The notes beneath the pieces are model-generated. The model did no database searches. It saw nothing but the letters and a program-made list of their open reading frames with translations, and had not been told where the DNA came from. From Malassezia japonica (lineage: Eukaryota; Basidiomycota; Malasseziomycetes; Malasseziales; Malasseziaceae), in assembly GCF_029542785.1 (NCBI RefSeq), contig NC_083371.1:62001-126000 (forward strand): a stretch of 64,000 bases of DNA. Reading direction: 5' to 3'. This document shows positions 1 to 64,000 of the stretch, piece after piece (position 1 is the stretch's first letter; the number at the start of each line of letters is the position of its first letter). Both the position numbers and the translations under genes were made by a program.

Positions 1-1247
1 CTCAAAAAGAGGCGGCACGCATTCTTCTCGGTGTCGTGCGTGGTGTACAGCATGTCGTGCAGCATGCGTCGCTGGCCAAGCAGGCACCGGTCTACCCACC
101 CCCCGAGCTGCTGCACGCCGCGTGGACCGACGAACTGCTGCAGACCATTGCCGATCCGTCCATCGAGGCCGAGGTCGTGCAAGGCATCCGCCTCTTTGTG
201 CAGCAGCGTGCCGACGTACGCCCGAAAGAGGACGACGAGTTCGACGACGCCTTCCTGACCGACCCCGCGCTGGCAGCGCTGCTCGGCGAAGAAGCACCGC
301 CGCCGCCGCCTGCATGGGACGCAAGTCGCGACCGCCTTGTGGCGGATGCACTGCATGCGCGCATTTCGCCCGCTCTCTTTGCGCGGCTTGCGCATGCGCC
401 GAGCGAGCGCGAGGTTGGCGGGAGCACGCCGCATGCCCAGGTCGAGGCGCTGGTCGCGCACGCCGAGGCGGACGAGCGCCGTGCGAAGCTCGTCGAGTGC
501 TGGGCGGCGTGTGCACAGGTCCTTGTGCAGAACGAGCTGCGGTCGTGGCACAGCTATCTGACGCTCGGCGCCGAGTCGTGGCGTCGGATTAGCGACGGCG
601 TGCTGAAGCGTGACATTGCGCTGCAATTTGCCGTATGTATGGCGCGTCTCGATCCCCGCGCATTCCGGGAAGAAGCGTACGAAATCGTCGGCATTTGGTT
701 CCAGAGCATTGCGGCGCCCGCAGTAACACTGCAGCCGGTGCTCACTGCGCTGATTGTCGAGAGCGGCGGGCTGGGTCTCTTTCGTGGCGTTGGCGCCATT
801 TGGCGGGGCGTCGAGGATTCGCAGCCGAGTCCGTCGCACCCGAGCGCCGCGCCCCCGCCCAGTGCGACGCCGCATCTGGGCGCGCCCCCGCCCAGTGCGA
901 CGCCGCATCTGGGCGCGCCCCCGCCCAGTGCGACGCCGCATCTGGGCACGCCCTTGTCGCTCTCGACGCCATTACCCCCCCTGCCGCCCAAGACGTTTGC
1001 GATGCGCCGTGCGGCGCTGCTGCGCTGCGTCCTGCACAACCTCAACACGTCGCTGGGCCCAGTGATCTCGGCGGGCTATGCGATCCAGTGCGTCTCGGCG
1101 CTGCTCTCGTCGATGCGCGCGTACGCCAGCACTGATACCAAGCCGTATCTACGCACGCTCCTCCCCCACCTCCACGGACTTTCTGCAGTGCTGCAGCGCG
1201 GTATTGCAACCGAGCTGCATGCGACGTCGGTTGTATGTAACGAGTAG
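1..1247 (+). CDS. C-terminal part of a possible Mms22/Mus7-type protein (5' end outside window)
   Basis: An open frame runs in from the left edge and stops at TAG 1245-1247; no start codon is visible because the gene is cut. The visible ~414 residues are mostly helical and leucine/alanine rich. The stretch around bases 640-790 (EEAYEIVGIWFQSI, then LQPVLTALI) and a final helical block recall the C-terminus of fungal Mms22/Mus7, a replication-fork repair factor working with an Rtt101-type ubiquitin ligase. This match is from memory of the family pattern and is weak. Three exact-looking 33-bp repeats (11 residues, PPPSATPHLG plus A or T) interrupt the domain. Its stop lies 6 bp from the stop of the convergent desaturase gene. 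It could instead be an unrelated helical protein. Confidence 0.4.
   Translation, partial: QKEAARILLGVVRGVQHVVQHASLAKQAPVYPPPELLHAAWTDELLQTIADPSIEAEVVQGIRLFVQQRADVRPKEDDEFDDAFLTDPALAALLGEEAPPPPPAWDASRDRLVADALHARISPALFARLAHAPSEREVGGSTPHAQVEALVAHAEADERRAKLVECWAACAQVLVQNELRSWHSYLTLGAESWRRISDGVLKRDIALQFAVCMARLDPRAFREEAYEIVGIWFQSIAAPAVTLQPVLTALIVESGGLGLFRGVGAIWRGVEDSQPSPSHPSAAPPPSATPHLGAPPPSATPHLGAPPPSATPHLGTPLSLSTPLPPLPPKTFAMRRAALLRCVLHNLNTSLGPVISAGYAIQCVSALLSSMRAYASTDTKPYLRTLLPHLHGLSAVLQRGIATELHATSVVCNE
850..951 (+). repeat. three tandem 33-bp coding repeats
   Basis: Three consecutive near-identical 33-bp units encode an 11-residue Pro/Ser/Thr-rich unit (PPPSATPHLGA). The last unit differs by ending in T. 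Being a multiple of three, the array keeps the frame and probably forms a flexible linker; copy number may vary between strains. Confidence 0.85.
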
Positions 1248-1253
1248 TGTAAT

Positions 1254-2924
1254 CTATCCGTGCAGCTCTCCGCGGGCCTGCGCGTTGGCAACACATAAGA
1301 GAAACTGCACCTGGTCCGCGACCTCCTTCATGCGGCTGAGCACCTTGCCGTTGCCCGGTGCAAAGGACATCTCCTCGTACGTCAGCCCCTGTGCCTTACA
1401 GAACGGCTCGACGAAGCGGTCGCGCGTCTCGCGCAGGTTGTGGCGGGGCATACGGGGGAAGAGGTGGTGCGTCACCTGCATATGGAGACCGCCGTGGACA
1501 AAGTCGAGGTACGGCGGGCACTGCACGTCCATTGTCGTGCGGATTTGGCGCGAGGCAAAGCACTCCTGCGGCCCCAGGTCGCGCGTGTCCTGCGCAAAGT
1601 GCGAAAGAACGATCTGCACATGCACCGGCGAGGCAAAGATGTGCGAAATGAGCAGGTAGGCGACGCCCATCTGCCACGACGGCAGCGAGCCGATCACCAG
1701 GCCGCCGAACCAGTACCAGAACACGGCGAGCCCAGTCGCCTCGTACCAGAACCACTTGTCGCGGCGCGCGCGCAGGAGCAAAAAGCTGTAGGACAGCGCG
1801 TACAGGTTGAAGCGCGCGAGCGACATTATAATAAAGTACAGCCGGTGCTGCATGCGCAGCAGGACCTTGGCAAACGCGTCAAAGTACATCACGCGGCGGT
1901 AGTATGACGACCAGAGGCCGACCGTCTGCTTGCCGCCTTTCTCGGGCTCGTTCACAAAGCGCGGCGAAATGGCAAAGATCGGCATGTGCTGGATATCGGG
2001 GTCGTGCTCGGGATGGTTCGTCACGAGGTGGTGCACATCGTGGTTGTCGCACCACCACACGAGCGAGAGGCCGCCGAGGTACGACGCGACCGTCACGCCG
2101 AGCCAGCGGTCAAAGCTGTAGTCGTGCGTGACGCCGGTATGGCCCGAGTCATGCGCAAGGAACGTGAGCTGCTGCCACATCAGCCCGAGGAAGGCGGCCG
2201 AGATGCAGTACAGCGCCGACTGCGGCCATCCCTCCTGGCCTTTCGCTGCCTGGTAGCAGACATAAGCAAGGGCGCCGAGGCCGGCGTAGCGCACGCCCTC
2301 GCGTAGGTAGTGGTGGGGACGCAGCTTGTACAGACCCGCATCCTTGATCTGCGCGTGCATCTTTTCAAAGGCGGCCGAGATGCGCGCCTCTTTTAAGGAC
2401 GAAAGCTCGCTCGCCGGCGGCTCGAGCATCTCGACCGGGAGCGGAAACGAGGCGATGCGCGGCGCACCCTCCTTGGACGCGTCCGATGCACTCCACGCAG
2501 CGAGCTGTGCGTCGGGGTGGTCGAGCTTCCCGTTGCGGTAGCCGAGCTGGATGGGCGGCATCAGCGGGCGGTACACCCGTCCCTTTGCCACATCGGTCGC
2601 GTCCTCTTCGGCGAGCTGTGCAATGGCAAAGCGGCGCATGTGCTGAGTGATCGTCTCGTGTGAGTGGTACACCTCGATCTCGTCCTTCGCGTCGCGGCCC
2701 ACAAAGTGCAGGATCGCGAGGTCGCCGCCTGGATGTTGGTGGATCCAGTTGTCGAGTTTGTACACAAGGCGGCGGTGCAGCACGAGCACCTCGCCTTGGG
2801 CGATACGCTGTGCAATCTGTGCACGCGTTATGACGGTCTTGGGCAGCGGCGTTGCCTGCGTCGGATCGACCGGCGCAGGCGCCGTGCTGCGCGCAGCAGG
2901 TGCCGGGCTCGCAACGCTGGCCAT
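1254..2924 (-). CDS. cytochrome b5-fused sphingolipid delta-8 desaturase
   Basis: Predicted 556-residue membrane desaturase that introduces the delta-8 double bond into the long-chain base of glucosylceramide-type sphingolipids in the ER. Residues ~30-110 form a cytochrome b5 domain with the haem motif HPGG (64-67). The desaturase part carries the three histidine boxes: HDSGH (258-262), HDVHH (295-299) and a third box QVTHH near residue 475. Glutamine replacing the first histidine of the third box is the hallmark of b5-fused front-end and sphingolipid desaturases. Hydrophobic segments lie between the boxes. I chose the ATG at 2924; the upstream in-frame ATG (2993) would overlap the divergent SEC12 coding start. 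The start codons of the two genes are 54 bp apart. A front-end fatty-acid desaturase is the alternative, less likely in fungi of this group. Confidence 0.85.
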   Translation of the reverse strand: MASVASPAPAARSTAPAPVDPTQATPLPKTVITRAQIAQRIAQGEVLVLHRRLVYKLDNWIHQHPGGDLAILHFVGRDAKDEIEVYHSHETITQHMRRFAIAQLAEEDATDVAKGRVYRPLMPPIQLGYRNGKLDHPDAQLAAWSASDASKEGAPRIASFPLPVEMLEPPASELSSLKEARISAAFEKMHAQIKDAGLYKLRPHHYLREGVRYAGLGALAYVCYQAAKGQEGWPQSALYCISAAFLGLMWQQLTFLAHDSGHTGVTHDYSFDRWLGVTVASYLGGLSLVWWCDNHDVHHLVTNHPEHDPDIQHMPIFAISPRFVNEPEKGGKQTVGLWSSYYRRVMYFDAFAKVLLRMQHRLYFIIMSLARFNLYALSYSFLLLRARRDKWFWYEATGLAVFWYWFGGLVIGSLPSWQMGVAYLLISHIFASPVHVQIVLSHFAQDTRDLGPQECFASRQIRTTMDVQCPPYLDFVHGGLHMQVTHHLFPRMPRHNLRETRDRFVEPFCKAQGLTYEEMSFAPGNGKVLSRMKEVADQVQFLLCVANAQARGELHG

Positions 2925-2978
2925 GGTGTGTTGCTGACCAATCCACCGCTCCACTTCCACGTGCAACGCACGGTGACC

Positions 2979-4316
2979 ATGGACGGGCAGCATGCGGTGT
3001 TGGCCGCGGGCGTGCCGGTGTACGCCCTAGGCTTTGTAGACAATACGCATCTCTTCTATGTAGGCGGCGGCGGCGCGGGCCGCAGCGGCGTCGCGAACGG
3101 GATTGTACGTTGACGCGCTCACCAGAAATCTGCCGAGCTGCAGCTCAGCGACGGGGCTTCGCTGCGTGCGGCGGGCGACCTGAAGCTCAGTGCGTCCGAG
3201 GACGCACCGATGTGCGTCGCGGTGCATCCACAGGACGGGTCGCTCGTGTGCGGCGTGAACGAGGAGCCGGCGCGTGTCGCGCAAGGCGAAAATGCGCACG
3301 TCCGTGTGTTTGGCTACACGACGACCACGGCGCCGGCGGCGCGCGCGGATGCGGCCGCGGGGCGCGCGGAGCTCTCGGTGACGATTACGCCGCGTGCCGC
3401 GGTGCCGTCGCTCGGCATCACCGACCCGGAGCACTACCAAAAGACGGCGACCTTTTCGCCGGACGGCTCGCTCCTGGCGCTCGCAAGCTCGGACGGAAAG
3501 GTGCAGCTGCACCGCTACCCTAGCCTCGAGCCGGTGTGGACGAGCGCCACGAGCGCCGTGCCGGGCGGCAAGGAGGTGTACGACACCGACTTTTCGCACG
3601 ACGGAACGCAGCTCGCGATCACGACGGCCGCCCAGATCATCGTCCTCTCGACGGCGCCCAAGACGACCGAGGAGGGCGGTGTGCTCACCTATACGCCGCG
3701 TGTCTTGCAGACGATCGAGAGCGCGAATATCGGGTCTGCCCAGCGGGGCTCCTTCCGCATGGCCCAGTTTGGGCGCAGCACGGGGCTCAGCGTCGGTACG
3801 CGCGACCGCCTCTTTGCGCTGGTGAACACGACGCCGGCGCCGGGGAGCAAGACGCGTGCGTGCTACGTCGCGGCATGGGACGCAGATGCATGGAAGATGC
3901 TGGGCGCACGCAAAGTGTCGAACCGCCCTGGCACGGTCCTTGCTGTGAGGTACGTGGCTGGGCTAATGCAGCAACAATGGGCGCCTCTTGGCCGTCGGCA
4001 CATCGGATCTCAGCCTGTCGGTGCTCCAGGCACGCACGCTCCAGGTACGTTTCCTGGCTCACGCAGCCTCTTTTGCGGGAGGAGAACGTGCACGACTTTC
4101 CCCCGACGTGCGTCGCATTTGCGCCCAACTCGCGTGCGCTCGTGAGTGGCAGCGCAGACTCGACGGTGCGCGTGCGCGTGCTGCCGTCGGGTATGGTGCC
4201 GAAGCTGAGTACGTGCCTATGCTCACGCAGCGCTCTCCGACGAGCTTCTTTTTGTCCTCTTTTTCGTGCTTTCCGTTATTTTCGCGGTGCTCATTTGGAA
4301 GATCCAGGGCCACTAG
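2979..4316 (+). CDS. SEC12: Sec12-type guanine nucleotide exchange factor for Sar1
   Basis: Five exons: 2979-3104, 3126-3949, 3972-4044, 4067-4208, 4231-4316. The introns are 21, 22, 22 and 22 nt. The product has a cytosolic WD40-like domain with the family's N-terminal glycine motif (YVGGGGAGRSGVANGI, residues ~28-42), several blades such as FSPDGSLLALASSDG, and a single C-terminal membrane segment (LLFVLFFVLSVIFAVLIW) followed by six residues. Sec12 sits in the ER membrane and loads Sar1 with GTP to start COPII coat assembly. The last exon, reached only after splicing, encodes exactly the expected membrane anchor, which supports the whole model. Its stop TAG overlaps the stop of the convergent gene in a shared CTAG. 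Confidence 0.88.
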
Positions 4317-5968
4317 CTATAGAACCAGTCGCGCAGGAGACGACGCTCGTAGTGTGCATCCGCGGTCCGGTCGAGTTCATCAATGTCGGCGTCCGAGTCA
4401 GCGTCGACATCAGAGAGCGCGTCGTCCGAGCCAAGGTCCGAGTCAAGCGCGTCGTGCGGCTCGGAGTCCTCGGTGTTTTCTTGGACGTATTCATAGGGGC
4501 ATAAGGGCGCAAGTGTGCCGATGCGCCACCCCTCCGTCAGAGTGGGTATCGTGGGGGCAACGAGCGGCACGGGCGATAGCCGATCGGAGGTATCGGTCAC
4601 GACGGATGCTGGTCCTTGGTGCGCTTCGGCCTGCGTTTCGCCCGGGACCTGGTCTGCATCCTCCATCGCAACATTGTCGCGATCCTCGGGCGTGTGCCCT
4701 ATCTCGCGGGGCGCTTGTCTCTCATGGGCATCTTCACAGAGTTGCTCTGCGGTCGGCGCCTCTCGATAGTGTGCCTCGGCGTCATCCGCTCGGCGCTCTG
4801 CCACACTCGCGTCCAGTTGCTCGTGGTGCACGTCCTCGTCTTCCTTGTCCGACTCATCGTCGTCCAGCACCTCGGGATGGACAATATTCCTGCCCATTTT
4901 CTGCGCATCTTCCCTCCATGCCACAGGGGGGTCTGCACACGCGCGCGCAACGGCCATCGAGTGCAAGAGGCCCGCATCGAGTGTCGGGCGTTCATCGTCG
5001 TGATGCGTCGCATACACGGGGTATCCAAGCCGGGCGACACACGCCCACACATGCTGTTCATCAATCGCACCTGGCCGCAGCGTGCGCTCGCCAACAATAG
5101 TCAGCTCATAGAGGGTATGGTACAGAAAAGCCTCGATGTGCCGTGCGAGTGCGCGCGCCATGTCCATGCCAAGGTACGACGTACGTCGTGTTCTTGCCAT
5201 GCGCAATGCAAGCGCAGGCACGTCAAGCCATGCAGGCACACTCGGATCCGCCTCGAGCCACTGCACCTTTCCATTCTTGAGCAGGACCTCAGGGGTTATG
5301 GACGAGGTCGGCTGCGAAAAGGTAAGGAGGCGTGCCTCTAAAAGATCATTCACGAGCCCAGCCACATGCTCGGGCGTTTTGAGGATAGGCACGCGCTGCA
5401 CATGTGCGTATGCGCGGTATGCTTCGGTAGGCTCAAGCGTCGGAGGCCACGACGGGCGGCTCGGCAGGACGAGCATCCGTGAAAGAGCCGTCCATATCCC
5501 TTCGGCCTTTTCGCATCGCAAAAAGTCGGCGGCTGCCGATGCATGTGCTGGCCCAGCCTGTGCACTGGCAATGCGGTCCGCGCCCCGCACGAGCGCCGCA
5601 GCGCACTGCTCTTCCTGTGCGAGCCATAAAGTGGACATCTCGCGCGCTGCAGGCGCCTGCGTCAGGCGGGCCTTGTACGTCCGCCGCCGCCCGACTCGCT
5701 TCTCAAGCCCCTCGACACGCCGCACTTGCCGATCAAAGCGGCGGATCGCACGCGCGACCTCCTCGACCGGCCTGCCGATATCCGCCGCGATCGCATCCGG
5801 GCGCCATCGCGAATGGCGTGCGAGTGCGTGAAAGAAATGCGCGCGCTCCGCGTTGCTCCACGCCGACCACCAGCTCCAGTCGTCGGTCGCCGGGCACGGC
5901 GTTTCGTGCGTGCGCCGCCGTGCACTCCGCGCGAGGAGCACCGCGTAGCAACGCACGGAGCGCTCCAT
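4313..5968 (-). CDS. Rrn5-like SANT-domain protein (RNA polymerase I upstream activating factor)
   Basis: Single-exon frame of 551 residues. Residues ~30-75 form a SANT/Myb-like domain (WSNAERAHFFHALARHSRW, then RPDAIAADIG) matching the pattern I know from fungal Rrn5 proteins, subunits of the UAF that activates rDNA transcription by Pol I. A helical region follows, including YHTLYELTIVGERTL and a conserved-looking LGYPVYA. The C-terminal third is acidic, with many D/E runs ending in RDWFYS. The ATG at 5968 is the only candidate near the domain; it lies 31 bp from the divergent RAD14 start. Another SANT regulator is possible because only one domain supports the call. Confidence 0.6.
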   Translation of the reverse strand: MERSVRCYAVLLARSARRRTHETPCPATDDWSWWSAWSNAERAHFFHALARHSRWRPDAIAADIGRPVEEVARAIRRFDRQVRRVEGLEKRVGRRRTYKARLTQAPAAREMSTLWLAQEEQCAAALVRGADRIASAQAGPAHASAAADFLRCEKAEGIWTALSRMLVLPSRPSWPPTLEPTEAYRAYAHVQRVPILKTPEHVAGLVNDLLEARLLTFSQPTSSITPEVLLKNGKVQWLEADPSVPAWLDVPALALRMARTRRTSYLGMDMARALARHIEAFLYHTLYELTIVGERTLRPGAIDEQHVWACVARLGYPVYATHHDDERPTLDAGLLHSMAVARACADPPVAWREDAQKMGRNIVHPEVLDDDESDKEDEDVHHEQLDASVAERRADDAEAHYREAPTAEQLCEDAHERQAPREIGHTPEDRDNVAMEDADQVPGETQAEAHQGPASVVTDTSDRLSPVPLVAPTIPTLTEGWRIGTLAPLCPYEYVQENTEDSEPHDALDSDLGSDDALSDVDADSDADIDELDRTADAHYERRLLRDWFYS

Positions 5969-5999
5969 CGAGGAAATGTGGAGGTGTGCCTACGCCGCC
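5969..5999. promoter_or_regulatory. 31-bp gap between divergent Rrn5-like and RAD14 starts
   Basis: Only 31 bp separate the two start codons, so promoter and 5' untranslated sequence of each gene must extend into the other's coding region, or transcripts are nearly leaderless. No TATA-like element is visible. Confidence 0.5.
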
Positions 6000-6939
6000 A
6001 TGGCGGACTCGGAGGACGCCACAGGCGCGCCGCGCGCGAAGCGCACCGCCGAAGAGGCCGAGATTGTCGAGGCGAACCGCGCGAAAGGTACGTACTCTGT
6101 CTAATGTAGCGCGGCAGAGCCTCCGCCGCATGGCGTCGCACCAGGCGAGCACGACGGCCCCTGCCTCGATCCGCGATGCACGCGCCGCGACCAAAGAGGC
6201 GCCGATACCCCAGGCCCAGGCGCTGCCCCGCGACAAGGCCCTTGGCGACTATATCGAGTTTGACTTGACGCGCCTACGCAACTCCAAGGGTGGTTTCCTG
6301 GTGGAAGATGAGGCGGAAGACCCCGTGGTCGCGCTCGAAAACCTGCGCAAGGAGCAGGAGCGTGAGAAGCAGCGGCTGCGCGACCAGATGGAGCCTGGTA
6401 TCAGTCTCGACCCTACGACGCGCCCCGTGTGCGAGGTGTGCCAGTCGCCGGACGTGATGTACGAGCCCTTTCTGCGTGTCTTTAACGTGCGCGTGTGCCG
6501 CTCGTGCGAGCGCACACACCCCGAGCAGTACTCTCTCCTGACCAAGACAGAGGCAAAAGAGGACTACCTGCTGACCGACGCCGAGCTCGCGGACGGCGAG
6601 CTGCTCCCCCACCTCCTAAAAAAAAATCCTCATAAATCGACCTACAGCAACATGATGCTCTTCCTACGCAAGCAAGTCGAGGCCTATGCCTTCTCCGACG
6701 TAAAGTGGGGCAGTGCCGAGGCGCTCGACCGCGAGTACGCGCGGCGGCAGGCGGACAAGTCGCAGAAGCGCGTGCGAAAATTTGAGCAGGGCCTTGCGCG
6801 CCTGCGCCGCCGCACGATCCGTGACAATATCTGGCAGGAACGGCGCGATGCGGAGCATATCCACGACTGGGAGTCGCTCCCCGGCAGCCTGCAGTTGTGC
6901 CGCAGCTGTGGGCAGCGCGTCGAGGTCGAGGAGCTGTAG
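6000..6939 (+). CDS. RAD14: nucleotide-excision repair damage-recognition protein Rad14/XPA
   Basis: Two exons, 6000-6087 and 6110-6939, separated by a 22-nt intron, give 305 residues. The XPA core is present: a four-cysteine zinc finger (CEVC ... CRSC) followed by a C-terminal DNA-binding half with LLKKNPHKSTYSNMMLFLR and a final basic helical region. Rad14/XPA verifies bulky lesions and organises TFIIH, RPA and the ERCC1-XPF nuclease. Splicing joins a short N-terminal helix (KRTAEEAEIVEANRAKAR) that resembles the N-terminal helix of XPA. The stop is 25 bp before the SET2 start on the same strand. A CxxC-like tail (CRSCGQRVEVEEL) ends the protein. Confidence 0.88.
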
Positions 6940-6964
6940 ATTAGTCAGCAATAGCCTTGCTTCC

Positions 6965-9164
6965 ATGGACGACGGCGCGTCTCGAGGTGCGATGCCGCAG
7001 CTGGTGAGCGACCTGCCGGTCGTGAACGATGCGGCGCTCGCGACATTCGAGGAGCTGGGTTCATGTATTTACCAGACGAGCCGCATGGGGCGTACGCGCG
7101 GCCAGGATGACCCGTCGTGCGAGTGCACACTCAAGCGCGGCGCTGCCTATGCATGCACGGAGGAGAGCGGGTGTATCAACCGCCTGACGCAGGTCGAGTG
7201 TATGGCCGACGTGTGCGAGTGTGGCAAGCACTGCAAGAACCAGCGGTACGTGCTCCGGCTGACGCAGCTTCCAAAAGCGCGAATATTCCCCAGTGGACAT
7301 TGTCCTGACGCCAAACAAGGGCTACGGCCTGCGGGCTGCGGCCGACATCACCTCGTACGTCGCGGATCTCACACAGGGACGCGTTTGTGTACGAGTACAT
7401 GGGCGAGGTGATCAACCACGATACCTTTATGCGGCGCATGCAGCAGTACAAAGACGAGCGCATCGAGCACTTTTACTTTATGATGCTCCAGCGCGACGAG
7501 TACATTGATGCGACGAAGCGCGGCGCACGCTCGCGCTTCATCAACCACAGCTGCAACCCGAACTGCTATGTGAGCAAGTGGCACGTCGGGCGCCATGTGC
7601 GTATGGGCATCTTTGCCAAGCGCGATATCCTGGCCGGCGAAGAACTCACCTTTAATTACAACGTCGACCGCTACGGGTAGGTTGTCTTGCTTACGCAGAA
7701 ACGATGCGCAGCCATGCTACTGTGGCGAAGCCAACTGTGTCGGCACGCTGGGCGGGCGCACACAGACGGATGTCGTCACCATGAGCGACCTGTACATTGA
7801 CGCGCTCGGTATCGCCGAAGAGGTCAAGGCGCTGCGCGCGACGCTCCCGAGGGGCAAGCGCAGCAAGATCCTGGACGAAGACTTCCACGCGACCCTCTCA
7901 CCGATGCACGAGGAGGAGAGCGCGCGGGTCATCACGGCGATGCGCCAGGCGACCTCGTCGAAGCACATTCTGGAGAAGCTGCTTCAGCGTGTGGCCATGA
8001 CCGACGAGGTGAGCGTGCACAAGGCGTGTGTCAAGCTGCACGGTTTTGTCGTTCTTGCCGGTGTCCTCGAAGAGTGGTCGGATGACGAGGGGGTCGTTAG
8101 CCTTAGCCTGCAGTGCCTCGCCAAGTGGCCGCTCCTTGCCCGCGACAAGGTCGTCGACTCGGGCATCGACGCGCAGGTCCGCCGCATTGCCGACGGCGAG
8201 GGAGCGACCAAATCGCTCGCAACGTCGCTCCTCGACGCGTGGGAGCGCCTCGAAACGACATTCCGCATCGCACGCCGCGCCCAGGACGCGGAGGACGCGG
8301 CAAACGGCGCAGAAGGCTCCGCATCGTGGGCCGCGCGGCGGCGTGCCGAGGCTGAGGCGGCGCACCGCGCAGCCCACGCACCGGACACGGTGTCGTCGAA
8401 CCTGCGTGCATTGTTATCGTACCGCGACGGCGACGAGACGCCGTCTTCTGCCGCGACGCCCAAGCCCCCGCCCAAGGTGGAAGCGGCGCCGGCACCGGCG
8501 CCTGTCCCCTCGATCTCGATTGACGATATCATCCGCCGCGCGAACGAAGAGAACGAGGCGCAGCAGCGCAAGGCGGCCGAGGAGGCGGCTGCCGCCGCCG
8601 CTGCCGCCGAGGCCGCCGCTGCTGCCAAGGAGCAGGCGGCCAAGCGGCGCCGGGAAAAAGACCCGAGCGAGAAGCGCATGGAAAAGAAGCCGAAAAAGGC
8701 CGAGCCCGACCTCGGTGCGCTAGAGAAGCAGCTCGCGAAGCTGGTCGGTGCCTTGGTCGTCAAGCAGCTGTCCAAGGTCAAGCAGGACCTTGACCGCGAA
8801 AAGTTTAAGCGGCACGCGAAAGAGGTACGTCGCTCCACTCACCCAGTTGACGCGCATTCTCGTCAGCAAGGAGAAGCGCAACCCCAAGTCGTGGCCGCCA
8901 CGCGACGAGCTCAAGGAGCTCAGCGAGGAAAAGCGGCGAAAGATGAAGATTTTTGCGCACGGGTACATCAAAAAGCTGCTCCAACGCAAGCGGCAAGGCA
9001 GCGAGGGGGCAGACTCGACAGAGGGCACCGACGCGATGGACGCGTCGTTTGCAGACACCTCGATGGACGCATCGCTCGCCGACGTGTCGATGGACGTCGG
9101 CGACACGACCGTCGCCGACGTCTTTGACGAGTCCGAAGACGAGGGCACGGAGGCCACTACATAG
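6965..9164 (+). CDS. SET2: histone H3-K36 methyltransferase Set2
   Basis: Five exons (6965-7245, 7268-7354, 7377-7676, 7699-8824, 8847-9164), all four introns exactly 22 nt, give 703 residues. The domain order is that of Set2: a cysteine-rich AWS domain ([15 protein letters not shown]...CECGKHC), the SET domain ([40 protein letters not shown]), and the post-SET motif ([10 protein letters not shown]), which exists only after intron 3 is removed. A helical middle region and an Ala/Glu-rich coiled segment (8586-8640) follow. At the C-terminus is an SRI domain that would bind phosphorylated Rpb1 CTD, so the enzyme would mark gene bodies during elongation. The tail is acidic. The stop TAG abuts the stop of the convergent exportin-like gene with no spacer. 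Confidence 0.92.
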
Positions 9165-12100
9165 CTATTGTACACAGAGCACGCCGCGTGCTTGCAAGAG
9201 TTGCGGCCGCACCGCGCGGCACAGGGCAAGACACGCTTTCTGCTCCTCCTTTGCGTGCATGCGTGCGGCCAGCGCCGGCGCCACGTTCTGGGGGGACGGG
9301 GGCTGCGAGGTGAGGATCTGCTGCACGAGGCCCTGCACGCCCTCGCCCAGCACGGCGCGGTGCGCGTCCGAGAGCGGCACCGAGGCGCAGCCGACCTCGA
9401 GCGCGTGCACGTACGACGACTGGCCGCCGAGCCACTCGGCGTGGACGCGCGCAAGGGTAATCGAGCGCAGCATCAGCACCAGCGACGAGAGGAGGGGGAG
9501 GTGTAGGGGGCGCAAAAAGAGCGCGCGCACCAAGTCCCATGCCAGTCGGTCGACGCTCTGCTGCACCTGCGGCGCACTGATCGTGTTCGGCGGCACAGCA
9601 GGCAGGCGGGCACACAAGAGGCCGACGGCGGGCGCAAGCGCAGTGACCTGCACATCGATGGTGGTGTCCGCCGTGCCCGCAAGCAGCGCAGCGGTACGCA
9701 GAACGACTTCCAGGGGATTGGCGCTCGGCACGGCCAGCGGCGCGGTGCGCATCCCCGAGGCGAGCAGGACGAGTGGCGACGGCGTATCGCTCGGCGTGCC
9801 GTCCGCGCTGCCGAGCAGCACGGCACTCGTCTTGAGCAAGAGTGCCACGGTGCACTCCGCAAGCGCCTCGCGCACCGGGACAATGGCGAGCGTTTCGAGC
9901 GAGAGGAACGACATGGCTGCGGCGAACGACGCGGCCGATACGGCCGCAGGATCGCTCGTGCGCACGCCGCCCGCATCGCACAGCGGCGCAAGGTCGGTCG
10001 GCGCACAGACCTGCGCCAGCGCGCAGATCGTGCCGAGGTACAGCACCCACACCTCTTCTGCGTCCGCGTCGCCGAGTGTAGGGCGCACAGTCGCGAGGAG
10101 CGCATGCACGCTGTGCGCCACTGGGCCGTGATCCACCTCGAGCTCTTCCAGCGCACAGAGCACCGCACGGACGGCCTGCAACGCCGCACACAGCACGTCG
10201 GGGTGTGCCGTCAGCGCCTGAGCGATCTCGACGACTGCAGGGAGCTGCGCAATGAGCTGCTCGTGCACGGCGCGCGACGTGTGCGGATCGGCGCAGCCGG
10301 CGAGCACTTCCACCAGACGCAGCGCTGAGTGCACCGACGCGGCAAGCTGCGGCGCAGTGCTTGCGCGCACCGCCGAGGCCATCCGTGCTTGGACGGCCTC
10401 GAGGACAAGGGGGTAGTACACTGCGCGCGCGTCGCTCGCCGACACCGGCCCATCGCGCGCGGTGTCGAGGCACCGCACAAACGCGCGCAAGAGTGGGGCG
10501 TGCGCGGCGTCCGGCAGGCTCTCGAGCGAGGTGAGCGCGTCGCGCACAAGGCCCTGCATCGCGTCGCGCGCAAGGAGCACCGACATGGCGCCGGGCGTGT
10601 GTGCAAACGATTCGAGAAGCGCAGCGGCAGCAATGAGCACGTCCGCGTCCGAGCGCCACACGTCGAGCGCGGTACGCACCTCGCCCAGGAGCGTATCAAG
10701 GACATGCTCGCCGCTCGCGCCCGTCAGCGGTGCGCCGACGCGCGCACTGTCCGTACGCAGCAGGTACGTCGGCACCCAGCGCGCCGTCATTACGAGGAGC
10801 GATGCAACGACCTGCGGACTAGCGGCGTGCGCATCGTTCGGGCCGTGGGGCAGCAGGGCCGGCAGCAGGACGAGGCTCATGGCGTGCAGCAGTGCCAGGA
10901 GTGCGTCCTGCGTCGCAGTGTCCGAGTGCACCGCGGCGTCGGGCAGGCTCACGGTCTCGGCGGCGGGTGCATCCGCGACGAGGTGGCCCGTGAGCATCGC
11001 AAGCCAGTGCAGCTGCTCCCACGTCGCGTCCGACGGGCCGGCGGAGAGCGACGCTTGGAGGGCCACTTGTGCTGCGGCGAGAGCGCCCACCGCGTCGCCG
11101 AGGCACGTACGCCCAAGCGCCGCGTACAGCGTGAGCTGCTCGTCGTACGCCTCGGCGTCGCTCGCCTGCTCCTCGCGCATCTCGCTGTCGTTAGCCGCTG
11201 CGGCCTGGGCGGCGTGCAGGCGGCCGGCCTGGTAGGCCAAGACGACGTGGTCGCGCACATGCGAGTGGACCGCCTCGAGCACCGGCGGCGCGTCGGGCGA
11301 CTCGAGCGCACAGAGCAGTGCGCGCCACAAGGCAAGCACTTCTGTCACGGCCGCATCCGCCTCGGCGAGGCTCTCTTCGTCGGCGCATGACGGCGCAAGG
11401 TAGAGTGCCGCATGGAAGCTCGCCTGTGTGAGGTGGGCAAGCGCATGCAGCAGGCCCTCGACCTCGCTCGCACCGGCGGCAAGGATCACACGGCCGCTGT
11501 GGCCCGACACGAGACCTTGGTAGATCTGTGCGAGAATGCGGAGCACGTCGAGCTCGGTCGTAAGCACGGACGACTGCGCGACGCGCGTAGCCGTCTCGTC
11601 GACATAGGTTCCGAGGGCCTTGGCGAACGCGAGGCGCTGTGCGCTCCATTTGCCCTCGTTCTCTGCCGGGGCATAGGCAGCGACATGCTGCAACGCGCCA
11701 CGGAGTGCATGCGCGGCGTTGCGTGCAGCAAGCGCCTTATCGGGCATCGCATCAGCAGCGCTCCCCGCTGCGCGTGCAGCCGAGCCTAGCAGGCCAGGGA
11801 GGTCGGGCGACAAGAGGATGTCGGCCACGCCGCTCGGCACGCCCTCCGACTCGCACCCTGGGCGCTGCACGGCTTCGAGGAGCTGTGCAGGCGCATATTG
11901 CTGTGCGGCCGCCGGCAGCAGGGGAATCGCGTTCCAGTCCCACTCAAGGAGCGCGCTTGTCGCGAGCGCGGCCGGGAGCAGCAACGCAATGTCGTCTTGG
12001 CTGGCATAGAGCGTCTGGAGTGTCGCCGGAAGCAACACCGGCATGCCGTGCACCTGGACGACTGCGTGTGCCCAAACGTGCTCGTCCGTGCTCAGTCCCA

Positions 12101-12662
12101 CTTGGACGCCGTCGGCATCGACGCCAGGGAGCGCCGACACGTCCATCTCCTGCGCGATGGCCAGAGCGAGCTGCAGTCCGACTGCCTTGTGCTCGGACTG
12201 GATGAGCGAGGTGGCGTGCTGAACCAGGGCCACGATCGGCGCCGGATCCAGTGCCGCAATGTGCCCCCCCGCGCGCTTCGCCAGCAAGACGATCGCGCGC
12301 ATCTGGCGCGAGGCGACGTACGCCGGCGCGTCTCTGCGCACGGTCGCTGCCTGGAGCAGCCAGTCGCTGAGAGACACGAGCGAGCGCACCTCGCGCTTCT
12401 CGTCGCTCACGTCGAGCCGCCCCAGCTGGCTGAGCAGTGCGCCGAGGACGTGAAAGTGCACGGATGCATCGTCCGTGCAGCCAAGAAGAAAGGCGGATTC
12501 GTCTACGAGATCCGGGCTGTGCGCAAATTGCAGTAGCGCTGCACCTGCCGCGTCGCGCTCCGCTGCGTTCACCGACGCGAGGGACCTGCATGCCCCCTCT
12601 ACGCCATGGCGCACCTGCTCCTTCGCCGGGCTTGGCTGCACCAGCTGCGTCAACGCGCTCAT
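9165..12662 (-). CDS. exportin-4-like HEAT-repeat karyopherin
   Basis: Intronless frame of 1165 residues, almost entirely alpha-helical HEAT-type repeats. The N-terminal block (LLQFAHSPDL, then SDWLLQAATVRRDAP and a following SRQMRAIVLLAKRAG) resembles the start of exportin-4, where a similar WLLQYV...RP stretch precedes a helix ending in VKRG. The length is close to animal XPO4. Exportin-4 carries eIF5A and Smad3 out of the nucleus in animals; the cargo here is unknown. I chose the ATG at 12662 because upstream in-frame ATGs overlap the SOD2 coding start. Another importin-beta-type protein is possible. Confidence 0.5.
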   Translation of the reverse strand: MSALTQLVQPSPAKEQVRHGVEGACRSLASVNAAERDAAGAALLQFAHSPDLVDESAFLLGCTDDASVHFHVLGALLSQLGRLDVSDEKREVRSLVSLSDWLLQAATVRRDAPAYVASRQMRAIVLLAKRAGGHIAALDPAPIVALVQHATSLIQSEHKAVGLQLALAIAQEMDVSALPGVDADGVQVGLSTDEHVWAHAVVQVHGMPVLLPATLQTLYASQDDIALLLPAALATSALLEWDWNAIPLLPAAAQQYAPAQLLEAVQRPGCESEGVPSGVADILLSPDLPGLLGSAARAAGSAADAMPDKALAARNAAHALRGALQHVAAYAPAENEGKWSAQRLAFAKALGTYVDETATRVAQSSVLTTELDVLRILAQIYQGLVSGHSGRVILAAGASEVEGLLHALAHLTQASFHAALYLAPSCADEESLAEADAAVTEVLALWRALLCALESPDAPPVLEAVHSHVRDHVVLAYQAGRLHAAQAAAANDSEMREEQASDAEAYDEQLTLYAALGRTCLGDAVGALAAAQVALQASLSAGPSDATWEQLHWLAMLTGHLVADAPAAETVSLPDAAVHSDTATQDALLALLHAMSLVLLPALLPHGPNDAHAASPQVVASLLVMTARWVPTYLLRTDSARVGAPLTGASGEHVLDTLLGEVRTALDVWRSDADVLIAAAALLESFAHTPGAMSVLLARDAMQGLVRDALTSLESLPDAAHAPLLRAFVRCLDTARDGPVSASDARAVYYPLVLEAVQARMASAVRASTAPQLAASVHSALRLVEVLAGCADPHTSRAVHEQLIAQLPAVVEIAQALTAHPDVLCAALQAVRAVLCALEELEVDHGPVAHSVHALLATVRPTLGDADAEEVWVLYLGTICALAQVCAPTDLAPLCDAGGVRTSDPAAVSAASFAAAMSFLSLETLAIVPVREALAECTVALLLKTSAVLLGSADGTPSDTPSPLVLLASGMRTAPLAVPSANPLEVVLRTAALLAGTADTTIDVQVTALAPAVGLLCARLPAVPPNTISAPQVQQSVDRLAWDLVRALFLRPLHLPLLSSLVLMLRSITLARVHAEWLGGQSSYVHALEVGCASVPLSDAHRAVLGEGVQGLVQQILTSQPPSPQNVAPALAARMHAKEEQKACLALCRAVRPQLLQARGVLCVQ

Positions 12663-12777
12663 CGGAGAAAAGGACCCTGGGTCGCCGATCAAAGGATGAC
12701 TAAGTAAAATGACGTCAGTGGTGAACGGACCGAGCGCCCTTGGCCCGTCTGTGCACTGACGCTTCTTGTTCCCGACC
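12663..12777. promoter_or_regulatory. divergent promoter of exportin-4-like gene and SOD2 with AP-1 and CRE-like boxes
   Basis: The 115 bp between the start codons contain TGACTAA at 12697-12703 (reverse TTAGTCA, a Yap1/AP-1 half-palindrome type) and a perfect CRE palindrome TGACGTCA at 12710-12717, six bases further on. Both are classic sites of fungal bZIP factors (Yap1/Pap1 and Atf1/Sko1). Their position 60-80 bp upstream of SOD2 fits induction by oxidative stress. The binding role is inferred. Confidence 0.6.
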
Positions 12778-13465
12778 ATGTTTTCCTTTGCCACTCGCCG
12801 TGCTGCTACTACGCTGAGCGCCGCCCCCCGTATGGGCGTGCGTGCTAAGCACACCCTCCCTGAGCTGCCCTACGGCTACGGTGTACGTATCTCGACTAAC
12901 GCAGGCCCTTGAGCCCTTCATCTCGGGTGAGATCATGGAGGTGCACCACAGCAAGCACCACCAGACCTACGTGAACAACCTCAACACTGCTGAGGACTCG
13001 CTGGCTGATGCTATGGCCCAAGGCAACACCAAGGGTGAGATCTCTGCCCTGAAGGCCATCAACTTCAACGGCGGTGGTGACATCAACCACACGCTGTTCT
13101 GGAACAACCTTGCCCCCACCAAGGAGGGCGGTGGCGAGCTCGGCAGCGGTGAGCTCCGCTCGGCCGTTGAGCGCGACTTTGGCTCGCTTGACAAGCTCAA
13201 GGAGAAGTTCAACGCTCAGCTCGCTGGCATCCAGGGCTCCGGCTGGGGTTGGCTCGGCTACAGCCCCGTCAACGGCAAGCTCGACGTCGTGACGACTGCG
13301 AACCAGGACCCCCTCCTGTCGCACATCCCCCTGATCGGCATCGACGCCTGGGAGCACGCCTACTACCTCCAGTACAAGAACGTCAAGGCCGACTACTTCA
13401 AGCAGATCTGGAACGTGATCAACTTTGAGGAGGCCGAGAAGCGTCTCAAGGCTGCCCAGAAGTAA
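12778..13465 (+). CDS. SOD2: mitochondrial manganese superoxide dismutase
   Basis: Two exons, 12778-12882 and 12905-13465 (22-nt intron), give 221 residues. An arginine-containing presequence ([20 protein letters not shown]) precedes the mature start [19 protein letters not shown], which is continuous only after splicing. Mn ligands are seen in the family contexts [12 protein letters not shown] and DAWEHAYY, and NHTLFWNNL is present. The enzyme disproportionates superoxide in the matrix. MnSOD of Malassezia is known as the allergen Mala s 11, so the equivalent here is likely IgE-reactive if this is Malassezia. Codon use is visibly more biased (GAG, AAG, CTC) than in neighbours, as expected of a highly expressed gene. 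Confidence 0.96.
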
Positions 13466-13511
13466 CTTTGCATAGAACGCAGTAGTACTATTTGTGATTG
13501 TCGCAGTTTAA

Positions 13512-14024
13512 CTACTCTCTGCGCTGGCGTTTTCGGGTAAAGCCCGTGCGTGGTGGCGCAGCCGAGCTCGGGAAGCTCACAAGACGGTGACTCGGGTCGA
13601 ACCGCAGTGTCCGCGGCTCGTGCTCGACTTCGGTAATGTCGGGCATCTCGGCCGTCTCTGAGATTTCGGAGCGCGACGCACTCGTATCCGCGGGCCACGC
13701 CGCGTCCTCGAGCATGCTTTTGCTCGAGCTGAGACTCGATGCGCGCTGGGGAATCGGCGGCGAGGACGCGGGAGGGTAGAGGAGCGTCGGCGAGTGCGAC
13801 GAGTGCTGCTGCACGAGGCGGTCGAGCACCCGCTCGCCGGGCCGCGGCGTCTCGTGCTCGTGCCGCTCGACCATATCGTAAAACCATTGCATGCTGGGTC
13901 AGCCGCACTCCACCTACCGCATTGCCGGTGTTTCTACAAACGAGGGACGCTGCCACGCATGCTCGTCCATACGCGGAAGCTCCGGCCGCACGGCGTGCAT
14001 GGTGGGCGGAGCGTGTTTGTACAT
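13512..14024 (-). CDS. small uncharacterised protein
   Basis: Two exons on the minus strand: 13918-14024, then 13512-13893, with a 24-nt intron of the local type. The product is 162 residues. I do not recognise it. The N-terminal 60 residues look ordered (MDEHAWQRPSFVETPAMRMQWFYDMVERH). The rest is Ser/Pro/Glu-rich and probably disordered, ending in the basic stretch FTRKRQRRE, which could be a nuclear signal. The start could also be the second methionine at 14000. It sits between SOD2 (46 bp, convergent) and another small gene (22 bp, same strand). Confidence 0.6.
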
Positions 14025-14046
14025 ATTTCCTATGTGGAGTGATGGT

Positions 14047-14373
14047 CTACGAGGACGGCGGGGCGACGTCGCCGCGGAGCTTTTCGAGGCGCGCCTGGTT
14101 GCGCTTGGCGAGGATGCGTGTGGTGCGCTCCTGCTCGTCCTTGGTCATCTCGTGCCAGTTTGGCACGCGCGCAAGCGTCTGGGTGAGTGGGAAGTGCGTA
14201 CGCCGTCCGAGTTCACCTGGGTCAGCTGGGCGACGTACAACGATCGGGCCAAGGTGGTCGAGCTTGACGGTGTTGGGCGCGTCGACCTCGACCTTGGTCG
14301 CAGCCGCGTCCTCCTTGGACGGGAGCGCAAGCGGCGCTGCGGCCTGCGGCGACGACTCGGGGGGATGCGACAT
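14047..14373 (-). CDS. small conserved fungal protein with a 15-nt internal exon
   Basis: Three exons: 14239-14373, 14202-14216 and 14047-14178, separated by introns of 22 and 23 nt, give 93 residues. The middle exon is only five codons (VNSDG). After splicing, the junction reads GPIVVNSDGTLARVPNWHEM, followed by TKDEQERTTRILAKRNQARL. I recall this as the core of a short, widespread fungal family without an assigned function: a GP-V-N-DGT motif, then NW..MT..E...T.R...KRN..RL. The first 30 residues are low-complexity. The reading is supported because both introns have the local splice signals and only the spliced frame gives the conserved motif. Confidence 0.75.
   Translation of the reverse strand: MSHPPESSPQAAAPLALPSKEDAAATKVEVDAPNTVKLDHLGPIVVRRPADPGELGRRTHFPLTQTLARVPNWHEMTKDEQERTTRILAKRNQARLEKLRGDVAPPSS
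14202..14216 (-). other. 15-nt micro-exon
   Basis: A five-codon exon (VNSDG) lies between introns of 23 nt (14179-14201) and 22 nt (14217-14238). Its inclusion is required to build the conserved GPIVVNSDGTL motif; skipping it keeps the frame but deletes the motif core. Confidence 0.75.
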
Positions 14374-14398
14374 AGTGGAGGTGGATATCTTTCTATGA

Positions 14399-17300
14399 CT
14401 AGCTGAAGAAGTACAGGGAGCGCTTGATTTCGTTCACATCAAAGTTGCCCTTTTCGGGAATGGCGGGAAGAACCTCGGCGAGATCGTAAAACTTGTTCTC
14501 CACCGACCCATTCGCACGCCGGCGACGCGGTTTGGGCTCGTCGTCGGCGTCTTCGGCCTCCTCCTCGGCCTCTTGCGCTTCGTGGAGCTCGCGCTCGGAG
14601 CGCAGCATCGAGGCCTTGGTGAGCGACGAGGCCGGGATGCGGTAGCCTTTGTACCGCTCGAGGAACTCGTTGCGCAGGCGCACGAGAATGTCCTGCGAGT
14701 GCAAGCGCACAAACGTGTCGCGGATCACGTCGCTCATCGTCTCGATGTCGCAGGCGTGCGTCCAGTACGAGTCGTGCACACTCGCAAAGACAAGGCCCGC
14801 AGACTGGCACTCGAGCGCGGTGAGGATCATGTGCGTCGCGTCGAGCGAGTGGATAAAGTTGGGCGGGAACGCGCTCGACTGCTTGCTGGGGTTCACCTCA
14901 AAGTTTTGGTTGGGATCGCGGATAAAGACGGACTGCATCGCGGTCGCGATCTGGTGCTTTTTGACCTTGCGGTACGGCTGCACGATCGGCAGGCCGAGCG
15001 CAGTGGTCCAAATGACCGAGGTCATCTGCTCCTTGCCGATGCGCGACACCGGCACGGTGCTCGCCGCCTTGGACGTCGTCCGCGGCTGGTAGGTCTGCGT
15101 AGACGACTCGAGGCGCTCGGGGGGGATGCTCTTGGCAATCAGGCGCGCAGTCACCGAGAGCCACTCCTGGATGAGGTTCGCTCCTGAGAACAGGTCGCCG
15201 ATACAGCCCATGATGCACTTGGCCAGGTACGACGCAGTGCTCCAGAGCATCTCGGCGGGGATATCGCCACGGTCCACCAGCTGGCGCATGACTTGGTTCT
15301 TGGCGCCGACAAACGTCACGCCGTACACCGTGGTCATCACCGTCTGCTTCACGACCTTGCGCGTGACCTTGCCGATAAGCAGCTGGGCGTGCTCGTCGCC
15401 TTCGGCCGCGCGGTCGTTGAGCTGCGCAATGACCATGTCCGCCACACCGCTGTACACGTCCGACGGGCGCTCACCTTCCGACAAGTTCACCTGCTTGGCG
15501 CCGTGCAGGTCGCCGCCGAGCGCCGCATAGTGCTGCAGACCATTGCAGGTGCCGTCCTGGTGCACCGGGAGCTGCGACGGGAACTGCTCCGGCCCTTCGG
15601 GGTGGTCGAGTGCCTTGGTCAGCTCAATGCACGTCGCAAGGCACTGCCACGGGTCGTCCGCCTGGAGCCACCAGCGCTCGCCGTTGAGTGCGTTGGTCGC
15701 CGAGTCGCGCAGCTCGCGCTCGTGCTCGATCGCAAACTGCTCGCGCTCCGCAAACGACGCCTTGTCGTAGCCAAAGACGTTGGCCAGGTGGATGCGCAGC
15801 CAGCGCAGACCGACCGCGCCGAGCGGCTTGGCATCCGCAAACTTGAGCAGGCCACGGCACAGGTCGTTGCCGATGTGGTTCAGATGCGGCGGAATGGGGT
15901 AGGCACGGCCACGGAAGTCCATATTGTGGGGGAAGTAGAAGCGCTCACCAAGGAAGCTGCGCGCGATCTCGAGCTTGTAGTTGATGTCGCAGCGCTGCGA
16001 GTGGTTCGACGCGCGGTTCGCGTTCCACTGGCGCAGGCGCTGCAGATAAATACCCTTGGCCTTGATATCGTCCGGCGGGGGGCGCTCGGGCTCGGGGTCG
16101 TTCGTCTCGGCGGGCGGCAGATCCGCGAGCGGCTCGCCGGCGTTCCACACCTCGACGACCACGTCAAAGACCTCGCGGTTAATGTTCCACGCGGTGTTGC
16201 CCAGCACGTCGAGACCCGCAAGCACGACCTCGAGGCCGTTGTTTTCCGACGCGGCACGCAGGTACGAGCTCTGCTCGATGCTGTCCTTGTACCGCATCGC
16301 ACTCGTCTTTACCGAAAAGTAGCCGCCCGAGTCGTGGGTAAGCCATGGCTTGGGGGGCACGAGCATCGGCAGGTGCCGAGGATGCAGCGTCTCTTTCACC
16401 GACTCCTTGTCGAGGCGGCGACTCACGACCTCGTTCAGGCGAATCACGCCCAGCTTCTTGCCCGCAATGTACTGGTACGTCGAGTAGAACGCCGGCTGCT
16501 CCTCCTCCCACAGCTCGCCGTCACGGTCGCGCGCCTGGCGGTGCACGGTCGCGACCTCCATCAGATGGCGCACCATGTACGAGCCGACGCGCGCACGCAC
16601 GATCTGCGTCCACTTGGGCACGTTGGCCTCGAGCGAGTCCTCGTCGCAGCGCTCCTGCCACGCCTTGAGGTCGCGGCGCATTGCGAGGTTGATCAGGTTG
16701 CGGTCTTTCAGCAGGCTCTGCGCAGTGCGGGCCTGGATGAAGATTTCAGGGTGCTTGTTGATGACCGTCGCATGGTACTCGGCTTCGATCGCCTTGCCGA
16801 CCTGGAGGAGCGCACGCGTGGTCTTGATGCCGTCCGCGACGCCGCCAATGCCTTGCATGCGCATCAGCTCCAGCACGACAATCATCGCGAGCTTCGACGG
16901 GGGGAGCAGGCTCAGGAAAGGGTAGAGCTGCGCCTCCATCGACGACGTGTCGCCCGCCTCGGTCTGCTTGTGCAGCGCTTGCAGGTCCTTGGTCAGGGCG
17001 ACCTCGAGCTTTTGGTACCACTCCCACATCCACGCCTGGAGCGTCTTGGACTGCAGCGCGCCCGAATTCAGGCCGAGCTCCTCGAGTTTCGCCGAGTCGT
17101 GCTGCAGACGCTTGCGGGCCGCGTCGAGCGCCGAGTGCTCGAGCCACCGCTGGCGCTCGTACAGGTCCGGCACGCGCATGCGCGCATCGCTCATAATCGC
17201 GAGACTCTCCTGCAGGGTCTGGAGATTAAACGGCTTGTACTCGCCGTCGTCGCCTTTTTTCACGACCGGCCGGATCTGCGCAACGCCTTCCAGCGGATCG

Positions 17301-18379
17301 GTCTGCGACTTGTGCGCCGCCGCCTCCTCGCGGCTCTCAGCCCGGAGGAGGATATGCGCGACCTGCTCGAGCTCGTGCAGGGCGTTTTTGTCGCCGATGT
17401 CCGACGCGGCCTTGCGGAAGTGCGTCAGGAGCGTCTCGGCATCGACGCTCGGCTGCACAAAAAGAGACGCGTCGTTGGCATCCGGCGCCGGATCTTCTTC
17501 GTGTGCCTCGCCGTCTGCCGACGTGCCGGCCTGCAGCACCGACGAAGAAAAGATCGCATCAAGGGACAGCGACAGCGACCGCGCCGCCTTGAGCAGCACG
17601 GCGACGCCAGGGTCGCCGGACGGGTATCGGTTAAGCTGCTCAAGACGCACGACGCCGAGCGCCATCGTCGCGATCGTCGCGGCGTCCGGCCGCGGATCGA
17701 GCTGCGGTTCGGCACGGTCCATCATGCCGTGCCAGAGCTCCCAGGCACGCGACGTCCACACCGCCGTCTCGTTTTCGTCCTCGGTCTGCATAGCCTTGGT
17801 CAGGTACGCGTGCAGCACCGAGTTGTAGGCCCACAGCGGGAGCGGCGATGCATACGCGAATTCGCTCTCGACGTCGGTCGCAGCGCGGGCGTTGTGCATC
17901 TCCTGGAGGCGACGGTGCGCGTCGACGCGCAGGTCGCCCATGAGCTTGTGTGCGCGCGACAAGAGTCCTGTCGAGAGACACGCCTGCAGCAGCGCGAGGC
18001 TCTCGATGGCGCGCGTCGTGGGGTAGAACGACTCATCAAGGTTCGACATGGCCGCAACGGCGGCCTCTTCGCTGTTGAACGAGCCGTCTTTTTGCATGCG
18101 CCGCCGCAGCGTCGACTGCCGATCGCGCACATCCATCGGCAGGGGCGTGGGCAGGTGCGTATGCGGCAGCTGCGACGAGAACGGACTGAACTGCTGCCGG
18201 CCCTCGGTGGCCGGCGCGTCGTTCGTGCGCGTCGTGGAATGAGCGCGTGTCGCTGCGACTACGCCGTGCATCGGCGATGCGAGGCGCGCGTGTGCACTCC
18301 GCACCGCCGACGGCGCACGTATGCAGACACGCATCGCGGCAATGGGGGCCATAGCACTCGTCGTACCCCGCCTGGCCAA
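14399..18379 (-). CDS. RPO41: mitochondrial DNA-directed RNA polymerase (T7-type)
   Basis: Single exon of 1326 residues. The N-terminus is basic and free of acids for ~50 residues, as in a mitochondrial presequence; the second methionine (18352) is an equally good start. The N-terminal half is helical and PPR-like. The polymerase core carries the single-subunit RNAP motifs: DFRGRAYP (~820), DGTCNGLQHY with the first catalytic Asp (~938), KQTVMTTVYGVTF with the Lys and Tyr of the fingers (~1012-1019), and SVHDSYWTHA with the second catalytic Asp (~1200). It ends in SLYFFS; a hydrophobic, aromatic C-terminus is typical of this family. It transcribes mitochondrial DNA. A 1031-codon open frame on the opposite strand is taken as a composition shadow. 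Confidence 0.95.
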   Translation of the reverse strand: MARRGTTSAMAPIAAMRVCIRAPSAVRSAHARLASPMHGVVAATRAHSTTRTNDAPATEGRQQFSPFSSQLPHTHLPTPLPMDVRDRQSTLRRRMQKDGSFNSEEAAVAAMSNLDESFYPTTRAIESLALLQACLSTGLLSRAHKLMGDLRVDAHRRLQEMHNARAATDVESEFAYASPLPLWAYNSVLHAYLTKAMQTEDENETAVWTSRAWELWHGMMDRAEPQLDPRPDAATIATMALGVVRLEQLNRYPSGDPGVAVLLKAARSLSLSLDAIFSSSVLQAGTSADGEAHEEDPAPDANDASLFVQPSVDAETLLTHFRKAASDIGDKNALHELEQVAHILLRAESREEAAAHKSQTDPLEGVAQIRPVVKKGDDGEYKPFNLQTLQESLAIMSDARMRVPDLYERQRWLEHSALDAARKRLQHDSAKLEELGLNSGALQSKTLQAWMWEWYQKLEVALTKDLQALHKQTEAGDTSSMEAQLYPFLSLLPPSKLAMIVVLELMRMQGIGGVADGIKTTRALLQVGKAIEAEYHATVINKHPEIFIQARTAQSLLKDRNLINLAMRRDLKAWQERCDEDSLEANVPKWTQIVRARVGSYMVRHLMEVATVHRQARDRDGELWEEEQPAFYSTYQYIAGKKLGVIRLNEVVSRRLDKESVKETLHPRHLPMLVPPKPWLTHDSGGYFSVKTSAMRYKDSIEQSSYLRAASENNGLEVVLAGLDVLGNTAWNINREVFDVVVEVWNAGEPLADLPPAETNDPEPERPPPDDIKAKGIYLQRLRQWNANRASNHSQRCDINYKLEIARSFLGERFYFPHNMDFRGRAYPIPPHLNHIGNDLCRGLLKFADAKPLGAVGLRWLRIHLANVFGYDKASFAEREQFAIEHERELRDSATNALNGERWWLQADDPWQCLATCIELTKALDHPEGPEQFPSQLPVHQDGTCNGLQHYAALGGDLHGAKQVNLSEGERPSDVYSGVADMVIAQLNDRAAEGDEHAQLLIGKVTRKVVKQTVMTTVYGVTFVGAKNQVMRQLVDRGDIPAEMLWSTASYLAKCIMGCIGDLFSGANLIQEWLSVTARLIAKSIPPERLESSTQTYQPRTTSKAASTVPVSRIGKEQMTSVIWTTALGLPIVQPYRKVKKHQIATAMQSVFIRDPNQNFEVNPSKQSSAFPPNFIHSLDATHMILTALECQSAGLVFASVHDSYWTHACDIETMSDVIRDTFVRLHSQDILVRLRNEFLERYKGYRIPASSLTKASMLRSERELHEAQEAEEEAEDADDEPKPRRRRANGSVENKFYDLAEVLPAIPEKGNFDVNEIKRSLYFFS

Positions 18380-18451
18380 CGTCGGTGATCGACCGCGCGA
18401 AAAAATTCGCCGCCGTTGCCACCCCGATCATCACGTGATTATCGGGTTCGC
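18380..18451. promoter_or_regulatory. divergent promoter RPO41 / Bin3-like with ATCACGTGAT box
   Basis: This 72-bp gap contains a perfect 10-bp palindrome ATCACGTGAT at 18430-18439 with a CACGTG core, the site of bHLH factors such as Cbf1. It lies 12 bp upstream of the Bin3-like ATG and ~50-80 bp from the RPO41 start. Confidence 0.55.
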
Positions 18452-19392
18452 ATGCACGCACCACCGGTGCATGGCAACTTTCGGCGGTACTATGGTATGC
18501 GCAGCGCGCGCGCGGCGCAGGCCGCGTCCGTAGATCGTATGGATGAGCGGGTTGCGGCGCTGCTAAAGTGGTATAATTCGCAGAGGGGAGATGTGCGCGC
18601 GCCCGAGCGTGTTCTCGACGTAGGGTGCAATGCCGCCAAACCGCTCATTGAGCTGTGCCAGCACGCCGACCCGCCGCTGGAGCGCGCGGTGGGCGTCGAT
18701 ATTGACCCGGTGCTGGTCAGCGATGCAAAGGCGGCGGTGCGTGCGGCATGGTCGCAGATGCAGCCCGACGTGCCTGGAAGCCAAGAGGGCGCCGCCGACT
18801 ACTTTCCGGCGTGCTTCGCGACGCACCTGGGCCCCCTCGCCCTTCCTCCTGGGCCTGCGCGCGGATTTCCGAAATGCATCGCGCTCTACGAGGCAGACTG
18901 GGTCACACACGACTGTGCGCCGCTCGCACATGAGGATGCGCTCGGCTACGACCTGATTCTATGGTATGTTCCCCAGCTGACGCAGCTTCTCCCTCACCAA
19001 GTGGATCCACCTGAACCAAGGCGACGGGGGACTGGTCCGCTTCTTGCACCGCCTATGCGCGTGCCTGCGCCCTGGCGGCATCCTCGCCCTCGAAGTGCAG
19101 CCATGGCGCTCATACGACCAGGCACGCTCCGTGTCACGCGACCTTCGCCAGGCGTATGCGGCCCTGCGACTGTACCCCGATGACATGGAATATGTCCTGG
19201 GGGTCTTTGGACTGATACCCTTGGGACCCGTCGCGGTCGGGACTGGTTACGGTACGTGCCTTGGCTCACCCAGGTTTCCGGCGCCCGGTCCTCCTCTACC
19301 AGCAGCCAGCGCCGGCGCCGACGCTCCTGCCGCCTCCACATCCAGGGTCGCTCGGCTGGCCGTGGGCACCGCGCAACCCCAAGATTTCCTAA
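18452..19392 (+). CDS. Bin3/MePCE-type RNA 5'-monophosphate methyltransferase
   Basis: Three exons (18452-18963, 18986-19251, 19274-19392) with two 22-nt introns give 298 residues. The N-terminus has the family hallmark HGNFRRYYGMR. A SAM-binding motif follows (VLDVGCNAAKP ... AVGVDIDPVL). Across the first splice junction appears LCFSLTKWIHLNQGDGG, and then ILALEVQPWRSY, both diagnostic of the Bin3 domain. Relatives methylate the gamma-phosphate of 7SK or U6 snRNA; S. pombe Bmc1 acts with telomerase and U6 RNA. The RNA target here is unknown. The C-terminal 25 residues are Pro-rich. The agreement of both junctions with conserved motifs makes the exon model strong. Confidence 0.88.
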
Positions 19393-19926
19393 TTACGGAT
19401 TGGCGCAAAAAAAGACCTGCTAAAAAAAATATAGACGCCGGTGGTGCCGGCCCCGCACCCCTCCTGGGCCGACGCTAGTGTCGGGGCGACTCGTTGTAGA
19501 TACCCTGGTGGGCCGACGGCCCACCTCTCTCGCATACGTAGCAAACAGGCCGGCAAACCCATGCAATGACATATGAACAGTACCCTATTACGGGAACGCC
19601 GTAGCTCCCCACTGGCTCTTGCCAAGCGACGCACCCGACAGTGTCACAGGTCGATCCCAACGCAGAACCACCGCATCATGCGTTACATAGGAGCGCATAG
19701 GAACCCAAGAGTGCCCCCTGGCGCCGCATCACCCTGCGTATGTCATGCGCAGCCCTCCCGGCGCGCCGCCAGGTCGCGTGCGCCCCGCTCCGCTCGGGCG
19801 GCGTTGCCTCCTCCACAACCGTGCACGGCCTGCCGTACCAAAACGGCTGAAAGCCGGCTCGTGCATTCGCTATCACGTGCGTAAGGCCAGGCTTCCCCAA
19901 GGCCGGTGCCCCACTCTGCGACCACG
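19393..19926. other. 534-bp gap with three hairpins and oligo-A/T tracts
   Basis: No convincing coding frame is visible. Between 19437 and 19525 lie three perfect hairpins: GCCGG/CCGGC (19437-19451), CCGAC/GTCGG (19469-19484) and GGTGGGCC/GGCCCACC (19507-19525). On the plus strand they are preceded by runs of seven and eight A (about 19398-19431). Read on the minus strand, this is three hairpins followed by TATATTTTTTTT, which looks like the 3' end of a Pol III transcript. The right part contains CACGTG at 19874-19879, 48 bp before the alcohol oxidase start. No match to a known RNA family could be made by eye. Confidence 0.4.
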
Positions 19927-22182
19927 ATGGACCCGAAGCAGCTGGTTGTAGACACCTCCCGCGACTACGCGAGCGAGCTTTGGAACGACGGCCAGAAGCA
20001 GGCACTGCGTACGATCGGCGACACGATCATCGCACCGCTGACGCCGGAGGAGAATGCCAAGTTCTGTGCCGAGCTCCCGGACTCGCTCGACGACCTGCAG
20101 CGCCGGCGTGCCGAGCTCTATGCCACGACCAAGTTTTCCGACTACCCCGATATGGTGAACTGGGTCGCGATGCACGTCAAGATCGCGCTCACGCAGCAGA
20201 TGCAGTTCCGCATCAGTGCGCTGCTCTACGTGCTGAGCACGCGTGCCGGCTGTCTCCCCCTCTTTGGCCGTCTCGGCCCCGTGTGGGAGATTCCGCGCGA
20301 GGAGCGCGAAAAGGTGCTGATGTCCTGGCAGACGTCGCGCCTCAAGTTGCTGCGCCAGGGAGGTGTCGGCCTCAACGGCCTCATTAACATTGCCTTTTAC
20401 CGCGGCTGCGAGGCCGCCGAAGAGGCTATGGGATACCCCACGCTGGAAACGACGGACTGGAAGACCCCCCCGAGTTCCCAGCAAGAGGAGGTCGTCGAGG
20501 AGCACTACCCCTACCGCTTCCTCAACGAGAAGCTGCCCGCGACGCCGACCGACACCCCGCTTGAGCACGAGACCGACGTGCTGATCATCGGCTCGGGTGC
20601 CGGTGGTGGTGTGGTCGCGAGCTACCTCGCGCAGCGCGGCTTGCGCGTGATGGTGATCGACAAAGGCATGTACGTTCCCCTGAACGAGATGCAGCCGTCG
20701 GAGCGTTTCGGTATGGAGCAGATGCACGACCGCCTCGGCCTTGTGCCGACCGCCGACGGCTCGCTCTACATCTTGGCTGGTGCCGGCTTTGGTGGCGGTA
20801 CGACGATCAACTGGTCGGCGACGCTCAAGCCCCGCTACTTCCTCCGCAACGCGTGGGCGACCAAGTTTGGCGTGCCGTACTTTGCGACGAACCACTTCAC
20901 CGACGACCTCGAGGCGTGCATTGACCGCATGGGCGCAAGCGCCGACCATATCCAGCACAACCGTGCCAACTCGCTCCTGGCGCTCGGCGCGGCGCGCGGC
21001 GGCCAGCCGGTGAATGCCGTGCCGCAGAACACGGGCGGCCACACGCACTACTGCGGCAAGTGCTACCTGGGCTGTACGTGCGGCCACAAGATGGGCGGCG
21101 TGCAGACCTGGCTCAAGGACGCCGCGCAGAATGGCGCCGAGTTTTACACGCACTGCAATGTCGAGCGTATTTTGATGGACAACGGCCGCGCGACCGGCGC
21201 CTACGCCAAGGTCAACGGCCAGCGCGTGGTTATCAGTGCGAAGAAGGCGGTCGTGGTGAGTTCGGGTAGCATCCAGACCCCTGCGCTCCTCCTGCGCACG
21301 CCCGAGCTGCGTGCCAACAAGCAGATCGGCCAGCACCTGCACCTGCACCCCGTCGCGTTCGTGCACGGCTACTACGACTTCCCGGTCGAGCCGTGGGAGG
21401 GCGGTATGCTGACCACCGTCTCGAACGCTGCCGAGCTCGTCAACGCGCAGGGCTGGGGCGCCAAGGTCGAGGTCGTGGCGTCGCTTCCCTCGCTGTACAA
21501 TGCGCTCGCGCCGTTCAAGACGGCGCTCGAGCACAAGCGCCGTGCGATGCGCTACCGCCACTCGTTTACGCTCCTGGTCCTGGTCCGCGACCGCGACGGT
21601 GGCAAGGTCACGATCGACAACGAAGGCAACCCCGAGGTGCACTACGAGATCAGCTCCTTTGACCAAAAGTCGATGCTCGAGGGTGTCCTGCGTGCGACCG
21701 AGATCCACATGAATGCGGGTGCGCGCGAGATCGCCACGTCGCAGAACAAGCTGCGCTCGTTTGTAACGCCCGAGCCGGCGCCGGCGCCACCCACGACCTC
21801 GAACCTGATCCGCGGCTCGTATCCCTTTGACAAGATGCCGCCCCAGGGCGATATTACGCACCCCGACTTTATGCAGTGGCAGAGCGAGATCCGCAAGTTT
21901 GGCTTTGCGCCGCTCCAGGCGATGGTCGGCTCCGCGCACCAGATGAGCTCGTGCCGCATGGGCGCAGACCCCAAGACGAGCGCGCTGGACCCGCTCGGCC
22001 GCGTGCGCGGCGCGACGAACCTGTGGGTCGCCGACGGCTCGGCGCTCCCCGAGGCGTCCGGCGTGAACCCCATGCTGACCATCATGGCCACGTCGCGCGG
22101 CATTGCGCGCAACCTTGCACAGGAGCTCGGCGTGGAGCCCAAGTCGCCCCCGCCCCCGCTCCGCCTCCCGGCGCACTTGTAG
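19927..22182 (+). CDS. GMC-type long-chain fatty alcohol oxidase
   Basis: Intronless, 751 residues. The N-terminal ~210 residues are the helical region typical of FAO-type long-chain alcohol oxidases and absent from shorter GMC enzymes. An FAD-binding motif follows (DVLIIGSGAGGG, ~217-228). The body contains AGAGFGGGTTINWSATL, a Cys cluster (CGKCYLGCTCGHK), and the C-terminal GMC signature SSCRMG with VADGSALPEASGVNPMLT. It oxidises long-chain alcohols to aldehydes, making hydrogen peroxide, in peroxisomes or microsomes; no clear C-terminal SKL is seen (ends LRLPAHL). This would suit a skin- or plant-lipid lifestyle. I chose the ATG at 19927; seven codons upstream are open without ATG. Codon use is strongly biased, suggesting high expression. 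Confidence 0.85.
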   Translation: MDPKQLVVDTSRDYASELWNDGQKQALRTIGDTIIAPLTPEENAKFCAELPDSLDDLQRRRAELYATTKFSDYPDMVNWVAMHVKIALTQQMQFRISALLYVLSTRAGCLPLFGRLGPVWEIPREEREKVLMSWQTSRLKLLRQGGVGLNGLINIAFYRGCEAAEEAMGYPTLETTDWKTPPSSQQEEVVEEHYPYRFLNEKLPATPTDTPLEHETDVLIIGSGAGGGVVASYLAQRGLRVMVIDKGMYVPLNEMQPSERFGMEQMHDRLGLVPTADGSLYILAGAGFGGGTTINWSATLKPRYFLRNAWATKFGVPYFATNHFTDDLEACIDRMGASADHIQHNRANSLLALGAARGGQPVNAVPQNTGGHTHYCGKCYLGCTCGHKMGGVQTWLKDAAQNGAEFYTHCNVERILMDNGRATGAYAKVNGQRVVISAKKAVVVSSGSIQTPALLLRTPELRANKQIGQHLHLHPVAFVHGYYDFPVEPWEGGMLTTVSNAAELVNAQGWGAKVEVVASLPSLYNALAPFKTALEHKRRAMRYRHSFTLLVLVRDRDGGKVTIDNEGNPEVHYEISSFDQKSMLEGVLRATEIHMNAGAREIATSQNKLRSFVTPEPAPAPPTTSNLIRGSYPFDKMPPQGDITHPDFMQWQSEIRKFGFAPLQAMVGSAHQMSSCRMGADPKTSALDPLGRVRGATNLWVADGSALPEASGVNPMLTIMATSRGIARNLAQELGVEPKSPPPPLRLPAHL

Positions 22183-22233
22183 CTCCACATAGATCAACGC
22201 ACCTCTCCACAATCAGAAGACGCTTATCTAACG

Positions 22234-24619
22234 ATGCCGTCGGGCACCTGGCTGGGGCGGATCCGAGATAAGCTGGTCGAGGATGCGGACCTGCGCCTGG
22301 ACGGCGAGTATGGTTCGGATCTGATAGACGGCGTCAAGGTGCTTCAGAGTATCTTGGCGATGCGCGCAGAAAGCCGCATCAGCGACGAGAAAACGCGGCA
22401 GGCGGTCCAGATTATCGCCTCGGACACGATCGACTTTGCGGGGGCGCACGCTGCGCAAGAAGCACTGCTGCACGGCGCGGTGAAGTGGGTGAAGGATGCG
22501 CCGCCAGAGGCGCTGAGTGCACTGTCGTGCGCCGTATACCTTGTTCCGAGCACGCTCAACCGCCGTGGCGACGCACTGGCCCCAGGCGCGGTGCCGTCGG
22601 CTGTGTGGCTGATTCTGCGTCGCATCCGCATCGCCGAGGAGGAAAAGGACCTTGTGATGGCACTCGAGTGCCTTGCGCAGCTCGCCCAGGTACGCTTCGC
22701 TACTGACGCAGCGCAATGCCAAGGACCTCGCTGCGTACTGGCCAGACCTCCTCTCGCCCCAGAATCCGGTGCTCTGCACGCTGCTCGGCGCCACCGGCGA
22801 GGTACAGACCGCCGCATGCCGCGCGCTCCAGGTGATCCTCGAATACGGCCAGGGATTCTGGGCCATGGCGCGCGAGCCGGCCCAGAAAAGCGCCTTCCTC
22901 ACCCACTCGGAGCGCCTCGCGGCGATGCTCGACCATGTGCGGCGCACACTCGCGAGCATGCTTAGCGAGGAGCGCACGCTCGAGCCTCTGCTCGACCTGG
23001 TGCGCACGCTTGTTCTCACGACCGAACACGTGTCTTTGGCCACGTCCCATGCCGCGATCCTCTGGGGGCCGGTCGTACAGTGCAGTGAGAGCAAGTCGCC
23101 CGAGGTCGCGCTGCGCGCGTACGCGGCCGTGGCCGTGCTGCATCCGGACGACGACATCCACCCTTCATTTTCAGAGCTTGCGCCGAGTGCCGTCGAGGCG
23201 CTCATTGCGCTCCTCTCGCGCAACGACCGCACCACTGCGCTGTACGGGCCCCGGGCCTGGTCGCTCCTCGCCGTGTTCCTTGCGCGTACCGACATGCCGG
23301 TGCCGATCGAGATCCCGTCGCTCGTCTCGCGCGACGTCTCTGCGCCGGACGACACGGTGCGACGCGGCGCGATCGAGATGCTAGCGGGCCTCGCGCGCCT
23401 CGGGCAGCGCACGGCCAGCATGCCGACGATGCGGCAGATGCTCCCGAAACTCGTCGCGAACGCCGCGCGCGACACGTCCGTCGAGGTGCGCATGGCGGTC
23501 TGCGCGCTGTGGGCCGACTTTGACCTGTGCCTCGCGCCGTCGACGCCGCTGCACCTCGCCCACTTGCACGTTCTGACGCGCGACAATGCCGCCGAGGTGC
23601 GCGCCGCGGCCGTGCGTGCTGTCGGCGTGCGCATCGAGCACATCGTCGCGCACGGCAGCGACGACGACGTCGAGTCCCTTCTCCTCTGCTTTACCTATGA
23701 AACCATGACACGTCTGCTGCACGCACGCAAACCACACGGACTCATGCACGACCAGGACCTCAACGTACGTGTGTGTGCGGCGTGGACAATGGCAAACTAC
23801 GCAGCGCTCCTCGCGCGCGCCCCGCCGCGCTCCTCGCAGGGCCGCGCGCTGCTCACCGCTGCGACCGCGCTGCCGCGCGACGAAAAAGAGGCCGTGCACG
23901 CAGTGCGTGCGCTCGGCACGCTCCTGGCGGTCGGTGCGCGGAATGCGTGGTTCGAGTGCGAGCACGGCTCGCGGCGTGGCTCAGTATCGTCCGTGTCGTC
24001 GTCGCCGACGCCCGACTCGACGCTCGCGCCGGCCACACCACTCAGTCCGCCGCAGAGCCCCGAAGTCAAGGCGCAGAGCGACGGCCTTGCGCCGCCGCCG
24101 GTCGACGTTCCTTTGTCGACCCTGTATACCCGCGGCATCGATGCCGCCTGCCAGGCGCTTGCGGGCCGCTCGCCCAAGCTGCGCTGGAACGCCGCGTCGT
24201 CGCTCATGAAGGCGCTTGACGCGGCGTGCGCCGCGTCGCTCGACGGCGTCGATCACTCGGTCGAGGTCGGCGTCGCGGCGCTTGCGCGTGCGCTCAACGA
24301 CCGCACGTTCAAGGTACAGCGCATCGCCGCGCAGGCACTGGTCGACCTGCTCCAGGCGCCCCACGCCCCTGTCCTCTCGGAGCGCAGCGCGGCGACACTC
24401 GAGGAGCATACCCAGAAAGCGCGGCGCAACCTCGATGCGCGCGTGCGCAGAGCGTCCTTTGCCGAGGCACAGATGCATACACGTGCGTGCCGCACGGCGC
24501 TGGATGCGCTCGACGCGCTGCTCCACGGCGACGCGCCGCAGCTGCGTGTCGAGTCGGTGGACGACATGCCCGGCGTCGCCGGTGTAGAGGACGTGCTGGC
24601 GGATATGTCTTTAGGGTAG
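22234..24619 (+). CDS. HEAT-repeat protein, HEATR6/DUF4042-like
   Basis: Two exons, 22234-22689 and 22712-24619 (22-nt intron), give 787 residues. The protein is built of HEAT repeats. The central part (DLNVRVCAAWTMANYAALL; VRAAAVRAVGVRI) has the arrangement of HEATR6, whose N-terminal domain is DUF4042. A Ser/Pro linker at ~590-620 (SVSSSPTPDSTLAPATPLSPPQ) splits two helical halves. Function is unknown in fungi. The stop TAG directly abuts the stop of the convergent PMT4 gene. Confidence 0.6.
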
Positions 24620-26939
24620 CTATTTAGCAAACTGCAGCTGCCAATCCGCGCCAAACTTGCGTGCGGCTACCTGTTCCGGCGTCAAGCCGCGGTGGCCGTA
24701 GGTAAAGGGCGCAATGTACACAAATAGTGCGGCAGCGACCGCCGACATGAGAGCGGCAATCAGCGCCGGCGCCCACTTGTCGTTGCGGCGCAGCGTGGGC
24801 CGCAGGCGGTCAGGCGTGAGCGCAGGACCGGCGCGGCTCAGAGGGTAATTGATCGAGTAGGACGTAAAGAAGTCGAGCATCCCTCCGAGCACCATCACCG
24901 CGAGGATGTGCGCGGGGAGGTAGTGGTGCAAAAAGAGCTGGCGGCCCATCAGAAAGAAGGGCAGATAGTGGCACGCCCATGCAAATGCAAAGAAGCCCGT
25001 CGTGCGCAGGTAGCGCTCGCGCACCGCGTGGGGAATTTGGTAGATGCCGCGGCGGCGCAGCACGAGGTCCATGAGGAACACGGCGAGGAACATGCTGATG
25101 CCAATAATGCCACCCCACCAGCTGAACGGATTGCCGATGAAAAAGATTTGGCGCTTCTCCTTGTCCGTCGACCAGTACGACACGCCTTGCACGAGAAAAG
25201 GCCAGGAGATGGGGCGTGACGAGTAGGGGTGCGTCTGCGTGAGCTTGGCGTTCTGCTCGAGCATCGTGCTCTGCAGCTCGGCAAACTTCTGGAAGAAGGG
25301 CAGCGTCTGCAGCGGGCGCGGCGGCTGCGGGCGCGAACGCAGGTTGAACATGGGCGACTTTGGGTCGTGCTTCACGTCGTCCACGACCCACACGGCCGTC
25401 CTGTCGAGCGCGTTCTTGTTGCCGTTCACTTCGAGCTGCCGGAAGCCCCACTCGGGCAGCTCGCCGGAGGGATAGGTCCACACTGCGACGCGCGTCGGAA
25501 CGTGGATCAGGCGCGTCCACGAGCGGCGGCTATGCCACGTCGTCTCGCCTTCGATGCCGCCGTCAATGTGCAGCTCAAACACGGTATTGTCCTTCGCCTC
25601 TTGGTCCGCGTCGAGCTCGGCGGCAGGGAACGTCGTGATCTCCTCGTTCGTCGGCATGAGCGGCGCCGCGACGTCATGCGCGAGCAGGTACGAGTTTGAG
25701 TTGACGTGTAAGAGGCGGATGTGCTGCTTGTGGCGCAAGAGGCGGCGCGTGATGTTAAAGAACCCGTCGTCGTCGTCCACCTGGCCCACCGGCATGATCT
25801 GCCAAAAGTTGTTGCTATCTTCGTGGGGATAGCCGGTGACCTGCTGCCCGTCGCTCGAGATGCGCCCGTCGTCGTACTTGTGGGGATAACGCTCGGGGTG
25901 CGAGTGCAAAAAGGCATTCGTGCCGCGGTGCTTGAGCGAGATCGAGTCAAAGGCGTGCAGCTCGATGGAATGCTCCAGCAGCTCGTTGCCTCGCAGCGTC
26001 TGCTGGAATTCCGCCGACATGAACGTGTCGCCCGGGCCGGTCTTGGTCAGGATCGCAAAGTGCACCCAGAACCACCCGAGGTACACAAAGATGGGGACCA
26101 TGATGAGAAAGAGCGCACGCGCGCAAAAGTGCTTGGCAAACTTGCGGATCGGCACGCCGCGGCGGATGTCCAGCAGGTTCCACAGATCCCAAATCACCGC
26201 GCCGCCCACCGTCAGGAAACCAAATACGCCGACCAGCTTGCACGAGACCGTCAGCGCGAGGCACACGCCCGTCGCACACAGCCACGCCCACCACGCAAAC
26301 GAAAACTCCTGGTAGCGCATGCGGTAGAAGCGGATGTAGCAGTAGATGCTGCAGAGCATAAAGAGCACGAGCGGCGCGTCGAGCAGGATGAGACGCGTCT
26401 GCGCGACGTGCGCATTGTCGAGCATCACAAGCAACGCACAGAGCACGCCGGTCGACAGCGGCGCGCCGACCTCGCGCATCATTTCGTACACCAGAGGGAT
26501 CTGAAGCGCGCCAATCACAGCGGTAAACGCACGCATCTCGCGGAAGGGCACCGACGTGCCGGCGTACGCATCGCCGATCGAGTCAAACTCAAAGCTGCCG
26601 TCAAAGCCGGCGAGCCACGCGCCGAGAGCGACAATCAGCTTGGCCAGGGGGGGGTGCACGTCGAAAAAGTACTGTGTGAGAGGGGGTACGTACGCGACGC
26701 GTCACATAGTACGCGGCAAACTTGCCAAAGTGCACCTCGTCAAACACGACCTCGGCCGGACTCGCGAGCTGGAAGACACGCACAAGCAGCGCGGCGACAA
26801 ACAGGAGCGGCGCCACAAGCCAGCTGCGCCGCAGACTTGCGGGCGGCTTCGCGGGCTTCGGTGGCTCCGTATATGGCACATTCAGCGACATACTCGCCTG
26901 CTGGGCGGTATGCCGCCGGCGCAGCGTGCTGCTCTCCAT
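24620..26939 (-). CDS. PMT4: protein O-mannosyltransferase, PMT4 class
   Basis: Two exons (26694-26939, then 24620-26671; 22-nt intron) give 765 residues. After a cytosolic tail and a first membrane helix comes the catalytic loop FDEVHFGKFAAYY with the essential Asp-Glu pair (~67-68). Splicing continues this as YFFDVHPPLAKL, the other invariant PMT loop. Multiple membrane helices, a lumenal MIR region (~285-480) and a C-terminal membrane block follow. DVHPPLAKL and the overall length point to PMT4, which works as a homodimer on Ser/Thr-rich, membrane-anchored proteins in the ER. A nearby candidate client is the Ser-rich Kelch surface protein at 28449-31799. An alternative start is the methionine at 26891. 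Confidence 0.9.
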
Positions 26940-26978
26940 GACGTTCGGAATGAGCCACGTGGCGGACCGTGCGCAACG

Positions 26979-28089
26979 ATGGAGCTCGCCAGCGCGGACG
27001 GGCGCGTGGTGGTCCAAGTGCTGCCGTACGGGCTGACTGTGCACGCGATTCGCGTGCACCACGACGGGGACTGGCACGATGTGCTTGCAGGTCCTGAGGA
27101 TCCCGCTGACCATGCCAGGTACGGGCGCCGGTTCTTTGGACAGGTCGTCGGCAGGTACGCCAACCGCCTGCCGGCGGGCACGAGTGAAGCGGGCGGCGTC
27201 CGTGTCGACCTGGCCGAGTGGGGTATGTAGCGCTTCTTATGCAGGTGGCGAGGGCGTCAGCCACCACGGTGGTCCGCCCGCTGTGGCTCGTGACGGGATC
27301 GAGCAGACGGGGCCGCTGGATACGGTTACGTGGACCGTGCTCGAGCATGCGCAGCTCTTTGGCGACGAGGCCCACGATGCGTGTGCGACGTTTGGCATCG
27401 AGTCGCCCGCGGGCGATCAGGGCTACCCCGGCCGCCTGCGCATCGAGGCACGCATTGCGGTCGACGGCGGCGACGTGCCGAGCGTGCGTGTCGCATACCG
27501 AGCCAAGCTCATGGACGCGTGCGCGGCGACACCGCTGAACCTCACGCAGCACTGGGGCTTTAATTTGGACGCGTCGAGCGCAGCATCCAAAGGAGCAGGC
27601 GTTGGCGCGCACGTACTCCAAATGCAGACGCCGCTGCGCCGCCTCGTGCTCGATGCGCGCGGCGTGCCGACCGGCGAGCTGCGTGCGGTCGAGGCGGAGC
27701 ATGACTGGACGCGAGGCAAGCGCATTGCAGACGCCATGCCTGACGGGGGATACGACGACTTTTATGTGTGGGGCCGACCTGGCAGTGGACCGGTCGTGCG
27801 CCTCGCTGCGCCGTCGGGTATTGCGCTCGACTTTTCTACGAACCAGGCAGGTGTGCAGCTGTATACGGCCAACAGTGTATCTGATCCTGCGCCGGTACGC
27901 AAGGCCGTGCACGGCGGATTGTACGATGGCGTACGCTGTGCGGCCTTCCTCGAGTTTAGCGCGCCGCATGCGACGTTCCTGCGCCCCCCGCTGCATGGTG
28001 CCGCCGCAGGCGATACAATACTACATGCTGGTGAGGTGTACGAGCACTGGGTCAATATTGCGATCCAGCTGAATGAAAAAGGAGCATAG
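26979..28089 (+). CDS. aldose 1-epimerase (galactose mutarotase)
   Basis: Two exons (26979-27222, 27245-28089; 22-nt intron) give 362 residues. Seen motifs are FFGQVVGRYANRLPAGT near the N-terminus, then SHHGGP just after the splice junction, corresponding to the family's catalytic LHGG region. NLTQHWGFNLD and DDFYVWG follow, and the C-terminus has FSTNQAGVQLYTANS with the catalytic glutamate region FLEFSAPH. It interconverts alpha and beta anomers of galactose or glucose in the cytosol. The first base of the glycine codon before SHHGG lies in exon 1, so the junction is well fixed. Its ATG is 39 bp from the divergent PMT4 start. Confidence 0.88.
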
Positions 28090-28448
28090 TGCCATAGAGA
28101 AGCATGCGCCGAGTGCGATTTGACATAAATAGCCCAATATGTGCACGGGCCAATGATTCCGTCCGAAAGGGCGGATCGAGCGAAAGGCAGCTCTTTGCTG
28201 GTTCGAGGCACGAGTCTCTTGACTATACAACTACAAGTTTCGTGACGCGAGTCGCTGCCATTGGCGCGACGTTCCTTTTTCTAGACTTGATTGATTCGGC
28301 ATGGTCTAGTGTTCCATTTTTGGTACGAGAAAATGAGGGAAAGGTGCTATGTCTCTATGCGCGACCGCAAGATGCCACTGCACGCCAAGGGCGCTACTAG
28401 ATTCCGAATCTACGAGCCTGCAAACCCCGGTCAACAAGCGAACTGCGG
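28090..28448. other. 359-bp gap between two converging genes
   Basis: It separates the epimerase stop from the stop of the Kelch gene. It is less GC-rich than the surroundings, has no usable frame, and includes TTTTTCTAGA, several T-runs and a B-box-like GGTTCGAGGC near 28200 that does not sit in a foldable tRNA. I see nothing I can assign. In this compact sequence, a convergent gap of this size is an exception. Confidence 0.4.
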
Positions 28449-31400
28449 TTAGTTCATCACGCGAAGCGTCGACGACTGCTGGTCGCGACGAGGAATCGGG
28501 TACGACATCGGCTTGGGCGACTGCGCGCGCGTCTCCGGGAAGCGGAACGACGGCGCAGTGCGCATGCCCTGCTCCTCACCGTGGATGACCGTCTTGCCGT
28601 CCACCGAGTTGCTGTACAGCGAGTCCGAGTCACCGTGCGTGTCGACGGACGTCGAGACGTCCGTCGGCGCGTCGTGGTCCAGACCCTGGTTCGAGTCCTC
28701 GGGGCTGGCGCGGTGCATGCCACTCAGGTAAGGGTACGAGCAGTGCGAGCCGTTCGAGTCCGTGCGTCCCTCGCGCTGGTTCTGCGGTGAGTAGTATTCG
28801 TGCGCAGCGTAGCCGCCCGCCGCCGCCGCGCCGAGACCGGCAGCCGCGCCGCCGGCCGCGAGGCTCGACGGGACGTGCGGGTGCGTGTCACGAGGACCGC
28901 GGACGGTGTGGCGCGAGGCGTCCGTCGCCATCGAGCGGCCGCCGACCGGCGAGGCCGAGAGCGGCGTGCCGGCGTGGCCCTGCATCGAGTAGCCCGACAT
29001 GTTCGAGCGACGGCCGTAAGGCTCCGCCTCAGCGCCCGCGCTATTCATCGGCTGCTGGAGCCAGAGAGAAGAGACCGGGGGCGCCGAGCCGAACTCGGGG
29101 TCGTCGCGGCGGTCCTTGGGCACAACACCGTTGGAGCGGAGCATGGTGATCTGCTGCGACTCGCGGCGCTTGCGGTAGGCGTACAGGCCACCGATCACCG
29201 CACCGACCGCAAGGGCAGCAGCACCAATCACACCACCGGCAATCGCACCGGTACGCGCCGTCGACTCGCCGTTGTTATGGCCATTGTGGTCACCGTTCTT
29301 GTCGTCCTTGCCGTTCTTGTCCGCAGCACCCGTCGGCGACGCGTCGCCCGAGCTCGACTGGCCGGCAGCACCGGTAGGCGAGGGAGCAGCCGTCGTGGGG
29401 TCCGAGATCGGGGTCGTCGAGCCGCTCGGCGGCGACCAGCCGCCGTCGGCCTCGGGACCCTTGGTCGCCGAAGTGCCCTCACTGCCGCTGCTCTTGCCCT
29501 TGCCGTTCTTGCCCTTGCTGGGCGCCGCAGAGGAGCCCGAGCCGGCGCCGGGCGCGCCTGCAAAGCCAGTGACCTGGGCAGGCGTGCCCGAAACGGGGAT
29601 CATGTCGGGGAAGGACGTCGTCGTCGGGGGAGCGTGCGACGGCGTAGGGCCGCTGCCCGAACCGTTGCTGCCCTTGCCCGAGCCAGAGCCCGAGCCAGAG
29701 TCCGAGCCCTTGCCCGAGCCCTTGCCCGAGCCAGAGTTCGAGTCCGAGCCCTTGCCCGAGCCAGAGCCCGAGTCAGAGTCCGAGCCGGAGCCGCTGCCCG
29801 AGTTGGAGCCATTGCCCTGCGAACTGTGCGAAGCGTTGGAGCCGCTGGCGCCGTGGGAGCCGTTAGCATCGCTCGAGCCGGCGCCGTGAGCGCCGCCCTG
29901 CGAGCCGTGAGCGCCCTGCGAGCCGTGCTCGGCCTGCGAGCCGTGCCCGCCCTGCGCACCCGCGCCCTTCGCGCCGTCCGCACTGTCCGCAGCGCCGTGG
30001 CTGCCGTGCGAGCCACTCGCGCCGTTGCCGCCCTGCACCTGCTGGCCGTTGGAGCCATCGGTGTTGGGCACCGCGCCGGTGCCGCCGGCCTCGCCAGCGG
30101 CACCCTGCTCGCCATGCGAGCCGGTGCGCGAACCATCGATAGACACCGCGCCGACGCTGCCGCTGTTGCCGAACGAGCCCTGGCCAGGGGCCGAGGCGTC
30201 GCCGTTGGCGTCGTTACCAGCCTGCTCGCCCATTTCGACGCCCAGGAAGCTCGCCGTGACACGGCCGGCAACAACAGCGCTCAGCTTGTCGGTCCAGCGC
30301 CACTGCATCGCCGTCGGGCGCGTCTCGAGGTACATGACCAGAGGCTCCGAGGCGTTGACGTTGGTGCCGCCGCGCTTCTCCAAACCGTACGCGGTGCTCT
30401 TGTACTGCTGACCGAAGGCGACGACCATCACGTCCTCGACGACAGTCGCCGAGTGGAACGCACGGGCGCTCGGCTCGGGGCCGTTGGCGGGGCGCGGGGC
30501 GTACTTGACGCGCGACCAGTGTGCCGGCGTCACGTTCGGGTTCAGCAGGAAGGTCTCGTCGGTGGGCTCGTTGCTCACGCCCTGAGCGCTGTTCTGCTTG
30601 TAGCCACCGTACACCATCACGGTACCGTCGGAGAGGTGCACGGCGGTGTGGCCCACACGCGGCGGGGGCACATCGCCGGCCGTCACCCAACGTTCCCAGC
30701 GGCCGGTGGCCGTGTCAAGCACCCAAGGCTTGTGGAACGAGACGAGACGGTTCTTGTAGTCGCGGCCACCAAGGAACATGACCGGCTCCGAGAACTGGCG
30801 CGTGGTCTGGTTCACGAGGTGCTCGGGAAGTGCCACGGCGGCGTAGTCAGAGAGCGGCACCGAGGCGAGGCGCTCGCGGAACTGCAGCTGGTGCGCAGTC
30901 GCGTTGTGCTTCAAGAGCGGGTTCGAGGACTGCAGCGTGCCGCGGCACGTCTCGCCGTACGGCTCCGGCAGCGACCAGACGTCCATGGTCGGCTCGCGGG
31001 TCTTGGCCGGGGGCGTGGCATCGTGGCACACTTCGTCCCAGTTCTCACCGCCGAGCACGATCATCGACTTCGAGCGGTCGTTGCCGAGGCCACGCGGCGG
31101 CATGACGGCCTTGGCGTGCGTGCGGCGGGCGACTTGGCCCTTGCCCTTCATCGAGCGCCATGTGCCGTAGAGGGTCGAGTTCACCAGGTCGAGGGAGTAG
31201 GAGTAGATCGGCGCAAGATCCGTCTTGCAGTACTCCGTCTTACCACCCACGACGTAAAAGGTGTCCTGCGAACCACCGGGGCACAGGTTCGACGAAACGG
31301 CCGCCGAGGCGTACGCGAGCGGCGGGACCGACTCGCTGTGGTTCGAGCGCTGGACCTTGAGCCAGGGGGTGACCTGGGACGCAGCGATCGAGCGCTGCAA

Positions 31401-31799
31401 GTCCTGGAGGCCGCTCATGTCGAGCACCCACGTCTCGTTGGTCAGCGTCGAGTGCGTGTCGGTCTGGCCACCGCTGATCACCACGGCGTTCGCGGAAGGG
31501 ACAAAGGCCGCTGCCGCACCCCAGCGCGGGCGAGGAGGCACAGTGTGGTAGATCGACATGTCCGGAGGCGGGGCAGCGATCGGCACAACGCTGCTCATCA
31601 TCGACGCGAGGGGGTTCTCGGGGTCCGCATCCGTCTGCGACTTCTGCGACTGGATGCTGTTCATCAGCATGGAAAGAGGGTCGGCATTGCCGAGGGATGC
31701 AAGGGGGTTAACCTGCTCCGAGTGTGCGGTCGCGAGACCAGAGATATGCACCGCGACCGCGATAAAGGTCGCAAGCGAAAGGAACTTGGGGGCGATCAT
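28449..31799 (-). CDS. secreted Kelch-repeat protein with Ser/Gly stalk and C-terminal membrane anchor
   Basis: Intronless, 1116 residues. A signal peptide ([20 protein letters not shown]) is followed by Kelch-type beta-propeller repeats over ~90-560, with motifs such as [31 protein letters not shown] and [11 protein letters not shown]. Residues ~580-830 are a low-complexity stalk of His/Gly/Ser and (GS)n/(SGSGK) units. A single membrane helix ([20 protein letters not shown]) and a basic stop-transfer (YRKRRES) follow. The last ~220 residues are a cytoplasmic Ser/Pro-rich tail. The design (propeller, stalk, single helix, tail) suggests a plasma-membrane sensor or adhesin-like protein. The Ser/Thr stalk would be a good O-mannosylation substrate. 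The ligand is unknown. Confidence 0.75.
29640..29830 (-). repeat. hexanucleotide-like repeat coding Ser-Gly/Ser-Asp stalk
   Basis: Degenerate 6-bp units (plus strand GAGCCN/GAGTCN) encode alternating Gly-Ser, Ser-Asp and Gly-Lys residues in the stalk of the Kelch protein. The opposite strand is open too, giving a Pro-Glu polymer, which explains spurious antisense frames. Confidence 0.8.
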
Positions 31800-32042
31800 T
31801 GTGGGGTAGTGAAGGAGTCTCCGCCAGGGAGGGGTAGAATGGAAAGAGGTCCGGCCTCGAGAAGGTGTGCGATGGAAGGAGTCCGGCTCCTAACCAGTGC
31901 ACGGGTGGGAAAGAGATGGATGGGTGTCAACTTGTCCCACTGCGCGCGTCGCGTATTTCAAGGCTTCCAGCGCTAGATGTTCGCCGCACCACTCCACCCG
32001 CCGCGTAGAATCTAACAATATCGGGATGCACGTCCCGATCAG

Positions 32043-32890
32043 ATGCGCACGGTACCGTTCGCTACGATGCCCGACCTGCTGCGGGCCGCGCCACTGGCGC
32101 GCGAGCGGCTGCCGGCCGTGGAATCTAGTGCCTGGACCCCTTTCTTGGCGGAGTGTGTCCAGGATGCATTTGCCCATGCGCGTGACGCATCCAACGTAGC
32201 CAAGCGCATACGCACAAGTGGAGCGGAGAAAGTCGCGTGCGGCGCGTCGCCCTCGCTGGAGCACGGACGGCTGGCCAGGGCGCAGTGGCACACGCGCGCA
32301 TCCACGCACAACGTGCCGTACGAAAAGTTTGCAAAGGGGCTCCTCGAGGAACACACGGTGCAGGAGCAGCAGTACATCGAGTCGCTCGAAAAGGTAACGT
32401 GTCTCGAGGCGCTGCAGCCCAACGTCGGGATCTGGCACAATGCGTACAAGCTCCCCCCGCTGACCGCGGACCGCGACTTTGTCGAGCTCGTCTTTGCGAT
32501 CCCTCTGCCGCCACACCCCGAGCCGTTTTCAGCGGCACACGAGCAGGCGTCGCTCGAGGCCGCCTTGTGGATGCATGGACCGCCCGCGGCGCCCCGGCCC
32601 GGCGAGCTGCGCTCGTTCCTCGTGCTGAGCCAGCCGATCGCGCACGCGCGCGAGAAGGGGTACGTGCGTGCGTACTATGCCAGTGTCGAGGCGGTGCGTG
32701 AGCGTGCCCCGTCCGAGACCGAGTGGATGTACGTCGTTCTTCTCACCCAGCATGACGGTCCAAACCGATTCCTCGGGCTGGGTCCCGCTTTTTCTGCAAG
32801 AGGTACGCCGTGTGACTCATGCAGCTCATGATGCCTTCCAAGATTGCCGAGGATGTGCCTAGTTTCCTAGCCTATGCCGAGCGTCTGTAG
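32043..32890 (+). CDS. DUF3074 START-like lipid-binding protein
   Basis: Three exons (32043-32728, 32751-32802, 32825-32890) with two 22-nt introns give 267 residues. The fold is inferred from the DUF3074 pattern: RDFVELVF, LRSFLVLSQPI, then across the first junction EWIMTVQTDSSGWVPLFLQE, and across the second LMMPSKIAEDVPSFLAYAE. The motif with SD.GGW.P, followed by P..IA.DV..FL, is diagnostic. DUF3074 belongs to the Bet v1/START superfamily; in fungi its ligand is unknown. The N-terminal 60 residues may hold a second start (32067). The stop is 7 bp from the convergent beta-adaptin stop. Confidence 0.72.
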
Positions 32891-32897
32891 CTATGTA

Positions 32898-35089
32898 CTA
32901 AAACAGGCCCAGCAGATCGTCCTGGCGCGAGGACGCGGCCGGCTGCGGCTGCGGCGCACTCTCGCCAAAGATGCCCATGAGGTCGTCGACGGCCGCGCGC
33001 GGTGCGGGCTGCGGCGCGGGCTGTGCGGCGAACGGATCGTCGCCGAGCAGGTCGCCCAGCGAGCCAAGCTGCTGCGCGGCGGCGCCGCGTGCCGCTTGCT
33101 CGGCCGGCGCAGCGTCGTCGTCGCCAAAGTCGAGCAGGTTCTCGCTCTTGGCGCCCTGCGCAACGGTCGCAATCGCCTTGGACCGCGCCGCCTCGTCGCT
33201 GTTCACCGCGAGCGCCGCCTGGAGACCCTGCACGCTCATGCGGCCGTGGCCGATAAAGGTCGACGCGGGCTTGTGGTAGACGCTCGAGAGCAGCCCGAGC
33301 TCGCGGATCAGCTCGTTGAGCAGCGCGCGCGGCACGCTGGTCGGGGGAATGGCGATCGGCGGCACCTTGGCGAGGACCACGTCGCGCGCCGCGTCCGAGT
33401 CGGCGCTCGACAAGAGGCGCCAGTAGATGTAGGCGCGGTCGCGGAGGTCGGCATTGTCGCACTCCTTGGTCGCCTTCTCCAGCACGTCCTGGACGATGCG
33501 CTGCGCGAGCTCCGAGTCTGGCTTCTTGAGAAAGAGCTTGACGATGGCCGTCAGCGTCTGGAACTGGACGGCGGGCACGTCGTCGGCAAACTCGTCGAGG
33601 CACGCCGCGAGCTGCTCGGCAGAGTTTTCGATGCGCTCCGCGTACTCGCCAATGATCCAGATGAGCGACGCCTTCGCCTCGGGCTCGTCGATATCTTCGA
33701 GGTTAGCACACAGCGACGGGATGATGCGCGTGTACTGGTTGGGGTACTTGCGGAAGATATCCTTCACGACGACCGTCGCCTCCTGCACCACGTAGTTCAC
33801 GCGCGAGTTGATCAGCTCCAGTAGCACGTAGACGCAGCGCTCCGCCGCCGCCTCGATCGCAATCGCGCACTGGCCAATGGCGCGGATGGCGCGGCGGACA
33901 AAGTCGACGTCGACTTCCGACGCGTATTCTTTGAGTTCGCTCAGGAGCATGTCGACGTTGTTCTCCTTGGCGAGCTTGATCATCACATCCACCTTTTCTG
34001 CCTTGACGTACGGAGGGTCGTTGTATTTGCAGAAAAAGATGCGCAGCTCGTTCGAGAGGATCTCGGGGTACTTTTGCAGGATCAGGTTGATGTTGCGCAG
34101 CGCCACCCACTGCACCTCGGGCTCTGCCGAGACGAGCGTCACGAGCGGCGGCGCCATCTTGCGGATGAGCTGCTGGACGAATTCCGGCTTGCTCGTTGCC
34201 TCCATGTGCACGAGCACGACCTTTACTGCGCCGAGCACCACGCTGCCGTTGGCGTGCTGGAACTGGGGCATGACGCGCTCGCAAATGTGCTCCGCCTCGC
34301 GCCCGTCGACGCTGCGGTAAGCCGCGAGCGTGTTGAGGATCACGATGCGCCCCCACTCGGAGCACTCGTTCAAGGCCACGAGGAGCTTCATGAGGATCTC
34401 CGAGTCGAGCGCAAAAATCGGCGCATCGCCGTCCTGAGCCGCGTCCTGAGCCGCCTGCTGGATATCGTTGAGCGTCGCGACAGCGTTTGCGACGACCATC
34501 GGGTTGTTATCCGCAATCATATCCTTGACGCGGTCGACGAACCCCCGCTCCAGGGCGAGCTCTGGCTTGAGCGAAAAGAGCTTCGCGACGCAAATCACCG
34601 CTGTCTTGCGCACGTACGGATTGTCGTCCGACAGACACCGTTCCAGCGGCTCTGGGAGGTAGTCGATGATCTTTTCCGCACGCAAGCATCCCATCGTGCG
34701 GATTGCGAGTGCGCGGATCAGCGGATTCGGGTCCTCCGAGTCCTGTGTTAGTGCGCGCACCTACCTTGACAAAGGTGTTCACTGCGAGAATCACGAGCTC
34801 CGGCTGTGTCTTGGCGTAGTTCATGAGGTAGAGGTAGACGAGCTTCTTCTGCTCCAAATCCTCCGTCTGCATGTTTTTGAGCACGTCGGGAAAGAGCGCC
34901 GAGACGTCCTTGCCGACGGTCATGTTGGCAATGACCCGCTTGATGCCATCCTTGCGTTTCTCGCGGTACTCGCTGTTCACTGGGTCAGTTTGTGCGACGT
35001 ACGGTCCGCACGCAACTCAAAGGTCTCGCCTATGGTCAGTCGGGCAACGTACCTTTGCGCTGCGCTCCAAAAAACCCAGGCCGGCTCAT
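32898..35089 (-). CDS. AP-1/AP-2 complex beta adaptin
   Basis: Four exons on the minus strand: 35053-35089, 35003-35029, 34765-34979 and 32898-34742. The introns are 23, 23 and 22 nt, and the protein has 707 residues. The first three exons rebuild the classic beta-adaptin N-terminus: [20 protein letters not shown], then [20 protein letters not shown]. The trunk of armadillo-like helices includes [19 protein letters not shown] and [18 protein letters not shown]. The C-terminus is a short hinge with clathrin-box-like and DPF-type motifs ([17 protein letters not shown]) and no ear domain. The size is like yeast Apl1/Apl2. It forms part of a clathrin adaptor at the TGN/endosome or plasma membrane. 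AP-1 versus AP-2 cannot be decided by eye. Confidence 0.9.
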
Positions 35090-35199
35090 GGCGCGTCAGA
35101 CGTCGGACGAGAGCGACGGTGCGCGTGGCAGCCCGCTTACGAGCAGAGATAATAGCACATGTTCAAGGATGCACAGCCTGCTTCTCTATTTGCTTTGCC

Positions 35200-36337
<1,138 letters not shown>

Positions 36338-36347
36338 TAATGTACAT

Positions 36348-39300
36348 CTATTTCCACACGCTCAGCAGCGCATCGAGTAGTTTTTCGCGCGGCGCGAGCG
36401 GCGACGTGAGAAGGAGCACGCGCCGCAGCACCTCGGCCGCGGCCGCATAGGGCATCGCGGTGAATTTGGCGCGCAGCGCGTCGAGGTCCGCGCCGAGCGG
36501 CGCGTCCATCGCAGCAAGCGCCACGGCGCCGCGCGGGGAGAGCGAGGCGCCGTGCCCGGCGAGGTAAGCGAGCGCATCGGAGGGGAGCGTGCGCTGTGCG
36601 AGGCGCGTGCGCAGGTGGGAGAGCACCGTGGGGCTTAGCAGCGCCTCGCGCCCGTCGCGCACCGCGTGGCTGGCCGCGCTGCTGTAAAAGGCCTCGAGCA
36701 GCTGCAGATCTTGTACGAACCACGCATCGTCGCTGTGCACCCCGTCGTACAGCGCAAAGTAGACGTGCGCGAGGGCAGGCGTGTCGGCCGTGAGGCACTC
36801 CATGAGCACGGCCGTGCAAAAGACCTGAAAAGGCCTTGTCCCGCAGCACACGCGGCGCACGAGCGCCGTGTCCTGCGGCGCGGTTTCAAAGGACTGCACG
36901 AGCTCACGCAGGTCACGCAGCATCGCATGCGCCTCTGCCGAGGTGCTTGCGCTGAACGGGTGCGCGGCCCACCCCCGCGAACGCGCAAAGATGCTGCGGT
37001 GCCCGTGCGGGTCGTCCACGTAGCTCAGGTAGCCCGTGCGCCGCTGCACATGGAACCAGTGAATGTGCCGGGGGTCGTGTGCGCCGTGCGCCATCGCGTT
37101 CGCGTCGAGCGAGGTGGGCCAGTACCGCCGGCTTGCGCTCTGTACGCTGTGCACGCCTTCCAGCGGAGGGAGGAGCGTGGGGGCGTACATCTTGGGGCGG
37201 CCGCTGACCGACACCGGCAGGAAGCACACCTCGTTGCTGCGCACGTCGCGCGCGACCAAGAGGCGGGGCGCGAGCGCAAGCACGTACAGGTGGCGCGCCG
37301 CTTGGAGGTGTGCGCGGCAGTCTCCCGGGCCCGCAGGATAGCGGGGCAGGAATGCGGCGAGCATCGCGGCGATTGCCACGTCGCCCGTGCCAAGCGTAAA
37401 GCGGCCGCCGCCGAGGAACAGCAGGCCGAGCGCCATGTGCGCGGCCATGTGCGAGCCGTAGCTCCGCGACGTGGCGCCGTGCGCGACGCGGTACAGGCGC
37501 AAGAGCTCGACGTCGCCCGTGCCCGCCATGACGGTCGCGAGCGCGACATGCAGGACGTCGCGCAGCGTCTCGCGCGCGGCGTGAGCGACGCGCGAGGCGT
37601 AGCGGTCGTCGGACGGCACCGCGTCGTGCACATAGTCCTGGAGCTGACGCAGGAGCAGCGCGCGCGCACGCGCGTCGCCCGTGCCTGCGTACCGCAGCGA
37701 GAGCGCAAGGCATGCGCCCGCGCGCATATTGTACCACGCAAGCTGCGTCGCGTCGCGCATGCGCCCCGGATCTGTGCCGTGCATAAACGGCGCGAGGGTG
37801 CTCTGGAGCCACGCCTCGTCCGGCGCAATGTCCGACCAGAGGATGAGCGCGTGTGCGAGCGTGCGCACCAGGAGCAGGTCCGGGCGCAGGTGTTCGAGCG
37901 CGTGTGCGTTCGGGGGCGGCGCCACGAGCTGCGCAATGTCCTTGCGCTCGCTGCGCAGGAACACGAGGGCGAGGGCGAGCGTCGCGGCGTGCATTGCGCG
38001 GTTCGCCGCCGGGGCCTCGGCGCCGGTGCCGAGGAGCAGCCGGCGCAGCTGTGCGAGGAGTGCCACGTCCGACGCCGAGTCCATCGGTGTGCGGCGGCCG
38101 CGCCCGAGGAGCACAAAGCCCAGGCCGAGGCCGGCGGCATTCGCGTACATGTCCTGCATCCCCCCCGGCTCGCCGCCCTCGAGCTGGGCGGCGAGGCGCT
38201 CGGCCGTCCAGCGGTGGTCCGTCTGGCAAAAGACGAGGCCCATGCCGAGCAGGCCGGCGGCCTGCGTCAGTGGCGAAAAGTGCAGCGCGATGCTGCGGTG
38301 GGGCAGGAACGCGGCGACCTGGATGGCCATTACCTGGCGCGCCGCGGGATCGGCCGTGCCGAGGAACGACGCCGCGACGCCAAGCACCAGGCCCACGGTC
38401 GTGAGCGCGTGCCGCGGCGTCAGGTAGCGGTAGGCGTGCACGCGCCCGAGGCGCGCAAGGTGCCCGTGCAGCCCGAGGCCGAGCAGGAAACCCGCGTGCC
38501 GCGCCGCGTCGCGCTGCGCAGTGCTATGCGCAAAGATCCAGTTGGAGTCGATGCGCTCGTCGGCGTGCACGGCAATCTCCAGCGCGGACGCGACGCCGTT
38601 GTGGAACTCGGGCCACTCGACTTCGTGGGGATCGGCGGCGTACGGGCGTGCAAAGAGCGCGCCGCCGGGGTACGTGCGCAGCGCGAGGCACAGGCGCGGC
38701 GTGCGCCACGTCGCGGTCGGCCGCAGCGCCCGCGAGGCCATGCGGAACATGCCGCGCCCGATGCACTGCGCCATCGTGCGCTCGGCGAGCGTGCGGGCGG
38801 TCTGCAGGAGCTCGGCGTGGTGCTCGAGCTCGTCGCGCTCGTCGTCGTGCGCAATGTGCGCCGCGTTCGGCGAGGTCGTCTGCAGCATGCGAGCGACGTC
38901 GCTCAGGCGGTAGTCCTTGGAAAAGAGCTGCGCACAGAGGGGATCGAGCGACGCGTCGGGCAGCGTGCGCAGGAGCGAGGGGTGCACGCGCGCCTGCTGC
39001 GTGGTCGGCGATGCCTGCGCACTGGCGTCGAGGCGGCGCAGGAGCGTGTACGCCTCGGGCGCCCATCCCTTGGGGGGGTCCAGCTGGCAGGTGCGCAGCA
39101 CCTCTTCCAGGGGAAGCGCAATGCCCGGGGGCAGGCGGCCGAGGACCGACGCGTCCCAGTGCAGGTCGAGCATCGTCTGCACGAGCTGCTGCGCGGCGCC
39201 GACGCCGGGCGTGCGGAGCGCTGCGCCGCCGAGGGCAGAAAAGAGCGTAAAGATATCCGCGCTGCGCTCGCAGTGCCGCAGCGGCGCGGCGCCGTGGACG

Positions 39301-41135
39301 CCGCACATGGCCGCGCACTGGAGATAGGTGTCGTGCAGAGACACTGGGCGCTCGAGCGCCGTGCGGAGCAGCGCGTACAGGTCCGGGGGAGGCGCGACGT
39401 TTGCGGCTTCGCCGTCGAGCCCGCCGACGCTGGGGATGCGCCGCTGCCAGTAGTCGACCCACGACGCCCAGCCCAGGTGGCGGCACACGCTCAGCAACAG
39501 GTGCACGATCCGCGGCGCGTCCGTGCGGCGCCGCAGCGTGTCGAGCGCCGCGTCCTGGGCGAGAAAGTGCAACACCACCGCGACGCCCGGGAGGTGGTGT
39601 GCGTCGAGGAGCGGCGGCGCGCTGCGTGGGCGTGGCGCCTGGCGCGCGGTGCCGAGGCACCGGCTGAGGAATGGTTCGTCGCGGTCCGCGAGTAGGTCCG
39701 TGTACGCGTCGCTCGACTTGGCCGCGGGCTGTACGCCACACAGGCGCTCGAGCGTCGCCCAGGTGCCATACACCGGCGCGCGCCCTGCGCCACAGAGCTC
39801 GGCCCAGCGCGCAAGGAGCGTGCTCGAGGTGGGGCGCGGCAGCGACGCGAGGAGCGCCTCGAGCACGCGTCGCGTCAGTGCACAAGCCGGGCGGACACAC
39901 AGCCCGTTGTTTTGGAGCAAGATCGCGGCGGTGCCGTGGCCGGGCGGCCCGCAGTGCAGCGCGTCGCCGTCGCCGCGCACGAGCAGCGCGTCGGGCTCCT
40001 CTCCTACGATACACACTGCTGTGACGTGGTCCGCGACAAGGACGGCATCCCCCTCGCTCGGCGCGCGCACGCTCACGCGGTCGCTCATCGAGACGACACG
40101 CGCAAATGCGCGGCGCGCTGCTGCGACGGTCATGTACACGTACTGCTCGCCGCGCACCGTGAGCGTCGTGCACGCGACGCCCTGCTGGAGCTCCGGCACG
40201 CGGATCTCTTCGAGAAGCGCGGCCGCGGCGTGCGCGTGTGCAAAGCCCTCAAACAGCGGCGTATCCGCCTCGGTATCGTGCTCGGCGGCGGCGAGCGACG
40301 ACTTGCGCTGGCGCAGCGAGCGGTGCTGCAGCGACGGCCGCCGCTCGTCTTCGAGCACCGACGCAAGCTCGGGCTGTGCGTGCTCGAGCTCGGCAAGCAA
40401 GTGCATGTCGGACGCGTCGCGCACCGAGCTGCGGCGGCCGCCGCGGCGCAGTGCGCTCGAGCGACGCGACTTGCGTGGGCGCGGCGGCGGTGCGGCGTAT
40501 GCGTCGTGCGCCATCGGCTCGCGAGCCGTTGCGTATGCGTAGATGCGTATCGCGCCGCGGCGTGCGGTAATAAGAAGCGGCGCGCCGCTCCGGGCCGCAT
40601 ACACGATCTGCTCGTCCGGCGTGAGAAAGCGCTCGGCGGCGCCGTGGAGTGTCGGCGTTTCGATCCCCGAGATTGCCGGGACGTGGATCATCTTGGCGAG
40701 GTCGTCAAAGACGCTGCGCAGGTAGAATGCCATCGGGAGGCCTTCGCCCCCCGCCCTATCTTCTGGCTCGCGCTCGCGCACGAGCAGCACGCCGAGTGCG
40801 AGGGGGTGCACGGCCGCGAGGCGGAACGGCAGCGGCTGGACGTACTCCTCTCCGAGGCGTGGAAAGTAAAACACGGCGGTGCGTTCGAGCATCACGCAGA
40901 TCGCACGCTCCGCCCCGCCGCCGCCCCGCTCGAGGAGGGCGGTAGACGCCGCACGGACCGGCTCCGCGTACGAAAACGACTGGACGAGGCGCGCGCCGCG
41001 CTGCCATGCGACGCGCGTGCCTGCCCAGTGCAGCGAGCCGTACTCGTGATCCTCATATGCGCCGCTTGTCGGGCGCCTGCTCGCGCCAGCGTGCGCCATG
41101 GCCCGCAGGCGCGCCAGCTGCCCCTGCTCCGCCAT
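36348..41135 (-). CDS. APC1: anaphase-promoting complex subunit 1
   Basis: A single exon of 1595 residues. The N-terminal half is a beta-propeller-like region with Ser/Arg-rich loops. The diagnostic part is the PC-repeat toroid in the C-terminal half (from ~860): FLLGLGLHGHLARLG, YRYLTPRHALTTVGL, ASFLGT, then LHFSPLTQAAGLLGMG and GLGLGFVLLGRG. These match APC1 of animals and yeast. Apc1 is the scaffold that holds the catalytic and TPR arms of the APC/C ubiquitin ligase. It is shorter than the human protein. The start at 41135 is 38 bp from the divergent OTU gene. The opposite strand is open for 1009 codons, a composition artefact. Confidence 0.92.
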   Translation of the reverse strand: MAEQGQLARLRAMAHAGASRRPTSGAYEDHEYGSLHWAGTRVAWQRGARLVQSFSYAEPVRAASTALLERGGGGAERAICVMLERTAVFYFPRLGEEYVQPLPFRLAAVHPLALGVLLVREREPEDRAGGEGLPMAFYLRSVFDDLAKMIHVPAISGIETPTLHGAAERFLTPDEQIVYAARSGAPLLITARRGAIRIYAYATAREPMAHDAYAAPPPRPRKSRRSSALRRGGRRSSVRDASDMHLLAELEHAQPELASVLEDERRPSLQHRSLRQRKSSLAAAEHDTEADTPLFEGFAHAHAAAALLEEIRVPELQQGVACTTLTVRGEQYVYMTVAAARRAFARVVSMSDRVSVRAPSEGDAVLVADHVTAVCIVGEEPDALLVRGDGDALHCGPPGHGTAAILLQNNGLCVRPACALTRRVLEALLASLPRPTSSTLLARWAELCGAGRAPVYGTWATLERLCGVQPAAKSSDAYTDLLADRDEPFLSRCLGTARQAPRPRSAPPLLDAHHLPGVAVVLHFLAQDAALDTLRRRTDAPRIVHLLLSVCRHLGWASWVDYWQRRIPSVGGLDGEAANVAPPPDLYALLRTALERPVSLHDTYLQCAAMCGVHGAAPLRHCERSADIFTLFSALGGAALRTPGVGAAQQLVQTMLDLHWDASVLGRLPPGIALPLEEVLRTCQLDPPKGWAPEAYTLLRRLDASAQASPTTQQARVHPSLLRTLPDASLDPLCAQLFSKDYRLSDVARMLQTTSPNAAHIAHDDERDELEHHAELLQTARTLAERTMAQCIGRGMFRMASRALRPTATWRTPRLCLALRTYPGGALFARPYAADPHEVEWPEFHNGVASALEIAVHADERIDSNWIFAHSTAQRDAARHAGFLLGLGLHGHLARLGRVHAYRYLTPRHALTTVGLVLGVAASFLGTADPAARQVMAIQVAAFLPHRSIALHFSPLTQAAGLLGMGLVFCQTDHRWTAERLAAQLEGGEPGGMQDMYANAAGLGLGFVLLGRGRRTPMDSASDVALLAQLRRLLLGTGAEAPAANRAMHAATLALALVFLRSERKDIAQLVAPPPNAHALEHLRPDLLLVRTLAHALILWSDIAPDEAWLQSTLAPFMHGTDPGRMRDATQLAWYNMRAGACLALSLRYAGTGDARARALLLRQLQDYVHDAVPSDDRYASRVAHAARETLRDVLHVALATVMAGTGDVELLRLYRVAHGATSRSYGSHMAAHMALGLLFLGGGRFTLGTGDVAIAAMLAAFLPRYPAGPGDCRAHLQAARHLYVLALAPRLLVARDVRSNEVCFLPVSVSGRPKMYAPTLLPPLEGVHSVQSASRRYWPTSLDANAMAHGAHDPRHIHWFHVQRRTGYLSYVDDPHGHRSIFARSRGWAAHPFSASTSAEAHAMLRDLRELVQSFETAPQDTALVRRVCCGTRPFQVFCTAVLMECLTADTPALAHVYFALYDGVHSDDAWFVQDLQLLEAFYSSAASHAVRDGREALLSPTVLSHLRTRLAQRTLPSDALAYLAGHGASLSPRGAVALAAMDAPLGADLDALRAKFTAMPYAAAAEVLRRVLLLTSPLAPREKLLDALLSVWK

Positions 41136-41173
41136 GAAGCAACACAGAGAGACGCGTCCACGTGACGACTTTC
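41136..41173. promoter_or_regulatory. 38-bp divergent gap APC1 / OTU gene with CACGTG
   Basis: CACGTG at 41159-41164 lies 9 bp before the OTU start codon and 23 bp before that of APC1, within a gap of only 38 bp. Confidence 0.45.
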
Positions 41174-42263
41174 ATGGCACGCCGCGGCACGCCGCGTGCA
41201 AAAGGGCGGCCGCCCGGCGGGACGCGGCGGCAGCGCGGCGCGGCGAGCGATCCCGAGGAAGACGATGCGCGGCTCACCGCGCAGCTGCGCGAGATGGGCC
41301 TGTACGCGGCGGACACGATGGGCGACGGCAACTGTTTATTTCGGTGCGTACTTCCTTCTCACGCAGCGCGCTCTCGGACCAGCTGTACGGCGACCCCAAC
41401 CACCACGCCCGGCTGCGCAAAGAGGTACGCTTAGAGGCTCATCAGACGTGTGACCAGCTCGAGGCACACCCCGACAAGTACGCGGCGTTTGTCGAGACGG
41501 AAAAGCCGTTTGACGCGTACGTCAAGGCGATGCGCGAGTCTGGCACGTACGGCGGCCACCTCGAGCTCGCGGCGTTTGCGCAGCTGCAGCAGAAACCGAT
41601 CCGGATCGTGCAGCCCGGCCTCGTGTACGTCGTCGCGTGCGACGACGAGGGCGCGCGGCGCGCAGCGCGCGTGCACGCCGCGAGCGGCGGCGGCAGGCCG
41701 CGCTCGACGCGTACGATGCATCGCACGCCTCGGCGCCGGCCGGCGCGGCGCTGAGCGAGCGCGAGCTGCGGCGCACGCGCCGCGCGCAGCACCGCGAGCA
41801 GCAAAAGGGCGTCGCGGCGCCTACCGATACCCTGCTCGAGACCGTCGGGCCACTGCACATTGCCTACCACAACTGGGAGCACTATTCGTCACTACGGTCG
41901 CTGTGCGGGCCGCACAAGGGCCTGCCGCGCATCGAGAATCCCCAAAACCAGGAGCAGCACGAGGACGAGGAGCTGGTCATGCGCAGCGCACCGGGACACT
42001 CGCTCGCGACCGTCCGCCGCTTGCTCGCGGACTATGGCGACTGGGAGATGGTCGTCGAGGAGCTCATTGAGCGCGATGCGGCCGAGGGCAGCGCGGCGTC
42101 CTCCCCGAGCTCTGCCGAGACGACATCGAGCGACGGCACCGGCACGCAGCTCGCTAATACCACCCAGTCGCTCCATCTCGGCAAGAACAGGCCGCGGCGC
42201 AGCGCGCGCCACGCCAACAGCGACCACAGCGACACGCCGCCGCTGCGCGAGCTCGCGATTTAA
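41174..42263 (+). CDS. OTU-domain deubiquitinase, OTUD3-like, with an irregular frame
   Basis: Model: 41174-41343, 41367-41424, 41446-41670, 41697-42263 (339 residues). The first two introns (23 and 21 nt) are of the local type. They rebuild the OTU catalytic motif MGDGNCLFRALSDQLYGD (catalytic Cys in NCLF) and LRKETCDQLEAHPDKYAAFV. The catalytic His is in PLHIAYHNWEHYSS, further on and in another frame. To link the frames, I used a 26-nt segment 41671-41696 starting GT and ending AG but lacking the branch motif; a single missing base in the GC-rich run would do the same. A UBA/CUE-like helix (ATVRRLLADYGDWEMVVEELIE) sits near the C-terminus. The likely role is cleavage of ubiquitin chains; the substrate is unknown. 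Confidence 0.75.
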
Positions 42264-42291
42264 TAGCTTACTAAGCAACGCGTCGCGCTCC

Positions 42292-45200
42292 ATGCTACGG
42301 GCAGCGCACTGGCTGCCTGGGGCGGTACGTGCGTTCCGCACGCGCGCCACGGCGCGTGCGGCGCAGCGCGAGTACGATAGAGAGATGCGGCATGTGTATC
42401 AGCCGCCGGACGTGCTCCTGCAGGGTGTGCACCCGGAAAAGAAACGCGCGCGGGGGAAACGGACCAAGCTGCGGACCGTATCCGATGCCGTGGACCGCGC
42501 AGGGAGCGTGTGGGTGGGCGTAGAGAAGGCCGCAGAGGACGAGGTGGACGAGGCGCGTGTGGACGAGCCGTTCCTCGCCGACGAGGCCGGCGCGCCGAGT
42601 GCACCGCCCGACGCGCTCGCCGACGCGTGGGCCGACACGTTTGTCGAGGGTGACGCGGACGTCGACTATGGCGAGCAGAGTGCGGGCGGAGAGGAGCCCG
42701 CAACGCAGCGCACAGGGCACGACGAGGTGGATGCGGCCGCGCCGAGGGAGCGCGCCGTGCCGGTCGCGCCAAACGATACCCAGCCGTACGCCAAAAGCGC
42801 AGACGCACGCGAGGCGCGCGAGGCACAGCGGCGTGTGCACGCAAGCGACACTTCCGACGCACCCACACACAGCACGGCCGCACTCGATACACACGCGCAC
42901 ATCGACGCCTTGGCGTCGCTCGACGCGCCGCTCGACGATGTCCCTTTTTCTGTGCACGACGTCGCGGATATCCCTGCCGCGCCGGGCGCCGACTGGGACG
43001 CGCACGCCGCCGAGCCGCCTGCCGCGCTGCTCGACGCGCTCGCCGACACGAGCGAGCCGGACTGGGCCGATACCATCCCGGACGAGGTGCTTGCGCTGTT
43101 CCTCGCCGAGGCGCGCGGCGACCTCGGCGCGCCGAGTGCGGCGCTCGAAGCATCGGTCGCCGCGCGGCACACGCCCCCGGCCGCCTTGGTCGCTGCGCCG
43201 CGCACTGCGCCGCTGCGTGGTGTGCACGACGTGTACGACTGGCGCACGATTGCCACCTCGCAGCAAACCACCCCCTCGTTCTTTCCCCGCTGGGACGCGC
43301 GGCAGTGGGTGTGGGTGCGCAAGTGGCCGACGCTGTCGCTGCTGCTACGCTCTGCGCATGCAGCTGTCCATGCGGTGCTTGGCGCGCTGCGCACGCCGAG
43401 CTTTCACGCGGCCATGGCCATTGCAGCGCGGCGCTACCAAAACCACTGGCGCGCGGTTCTTGCGCTGGAGCGCGAGCACGCCGAGGCCGAGCTCGCCGAG
43501 GTGCGCAAGCGCCCGGTCCAGGAGCTTGTTGCACTCGGTATTGCGCTCGATGGTATGCAGGCCTACTGGCAGACAGAGCGGCACTATGGGCGCCGCGTCG
43601 GCGTGTTCAAGCTGCCAGGCTCAAAGCGCCTGCCGCGGCACAAGCTCATGCCGGGGTCGGTCGTGACGATGCACCCGGTCGACGCGCAGCCGGGCTGGTA
43701 CAAGCCCAAGGCGGACCAGCAGAGCCAGGCGCTCTCGATGCTCGACCGGCTTGTCGCGCCGCTGCCGACCAAGACGGACCCCCATGCGATTCCCGTGATT
43801 AGCGGCGAGCTGGTCGACGGGAACGCGACGCGCGTGCGCATCCGCTTCAGCGAGGCGTACGAGCACGTCGACCTCGCCGCGTACGACTGGCGCCTGGACC
43901 GCGGCGAGAACGACGTGGTGAACGAACGCACGGAAAAGGCGCTCGATGCGCTCATGTACGACCCCGACGACGTGGCGCGCGCAAGCACGTCGCGGCGGAT
44001 GTATGCGCTGTCCGGCACGCCGCTGCGTGATGTGCTGCTGCCGCTCCCGCCGCCGCTGCGGCAGACGCCTGCCGAAGGGCTCTTTTCGCGCGACACGCGC
44101 ATCCGCTCGTGGTACGAGCGGCACAGCCTGCCGCGCCCGCTTGCAATGGATGGCGACCCCGACCTCGGCCTGAATGCGAGCCAGACGCGCGCCGTTGCCA
44201 TGATGCTTAAAGAGCCGCTGAGCCTCGTGCAAGGGCCGCCCGGCACCGGCAAAACGCGCACGCTGGTCAAGGCCGTGTCGCTGCTGAAGCAGCACTTTCA
44301 AGTGCCGCACCCCATCCTCCTGGCGGCGCACACAAACGTCGCGGTGGACAATTTGGCCGCGGGATGCCGCAAGCACGGCCTCAAGATCGTGCGTGCGGGC
44401 TCCTCGGCCGCCGTACATCCGTCGCTGGCCGACGAGACGCTCGAGGCGCACACCGCCAAGCACCCCAAGTACGCCCAGCTCATGGACGAGCAGGCGGAGC
44501 TCAAGCGGCTGCAGCTCGAGCGTGCCGCGCTCGACGCGGAGCTGGCCGAGCGCCGGCGCACGCACGCGGCCACCGGCACGAGCGACCCCCGCATGGGCGT
44601 TTTGCGCACGGCCCTCGGCAACCTCCGCCGCAAGATTGGGCGGGTGGTCGCCAAGAGCCATGTGCTGCGCAGCGAGATCACCGCGAGTGTCTTGCACGAT
44701 GCCGACGTCGTGTGTGCCACAGCGATCAGCGCCGGATCGCGGCAGCTCGACATGATTGACTTTCCGATCGTGTTTGTTGACGAAGGCTCGATGGCGACCG
44801 AGCCCATCGCGCTGATTCCCCTGATGAAGGGGTGTGCACAGCTCGCACTGATCGGCGACCACAAGCAGCTGCCGCCGGTCCTGCGCAGCATGGATGCGAA
44901 GCGCGGCGGCCTGTCGACGTCGCTCTTTGAGCGCCTGATGCACCAAGGCACGCCGGAGGCCGCGACGCCCGACGCGCAGCGCCGCCCCCGCATTCCGTCG
45001 GTGCTGCTGGACGAGCAGTTCCGTATGCATCCCACGCTCGCCGCGTTCCCCAACGCGGCGTTTTACAGCGGCGCGCTGCGCGACGCACCGAGCACCTCGG
45101 CCCGTACGCCGCTCGCGAGTGCGTACGCGGCGACGCGCCCTGACGGCACACCGAGCCCCGTGACGCTTGTCGCGCACGGCCCGGTCGCTGCGAGCACCGC

Positions 45201-45924
45201 GTCGGCGGGCGGCGTGCTGAGCAGCGTGTCGCCGTACAATGTTCCCCAAGCCGACCTTGCGCTGGCGCTATTGTGCGACCTGCTTGTGCGCAATCCCACG
45301 CTGCGTGGCGACGAGATCGGTATCGTGACGCCGTACGAGGCGCAGGTCCGCCTGCTGCAGCGCATGCTCGCGGCCGGTGCGCCCGCGCACGCGGTCCTGC
45401 CTGGCGAAGAGAGCCTGCCGCATCTAAGCGAGCACGCCGTGCATACGCTCGCCGCCGCCGATCCCCAGCGTGCCGCGGAGCTCGCTGCGATTGAGGTGCA
45501 CACGGTCGACGGTTTCGAGGGCCGCGAGAAGCCCGTGATGCTCTTTTCTACGGTCAAGTCGGGCGGCGGCGCGCTGCGCGGCACCGCGGCGCTCCACGCG
45601 GCGCTTGCTTCGCCGAGCTGGGCGAGTGTCGCGCCGCTGGCCGACCTGCCGACGCAGCGCGGCGGCTACGTGGGCTTCCTCGCCGATACGCGCCGCCTGA
45701 ATGTCGCGCTGACGCGTGCGCAGTGCCAGCTCTTTTTGCTCGGCAACCTCGACACGCTGCTCTCGGCGCGGCTCGGAAGCAGCGGCGAGCAGGCGGTGGA
45801 GCACAGCGATGTGCACGCGATCCGCAAGTACGCGCGATGGCTCCTTGCGCAGGACTACGTGCTGGACGTGGACGTGATCCATGAGCGACTGTTGGAGGAA
45901 GCGGTGGATTCCATACAGCTATAG
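42292..45924 (+). CDS. Upf1/Dna2-like superfamily 1 helicase with presequence-like N-terminus
   Basis: Intronless, 1210 residues. The first ~25 residues (MLRAAHWLPGAVRAFRTRAT) are basic, without acids, and look like a mitochondrial presequence. Residues ~60-360 are acidic and Ala/Asp-rich, probably disordered. The C-terminal half is an SF1B helicase: Walker A GPPGTGKT (~648-655), motif II VFVDEGS (~830) with Ser instead of the usual Ala or Cys, motif III GDHKQLPP, LDEQFRMHP, VDGFEGREK and NVALTRAQCQLFLLGN (~1140). This places it with Upf1/Smubp2/Nam7-type helicases, which act on RNA or DNA. No zinc-binding CH domain of Upf1 is present, so it is not the NMD helicase itself. Confidence 0.8.
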   Translation: MLRAAHWLPGAVRAFRTRATARAAQREYDREMRHVYQPPDVLLQGVHPEKKRARGKRTKLRTVSDAVDRAGSVWVGVEKAAEDEVDEARVDEPFLADEAGAPSAPPDALADAWADTFVEGDADVDYGEQSAGGEEPATQRTGHDEVDAAAPRERAVPVAPNDTQPYAKSADAREAREAQRRVHASDTSDAPTHSTAALDTHAHIDALASLDAPLDDVPFSVHDVADIPAAPGADWDAHAAEPPAALLDALADTSEPDWADTIPDEVLALFLAEARGDLGAPSAALEASVAARHTPPAALVAAPRTAPLRGVHDVYDWRTIATSQQTTPSFFPRWDARQWVWVRKWPTLSLLLRSAHAAVHAVLGALRTPSFHAAMAIAARRYQNHWRAVLALEREHAEAELAEVRKRPVQELVALGIALDGMQAYWQTERHYGRRVGVFKLPGSKRLPRHKLMPGSVVTMHPVDAQPGWYKPKADQQSQALSMLDRLVAPLPTKTDPHAIPVISGELVDGNATRVRIRFSEAYEHVDLAAYDWRLDRGENDVVNERTEKALDALMYDPDDVARASTSRRMYALSGTPLRDVLLPLPPPLRQTPAEGLFSRDTRIRSWYERHSLPRPLAMDGDPDLGLNASQTRAVAMMLKEPLSLVQGPPGTGKTRTLVKAVSLLKQHFQVPHPILLAAHTNVAVDNLAAGCRKHGLKIVRAGSSAAVHPSLADETLEAHTAKHPKYAQLMDEQAELKRLQLERAALDAELAERRRTHAATGTSDPRMGVLRTALGNLRRKIGRVVAKSHVLRSEITASVLHDADVVCATAISAGSRQLDMIDFPIVFVDEGSMATEPIALIPLMKGCAQLALIGDHKQLPPVLRSMDAKRGGLSTSLFERLMHQGTPEAATPDAQRRPRIPSVLLDEQFRMHPTLAAFPNAAFYSGALRDAPSTSARTPLASAYAATRPDGTPSPVTLVAHGPVAASTASAGGVLSSVSPYNVPQADLALALLCDLLVRNPTLRGDEIGIVTPYEAQVRLLQRMLAAGAPAHAVLPGEESLPHLSEHAVHTLAAADPQRAAELAAIEVHTVDGFEGREKPVMLFSTVKSGGGALRGTAALHAALASPSWASVAPLADLPTQRGGYVGFLADTRRLNVALTRAQCQLFLLGNLDTLLSARLGSSGEQAVEHSDVHAIRKYARWLLAQDYVLDVDVIHERLLEEAVDSIQL

Positions 45925-45932
45925 GCTACCAT

Positions 45933-46269
45933 TTACTTCTTCTCCTGGTGGAGCTGGGTGAGTATTAGAGGCACATACGTCGTCGACGACCTTCTGCTGC
46001 TTCTCGAGCGACTCGCGGACTGGATTAGTTTCTTGTACATACGCTTCTGGAGCTTCTGCTTCTCCTGCTCAAGCACGTAGTAGTCCTCCGAGGCCTGTGC
46101 GTTAGTCAGAGGCACCTACCTGCTCGCGCTTCTTCCAGCCCTGGCTCTGGGCGGTGGCGCCGGCAGTGCCGTCGGAGCCGACGGGGTTGTCAGAGTACAT
46201 GCGGATCGCACCCGACGCGCGCGTCAGGGCAGAACGGATAGGCAGGTTGGTGGTACGCAGGGCGAGCAT
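45933..46269 (-). CDS. INH1: mitochondrial F1-ATPase inhibitor IF1
   Basis: Four exons on the minus strand: 46120-46269, 46043-46094, 45979-46019 and 45933-45953. The introns are 25, 23 and 25 nt, and the product is 87 residues. After a presequence (MLALRTTNLPIRSALTRASG) comes SDNPVGSDGTAGATAQSQGW, then the inhibitory helix with ASEDYYVLEQEKQKLQKLRE and the coiled tail KQQKVVDDLHQEKK. IF1 binds F1 when matrix pH falls and blocks ATP hydrolysis. The last coding exon is only 21 nt, including the stop. Spliced and unspliced frames differ completely, and only the spliced one is IF1. It is head-to-head with ATP14. Confidence 0.9.
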
Positions 46270-46387
46270 CGTGGTGGGGGGCCCGACCGCGGCTCGGGTG
46301 GCGCGCCATGTGGCATTATCTCACGTGACGAGGGCCCGCTGGCGCCGGGCAAGGCCGGCCGAGGCGTGTTCCGTTACGATCTTGATC
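46270..46387. promoter_or_regulatory. 118-bp bidirectional promoter of IF1 and ATP14
   Basis: The gap between the two start codons carries a perfect TCACGTGA palindrome at 46321-46328, almost exactly central (51 and 59 bp from the starts). One element could therefore set the level of both an ATP synthase subunit and its inhibitor. Confidence 0.6.
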
Positions 46388-46820
46388 ATGCTTGTTACGA
46401 TCGCTCAGCGCTCTATGGCTTCGGTATGTGGTGACGACTAACAGCAGGCGCGTGTCGCCGGTGTGCGTGCTCTGTCGTCTTCGGCTGTTGCCCGCAAGAG
46501 TAGGTTTTTATTTCCCGAGTGCTGACGCAGACATCGTCCAGGAGCTCTACCTGAAGGAGCTCCAGAACTTCGAGGCGCCCAAGAAGTCTGCGGACGCGCA
46601 CAAGGGTGCGGTCCGTGAGTTCCAGCAGCCCGCTGCTCCCAAGCAGCCTGCCTCGGCGACTGCCTCGGAGATCACCTCGCAGCTCGACGCCTTCCAGGGC
46701 TACGAGCCGGACGCGGTCCCGGAGGCTGCGCGTGGCGAGGAGGAGGTCGCCGAGACCCAGGACGTGAACGCGTACCTTGCTGAGCTGCAGGCGGACCCCA
46801 AGCTCGAGGCCCACCACTAA
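46388..46820 (+). CDS. ATP14: mitochondrial ATP synthase subunit h
   Basis: Three exons, 46388-46423, 46448-46499 and 46531-46820, with introns of 24 and 31 nt, give 125 residues. The first two exons encode a presequence (MLVTIAQRSMAS, then ARVAGVRALSSSAVARK). The mature part begins IVQELYLKELQNFEAPKKSA, followed by DAHKGAVREF and a Pro/Ala linker, ending in a very acidic tail. This pattern is that of fungal Atp14 (subunit h, F6 equivalent), part of the peripheral stalk of F1Fo ATP synthase. The 31-nt intron is the longest found in the window. The stop is 11 bp from the SFT2 stop. Confidence 0.85.
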
Positions 46821-46831
46821 TCCTGCATAGG

Positions 46832-47479
46832 CTATAGAGGGAGTAGACTCGATCCACCCCGCGCGAGCATTGAGCCAGCGTACCGCAGCGTCGTGACACC
46901 GCCCGGAAAGTAGGCTGCGAGATAAAAGAGCAGCGCGACGAGCTGGATCAGCGCAAAGAGAAAGGTGACCAGGCGCCAGCGCGGCCCGAGCGCAAAGTAG
47001 AGCGTGCCGATCATCGACGAGACGTAGGCCACCGAAAACGGCAGGCGCCCCTGTGACATGAGGTGCCGCAGCTGCGCCATGGGCCCCGAGAGCACGGCAA
47101 AGCTGCGTGAGTGAGACGCGCGACGTACCCTACCATGAACAGCACATTACCCAGGGTAAATGCGAGCGCAAATTTGTGTGGCCGCAGCGCGAGGATCGGC
47201 GGCGCAAGGAAGAAGAAGGAGAACAGGAAGCAGATCCCGCTCCCTGCCAGGCATGCAAGGAAGCCGAGGAACCTGGGTCAGTCGCGCCACGCACCGCTCC
47301 CAGTGGCTGAGCGAGAGGTAGGCCTCCTCCTCGTTCGAGCGCTCCGAGGACCGCAGAGGCACATAGCCCGACAGTCCGCTATTCAAGTACGACAAGAGCC
47401 CATTCGACTCTGCGGGCGGCGCCGGCGGCGCGGTGTCGCGCCCCCACGTCCAGCCCGGCAGGCCGCTGGCGTAGTTCAT
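46832..47479 (-). CDS. SFT2: Sft2-type Golgi membrane protein
   Basis: Three exons on the minus strand (47295-47479, 47130-47272, 46832-47103; introns 22 and 26 nt) give 199 residues. The N-terminus is cytosolic and Ser/Pro-rich. Four closely spaced membrane helices follow: FLGFLACLAGSGICFLFSFF, FALAFTLGNVLFMVGFAVLS, FSVAYVSSMIGTLYFALG, then LVTFLFALIQLVALLFYLAA. The family motif HWERFLGF spans the first junction, and GFAVLSGPMAQL the second. Sft2/Got1 proteins assist fusion of endosome-derived vesicles with the late Golgi. The start at 47479 is the first ATG; the in-frame extension upstream has none. Confidence 0.88.
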
Positions 47480-47528
47480 GGCACGAGACAAGATCGGGCG
47501 ATCGGGATGTACAGCATCGTCCTACGGG

Positions 47529-48917
47529 CTAATGGGTGTCGACCTCGAGCTGCGTACCGCGGCGGACCGAGCCCCAGCCGACCAAGCGCCAGTGCTTGTC
47601 GATTCGCCGGCTGAGCGCAATCTTTTCGCCGACCTCGGTACAGGCCGGGGAGGTAAGGAAAATCTTGGCCAGGTCGGCCTTGACGCTCATCACACGGCCG
47701 CCGGTCGAGGTGGAGCCGATGTTGACCATCAGCACCTCGTTCTTGGCGAGCTTTTGGACCTTGGTCTGCTTTTTGTCGTCCGACTTGACACCGAGGAGGC
47801 GGCGCAAGAGGAAGTAGTTGATTTCGAGCTCCGTGTAGATCGCAGGGAGCTTGCCGACCTCGCCGAGCACCTGGCCCACGAGACGGTCGGCACGGCAGAG
47901 CGTCGGGTCGATCTTGGTACCGACACCGATGAGGCCACCGGGCACGGCAAACTCGAGCTTGTTCTGCTCGGCAAGGAGCGAGACGATGCGCGAGTAGATC
48001 GGGCGGCAGTGGATCTTGCCCTCGCCGTCCTTGGTCACAATACCCGGGCGCACCTCGATCTCCTGGCCGAGGCGCAGGACACCCGAGAGAATCGAGCCAC
48101 CGGCGACACCGCCCTTGAGCTCGTCAATCTCCGCACCCGGCTTGTTCACGTCGAAAGAGCGGATGACAATCAGGCGGGGCGTCGCGGTAAAGTCGCGCAC
48201 CGGCACCGGCACCTTTTTGACAATGTTCTCGTTCACCGCGTCAATGTTGTACCTGAGCTGCGCCGAGATGGGCACGATCGGCGCGCCGTCGGCGACGGTA
48301 CCCTTGACGAACGACACAATGCTCTGCCAGTGCTCCTCGGCGGCCTGCTCGCGGATCAGGTCGACCTTGTTCTGGAGGATGATGATGTGCTGCAGCTTCA
48401 TGATCTCGACCGCAGCCAAGTGCTCACTCGTCTGGGGCTGCGGGCACGGCTCGTTGCCGGCAATGAGCAGGAGCGCGGCATCCATGACCGCCGCACCGTT
48501 AAGCATGGTCGCCATGAGAATGTCGTGACCAGGGCAGTCGACGAACGAGACGTGGCGCACTAGGTCCATCTTGTGGCCGCAGCCGGGGTTGGGGCAGGGG
48601 GGGTGGTCCTCCTTCGACGAGGGGTAGCTCTGGTAGCACTGCGGCCGCAAGCACTTGGGGTTCTCACACTTGAAGATCTTGGCATTCGCGTAACCAAGCT
48701 TGATGGTAATGTTGCGCACCAGCTCGTTCTTGAAACGAACCGTCTGCACACCCGAGATGGCCTTGACCACGGTCGACTTGCCGTGCGCTACGTGACCAAT
48801 CGTACCGATGTTGATCGTCGCCTGGTTCCGAATGACCTCGGGACTCAGCGGTGTGAGCTTCGTGACATCAAGGTTGATCGCCTGCACGCCCTCGGCGAGC
48901 TCCGCGACGTCGGTCAT
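47529..48917 (-). CDS. GCD11: translation initiation factor eIF2 subunit gamma
   Basis: Intronless, 462 residues. G1 is GHVAHGKST (41-49). Four cysteines of the zinc knuckle follow ([11 protein letters not shown] ... CPNPGC, ~84-117). G3 is DCPGH and G4 is LQNKVDL. Downstream are PVPVRDF and two beta-barrel domains ending in [11 protein letters not shown]. eIF2-gamma is the GTPase core that carries Met-tRNAi to the 40S subunit. Codon use is strongly biased, consistent with high expression, and there are no introns. Its start is 43 bp from the PPR gene start. Confidence 0.96.
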
Positions 48918-48960
48918 GGTTGAGGAAAACGTTTTCGTTCACGTGACCACTCCTTCTCGT
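48918..48960. promoter_or_regulatory. 43-bp divergent promoter eIF2-gamma / PPR gene with TCACGTGA
   Basis: TCACGTGA at 48939-48946 occupies the middle of this 43-bp gap, 21 bp from the eIF2-gamma start codon and 14 bp from the PPR start codon. Confidence 0.55.
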
Positions 48961-51222
48961 ATGCGGCCGTGCGCCTGGCGAGGAGCGGCGAGGGGGCTCC
49001 CGGCGCCGACGCGCCCGCCGCGCGTGCCGGTCGCGCAGCAGGGGCTGCCAGACGATGTGCCACTTGACTGGCTGAGCGTGCGCTCGCTGATGGACCACTG
49101 CATGGGCCGCGGAAACTGGCGGCGCGCGACGCTGCCGGCGTACGCGCTCGAGGGCTTCCCGAAACTGGATCGAGAGCGTTCTGCGCGCGTGCGCGGCGCA
49201 CTGCAAGAGCGTGGGATTGAAGAGAATGCGTTCGTGGCGTGGTACAATAGCATAACACGCGCGACATGGCAGGAAAGCGCAGCGATCCTCGCAACACTGG
49301 ACGAAATTCCCCCGTTTGTGCTCCAGCGCGCGCTCGTGCGCGTCGGCCACGGGGATGCAGCAAGCGCGGTGCGCATCGCAGAACGGTGTGTGCCGACGTA
49401 CTCGGTCGATAATGCGACTCGCATCGTGCATCTCCTCATGGACAAGTGCCTCGCCGAGCGGCAGTGGCACGTCGCCGCGCCCATGACGCGGCTCGTCGTC
49501 CAGACGGCCGCCGCATGGCTCGATCGGCGGAATGCACAGCCGCAGCAGGCGGACGTGCTCGTGCAGCAGTGTGCACGGTACCTGCTCCAGGCAGAGCACG
49601 ACGTGCGCGTGCGCAATGCGCTCCTCGACCTCGTCCGTCTTGCACAGACGCGCCTGCCGGCGTCCGCGGCGTGGATCGAGGCGTACATTATGGATCGCGC
49701 TGCGCCGCGCCCGGGGCGGCGTGTGCGCCGCGGCGCAGACTGGGTCGTGGACCCGACGCTGATCGAGGCGCTCCTCGAACAAGGCAGCAACACGGCAGGC
49801 CTGCTCGATCTGGGTGTGCGTGTCGCGGCCGTGCATCGCGATACAGAGCGTGCAAACGCATGGTTCGCACGTATCGAGCCCGAGGCGCGGCCCACCGCGG
49901 CGTTTCTCCGTGCCCTCGCCACGTCGCCGCATTCGGCAGACGTACAGGCGGCATGGGCGCTCTTTGATGCAATGTGCACTGGAAAAGAGGCACAGAGTGC
50001 ACGCCTCGCCGACTGGATGCTGATGGTGCGTGCGGCAGCTGGCGATAGCCGCATTCCGGCCCAGCATGTGCTCGGCCTCTTGCAGCTCTACGAAGGGCAC
50101 GCAGAGAGCGCCGCGCGGGGTGCGGCGCGGTGGCACGCGCCTGCGGCGATCTGCGAACAGCTCGCCACGTCGCGCGTCGCACACTCCAGTGCGATGGATG
50201 GCTTCTTGGCGCGCGGCGATCTGCCGCGTGCGCTCGGCGTGTGGCATGCAATGCTGCGGCGCGGCATTGCGCCGGACGTTGCGGCGCTTGCGTCCGTGTG
50301 CAAGGTGCATTTCCGTACCGGACGCGCCGCCGACGCCTTGCGCGAGGTCGCGCGATGGTGCCACGAAGGCGTCGTGCTCCAGGACGGCGTCGGTGGATGG
50401 ATGCCGATGGCGCCCGAAGCGCCGCAAGATACCCCCGGCACGGCCGTCGAGGCCCAGGCCACGCCCCACCGCGTGCAGGCGACAACGTACCTGGCGAATA
50501 TCGTGCTTGAAGGCCTGCTGCACGTCGGCTCGTTTCATACCCTCTTTCATGTCTGGCGCGCGCTCGGGCCCGCGCTGCACGTCCGTCCCGATGTTGTGTC
50601 GCTCGACCTTGTGCTGCGTGCAGCGATCCTCGATGCGGATAGCGTCGCGGGCGAGGCGTCGTCCGAGTCGCCGCCGCTCTTTCATCCATACGCCGCGCGC
50701 GAGTACTTCCGGCGCACGCTGCACAGCCAGCACCCCGAGCTTGCGGCGTGCACGAGTGCACTGGACGCCGCGTCCAAGCACTGGCTCGTGCGTGGCGAGC
50801 AGCGGCTGCGGCGCTGGGAGCGCTGGCTCGAGCAGCGTGTCGCGAAGCTCTTTTCGAGCGCGCCGACGACGACCGCGGTCGACGTGCCGCTGGAGCCAAC
50901 GCCGGTCGTGCTCGATGCGCGTGTCTTTGCGCGGTACGCCATGCTATTGTATACGCTGCGCAGTGTGGGGGGTGGCACCGGCATCTATGAAGAGCTCTTC
51001 CGCATCCCGGCGTACATGCAGGCGCTCGACCTCGCGCCGGAGCGGAGTATGCTGTGTCTGCTGTACTGTGCACAGGACGAGGTGCTTCCGCCGGGCGTCG
51101 CGAGTCGGCAAGGGCAGACGCCGCTCGATGTCGCATTGCGGCAGTGGCTCGACGAGGCCGAGATTCCCGGAGAAGCCGAGATCGGCGAGTGGTTCCGTGC
51201 ACAGAGTATGTATCATAGGTAG
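48961..51222 (+). CDS. pentatricopeptide-repeat protein, probably mitochondrial
   Basis: Intronless, 753 residues. The N-terminus (MRPCAWRGAARGLPAPTRPP) is basic and acid-free, compatible with mitochondrial import. The body is alpha-helical. Clear PPR-like units are seen, for example DGFLARGDLPRALGVWHAML followed by RRGIAPDVAALASV, and EGLLHVGSFHTLFHVWRALG followed by PDVVSLDLVLRAA. PPR proteins bind organellar RNA and control stability or translation of mitochondrial messages. I cannot assign it to a named fungal factor. Confidence 0.65.
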   Translation: MRPCAWRGAARGLPAPTRPPRVPVAQQGLPDDVPLDWLSVRSLMDHCMGRGNWRRATLPAYALEGFPKLDRERSARVRGALQERGIEENAFVAWYNSITRATWQESAAILATLDEIPPFVLQRALVRVGHGDAASAVRIAERCVPTYSVDNATRIVHLLMDKCLAERQWHVAAPMTRLVVQTAAAWLDRRNAQPQQADVLVQQCARYLLQAEHDVRVRNALLDLVRLAQTRLPASAAWIEAYIMDRAAPRPGRRVRRGADWVVDPTLIEALLEQGSNTAGLLDLGVRVAAVHRDTERANAWFARIEPEARPTAAFLRALATSPHSADVQAAWALFDAMCTGKEAQSARLADWMLMVRAAAGDSRIPAQHVLGLLQLYEGHAESAARGAARWHAPAAICEQLATSRVAHSSAMDGFLARGDLPRALGVWHAMLRRGIAPDVAALASVCKVHFRTGRAADALREVARWCHEGVVLQDGVGGWMPMAPEAPQDTPGTAVEAQATPHRVQATTYLANIVLEGLLHVGSFHTLFHVWRALGPALHVRPDVVSLDLVLRAAILDADSVAGEASSESPPLFHPYAAREYFRRTLHSQHPELAACTSALDAASKHWLVRGEQRLRRWERWLEQRVAKLFSSAPTTTAVDVPLEPTPVVLDARVFARYAMLLYTLRSVGGGTGIYEELFRIPAYMQALDLAPERSMLCLLYCAQDEVLPPGVASRQGQTPLDVALRQWLDEAEIPGEAEIGEWFRAQSMYHR

Positions 51223-51604
51223 GAGGGCGTGGGTTGGTTGGTGTATAGAGCTGGGTATGCAAGTCGTTTCAAGCGCTGTTGATGATGAACAGGCAGAGAA
51301 GGCAGCGTTGGATTGGTAGAGATTGGGTGCGACAGGCAAGTGACTGGACCGAGGGGCAGGAAATGGGCGCGCCGCAATGCCATGTGTTGTACACGAGTCT
51401 GCTATGTGCGCCTAGTAGTACAGCTCTGACGACGATCCAAAGTCGCGGGCATACTGTGCCTCGAGCAGGCCAAGCCCATGACGAAAGCTCCGCGCAGTGG
51501 TCCGAGCACAATCCGCCCTAGTGGAGAATGGGCCAATTTTGGCGCTGCCGCCTTGTTGCTCGGCGCCGGGCCACGTACTACATGCCGCCTGCTCTGCTAC
51601 ACTG
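51223..51604. other. 382-bp gap between converging genes
   Basis: No firm gene. The plus strand has a 20-codon ATG frame near 51257-51319. The minus strand has an open C-terminal-looking stretch ending SSSELYY at 51412, without an in-frame ATG or acceptable splice donor. Base composition is less GC-rich than the genes. A small spliced gene or a non-coding RNA cannot be excluded. Confidence 0.35.
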
Positions 51605-52936
51605 CTACGTGCTATAGCGCCCCATCCGCACGCTCGTCTCGACGGTCGCGAGCCCCGCCCGCTGCGCGTCAGGCGCCTGCAGCTGAGGCGTATCGCTGAC
51701 CTTGACGATGTACGCATGCTTTGGCTGCGTCTCGCGCGCGACATGCATCATATGTGTGTGCGGCTCGTACACGCCCACCGGCGGCTCGCGCTCGCGGCGT
51801 GTGCGCACCTGCTGGAGGCGTGCCGCCTCCTTGAGCGCCTTGCGCGGCGCCGCGTCCTCGCTCCGCTCCCACGGCGGGCGCACGTCGTGCAGCAGATGCT
51901 CGTCTTCCGACGCGACCATTGCCTGGGCGTCCTGGAGCGGCTCGACGGCCGTGCGCGCTGTGCTATTCGGCAGCGCAGACAGGCGCTCGCGGCGTCCCTC
52001 TGCAATGTCCGCGTTGAGCGACGCGACGCCCCGCGCGTACTCTGCGATCCAGTTCTCCTCCGTGAGCTCGGCGCGCTGCAGCGCTAGGCGGCGCTGTGTC
52101 CACTGCCCTGCGCGCTCGAACGGCGTATGTCCTGCATCGCCAAACGTCGTGACGACCGCCTCGCCCTGCGGGTCGATCGTTGTATAGGTCGCCGCGTCCG
52201 GGCGGCGGCGGCCGCGCTCGCGCTCGCGGTCGCTTTCCCGGCGGCGCTCGGCGCGAAGGATCTCCTCGATGGACGGCATGCTCACCAGCGCGCCCTCCTT
52301 GTGTCCCTCGCGGCGCGCATTCGCCTCGTAGTAGTCGTCGACGACCATGCGGCCGCGCGTAATGATGCGTGCGCCGACCAGCTGAAAGACGGAGCGCGCG
52401 GTGACGATCGTCACGTTGCGGACGCGCAGCTGGGCAGTGAGGCGCGAATCGCTCATCAGGTGCTCCTTTTCCTCGGGCGATAGCACGACCTTGTGCAGGA
52501 GGGGGTGCTTGCGGAAGAAGTACGCCGACTCGCGGAACCCGAGGGCACGCGCGACGTCGATCGACAGCATATACAGACGCTCCGGATCGGCGCGGTCCGG
52601 CAGCGTAAACGTCGGCACGCGGTACGCGCGTCCTCCCTGGAGGCGCCCCGAAGCGTCGACCTTTTTCTCGCCCGCTGCGTCCGTGTCGAGCGCGAGCTGG
52701 TCGTCTTCGATGCGGTAGTCGCGCCCTTCGACGTGCACGGTGTCGCCCTCTTCGCCCGACTCTTCGCCGGATTCCTCGTCGCTTTCCGACGCGTCGCGGC
52801 GCGAGTCGCTGTACACGTCCGATGACTCGTCTTCCTCCTCGCTCACGACGCGCGTTGCGCTGCGGCGAGGGCGCGTTCGGCGCGCCGGCTCCTCCGACTC
52901 GTCGCGCGTCCGCCGACGGCTCCGCAGGGACGGCAT
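51605..52936 (-). CDS. RSC7: Rsc7/Swp82-family chromatin remodelling subunit
   Basis: Intronless, 443 residues. An acidic and Arg/Ser-rich N-terminal tail precedes the Rsc7/Swp82 domain: GRAYRVPTFTLPDR, RLYMLSIDVARALGFRESAY, HKVVLSPEEKEHL and VTIVTARSVFQLVGARIITR, then GRMVVDDYYEANARREG. This domain is found in RSC and SWI/SNF of fungi and is fungus-specific in its full form. A charged helical segment (RRESDRERERGRRRPD) and a C-terminal part with HTPFERAGQWTQRR follow. Which complex it joins cannot be told from sequence. The start, ATG 52936, is 39 bp from the divergent ubiquitin protease. Confidence 0.82.
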   Translation of the reverse strand: MPSLRSRRRTRDESEEPARRTRPRRSATRVVSEEEDESSDVYSDSRRDASESDEESGEESGEEGDTVHVEGRDYRIEDDQLALDTDAAGEKKVDASGRLQGGRAYRVPTFTLPDRADPERLYMLSIDVARALGFRESAYFFRKHPLLHKVVLSPEEKEHLMSDSRLTAQLRVRNVTIVTARSVFQLVGARIITRGRMVVDDYYEANARREGHKEGALVSMPSIEEILRAERRRESDRERERGRRRPDAATYTTIDPQGEAVVTTFGDAGHTPFERAGQWTQRRLALQRAELTEENWIAEYARGVASLNADIAEGRRERLSALPNSTARTAVEPLQDAQAMVASEDEHLLHDVRPPWERSEDAAPRKALKEAARLQQVRTRREREPPVGVYEPHTHMMHVARETQPKHAYIVKVSDTPQLQAPDAQRAGLATVETSVRMGRYST

Positions 52937-52975
52937 TGGTAGCTTAGTAATTCCCCAGACGGGTGTTCGTTCGCG

Positions 52976-55527
52976 ATGCCGTCGAGCGGCGCGGGGGCCG
53001 ATGCGGCGCTCTCGCCGAGCCATCCGGTGAACCTGCGCAAGCAGGTGCGCTTGCAGCTCGATCCATCCTTCTCTGTGAAAAGCTATATTGGCGCCGCGGC
53101 GACGCTCCTGGAAAAGGCGCAGATGGCCGACGCCCAGGGCAACCTCGAGTCGGCGTTTGTGCACTATTTGACGACAGCGAGGTAGGTACCCGTGCTAAGA
53201 CAGTGTCGCATCCTTCGTGCCAAAGCATACCGAATGGGCCGAGGTGAAGCAGCAGCGCGGCGCGACGTTTGTCGCCTACCAGGAGCTGATGAATGTAGGT
53301 CGAGTGGCTAATGCAGCGCACGCCCGAGATTGTGCGCCGGTCGCAGGCGATCGAGGCGGAGCTCAAGGCGCGCGAGGAGCGCGTGCCGTCGCCGGACTCG
53401 GACACGGACGAGCTCGCGCGCAAGTTTGCCGCACTCAAGAACGACGGGGATAGCCGGGGCGGCAGTCCTCAGAAAGACGCACCGAGCCACTCGAGCAGCC
53501 CCGTGCGGCCGCTGCCGACGCCCCGCGACGAGAGCGCACGCCTCTCGCCGCAGCGCCCGTCGTCGACGCACAAGACGTCGCCACCGGCGGTTCCGCCGAG
53601 CCTCGCGCCCAGTGTGGCGCCCACGCCGGCGGCCTCGGGAAGCACGCCGAGCCCCCCGCCGATGGCGCCAGGCGCGGTGCCGGGCGGCGCGTGCCTCCCG
53701 GTCGACGAGCTGTGGACATTCATGTTTCCCGGTTTTGACCGCACCACGGATGCGAGCGGGCGCGAAGTGCTGTCAAAGCGCCCCGGCCTGCGCATTCTGC
53801 TGCTCGATGTACGCCCCCGGCCTGTGCACGATGCCGGCCACCTGCGCGGGGCCGACTGCGTGTGCATCGACCCCGCGTGGCTGCGCACGCCACCGGTCTC
53901 GACGATGGAGCTCGAAGAGGAGCTCGAGCGTGTGTCGAGCGCCGAGGCCGTGCGCTTTGCGCAGCGTGCCTCGTACGATTTGCTGGTCATTTACGACGAA
54001 AACACGCGTGCGTTTGGCGCCGCTGGCCTGCATACGCCCGAGCAAGCGTTGATCGATGCGCTGGTGCGTGCGATCCGCCCGGATCTTGACAATGCGCCTG
54101 CGCTGCTGCGCGGCGGCTTTTCGTCGTGGTCGCGGGCGGTGGGCGATGCGGGCGTCATCGCGACGCCGGGCGTGCAGCACGACACGCTCCAGGCCGTGAA
54201 GCAGTCGCGCGTCGAGGGGTACCGCGTGCCGTCGAGCGATATCAGCAAGCCGCCGCGCGCGTACCACAGCCCGTCGAGCCGCGACATTCCTCCGTCGCTC
54301 CTCTCGGGCGGTGCCGCGCAGCGTGCGAGCGAGCGGAGCATGCTTGCGCCGCCGCCGCCCGCTGCGCCGCCCGCCGGGAGCGTGCACCGGATGCAAGCGG
54401 CGCCGGTGCGCCCGCGCGAGGTGCGTGTGCCGGACGTGCGTGTCGGGATGAGCGGCCTGCGCAACTTTGGCAATACGTGCTACATGAACGCGACGCTGCA
54501 GTGTCTTTCTGCGACTGTGCTCCTGTCGCGCTACATGCTCGACGGGACCTTTAAGAAGGCGATCAACTTGCAGAACCCGCTCGGGACGCGCGGCGCGCTT
54601 GCCGAGGCCTTTGCGCAGCTGCTGCGTGTGATGTGGTCGCAGCAGTACGCCTCGCTCTCGCCGAACTCGTTCCGCAGCCAGATTGCCAAGTTTGCGCCGG
54701 CCTTTGGGTCGAACGAGCAGCAAGACAGCCAGGAGTTTCTCACGTTCCTGCTCGACGGTCTGCACGAGGACCTGAACCTCGTGCAGCAGCGCCCCCCCGC
54801 GATCGAGCTTGGCGAGGCGCAGCAGGCCGAGCTCGACCGCCTCCCGCCGCAGCTCGCGAGCGTTGCGGAATGGAGCATGTACCGCCGGCGCAACGATAGC
54901 GTGATTGTCGACGCATTCCAAGGGCAGTTGCGCAATCACCTGCAGTGCCTGACGTGCGGCAAGACGTCGACGACCTACAATGCCTTCCTCTCGCTCTCGC
55001 TCCCGGTGGCGCACGGGCGGGGCGTGCACAGCACGACGCTGATGCAGTGTCTCGACGCGTTTGTGCGTGAAGAGGTGCTGGATAAGAGCAATGCGTGGAA
55101 CTGCCCGCGCTGCAAGAAGCCGCGGCGGGCGACCAAGAAGCTGAGCCTGTCACGCCTGCCGCCGATCCTCGTGGTGCACCTGAAGCGCTTCACCTACAAG
55201 GGCCCGGTCACGAACAAGATCAGCACGCCGGTGCACTTTCCCACCACCGGGCTGGATTTGTCCAACTACATGCCGCCGCCGCTGCCCCCGGGGACCTCTG
55301 CGCAGGGGATTCCTGCAAGCGAGAGCCAGCGCCCACCCTACCTGTACGATTTATACGCGGTGACGCACCACTTTGGGTCGCTCACGTCCGGGCACTACAC
55401 CGCCTCGATAAAAAACCAGAGCGCATGGCAGTACTGCGACGACTCGCGCATCGCCCCCGGCGACCCCAACCAGCTCCAGAGCGCCTCTCCCTACGTGCTC
55501 TTTTTCCGGCGGCGGCCGCGTTCATAG
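52976..55527 (+). CDS. ubiquitin-specific protease with rhodanese domain (Doa4/Ubp5/USP8 type)
   Basis: Three exons (52976-53181, 53204-53294, 53317-55527; two 22-nt introns) give 835 residues. The N-terminal helical region, rebuilt by splicing, resembles the USP8 dimerisation/MIT-like domain. A rhodanese-like domain follows (ILLLDVRPRPVHDAGHLRGA). The USP catalytic core has the Cys box GLRNFGNTCYMNATLQCL (~Cys487), a zinc-type pair CPRCKKPRRA with an upstream LTCGK, and the His box HHFGSLTSGHYTA (~His792). The order matches yeast Doa4/Ubp5, which deubiquitinate endosomal cargo before ESCRT-III sorting. A Pro/Ser-rich linker may hold Bro1 and kinase sites. The stop is followed after 15 bp by the COX16-ERV1 gene. 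Confidence 0.88.
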
Positions 55528-55542
55528 CTGACTAAGCCAACC

Positions 55543-56490
55543 ATGTTCTCCGCGTTTCGTGCGGCGCCAGGGTCGTGGCGTGCGCGCGTACACGGCGCGT
55601 TCATGGCGCGGGTGCGCCGCAACCCGACGCTCTTTTTCGGGGTGCCGTTTATCGGCTCGATTGTCTTTGCCTCGTTTGCGCTGACGAGCCTCACGCAGAT
55701 CCGCTACATCCAGCACGAGCAACGCCACAAGACGCTCTCCCAGGAAGAAAACCTGAAACTCAAGAGCGACCGCAAGCCCCTCGATATCCGCGAAGAGTAC
55801 TTTAAGCTCCAGGCGAAAGACGACGGTCTGGACGACTGGGAGCCGAAGCGCGTCGCGCGCCCGGCCGGCATGCCGGAGTGGGGCGGCGTGCCGCAGCCCG
55901 CCGCACCGGGCAAGGAGGCGGTCGCGGCCGACACATCGCAGCACTCGGGCTCGTCGTTCTTTGCGCGCCGCGTCGCACACGCAGAAGAGGCGCACGAAGC
56001 GGACACGACGCCGGCGCCGCCGGCGCGGCGGCCGCCGACCGTCCTCGGGCCGGACGGCAAACCGTGCCGCGCGTGCAATGCGCGCACGGCCTTTGGCGCC
56101 GCGATGCGCACGCAGGCCAAGAAGCACGACGCGTGCCCCCCGGACATTGAGGAGCTCGGACGGAGTACATGGACGTTTTTACATAGCGCCGCGGCGCACT
56201 ATCCAGACGAGCCGAGCGACGTGCAGCGCACGCACATGCGCTCGGTGCTCGAGGCGCTGCCGCACGTCTATCCCTGCGCGACCTGCGCCGCGGAGCTCCA
56301 CGAAGAGTACGGCCGCCAGGCGCCGGAGGCGCGTGCAGATGCAGTGGACAGCGCAACGGCGCTGCAGGTATATGTCTGCACGCTGCACAACGAGGTGAAT
56401 GCGCGCCTCGGGAAGAAGGTATGGGACTGCAGCGACCTGAAGCGCTTGCGCCACCGTTGGTACGAGCCACCAGAGGATAGGGAATGCTAA
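55543..56490 (+). CDS. COX16-ERV1 fusion protein
   Basis: One uninterrupted 315-residue frame contains two known proteins. Residues ~27-114 are Cox16, the inner-membrane assembly factor of cytochrome oxidase: RRNPTLFFGVPFIGSI with a single membrane helix, RYIQHEQRHKTLSQEE, and LDIREEYFKLQ. After a ~60-residue linker come the Erv1/ALR sulfhydryl oxidase parts: shuttle pair CRAC (175-178), GRSTWTFLHSAAAHYPD, the active site YPCATC (Cys245, Cys248) by the FAD, HNEVNARLGKKVWDC (282-296), and structural cysteines 279 and 296, spaced as in yeast Erv1. Erv1 reoxidises Mia40 in the intermembrane space. The fusion would anchor it in the inner membrane. Confidence 0.88.
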   Translation: MFSAFRAAPGSWRARVHGAFMARVRRNPTLFFGVPFIGSIVFASFALTSLTQIRYIQHEQRHKTLSQEENLKLKSDRKPLDIREEYFKLQAKDDGLDDWEPKRVARPAGMPEWGGVPQPAAPGKEAVAADTSQHSGSSFFARRVAHAEEAHEADTTPAPPARRPPTVLGPDGKPCRACNARTAFGAAMRTQAKKHDACPPDIEELGRSTWTFLHSAAAHYPDEPSDVQRTHMRSVLEALPHVYPCATCAAELHEEYGRQAPEARADAVDSATALQVYVCTLHNEVNARLGKKVWDCSDLKRLRHRWYEPPEDREC

Positions 56491-56493
56491 GAG

Positions 56494-57403
56494 CTAGTTG
56501 GGCGCAGCATCGTAGGAACGAGGGGCACGGCTGGGCGACGTGGCGCGGGGGCGGTCGTCGCGGCGGTCGTCGCGGGGGCGGTCGCGGTCGTAGCCGCGGT
56601 CGTAGCCGCGGTCGCGGCCGCCACGGAAACCGCCGCGGGCGTCACGGCCGTCGCGGCTGTCGCGGCTGTCGCGGCCGTCGCGCTTCGGGGGGCCCAGGTA
56701 CTGGCCCGGCGTCGGCGCACGCGCACGCGCACGGCGCGCGACCTGCACGGTAATCGCACGGCCCAACAGCTCGCGCCCGTTCAGCTCCTCGACGGCCTTG
56801 GCTGCATCGTCGACCTGCTCAAACGTCACGAACCCGAATCCACGCGCCTCTTTTGTGTGGGGATCGCGCATGACCTGCGCCTTGATCAGCGCACCGTACG
56901 GCGCAAAGAGCTCCTCAAGGTCCGCATCCTGCGTCTCGCGAGCAAGCGAGGAAATGTGCAGGTTGTTGCCGGGGTTGCCGCCCTCGTTGTCGTCGTCGCT
57001 GCGTCAGGGAAAGCACGTACCGGCGGGGTCCGTCGCGGCGGAAATCGCGGCGCTCGCGGCGGTAGCCGTCGCGGTCGTCGCGGCGGTCGTCACGACGGTC
57101 GTCACGATAGTCGCGGCGGTCGTCGCGGTCGTCGCGGCGGTCATAGTCGCGGCGGTCATAGTCGCGGCGGCGGTCGTTCGGGCGGTAGCTGTCGCGGCGG
57201 TCGTCCCGGCGGTCGTCCCGGCGGTAATTGGGGCGGTAGCTGTCGCGGCGGTCGTCCCGGCGGTCGTCACGACGGTCGTCGCGTTCTCCACGCTCTCCAC
57301 GCTCCTCGCGCTCCTCGCGCTCGGGTGCAACATCAATGCGCTCCTGCTCCATGCGCTCGCCCTCTACGTCGTGCGCTTCCGTCTCGTTGTTCCACTCTGC
57401 CAT
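56494..57403 (-). CDS. SR-like RNA-binding protein with one RRM
   Basis: Two exons on the minus strand (57021-57403, 56494-56998; 22-nt intron) give 295 residues. The N-terminal ~125 residues are almost only Arg, Asp, Glu and Tyr (repeats such as DDRRDDRRD), encoded by 12-bp-type repeats. The RRM follows: NLHISSLARE (RNP2) and ARGFGFVTF (RNP1), most like the Tra2/SR class. A C-terminal Gly/Arg/Asp tail (RGGFRGGRDRGYDRGYDRD) ends in PRSYDAAPN. It is likely nuclear and acts in splicing or mRNA export; the RD-rich arms would promote condensation. With such tiny introns in the genome, splicing factors like this are of interest. A CACGTG box (57453-57458) lies 50 bp upstream. Confidence 0.8.
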
Positions 57404-57479
57404 CAGTAAGCATGCCTACCGTCGGCCATCGTGACGGTGGGGAAAAGTATACCACGTGCTACGGGACGCCCGATCCCGA

Positions 57480-58881
57480 TTAGAAGCCCAGCGAGGTGCG
57501 CAGCTCGTGCTCGAGCGAGGCCTGCTCGGCCTGTGCCGCGTCCACCGAGGTGTTTGCGGCGAGTTTTGAGGCGGCGGCCGCGTCGAATTCGCCGTCTGCC
57601 GCGGGCTGCTCGGCGGTGCACCGTGCGCAGGCGCACGGCCCGAAGCAGTAGTCGCGCCAGAGCAGCTCGCGGCGGCGGCTCGCCGGGAGTTTGGGGTCGA
57701 CGTACGAGATCAGCAGCTCGTCACCCGGTGCGATCGGGCGCACGGCCTGTGCAGAGATGCGCGTCGCGGCCCGGATGCCGCCGCGGCCTGGGACATGCTT
57801 GATCGAGAGGTTCGGCTCGCAGTCGTGGTTCAGGTAGCTGTGCACCAAGTCTGGGTCAGTCGCAAAACGTACATAGGCCGCCGTGGCTCTCCATGTTGAT
57901 ATTGGTGCGCCCCAGCATCCCGAGGAACGCGTCGTAAGAAAAGACGCGGTCGAGCGCTGCGGCAGGAAACGCGGTGCGCTGCACCGGGAAGCGCTTGGGC
58001 AGCTTGTCCTGGCGCGGATCGAGTGCTCTGCACAGGAGCTCCCACGCCTGGCGCATCGCCGGGAGGAACATGGCCTTTTCCATCGACCAGCCGGGGTTGC
58101 GTGCGCGGCGCTCGAGCTCCGAGACCGTCGCAAAGGCGTCGAGGTGGCGCAGCGTCTCGTCAAACGACGCTTTCGCGTCGTGCGTCGGCAGGCCGTGCAC
58201 CGTTGCGCCGGTCGTCGGCGAGACCGACGGCGGGGGATGCGCGGACTCGGTGAGCAGCAGCCGCGCGAGCGCACGCGCGACATTGTGCAGCGAGTGCCAC
58301 TGGTACTGCTCGAGGAACTTGAGCAGCGGCTCCGCGTTCGGATTCAGGCCGGGGCACAGCAGCGCATGGTGCGTGCTCTGTGCGCGGCCCTGGCAGATCC
58401 GGTTGCAGAAGCGCGCGCCGCACTTGCCGGTGCCGCACGCAATCGCCAGCGTGCTCCCCGACGTGGGGTGGAAGCAGTGCGCACACAGCTCGCCGCTCAG
58501 CAGGCGCGGCAGCTGGCTCGGCGGGGGGGCAGCGAGGAAGGCGTCCTCGACAAAAAGCGACTGCCCTTCGGCAAACGGCTTGGTCGCGACGAGCCCACGC
58601 CCCTTGACCTCGTCAAAGTACTTGGCCGCGACGCCGTCAGGCAGCGGCACCGACTCGTCGACCGACGACACCGGCACCCACGGCTGCTTCTGCGTGCCTT
58701 GGCGCAGGCCGGCCGTCTGCAAGAGCTTGCGGAAGCGCTTCTCGCTCAACGACCAGCCGTGCTCGGCCTGGAGCGCGCCCAGGAGCTTGGCAATGCCCAG
58801 CGTCGGCGTCGGCGCCTCGTAGTGCGCGCGCGCCGCTTGGACGACTTCCTCGTCGGTCGGCACACGACTTTGATCGCTCAT
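57480..58881 (-). CDS. SET5: SET-domain methyltransferase, Set5-like
   Basis: Two exons (57873-58881, 57480-57850; 22-nt intron) give 459 residues. A split SET domain encloses a cysteine-rich MYND-like insert (CAHCFHPTSGS ... CGTGKCGARFCNRIC). The catalytic part GGLYLVHSYLNHDCEPNLSI forms across the splice junction, and a post-SET cysteine cluster is present (CFGPCACARC). Yeast Set5 methylates histone H4 on lysines 5, 8 and 12. The N-terminal helical region (YEAPTPTLGIAKLLGAL, then ...GWSLSEKRFRKLL) is also seen in fungal Set5. ATG 58881 is used; the frame upstream has only GTG and runs into the NST1 stop. Confidence 0.85.
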
Positions 58882-58910
58882 AAAGAAGGGCAAATGTCCA
58901 ATTTTTTCCA

Positions 58911-61900
58911 CTACGAACCGTTGGAAAAGGAAGGATGCATGGGGGCATAGGCGTACGGCGCCGAGGTGCGCGGCACGCTCAGGGGGTACAGCGGGTTGCC
59001 GATCGCTCCGAGGTTCTCAGCAGGAGGAGGGGGGGAGAACACCGCGGGCTCGGACGGCTCCGCAAACGTGCTCGGCTGCTCAAACGCATAGCGCGCACGG
59101 TCCCACCCACTGCTCTCGTTCCACAGCGAGGGTGGCGGGGGGGGCGCGTTAAACGAGGGGGGGTACGCACGGCTCCCGGGCGCACTCCACGGCGACGCGT
59201 ACCCAAACTGGCCGGGCGCAGGCGCAAACGTACTGATCGGCGCGGCATTCGGCACGACACGCCGAGGAACACGCGGCTCGACCAGCTCGTCGTCGTCGCC
59301 AAGCGCCGCACTGCCGAGGATGCCTTCGGGGCGCGTGTACTGCTCGTCGCTCGTCGTGCGCCGGGGGCGCTCAATCGGGCCGATGGGAGCCGGCACCGGT
59401 CGTGGAGGACTCTGCACGGCGCGGCGCGGCATGCCGCCGAGCCCGAGCGGCGCCTCGCTCATCCCACCGCCAAGCAGCGGCGCGTCGCCAATGTGCATGC
59501 GCCCCAGCGCCGCGGCAGGGTCGTAAAAGGGACGCGGAGGACTCGGCGCCGCGGGCGTCTCGTAGCGCATGCCAAACGACGGGAGACGCGACGGCGATTC
59601 CCACGCGTCCTTCTCGAGGAGCGGCGCGGCCTTGGCTGAGGCGAGCGCCGGCGAGACGCCGGCCGGCGGGATCGCAGGCGAAGGCACAGCCGGGGCCACC
59701 GGTGGCACCGGCGGCGCCGGCGGCACCGATGGCGACGCAGGCGTGCCCTCCTTCTTGGGCCTGCGCTCCTGGCGCTGGCGCTCCTTCTTTTTCTTCTCGG
59801 CCTCGCGCTTTTCGGCTTCTCTCCGCTCGGCTTCTCTCCGCTCGGCCTCTTTGCGTTCGGCCTCTTTGCGTTCGGCCTCTTTGCGCTCGGCCTCTTTGCG
59901 TTCGGCCTCTTTGCGTTCGGCCTCTTTGCGCCGTCGCTCCTCCTCCTTCTTGGCGCGCTCTTCCTCTTTGGCGCGGCGCTCGGCCTCCTTCTTCTGCCGC
60001 AGCTCTTCCTGGCGCCGCAGCTCCTCTTGGCGCTGCTTTTCCTGCTCGGCCTTGGCGGCGGCCTCTTCTGCGAGGCGCTCCTGCTCCTTGCGCAGGCGCT
60101 CCTCCTCCTTCTGCTGCTTGAGTTGTCTGTGTTAGTAGATCGACGTACTTCTTCTTGTCCTTCTTCCGCTGGTTCTCTTTGGCGCGTTTCGCCTCGCGTG
60201 CTTTTTCGTTCGACTCCTCCTCCTCGAGCTCACGCAGGAGCTGCAGCTGGCGCTCCTGCGCGACCGTCTCGCGGTACGCGTGCAGCACGCGGTGCTCGAG
60301 GATGCGCGCGGCAAAGATCTGGAACATGCGCCAGCCCTGCTCGCGCTGCTCGTCGGGGGTCAGCTCGACTTCCGACGGAAGCGACTCGTCGTCGTCCGGT
60401 GCATCGTCCGCGGCAATCGGCTGGAGATGCCGCTCGGCAAGCTGCTCCATCATCAGGATCAGTTTCTGCACCTCATTGCCAGACAAATCGTCGGCCACGG
60501 TGAGGATCCCCTTGACGGTCAGCGACGAGTTGATGCAGTAGCACTCGCTGCCGTGGCACGGCCCGTCACGCTTCCGCAGTGCGTCTGGCCGGTCGCTGTC
60601 CAGGTCGAGGTCCGCGTCGAGGTCGTCGTCGGGGTGGTCGTCGTACTCGTCTTCGTACTCGTCCTCGTCCAGCTCCTCGTCCTCGTAGAAATCGTCGACG
60701 TCCGGCGTCGGCGGCGTCGCAGTGTCCCGGCGCTCGTCTATCTCGCGGGGATGCACCGGGACGTACGGATGGCGCCGCGGCCGCCGCTCGTCGTCCTTGC
60801 GGTACGACTGCCGCGAGAGGAGCAGGTTCGCGCCGACGACACTCCCGTGGCTGTCGAGCGCAATGCTTCCCGGAAACGGGCCGGGGCCCGCCGGCGGGCT
60901 CTGCGCGCCGTCGCTCTCGACATGCTTGGTGTACTGCGTGGCGTGCGACTCGAGCGCATCGTAGTACGTCTTGTACAGCTCGCTGAGCTTGACGTCGATC
61001 GCGTTGCGCTTTCGCATACAGACGCGGCAGGCGCATGCATGGCGCTGGAAGTCTTTGAGCTTGCGCAGCACGCCTTGCTGCTCCGCATCGACCAGCCGCT
61101 TGCGCTCGCGTTCCGAGAGGTGCTGCCAAAAGTCGCGGATGCGCTCGCGCTCCTCGGCGCTGCCGATCGTGAGTCCACTGCCGCTCGCCGGCGGCGCGGC
61201 ACCCGGCATCTGCGCGGGAAACATGGCGCGGTGGTGGCTGTGGCTCTTTGGCGCGCGCTTCGCCAGCGGCGGCCGGGGGGCCGGCGGCGCGGTCGAGCGC
61301 GGCGGCGCAAAGGTCATGGGCAGCTTCCCGGCGGCCCGCGACGAGGGCGGCGGCAGTGCGCTCGGTCGCGATTTGGGCAGCGGGAGCGGCGGGGGAATCG
61401 CCGGCGGCGGCGGGAGCCGCACGTCGTCGTCGAGCGCCGGTGCGCTCTTTTTCTTCTTCTTTTTCGACTTCTTCTTGGGCGCGGGCTCCTTGACGTCGAT
61501 CGACTCGACGTCGTCGCTCGCGTACTCGTCGTGGAAGTCGTCGTCCTCGTCAAGCTCATTCACGAGCACCACCGAGCCGAACCCATTCTCGCCCGGGACC
61601 GCCGCGGCCTGCATGCCTGGCGATGGGAGGTGCCCGCTCAGGCCGTTCTTGGTCAGTGGCAGGTCGGCGAGCATCGGCGCGTCGACAAACATCGACGGGT
61701 CGAGCGTCAGGGGCGACGAGTATGTCTGGTTGCCGCTGCCCGGCAGGTGCCGCTGCGACGCATGCGCGGCCTGCGCGAGCTGCTGCGCGACGGCAATCAT
61801 GGCCTGCGTCGACGCGTGCCGCGGCAGTGCGTTGGGGTTCGCGCCCGGCTCGGCGAGGTGGCCGAGCGGCAGGGCGTTGCGGATAAACGTGCGCAGATGC

Positions 61901-62193
61901 GCAGGCAGCGAGGTCCAGTACGCCTCGTCGTCGGGCAGCCCGGCGGGGTCCGCCTCGATGCGCCGGTACAAATCGCTGGCGGTCGCGAGCAGGTCGGCCT
62001 GGACCTGCGCGGTGGCCGCGAGCGACGGAGCACTATCGTCGAGCGCATCACCCGCACGCTTCGTCTTCTTCTTCTTCTTCTTCGAGGCGTTCGTGGGGAG
62101 ATGGGGTATCGCGACACTCTCCGCATCCGGCGGCGACATTGGCCGCTCCTCCATGGCCCCTGCCGCGGCGTCCGTCGCGCGCGGCTTGGCCAT
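58911..62193 (-). CDS. NST1: Nst1-type stress response protein
   Basis: Two exons (60149-62193, 58911-60126; 22-nt intron) give 1086 residues. The N-terminus has a Lys run (SKKKKKKTKRAG). The middle holds acidic runs and CRVCMRKR-type cysteines. The central block matches Nst1: ERERIRDFWQHLSERERKRL, GILTVADDLSGNEVQKLILM, and RMFQIFAARILEHRVLHAY. A long, highly charged coiled coil (KEEERLRKEQERLAEE...) follows, then AERKE repeats and a Pro-rich tail. In budding yeast, Nst1 affects salt tolerance and associates with P-bodies; its mechanism is unclear. The coiled coil is continuous only after splicing. Its stop is 29 bp from the SET5 start. Confidence 0.82.
59808..59932 (-). repeat. 15-bp tandem repeats coding AERKE/AERRE
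   Basis: About eight tandem 15-bp units (plus strand CGGCCTCTTTGCGTT-like) encode Ala-Glu-Arg-Lys-Glu in the coiled coil of Nst1. Units differ by one to three bases. Such arrays vary in length between strains. Confidence 0.85.
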
Positions 62194-62357
62194 ATTTTCG
62201 TGAGCTCTCGCGCAGTGCTGTGCGGCGCTCAATCAATACACGCTCTCTCGCAGATCGGCGAAAGCGGCTCAGCGCGTAGCAAAGAAGGAAAAGGCACCCC
62301 GCCACCTTTAGCGGCGGCGGCCGCACTAGGATCGGCCGAGCCGATCACGACCTCCAC
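62194..62357. promoter_or_regulatory. 164-bp divergent promoter NST1 / Cue3-like with inverted repeat
   Basis: An inverted repeat GATCGGC-CGA-GCCGATC at 62330-62346 ends 11 bp before the ATG at 62358. It could be a dimeric regulator site, or a hairpin in the leader if transcription starts upstream. No TATA box is evident. Confidence 0.45.
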
Positions 62358-63890
62358 ATGACCGCCATCGCGCCTTTCGCCGGCGGCTGGGCGGCGCTCG
62401 CACGAAAAGGGGGGGGTGACGTTGCGCGCGAGGTGCTGGGAGGGGGGCTGAAGGAGGACATCCAGGCGGCTCTGCCGCATGTCGCGCTTGCTGCGCTCGA
62501 CGACGAGGGTGGGGGGGGCGGCGCGGCGCTCGTGGCCCTGCTTCGCACCTTGCAGGGCCACGACGCGTCGCTCGTGCGCATGGCGTGCGGCGCAAGCGGC
62601 GCATTTTATCTATCGATCTTACAAGAATGCTGCACACCGGAAGCGGCACTCCTCGTGGCCGCGGCGGCAACCGACGCGGAGAAAAAAGAGTGGCTGCCGC
62701 TCGCCACGGCCGGCGTCCAGCACGCCACGGCCGACTTTTTTGCCGTGCCGTGGCGCGAGGGCGTCCGGCGCGTCGTCCGTGCGGTGCGCCTTGCACGGTG
62801 CATCGCACGCACGCAGGACGCATCGCAGGCGGCGACCAAGGAGCTCGTCGCCCTCGCCACGGCGCTCGCTACGGTCTACCACGGCGTGCTGAGCGCCGCG
62901 CGCGTGCCGCAGGACGAGGCGTCGTCGTCCGCTAGCCCGTGGCCGGTCGACTGGCTCGCAGCCAAGGTGGACGTCTTGTGCGCGGCCGACGCATGCGTCA
63001 CGGCCGCGCAGGATACCCAGCCCAGCGACGTGCTCGACGCACTGCGCACCGGCGCGCAGCACGTCCCGGACGCCGTGTCGCTCGTCGATAGTGCGCTGCT
63101 CGAGGACCTCGCGAGTGCGCAGCCCGAGTGCGCCGCGCTCCTGCCGCAGCGCACGCCGTTTCCGGGCCTCGCATGGGCGGCCGTCCAGGGCACCGCAAAG
63201 CGCCCAGCGGCGCCCGAGCCGGACGCGGCCGTAGTCGAGACGGTGCTCGCAGTGCTGCCCCACCTCGCTCGTGCCGACGTCGTGCGCCGCCTGCGCCGCC
63301 CACGCTACCACGGCATGGCGCCGGAAGCAGTCGTGGAGGCGTTCCTCGACGACCCCAGCGGGCTGGGCGACGTCGAGGCGGACGCCGCGCAGCCGCCGAG
63401 CGCGCCGGCACGCGACGAGGGCCTCTCGGACGAGGTGAAGGCGACGATCCTCGCACGCGCCGCGGCCGAGGACGAGGAGGACACGACGGCAGACGGCGCG
63501 CCGCGCGATATGGGTGTCGAGCACGCGCTCCTGCGTGCCTACGCGGCGTACGGACCGTCGCTCTTTGCGCGCGACAAGACGGCACGCCAGCGGCCGGAGC
63601 GCACGCATCTGCGCACGTCGCTCGAGGCGCTCGGCCCGGCGTGGGCCGACGACCAGATCGAGGCGTGGGCATCGATGCTCGAGCGGAATCCCCACAAGGA
63701 CCAGCTGCTGATGCGCGCTACAAGCGTTCTTACGCCGAACGTCAATGCGCCGGGCGGCGGAGGCTATGGGCCGGACAAGCTGCGTGGCGGCCGCATTCCG
63801 GGGCAGAGCCGTGGCGCGCGTGGCGCGCGCGGCGGGCGCGGCGGGCGTGGTGGGGGCCGTGGCCGAGGACGTGGCCGTGGGCAGCCGTAG
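62358..63890 (+). CDS. Cue3/ASCC2-like CUE-domain protein (ribosome quality control)
   Basis: Intronless, 510 residues. The N-terminal ~280 residues are helical. A CUE domain follows (VETVLAVLPHLARADVVRRL ... VVEAFLDD). The C-terminal part has ALLRAYAAYGPSLFARDKTA and RTSLEALGPAWADDQIEAWA, then SMLERNPHKD, the pattern of Cue3/ASCC2 with an internal AY...F.R..R and QIE.W..ML. It ends in an Arg/Gly-rich RGG-like tail. Cue3/ASCC2 binds ubiquitinated 40S proteins in the RQT/ASC-1 complex that splits collided ribosomes, with helicase Slh1. Assignment rests on motif order only. Confidence 0.75.
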   Translation: MTAIAPFAGGWAALARKGGGDVAREVLGGGLKEDIQAALPHVALAALDDEGGGGGAALVALLRTLQGHDASLVRMACGASGAFYLSILQECCTPEAALLVAAAATDAEKKEWLPLATAGVQHATADFFAVPWREGVRRVVRAVRLARCIARTQDASQAATKELVALATALATVYHGVLSAARVPQDEASSSASPWPVDWLAAKVDVLCAADACVTAAQDTQPSDVLDALRTGAQHVPDAVSLVDSALLEDLASAQPECAALLPQRTPFPGLAWAAVQGTAKRPAAPEPDAAVVETVLAVLPHLARADVVRRLRRPRYHGMAPEAVVEAFLDDPSGLGDVEADAAQPPSAPARDEGLSDEVKATILARAAAEDEEDTTADGAPRDMGVEHALLRAYAAYGPSLFARDKTARQRPERTHLRTSLEALGPAWADDQIEAWASMLERNPHKDQLLMRATSVLTPNVNAPGGGGYGPDKLRGGRIPGQSRGARGARGGRGGRGGGRGRGRGRGQP

Positions 63891-63927
63891 AGGGTCTGGT
63901 AGACCAGCCGTGCGCTGACGCAAAACG

Positions 63928-64000
63928 ATGGAAGCCGACGCTGCCATCAAACCTCAAGTTTGCCTGTGCTGGATGTCATTGCTGGATCCAATCACGGCAT
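63928..64000 (+). CDS. possible start of a further gene, cut by the right edge
   Basis: An ATG at 63928 opens a frame of 24 codons (MEADAAIKPQVCLCWMSLLD...) to the edge. It lies 37 bp after the Cue3-like stop, a normal spacing here, but nothing recognisable is encoded and a minus-strand gene end cannot be excluded. Confidence 0.25.
   Translation, partial: MEADAAIKPQVCLCWMSLLDPITA

Follow-up and report, generated by a model that had tools for sequence, protein, structure and literature searches.

A COX16-ERV1 gene fusion in Malassezia japonica and across Ustilaginomycotina, with a possible membrane-tethered sulfhydryl oxidase as its product

In a 64,000-nucleotide stretch of Malassezia japonica DNA (the window; NCBI RefSeq assembly GCF_029542785.1, contig NC_083371.1, positions 62,001 to 126,000 of the forward strand), one open frame encodes both Cox16, an assembly factor of complex IV, and Erv1, the sulfhydryl oxidase of the Mia40 relay. 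This arrangement raises the question of whether the two proteins are indeed joined in a single gene, how widespread and how old such a gene could be, and whether its product works as one membrane-anchored chain or is separated into its two parts.

A sequence-only reading of the window had described one uninterrupted frame that joins a complete Cox16 to a full Erv1, and this description is borne out. From the ATG at 55543 to the TAA ending at 56490, the frame comprises 315 codons without an internal stop, and both Pfam models are covered at or near full length: PF14138 with 92 bits against a cut-off of 27 (model positions 1-79 of 79) and PF04777 with 86.3 bits against 27.6 (model positions 1-92 of 93). 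The CRAC, YPCATC and HNEVN motifs and the two structural cysteines named in the same reading were all located; in an alignment of 25 of the 52 fusion proteins found (see below), all eight cysteines of the protein are invariant, including C198 and C315. One fusion outside the alignment, P0048, has a gene model that lacks the YPCxxC stretch. Another cysteine count (48/48) was set aside because its rows were partly chosen by the same motifs and include the one-domain proteins P0015 and P0070. The hydropathy profile contains one membrane helix near the N-terminus, with the strongest peak over residues 29-48 and a maximum of 0.83 beyond residue 60. The first 30 residues include six lysines and arginines and no aspartate or glutamate, a composition that fits a matrix-side N-terminus. 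The features are collected in Table 1.

Table 1. Features of the fusion gene and its predicted product (positions in the window; aa, residues of the protein)
Feature	Position	Strand	Description
COX16-ERV1 fusion gene	55543..56490	+	one open frame, 315 aa, 35.2 kDa, intronless
Basic N-terminus	55543..55626	+	aa 1-28
Transmembrane helix core	55627..55686	+	aa 29-48, hydropathy peak 1.99
COX16 domain PF14138	55630..55869	+	aa 30-109, full model length (Pfam)
Linker	55870..56046	+	aa 110-168, Pro/Ala/Glu-rich
Linker stretch FFARRVAHAEE	55957..55989	+	aa 139-149; many fusions have related forms; degenerate in M. japonica
Erv1 part	56047..56487	+	aa 169-315
Shuttle pair C175/C178 (CRAC)	56065..56076	+	KPCRAC from aa 173
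C198 of CPPD	56134..56136	+	aligned with the CPPD/CPQD Cys of ALR
PF04777 (Evr1_Alr) core	56161-56460	+	aa 207-306 (Pfam)
FAD-proximal active site YPCATC, C245/C248	56269..56286	+	motif from aa 243
Structural pair C279/C296, HNEVN between	56377..56430	+	HNEVN from aa 282
C-terminal C315	56485..56487	+	invariant in 25/25 aligned fusions

The gene lies in crowded surroundings. Upstream, at 53311-55527 on the forward strand, is a ubiquitin carboxyl-terminal hydrolase gene with a rhodanese-like stretch slightly below the Pfam cut-off; its stop lies 15 bases before the fusion ATG, so that the promoter of the fusion probably overlaps the hydrolase gene. Downstream, an open frame on the reverse strand (56494-56871) has RRM-like and RGG-rich sequence, as judged by eye; because it ends 3 bases past the fusion stop, the 3' ends of the two genes probably overlap, tail to tail.

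Database searches with the whole fusion protein yielded 116 proteins at E<=0.001, 42 of which contain both Pfam domains. When the COX16 part of the Thecaphora protein was used as query against proteins of similar length, 34 of the 42 matches were two-domain proteins, 10 of them new. The databases thus contain 52 distinct two-domain proteins, including that of M. japonica itself (P0001), from species that partly overlap. An organism name is shown for 30 of the 52, and all 30 belong to Ustilaginomycotina, a placement made by taxonomy look-up for eleven taxa (all in Malasseziomycetes, Ustilaginomycetes or Exobasidiomycetes) and from general knowledge for the others, which we take to belong to the same subphylum. 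The named fusions come from Malassezia (three species), Thecaphora, Moesziomyces, Sporisorium, Ustilago, Testicularia, Melanopsichium, Pseudozyma, Violaceomyces, Tilletia, Tilletiaria, Exobasidium, Meira, Ceraceosorus, Tilletiopsis, Jaminaea, Parajaminaea and Microstroma. Among the database matches there is no named fusion from Moniliellomycetes or Peribolosporomycetes, the genera being placed partly from general knowledge. The earlier reading had pointed to other Malassezia and Ustilaginomycotina genomes as the place to look for the same fusion, and there it was found; the named fusions span three Malassezia species and many other genera. As judged from these sequences, the fusion is spread over three classes of Ustilaginomycotina and is no peculiarity of Malassezia.

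Stand-alone COX16 has a different distribution. A COX16-profile search gave 975 matches of stand-alone length, and among the named entries of the best 120 of these there is none from Ustilaginomycotina; those named presumably all belong to Agaricomycotina (with Tremellomycetes and Dacrymycetes) and Pucciniomycotina. Several unnamed one-domain matches represent single exons of fusions: the members of the pairs P0062/P0228, P0069/P0150 and P0070/P0206 have contigs of equal length, and the COX16 pieces run into intron sequence. A record from the fern Adiantum nelumboides (P0064) contains what appears to be exon 2 of a smut-type fusion; by eye it resembles the Meira protein closely, and it is probably a fungal contamination of the fern assembly.

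The history of the fusion was approached through a COX16 tree built from 24 of the 52 fusions and 29 of the 120 listed stand-alone proteins, all picked by hand. In this unrooted tree, derived from a short alignment of 115 columns, the fusions and the stand-alone proteins fall on opposite sides of one branch, with an SH-aLRT value of 97 and an ultrafast bootstrap value of 92, the latter below the mark of 95 set by the tree program; the branch is present in 94% of 200 bootstrap trees. A single branch that separates fusions from stand-alone COX16s fits a single old fusion event without proving it, and from these sequences we infer one ancestral fusion in Ustilaginomycotina. In some relatives, the database pieces that run into intron sequence place an intron behind the EEYF codons of COX16, with the last part of COX16 and the entire ERV1 jointly downstream of it. 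P0250, a stand-alone COX16 piece that looks Agaricomycete, has an intron at the same spot, so that the fusion seems to have kept the old structure of the COX16 gene. Taken as a whole, this is a real, lineage-wide fusion of two known families, and it is probably old.

The sequence-only reading had named separate intact copies of COX16 or ERV1 elsewhere in the genome as the observation that would speak against it. An exon-wise six-frame search of the whole genome (8.43 Mb, nine contigs) detected no second COX16 at E<=1, the fusion gene being the sole match. The same type of search found two Erv domains, one in the fusion and the other in a gene on contig C6, which outscores the fusion on PF04777 (124.7 against 88.8 bits in the genome search). 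The C6 gene encodes a hydrophobic N-terminal stretch and a CGC behind the domain, and no CRAC-type shuttle precedes the domain in the frames inspected. Chiefly from these cysteines, it looks Erv2-type; we therefore rejected it as a separate Erv1, although among its best solved relatives the Erv1-labelled structure 2hj3 (1.8e-30) scores nearly as well as Erv2 (2.1e-31). With the C6 gene classified in this way, the fusion remains the sole gene of the Erv1 type and the sole COX16 gene detected in the genome, and no separate intact copy of either emerged. In the Erv2-type locus (L001, G000:C6:432534-435809), the parts encoding the membrane anchor and the catalytic domain are probably separated by an intron.

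The linker that connects the two halves is readable in 71 proteins, exon pieces included, which were thinned to 48. Although these linkers vary widely, many of the 71 contain a short stretch of the form basic-x-[ILV]-x-[A/N/T]-[E/D]. The simpler pattern [ILV]x[AN][ED] was taken from Malassezia linkers; in the thinned set it occurs in 13 of 14 Malassezia-like linkers (a group into which the sorting rule wrongly put Microstroma P0245) and in 23 of the 34 other non-redundant linkers, where shuffled sequences gave a mean of 3.0 and a maximum of 8. By comparison, it is present in 1/47 Erv1 N-termini without a COX16 part (shuffle mean 2.3), a set that includes some fusion pieces, of which the single match, P0066, looks to be one; inheritance of the motif from stand-alone Erv1 is thus unsupported. 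The tails of stand-alone COX16 proteins, which are short, contain it in 6 of 94 cases, above all 500 shuffles (mean 1.2, maximum 5), after 26 of the 120 listed proteins had been dropped (24 without the marker segment and 2 with too short a tail). The motif-bearing tails belong to Kwoniella (P0138, P0152 and P0180), Naganishia (P0162 and P0179) and P0117, the last possibly a piece of a fusion. The motif is strongly enriched in fusions, yet not confined to them, and judging from these tails it may predate the fusion. In M. japonica, the upstream site VAA↓D fits the loose pattern, and residues 139-149 could be a processing or docking site. In two Malassezia-like fusions, P0014 and P0016, the greater part of the linker is missing, and with it the SSFFARR segment common in that group.

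Could the joint be a mere artefact, that is, a misassembly or frameshift that joined two neighbouring genes? The tight spacing of the genes, with 15 bases upstream and 3 bases downstream to the adjacent open frames, might suggest so. A stop codon or assembly error in the linker, a concern of the sequence-only reading, was looked for, but the linker is open and appears to be coding as well, given that its GC3 is 0.88 beside 0.83 in the COX16 part and 0.81 in the Erv1 part; moreover, the same fusion recurs in 51 further database proteins, with organism names for 30 of the 52. These independent records refute the artefact reading, leaving it a negligible chance: the COX16-ERV1 fusion is real, and a chance joining is excluded. 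A second possibility is that one locus gives rise to two products by alternative transcription or internal initiation, so that Erv1 would also be made alone. An Erv1-only chain could begin at M110, which is located between the membrane helix and CRAC, but only 36 of the 71 linkers contain any methionine, so an internal start is not conserved; furthermore, the intron of the relatives lies inside COX16, and the exon after it opens with COX16 codons. Such a dual output appears very improbable to us.

Processing of the protein is the main rival, and a serious one, because composite precursors that are cut after import are known (Arg5,6) or predicted (Rsm22-Cox11), according to passages of PMC8847149. 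Under this scenario, a protease active on the intermembrane space side, such as the inner membrane peptidase, would cleave the fusion precursor within its linker and release a membrane-bound Cox16 and a soluble Erv1, with Cox16 serving as a long sorting signal for Erv1, like the bipartite presequence of cytochrome b2. The enrichment of the linker motif (23/34 linkers against 1/47 Erv1 N-termini) is in line with such a cut. The known Imp1 substrates discussed in part of PMC8835746 share [I/V][H/D/F/M]N↓[D/E], and the exact Imp1-type form, IHNE, occurs in 4 of the 71 linkers, against a shuffle mean of 0.1 and a maximum of 2. The genome contains three S26 peptidase loci, two of which look Imp1-like and Imp2-like (L011 and L012) and the third Sec11-like (L013), all named by eye. 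On the other hand, known nuclear-encoded IMP sites preserve their distance from the membrane span, according to the same part of PMC8835746, and in a scan of ten sequences confined to the region well behind the helix, nine had candidate sites, at 73-110 residues past the helix, and the tenth (P0024) had none. Position -1 of the linker sites is mostly Ala or Thr, not Asn (by eye), and the M. japonica linker is without the exact Imp1 form, its second site, AHA↓E, having Ala at -3. The motif also appears in the 6/94 stand-alone COX16 tails, the linker patterns were chosen after inspection and the shuffles ignore kinship. MPP was set aside as the linker protease because the linker should face the intermembrane space. 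On balance, we consider cleavage unlikely.

The reading we prefer, with moderate confidence, is that of an uncut bifunctional Cox16-Erv1 protein that is anchored through Cox16, tethered in the intermembrane space and derived from a single ancestral fusion. For this protein we infer a single origin, the topology and the route of import, as well as intactness, dimerisation and a functional coupling. An ancestral event in Ustilaginomycotina would have placed ERV1 downstream of COX16, in frame, and M. japonica would have retained no separate COX16 or ERV1. The protein would be imported via TIM23, with the basic N-terminus entering the matrix and the Cox16 helix halting in the inner membrane; stop-transfer proteins leave TIM23 sideways (a passage in PMC12895372). 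The remainder would stay in the intermembrane space, where the C-terminus of human COX16 was located by protease protection and carbonate extraction (part of PMC5809144), and the Erv1 half would be held on a linker of about 60 residues. There it would fold with FAD and dimerise, probably with extra ALR-type inter-subunit disulfides, and reoxidise Mia40 through CRAC and YPCATC, the electrons then passing to cytochrome c and complex IV, as stated for Erv1 in passages of PMC5203823 and PMC12895372. Because its anchor is Cox16, the oxidase would be positioned at the COX2/COX1 assembly sites, near its electron sink and the thiol-dependent copper chaperones; the roles ascribed to COX16 in part of PMC11011759 are assembly of the COX2 copper site and bridging of the COX2 and COX1 modules. 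During import of yeast Erv1, Mia40 recognises its structural disulfide (a passage in PMC5203823); the fused Erv1 would no longer need Mia40 trapping to be retained in the intermembrane space, relying on the TIM23 stop-transfer route instead.

A Mia40 candidate gene on contig C2 encodes a CPC and a twin CX9C motif and matches solved Mia40 structures. Its N-terminal stretch is of moderate hydropathy (peak 1.47), so that both relay partners may be membrane-bound; a replacement of the membrane anchor of Mia40 by the Cox16-Erv1 anchor is unsupported, given that the candidate keeps this stretch. Against the tethered reading, stand-alone Erv1 functions elsewhere without an anchor, and tethering may thus be neutral. 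Linker sequence and length, in the alignment of 25 fusions, are mostly poorly conserved, as expected of a mere spacer, which also counts against a tether. Our more far-reaching proposal is tentative, and we hold it to be possible rather than probable: a permanent tether, subphylum-wide, of the relay oxidase to a complex IV assembly factor would make Erv1 import independent of the relay and would couple Mia40 reoxidation, the thiol chemistry of the COX2 copper site and electron delivery in one disulfide-linked dimer at the inner membrane.

The earlier reading knew of no description of this fusion, and our search of the open-access literature, judged by titles and abstract openings and with subscription journals mostly outside its range, likewise found none. 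Database entries name the fusions sulfhydryl oxidase, FAD-dependent thiol oxidase, related to ERV1 or hypothetical protein; COX16 is never mentioned in the names, partly displayed, of the 30 named fusions, so that COX16 may look missing in these fungi. Two crossed names probably stem from fusions: a Pyrrhoderma noxium protein of 123 aa (P0126) that has only the COX16 domain goes under FAD-dependent thiol oxidase, whereas P0067, a piece with an Erv domain, is entered as cytochrome c oxidase assembly protein subunit 16. The presence of the fusion across the smut lineage suggests that respiratory-chain assembly and disulfide formation may be physically coupled there, and its occurrence in three classes of one subphylum is natural evidence that both proteins can function next to each other. 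The fusion also provides a natural test case for a link between the relay and complex IV and for Mia40-independent sorting of Erv1.

With Cox16 of yeast and COX16 of humans, the fusion shares the full domain, the single membrane helix and the DWEPKR..RP segment; named stand-alone Cox16 proteins among the matches listed are 104-183 aa long, whereas in the fusion a whole enzyme follows. The other half resembles Erv1 and ALR (GFER) in its shuttle CxxC, FAD-proximal CxxC and structural pair, as well as in the CPPD cysteine found in ALR. Comparison of the C-terminal part with solved structures (ALR, 1.6e-24; Erv1, 3.1e-23; Erv2, 2.2e-12) places this oxidase closer to Erv1/ALR than to Erv2, as far as sequence matches indicate. 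Stand-alone Erv1 proteins have short N-termini before the shuttle pair and no COX16 part, whereas the shuttle of the fusion follows a membrane helix. By position, C315 presumably matches the C-terminal cysteine of ALR, and we take C198 and C315 to correspond to the cysteines of its two additional dimer disulfides. Human ALR differs from yeast Erv1 in having two additional disulfides that stabilise the dimer (a passage in PMC12895372). The conserved pairs given for yeast Erv1 in part of PMC5203823, C30/C33, C130/C133 and C159/C176, all have counterparts in the fusion. Erv2, the sulfhydryl oxidase of the ER, has the same catalytic domain, and the genome's own C6 copy is a different gene, which, unlike the fusion, is without CRAC before the domain and has CGC behind it. 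Human SYNJ2BP-COX16 is, we assume, a read-through that contains no oxidase. As in the fusion, COX16 is joined there to another mitochondrial protein (from a title cited in PMC11011759). Arg5,6, Rsm22-Cox11, Etp1 and Atp25 are likewise pairs of mitochondrial proteins encoded by a single frame; according to the part of PMC8847149 that deals with them, MPP has been shown to cut Arg5,6 internally, and such cutting is predicted for the other three. Unlike in these composite precursors, the joint of the Cox16-Erv1 fusion should face the intermembrane space.
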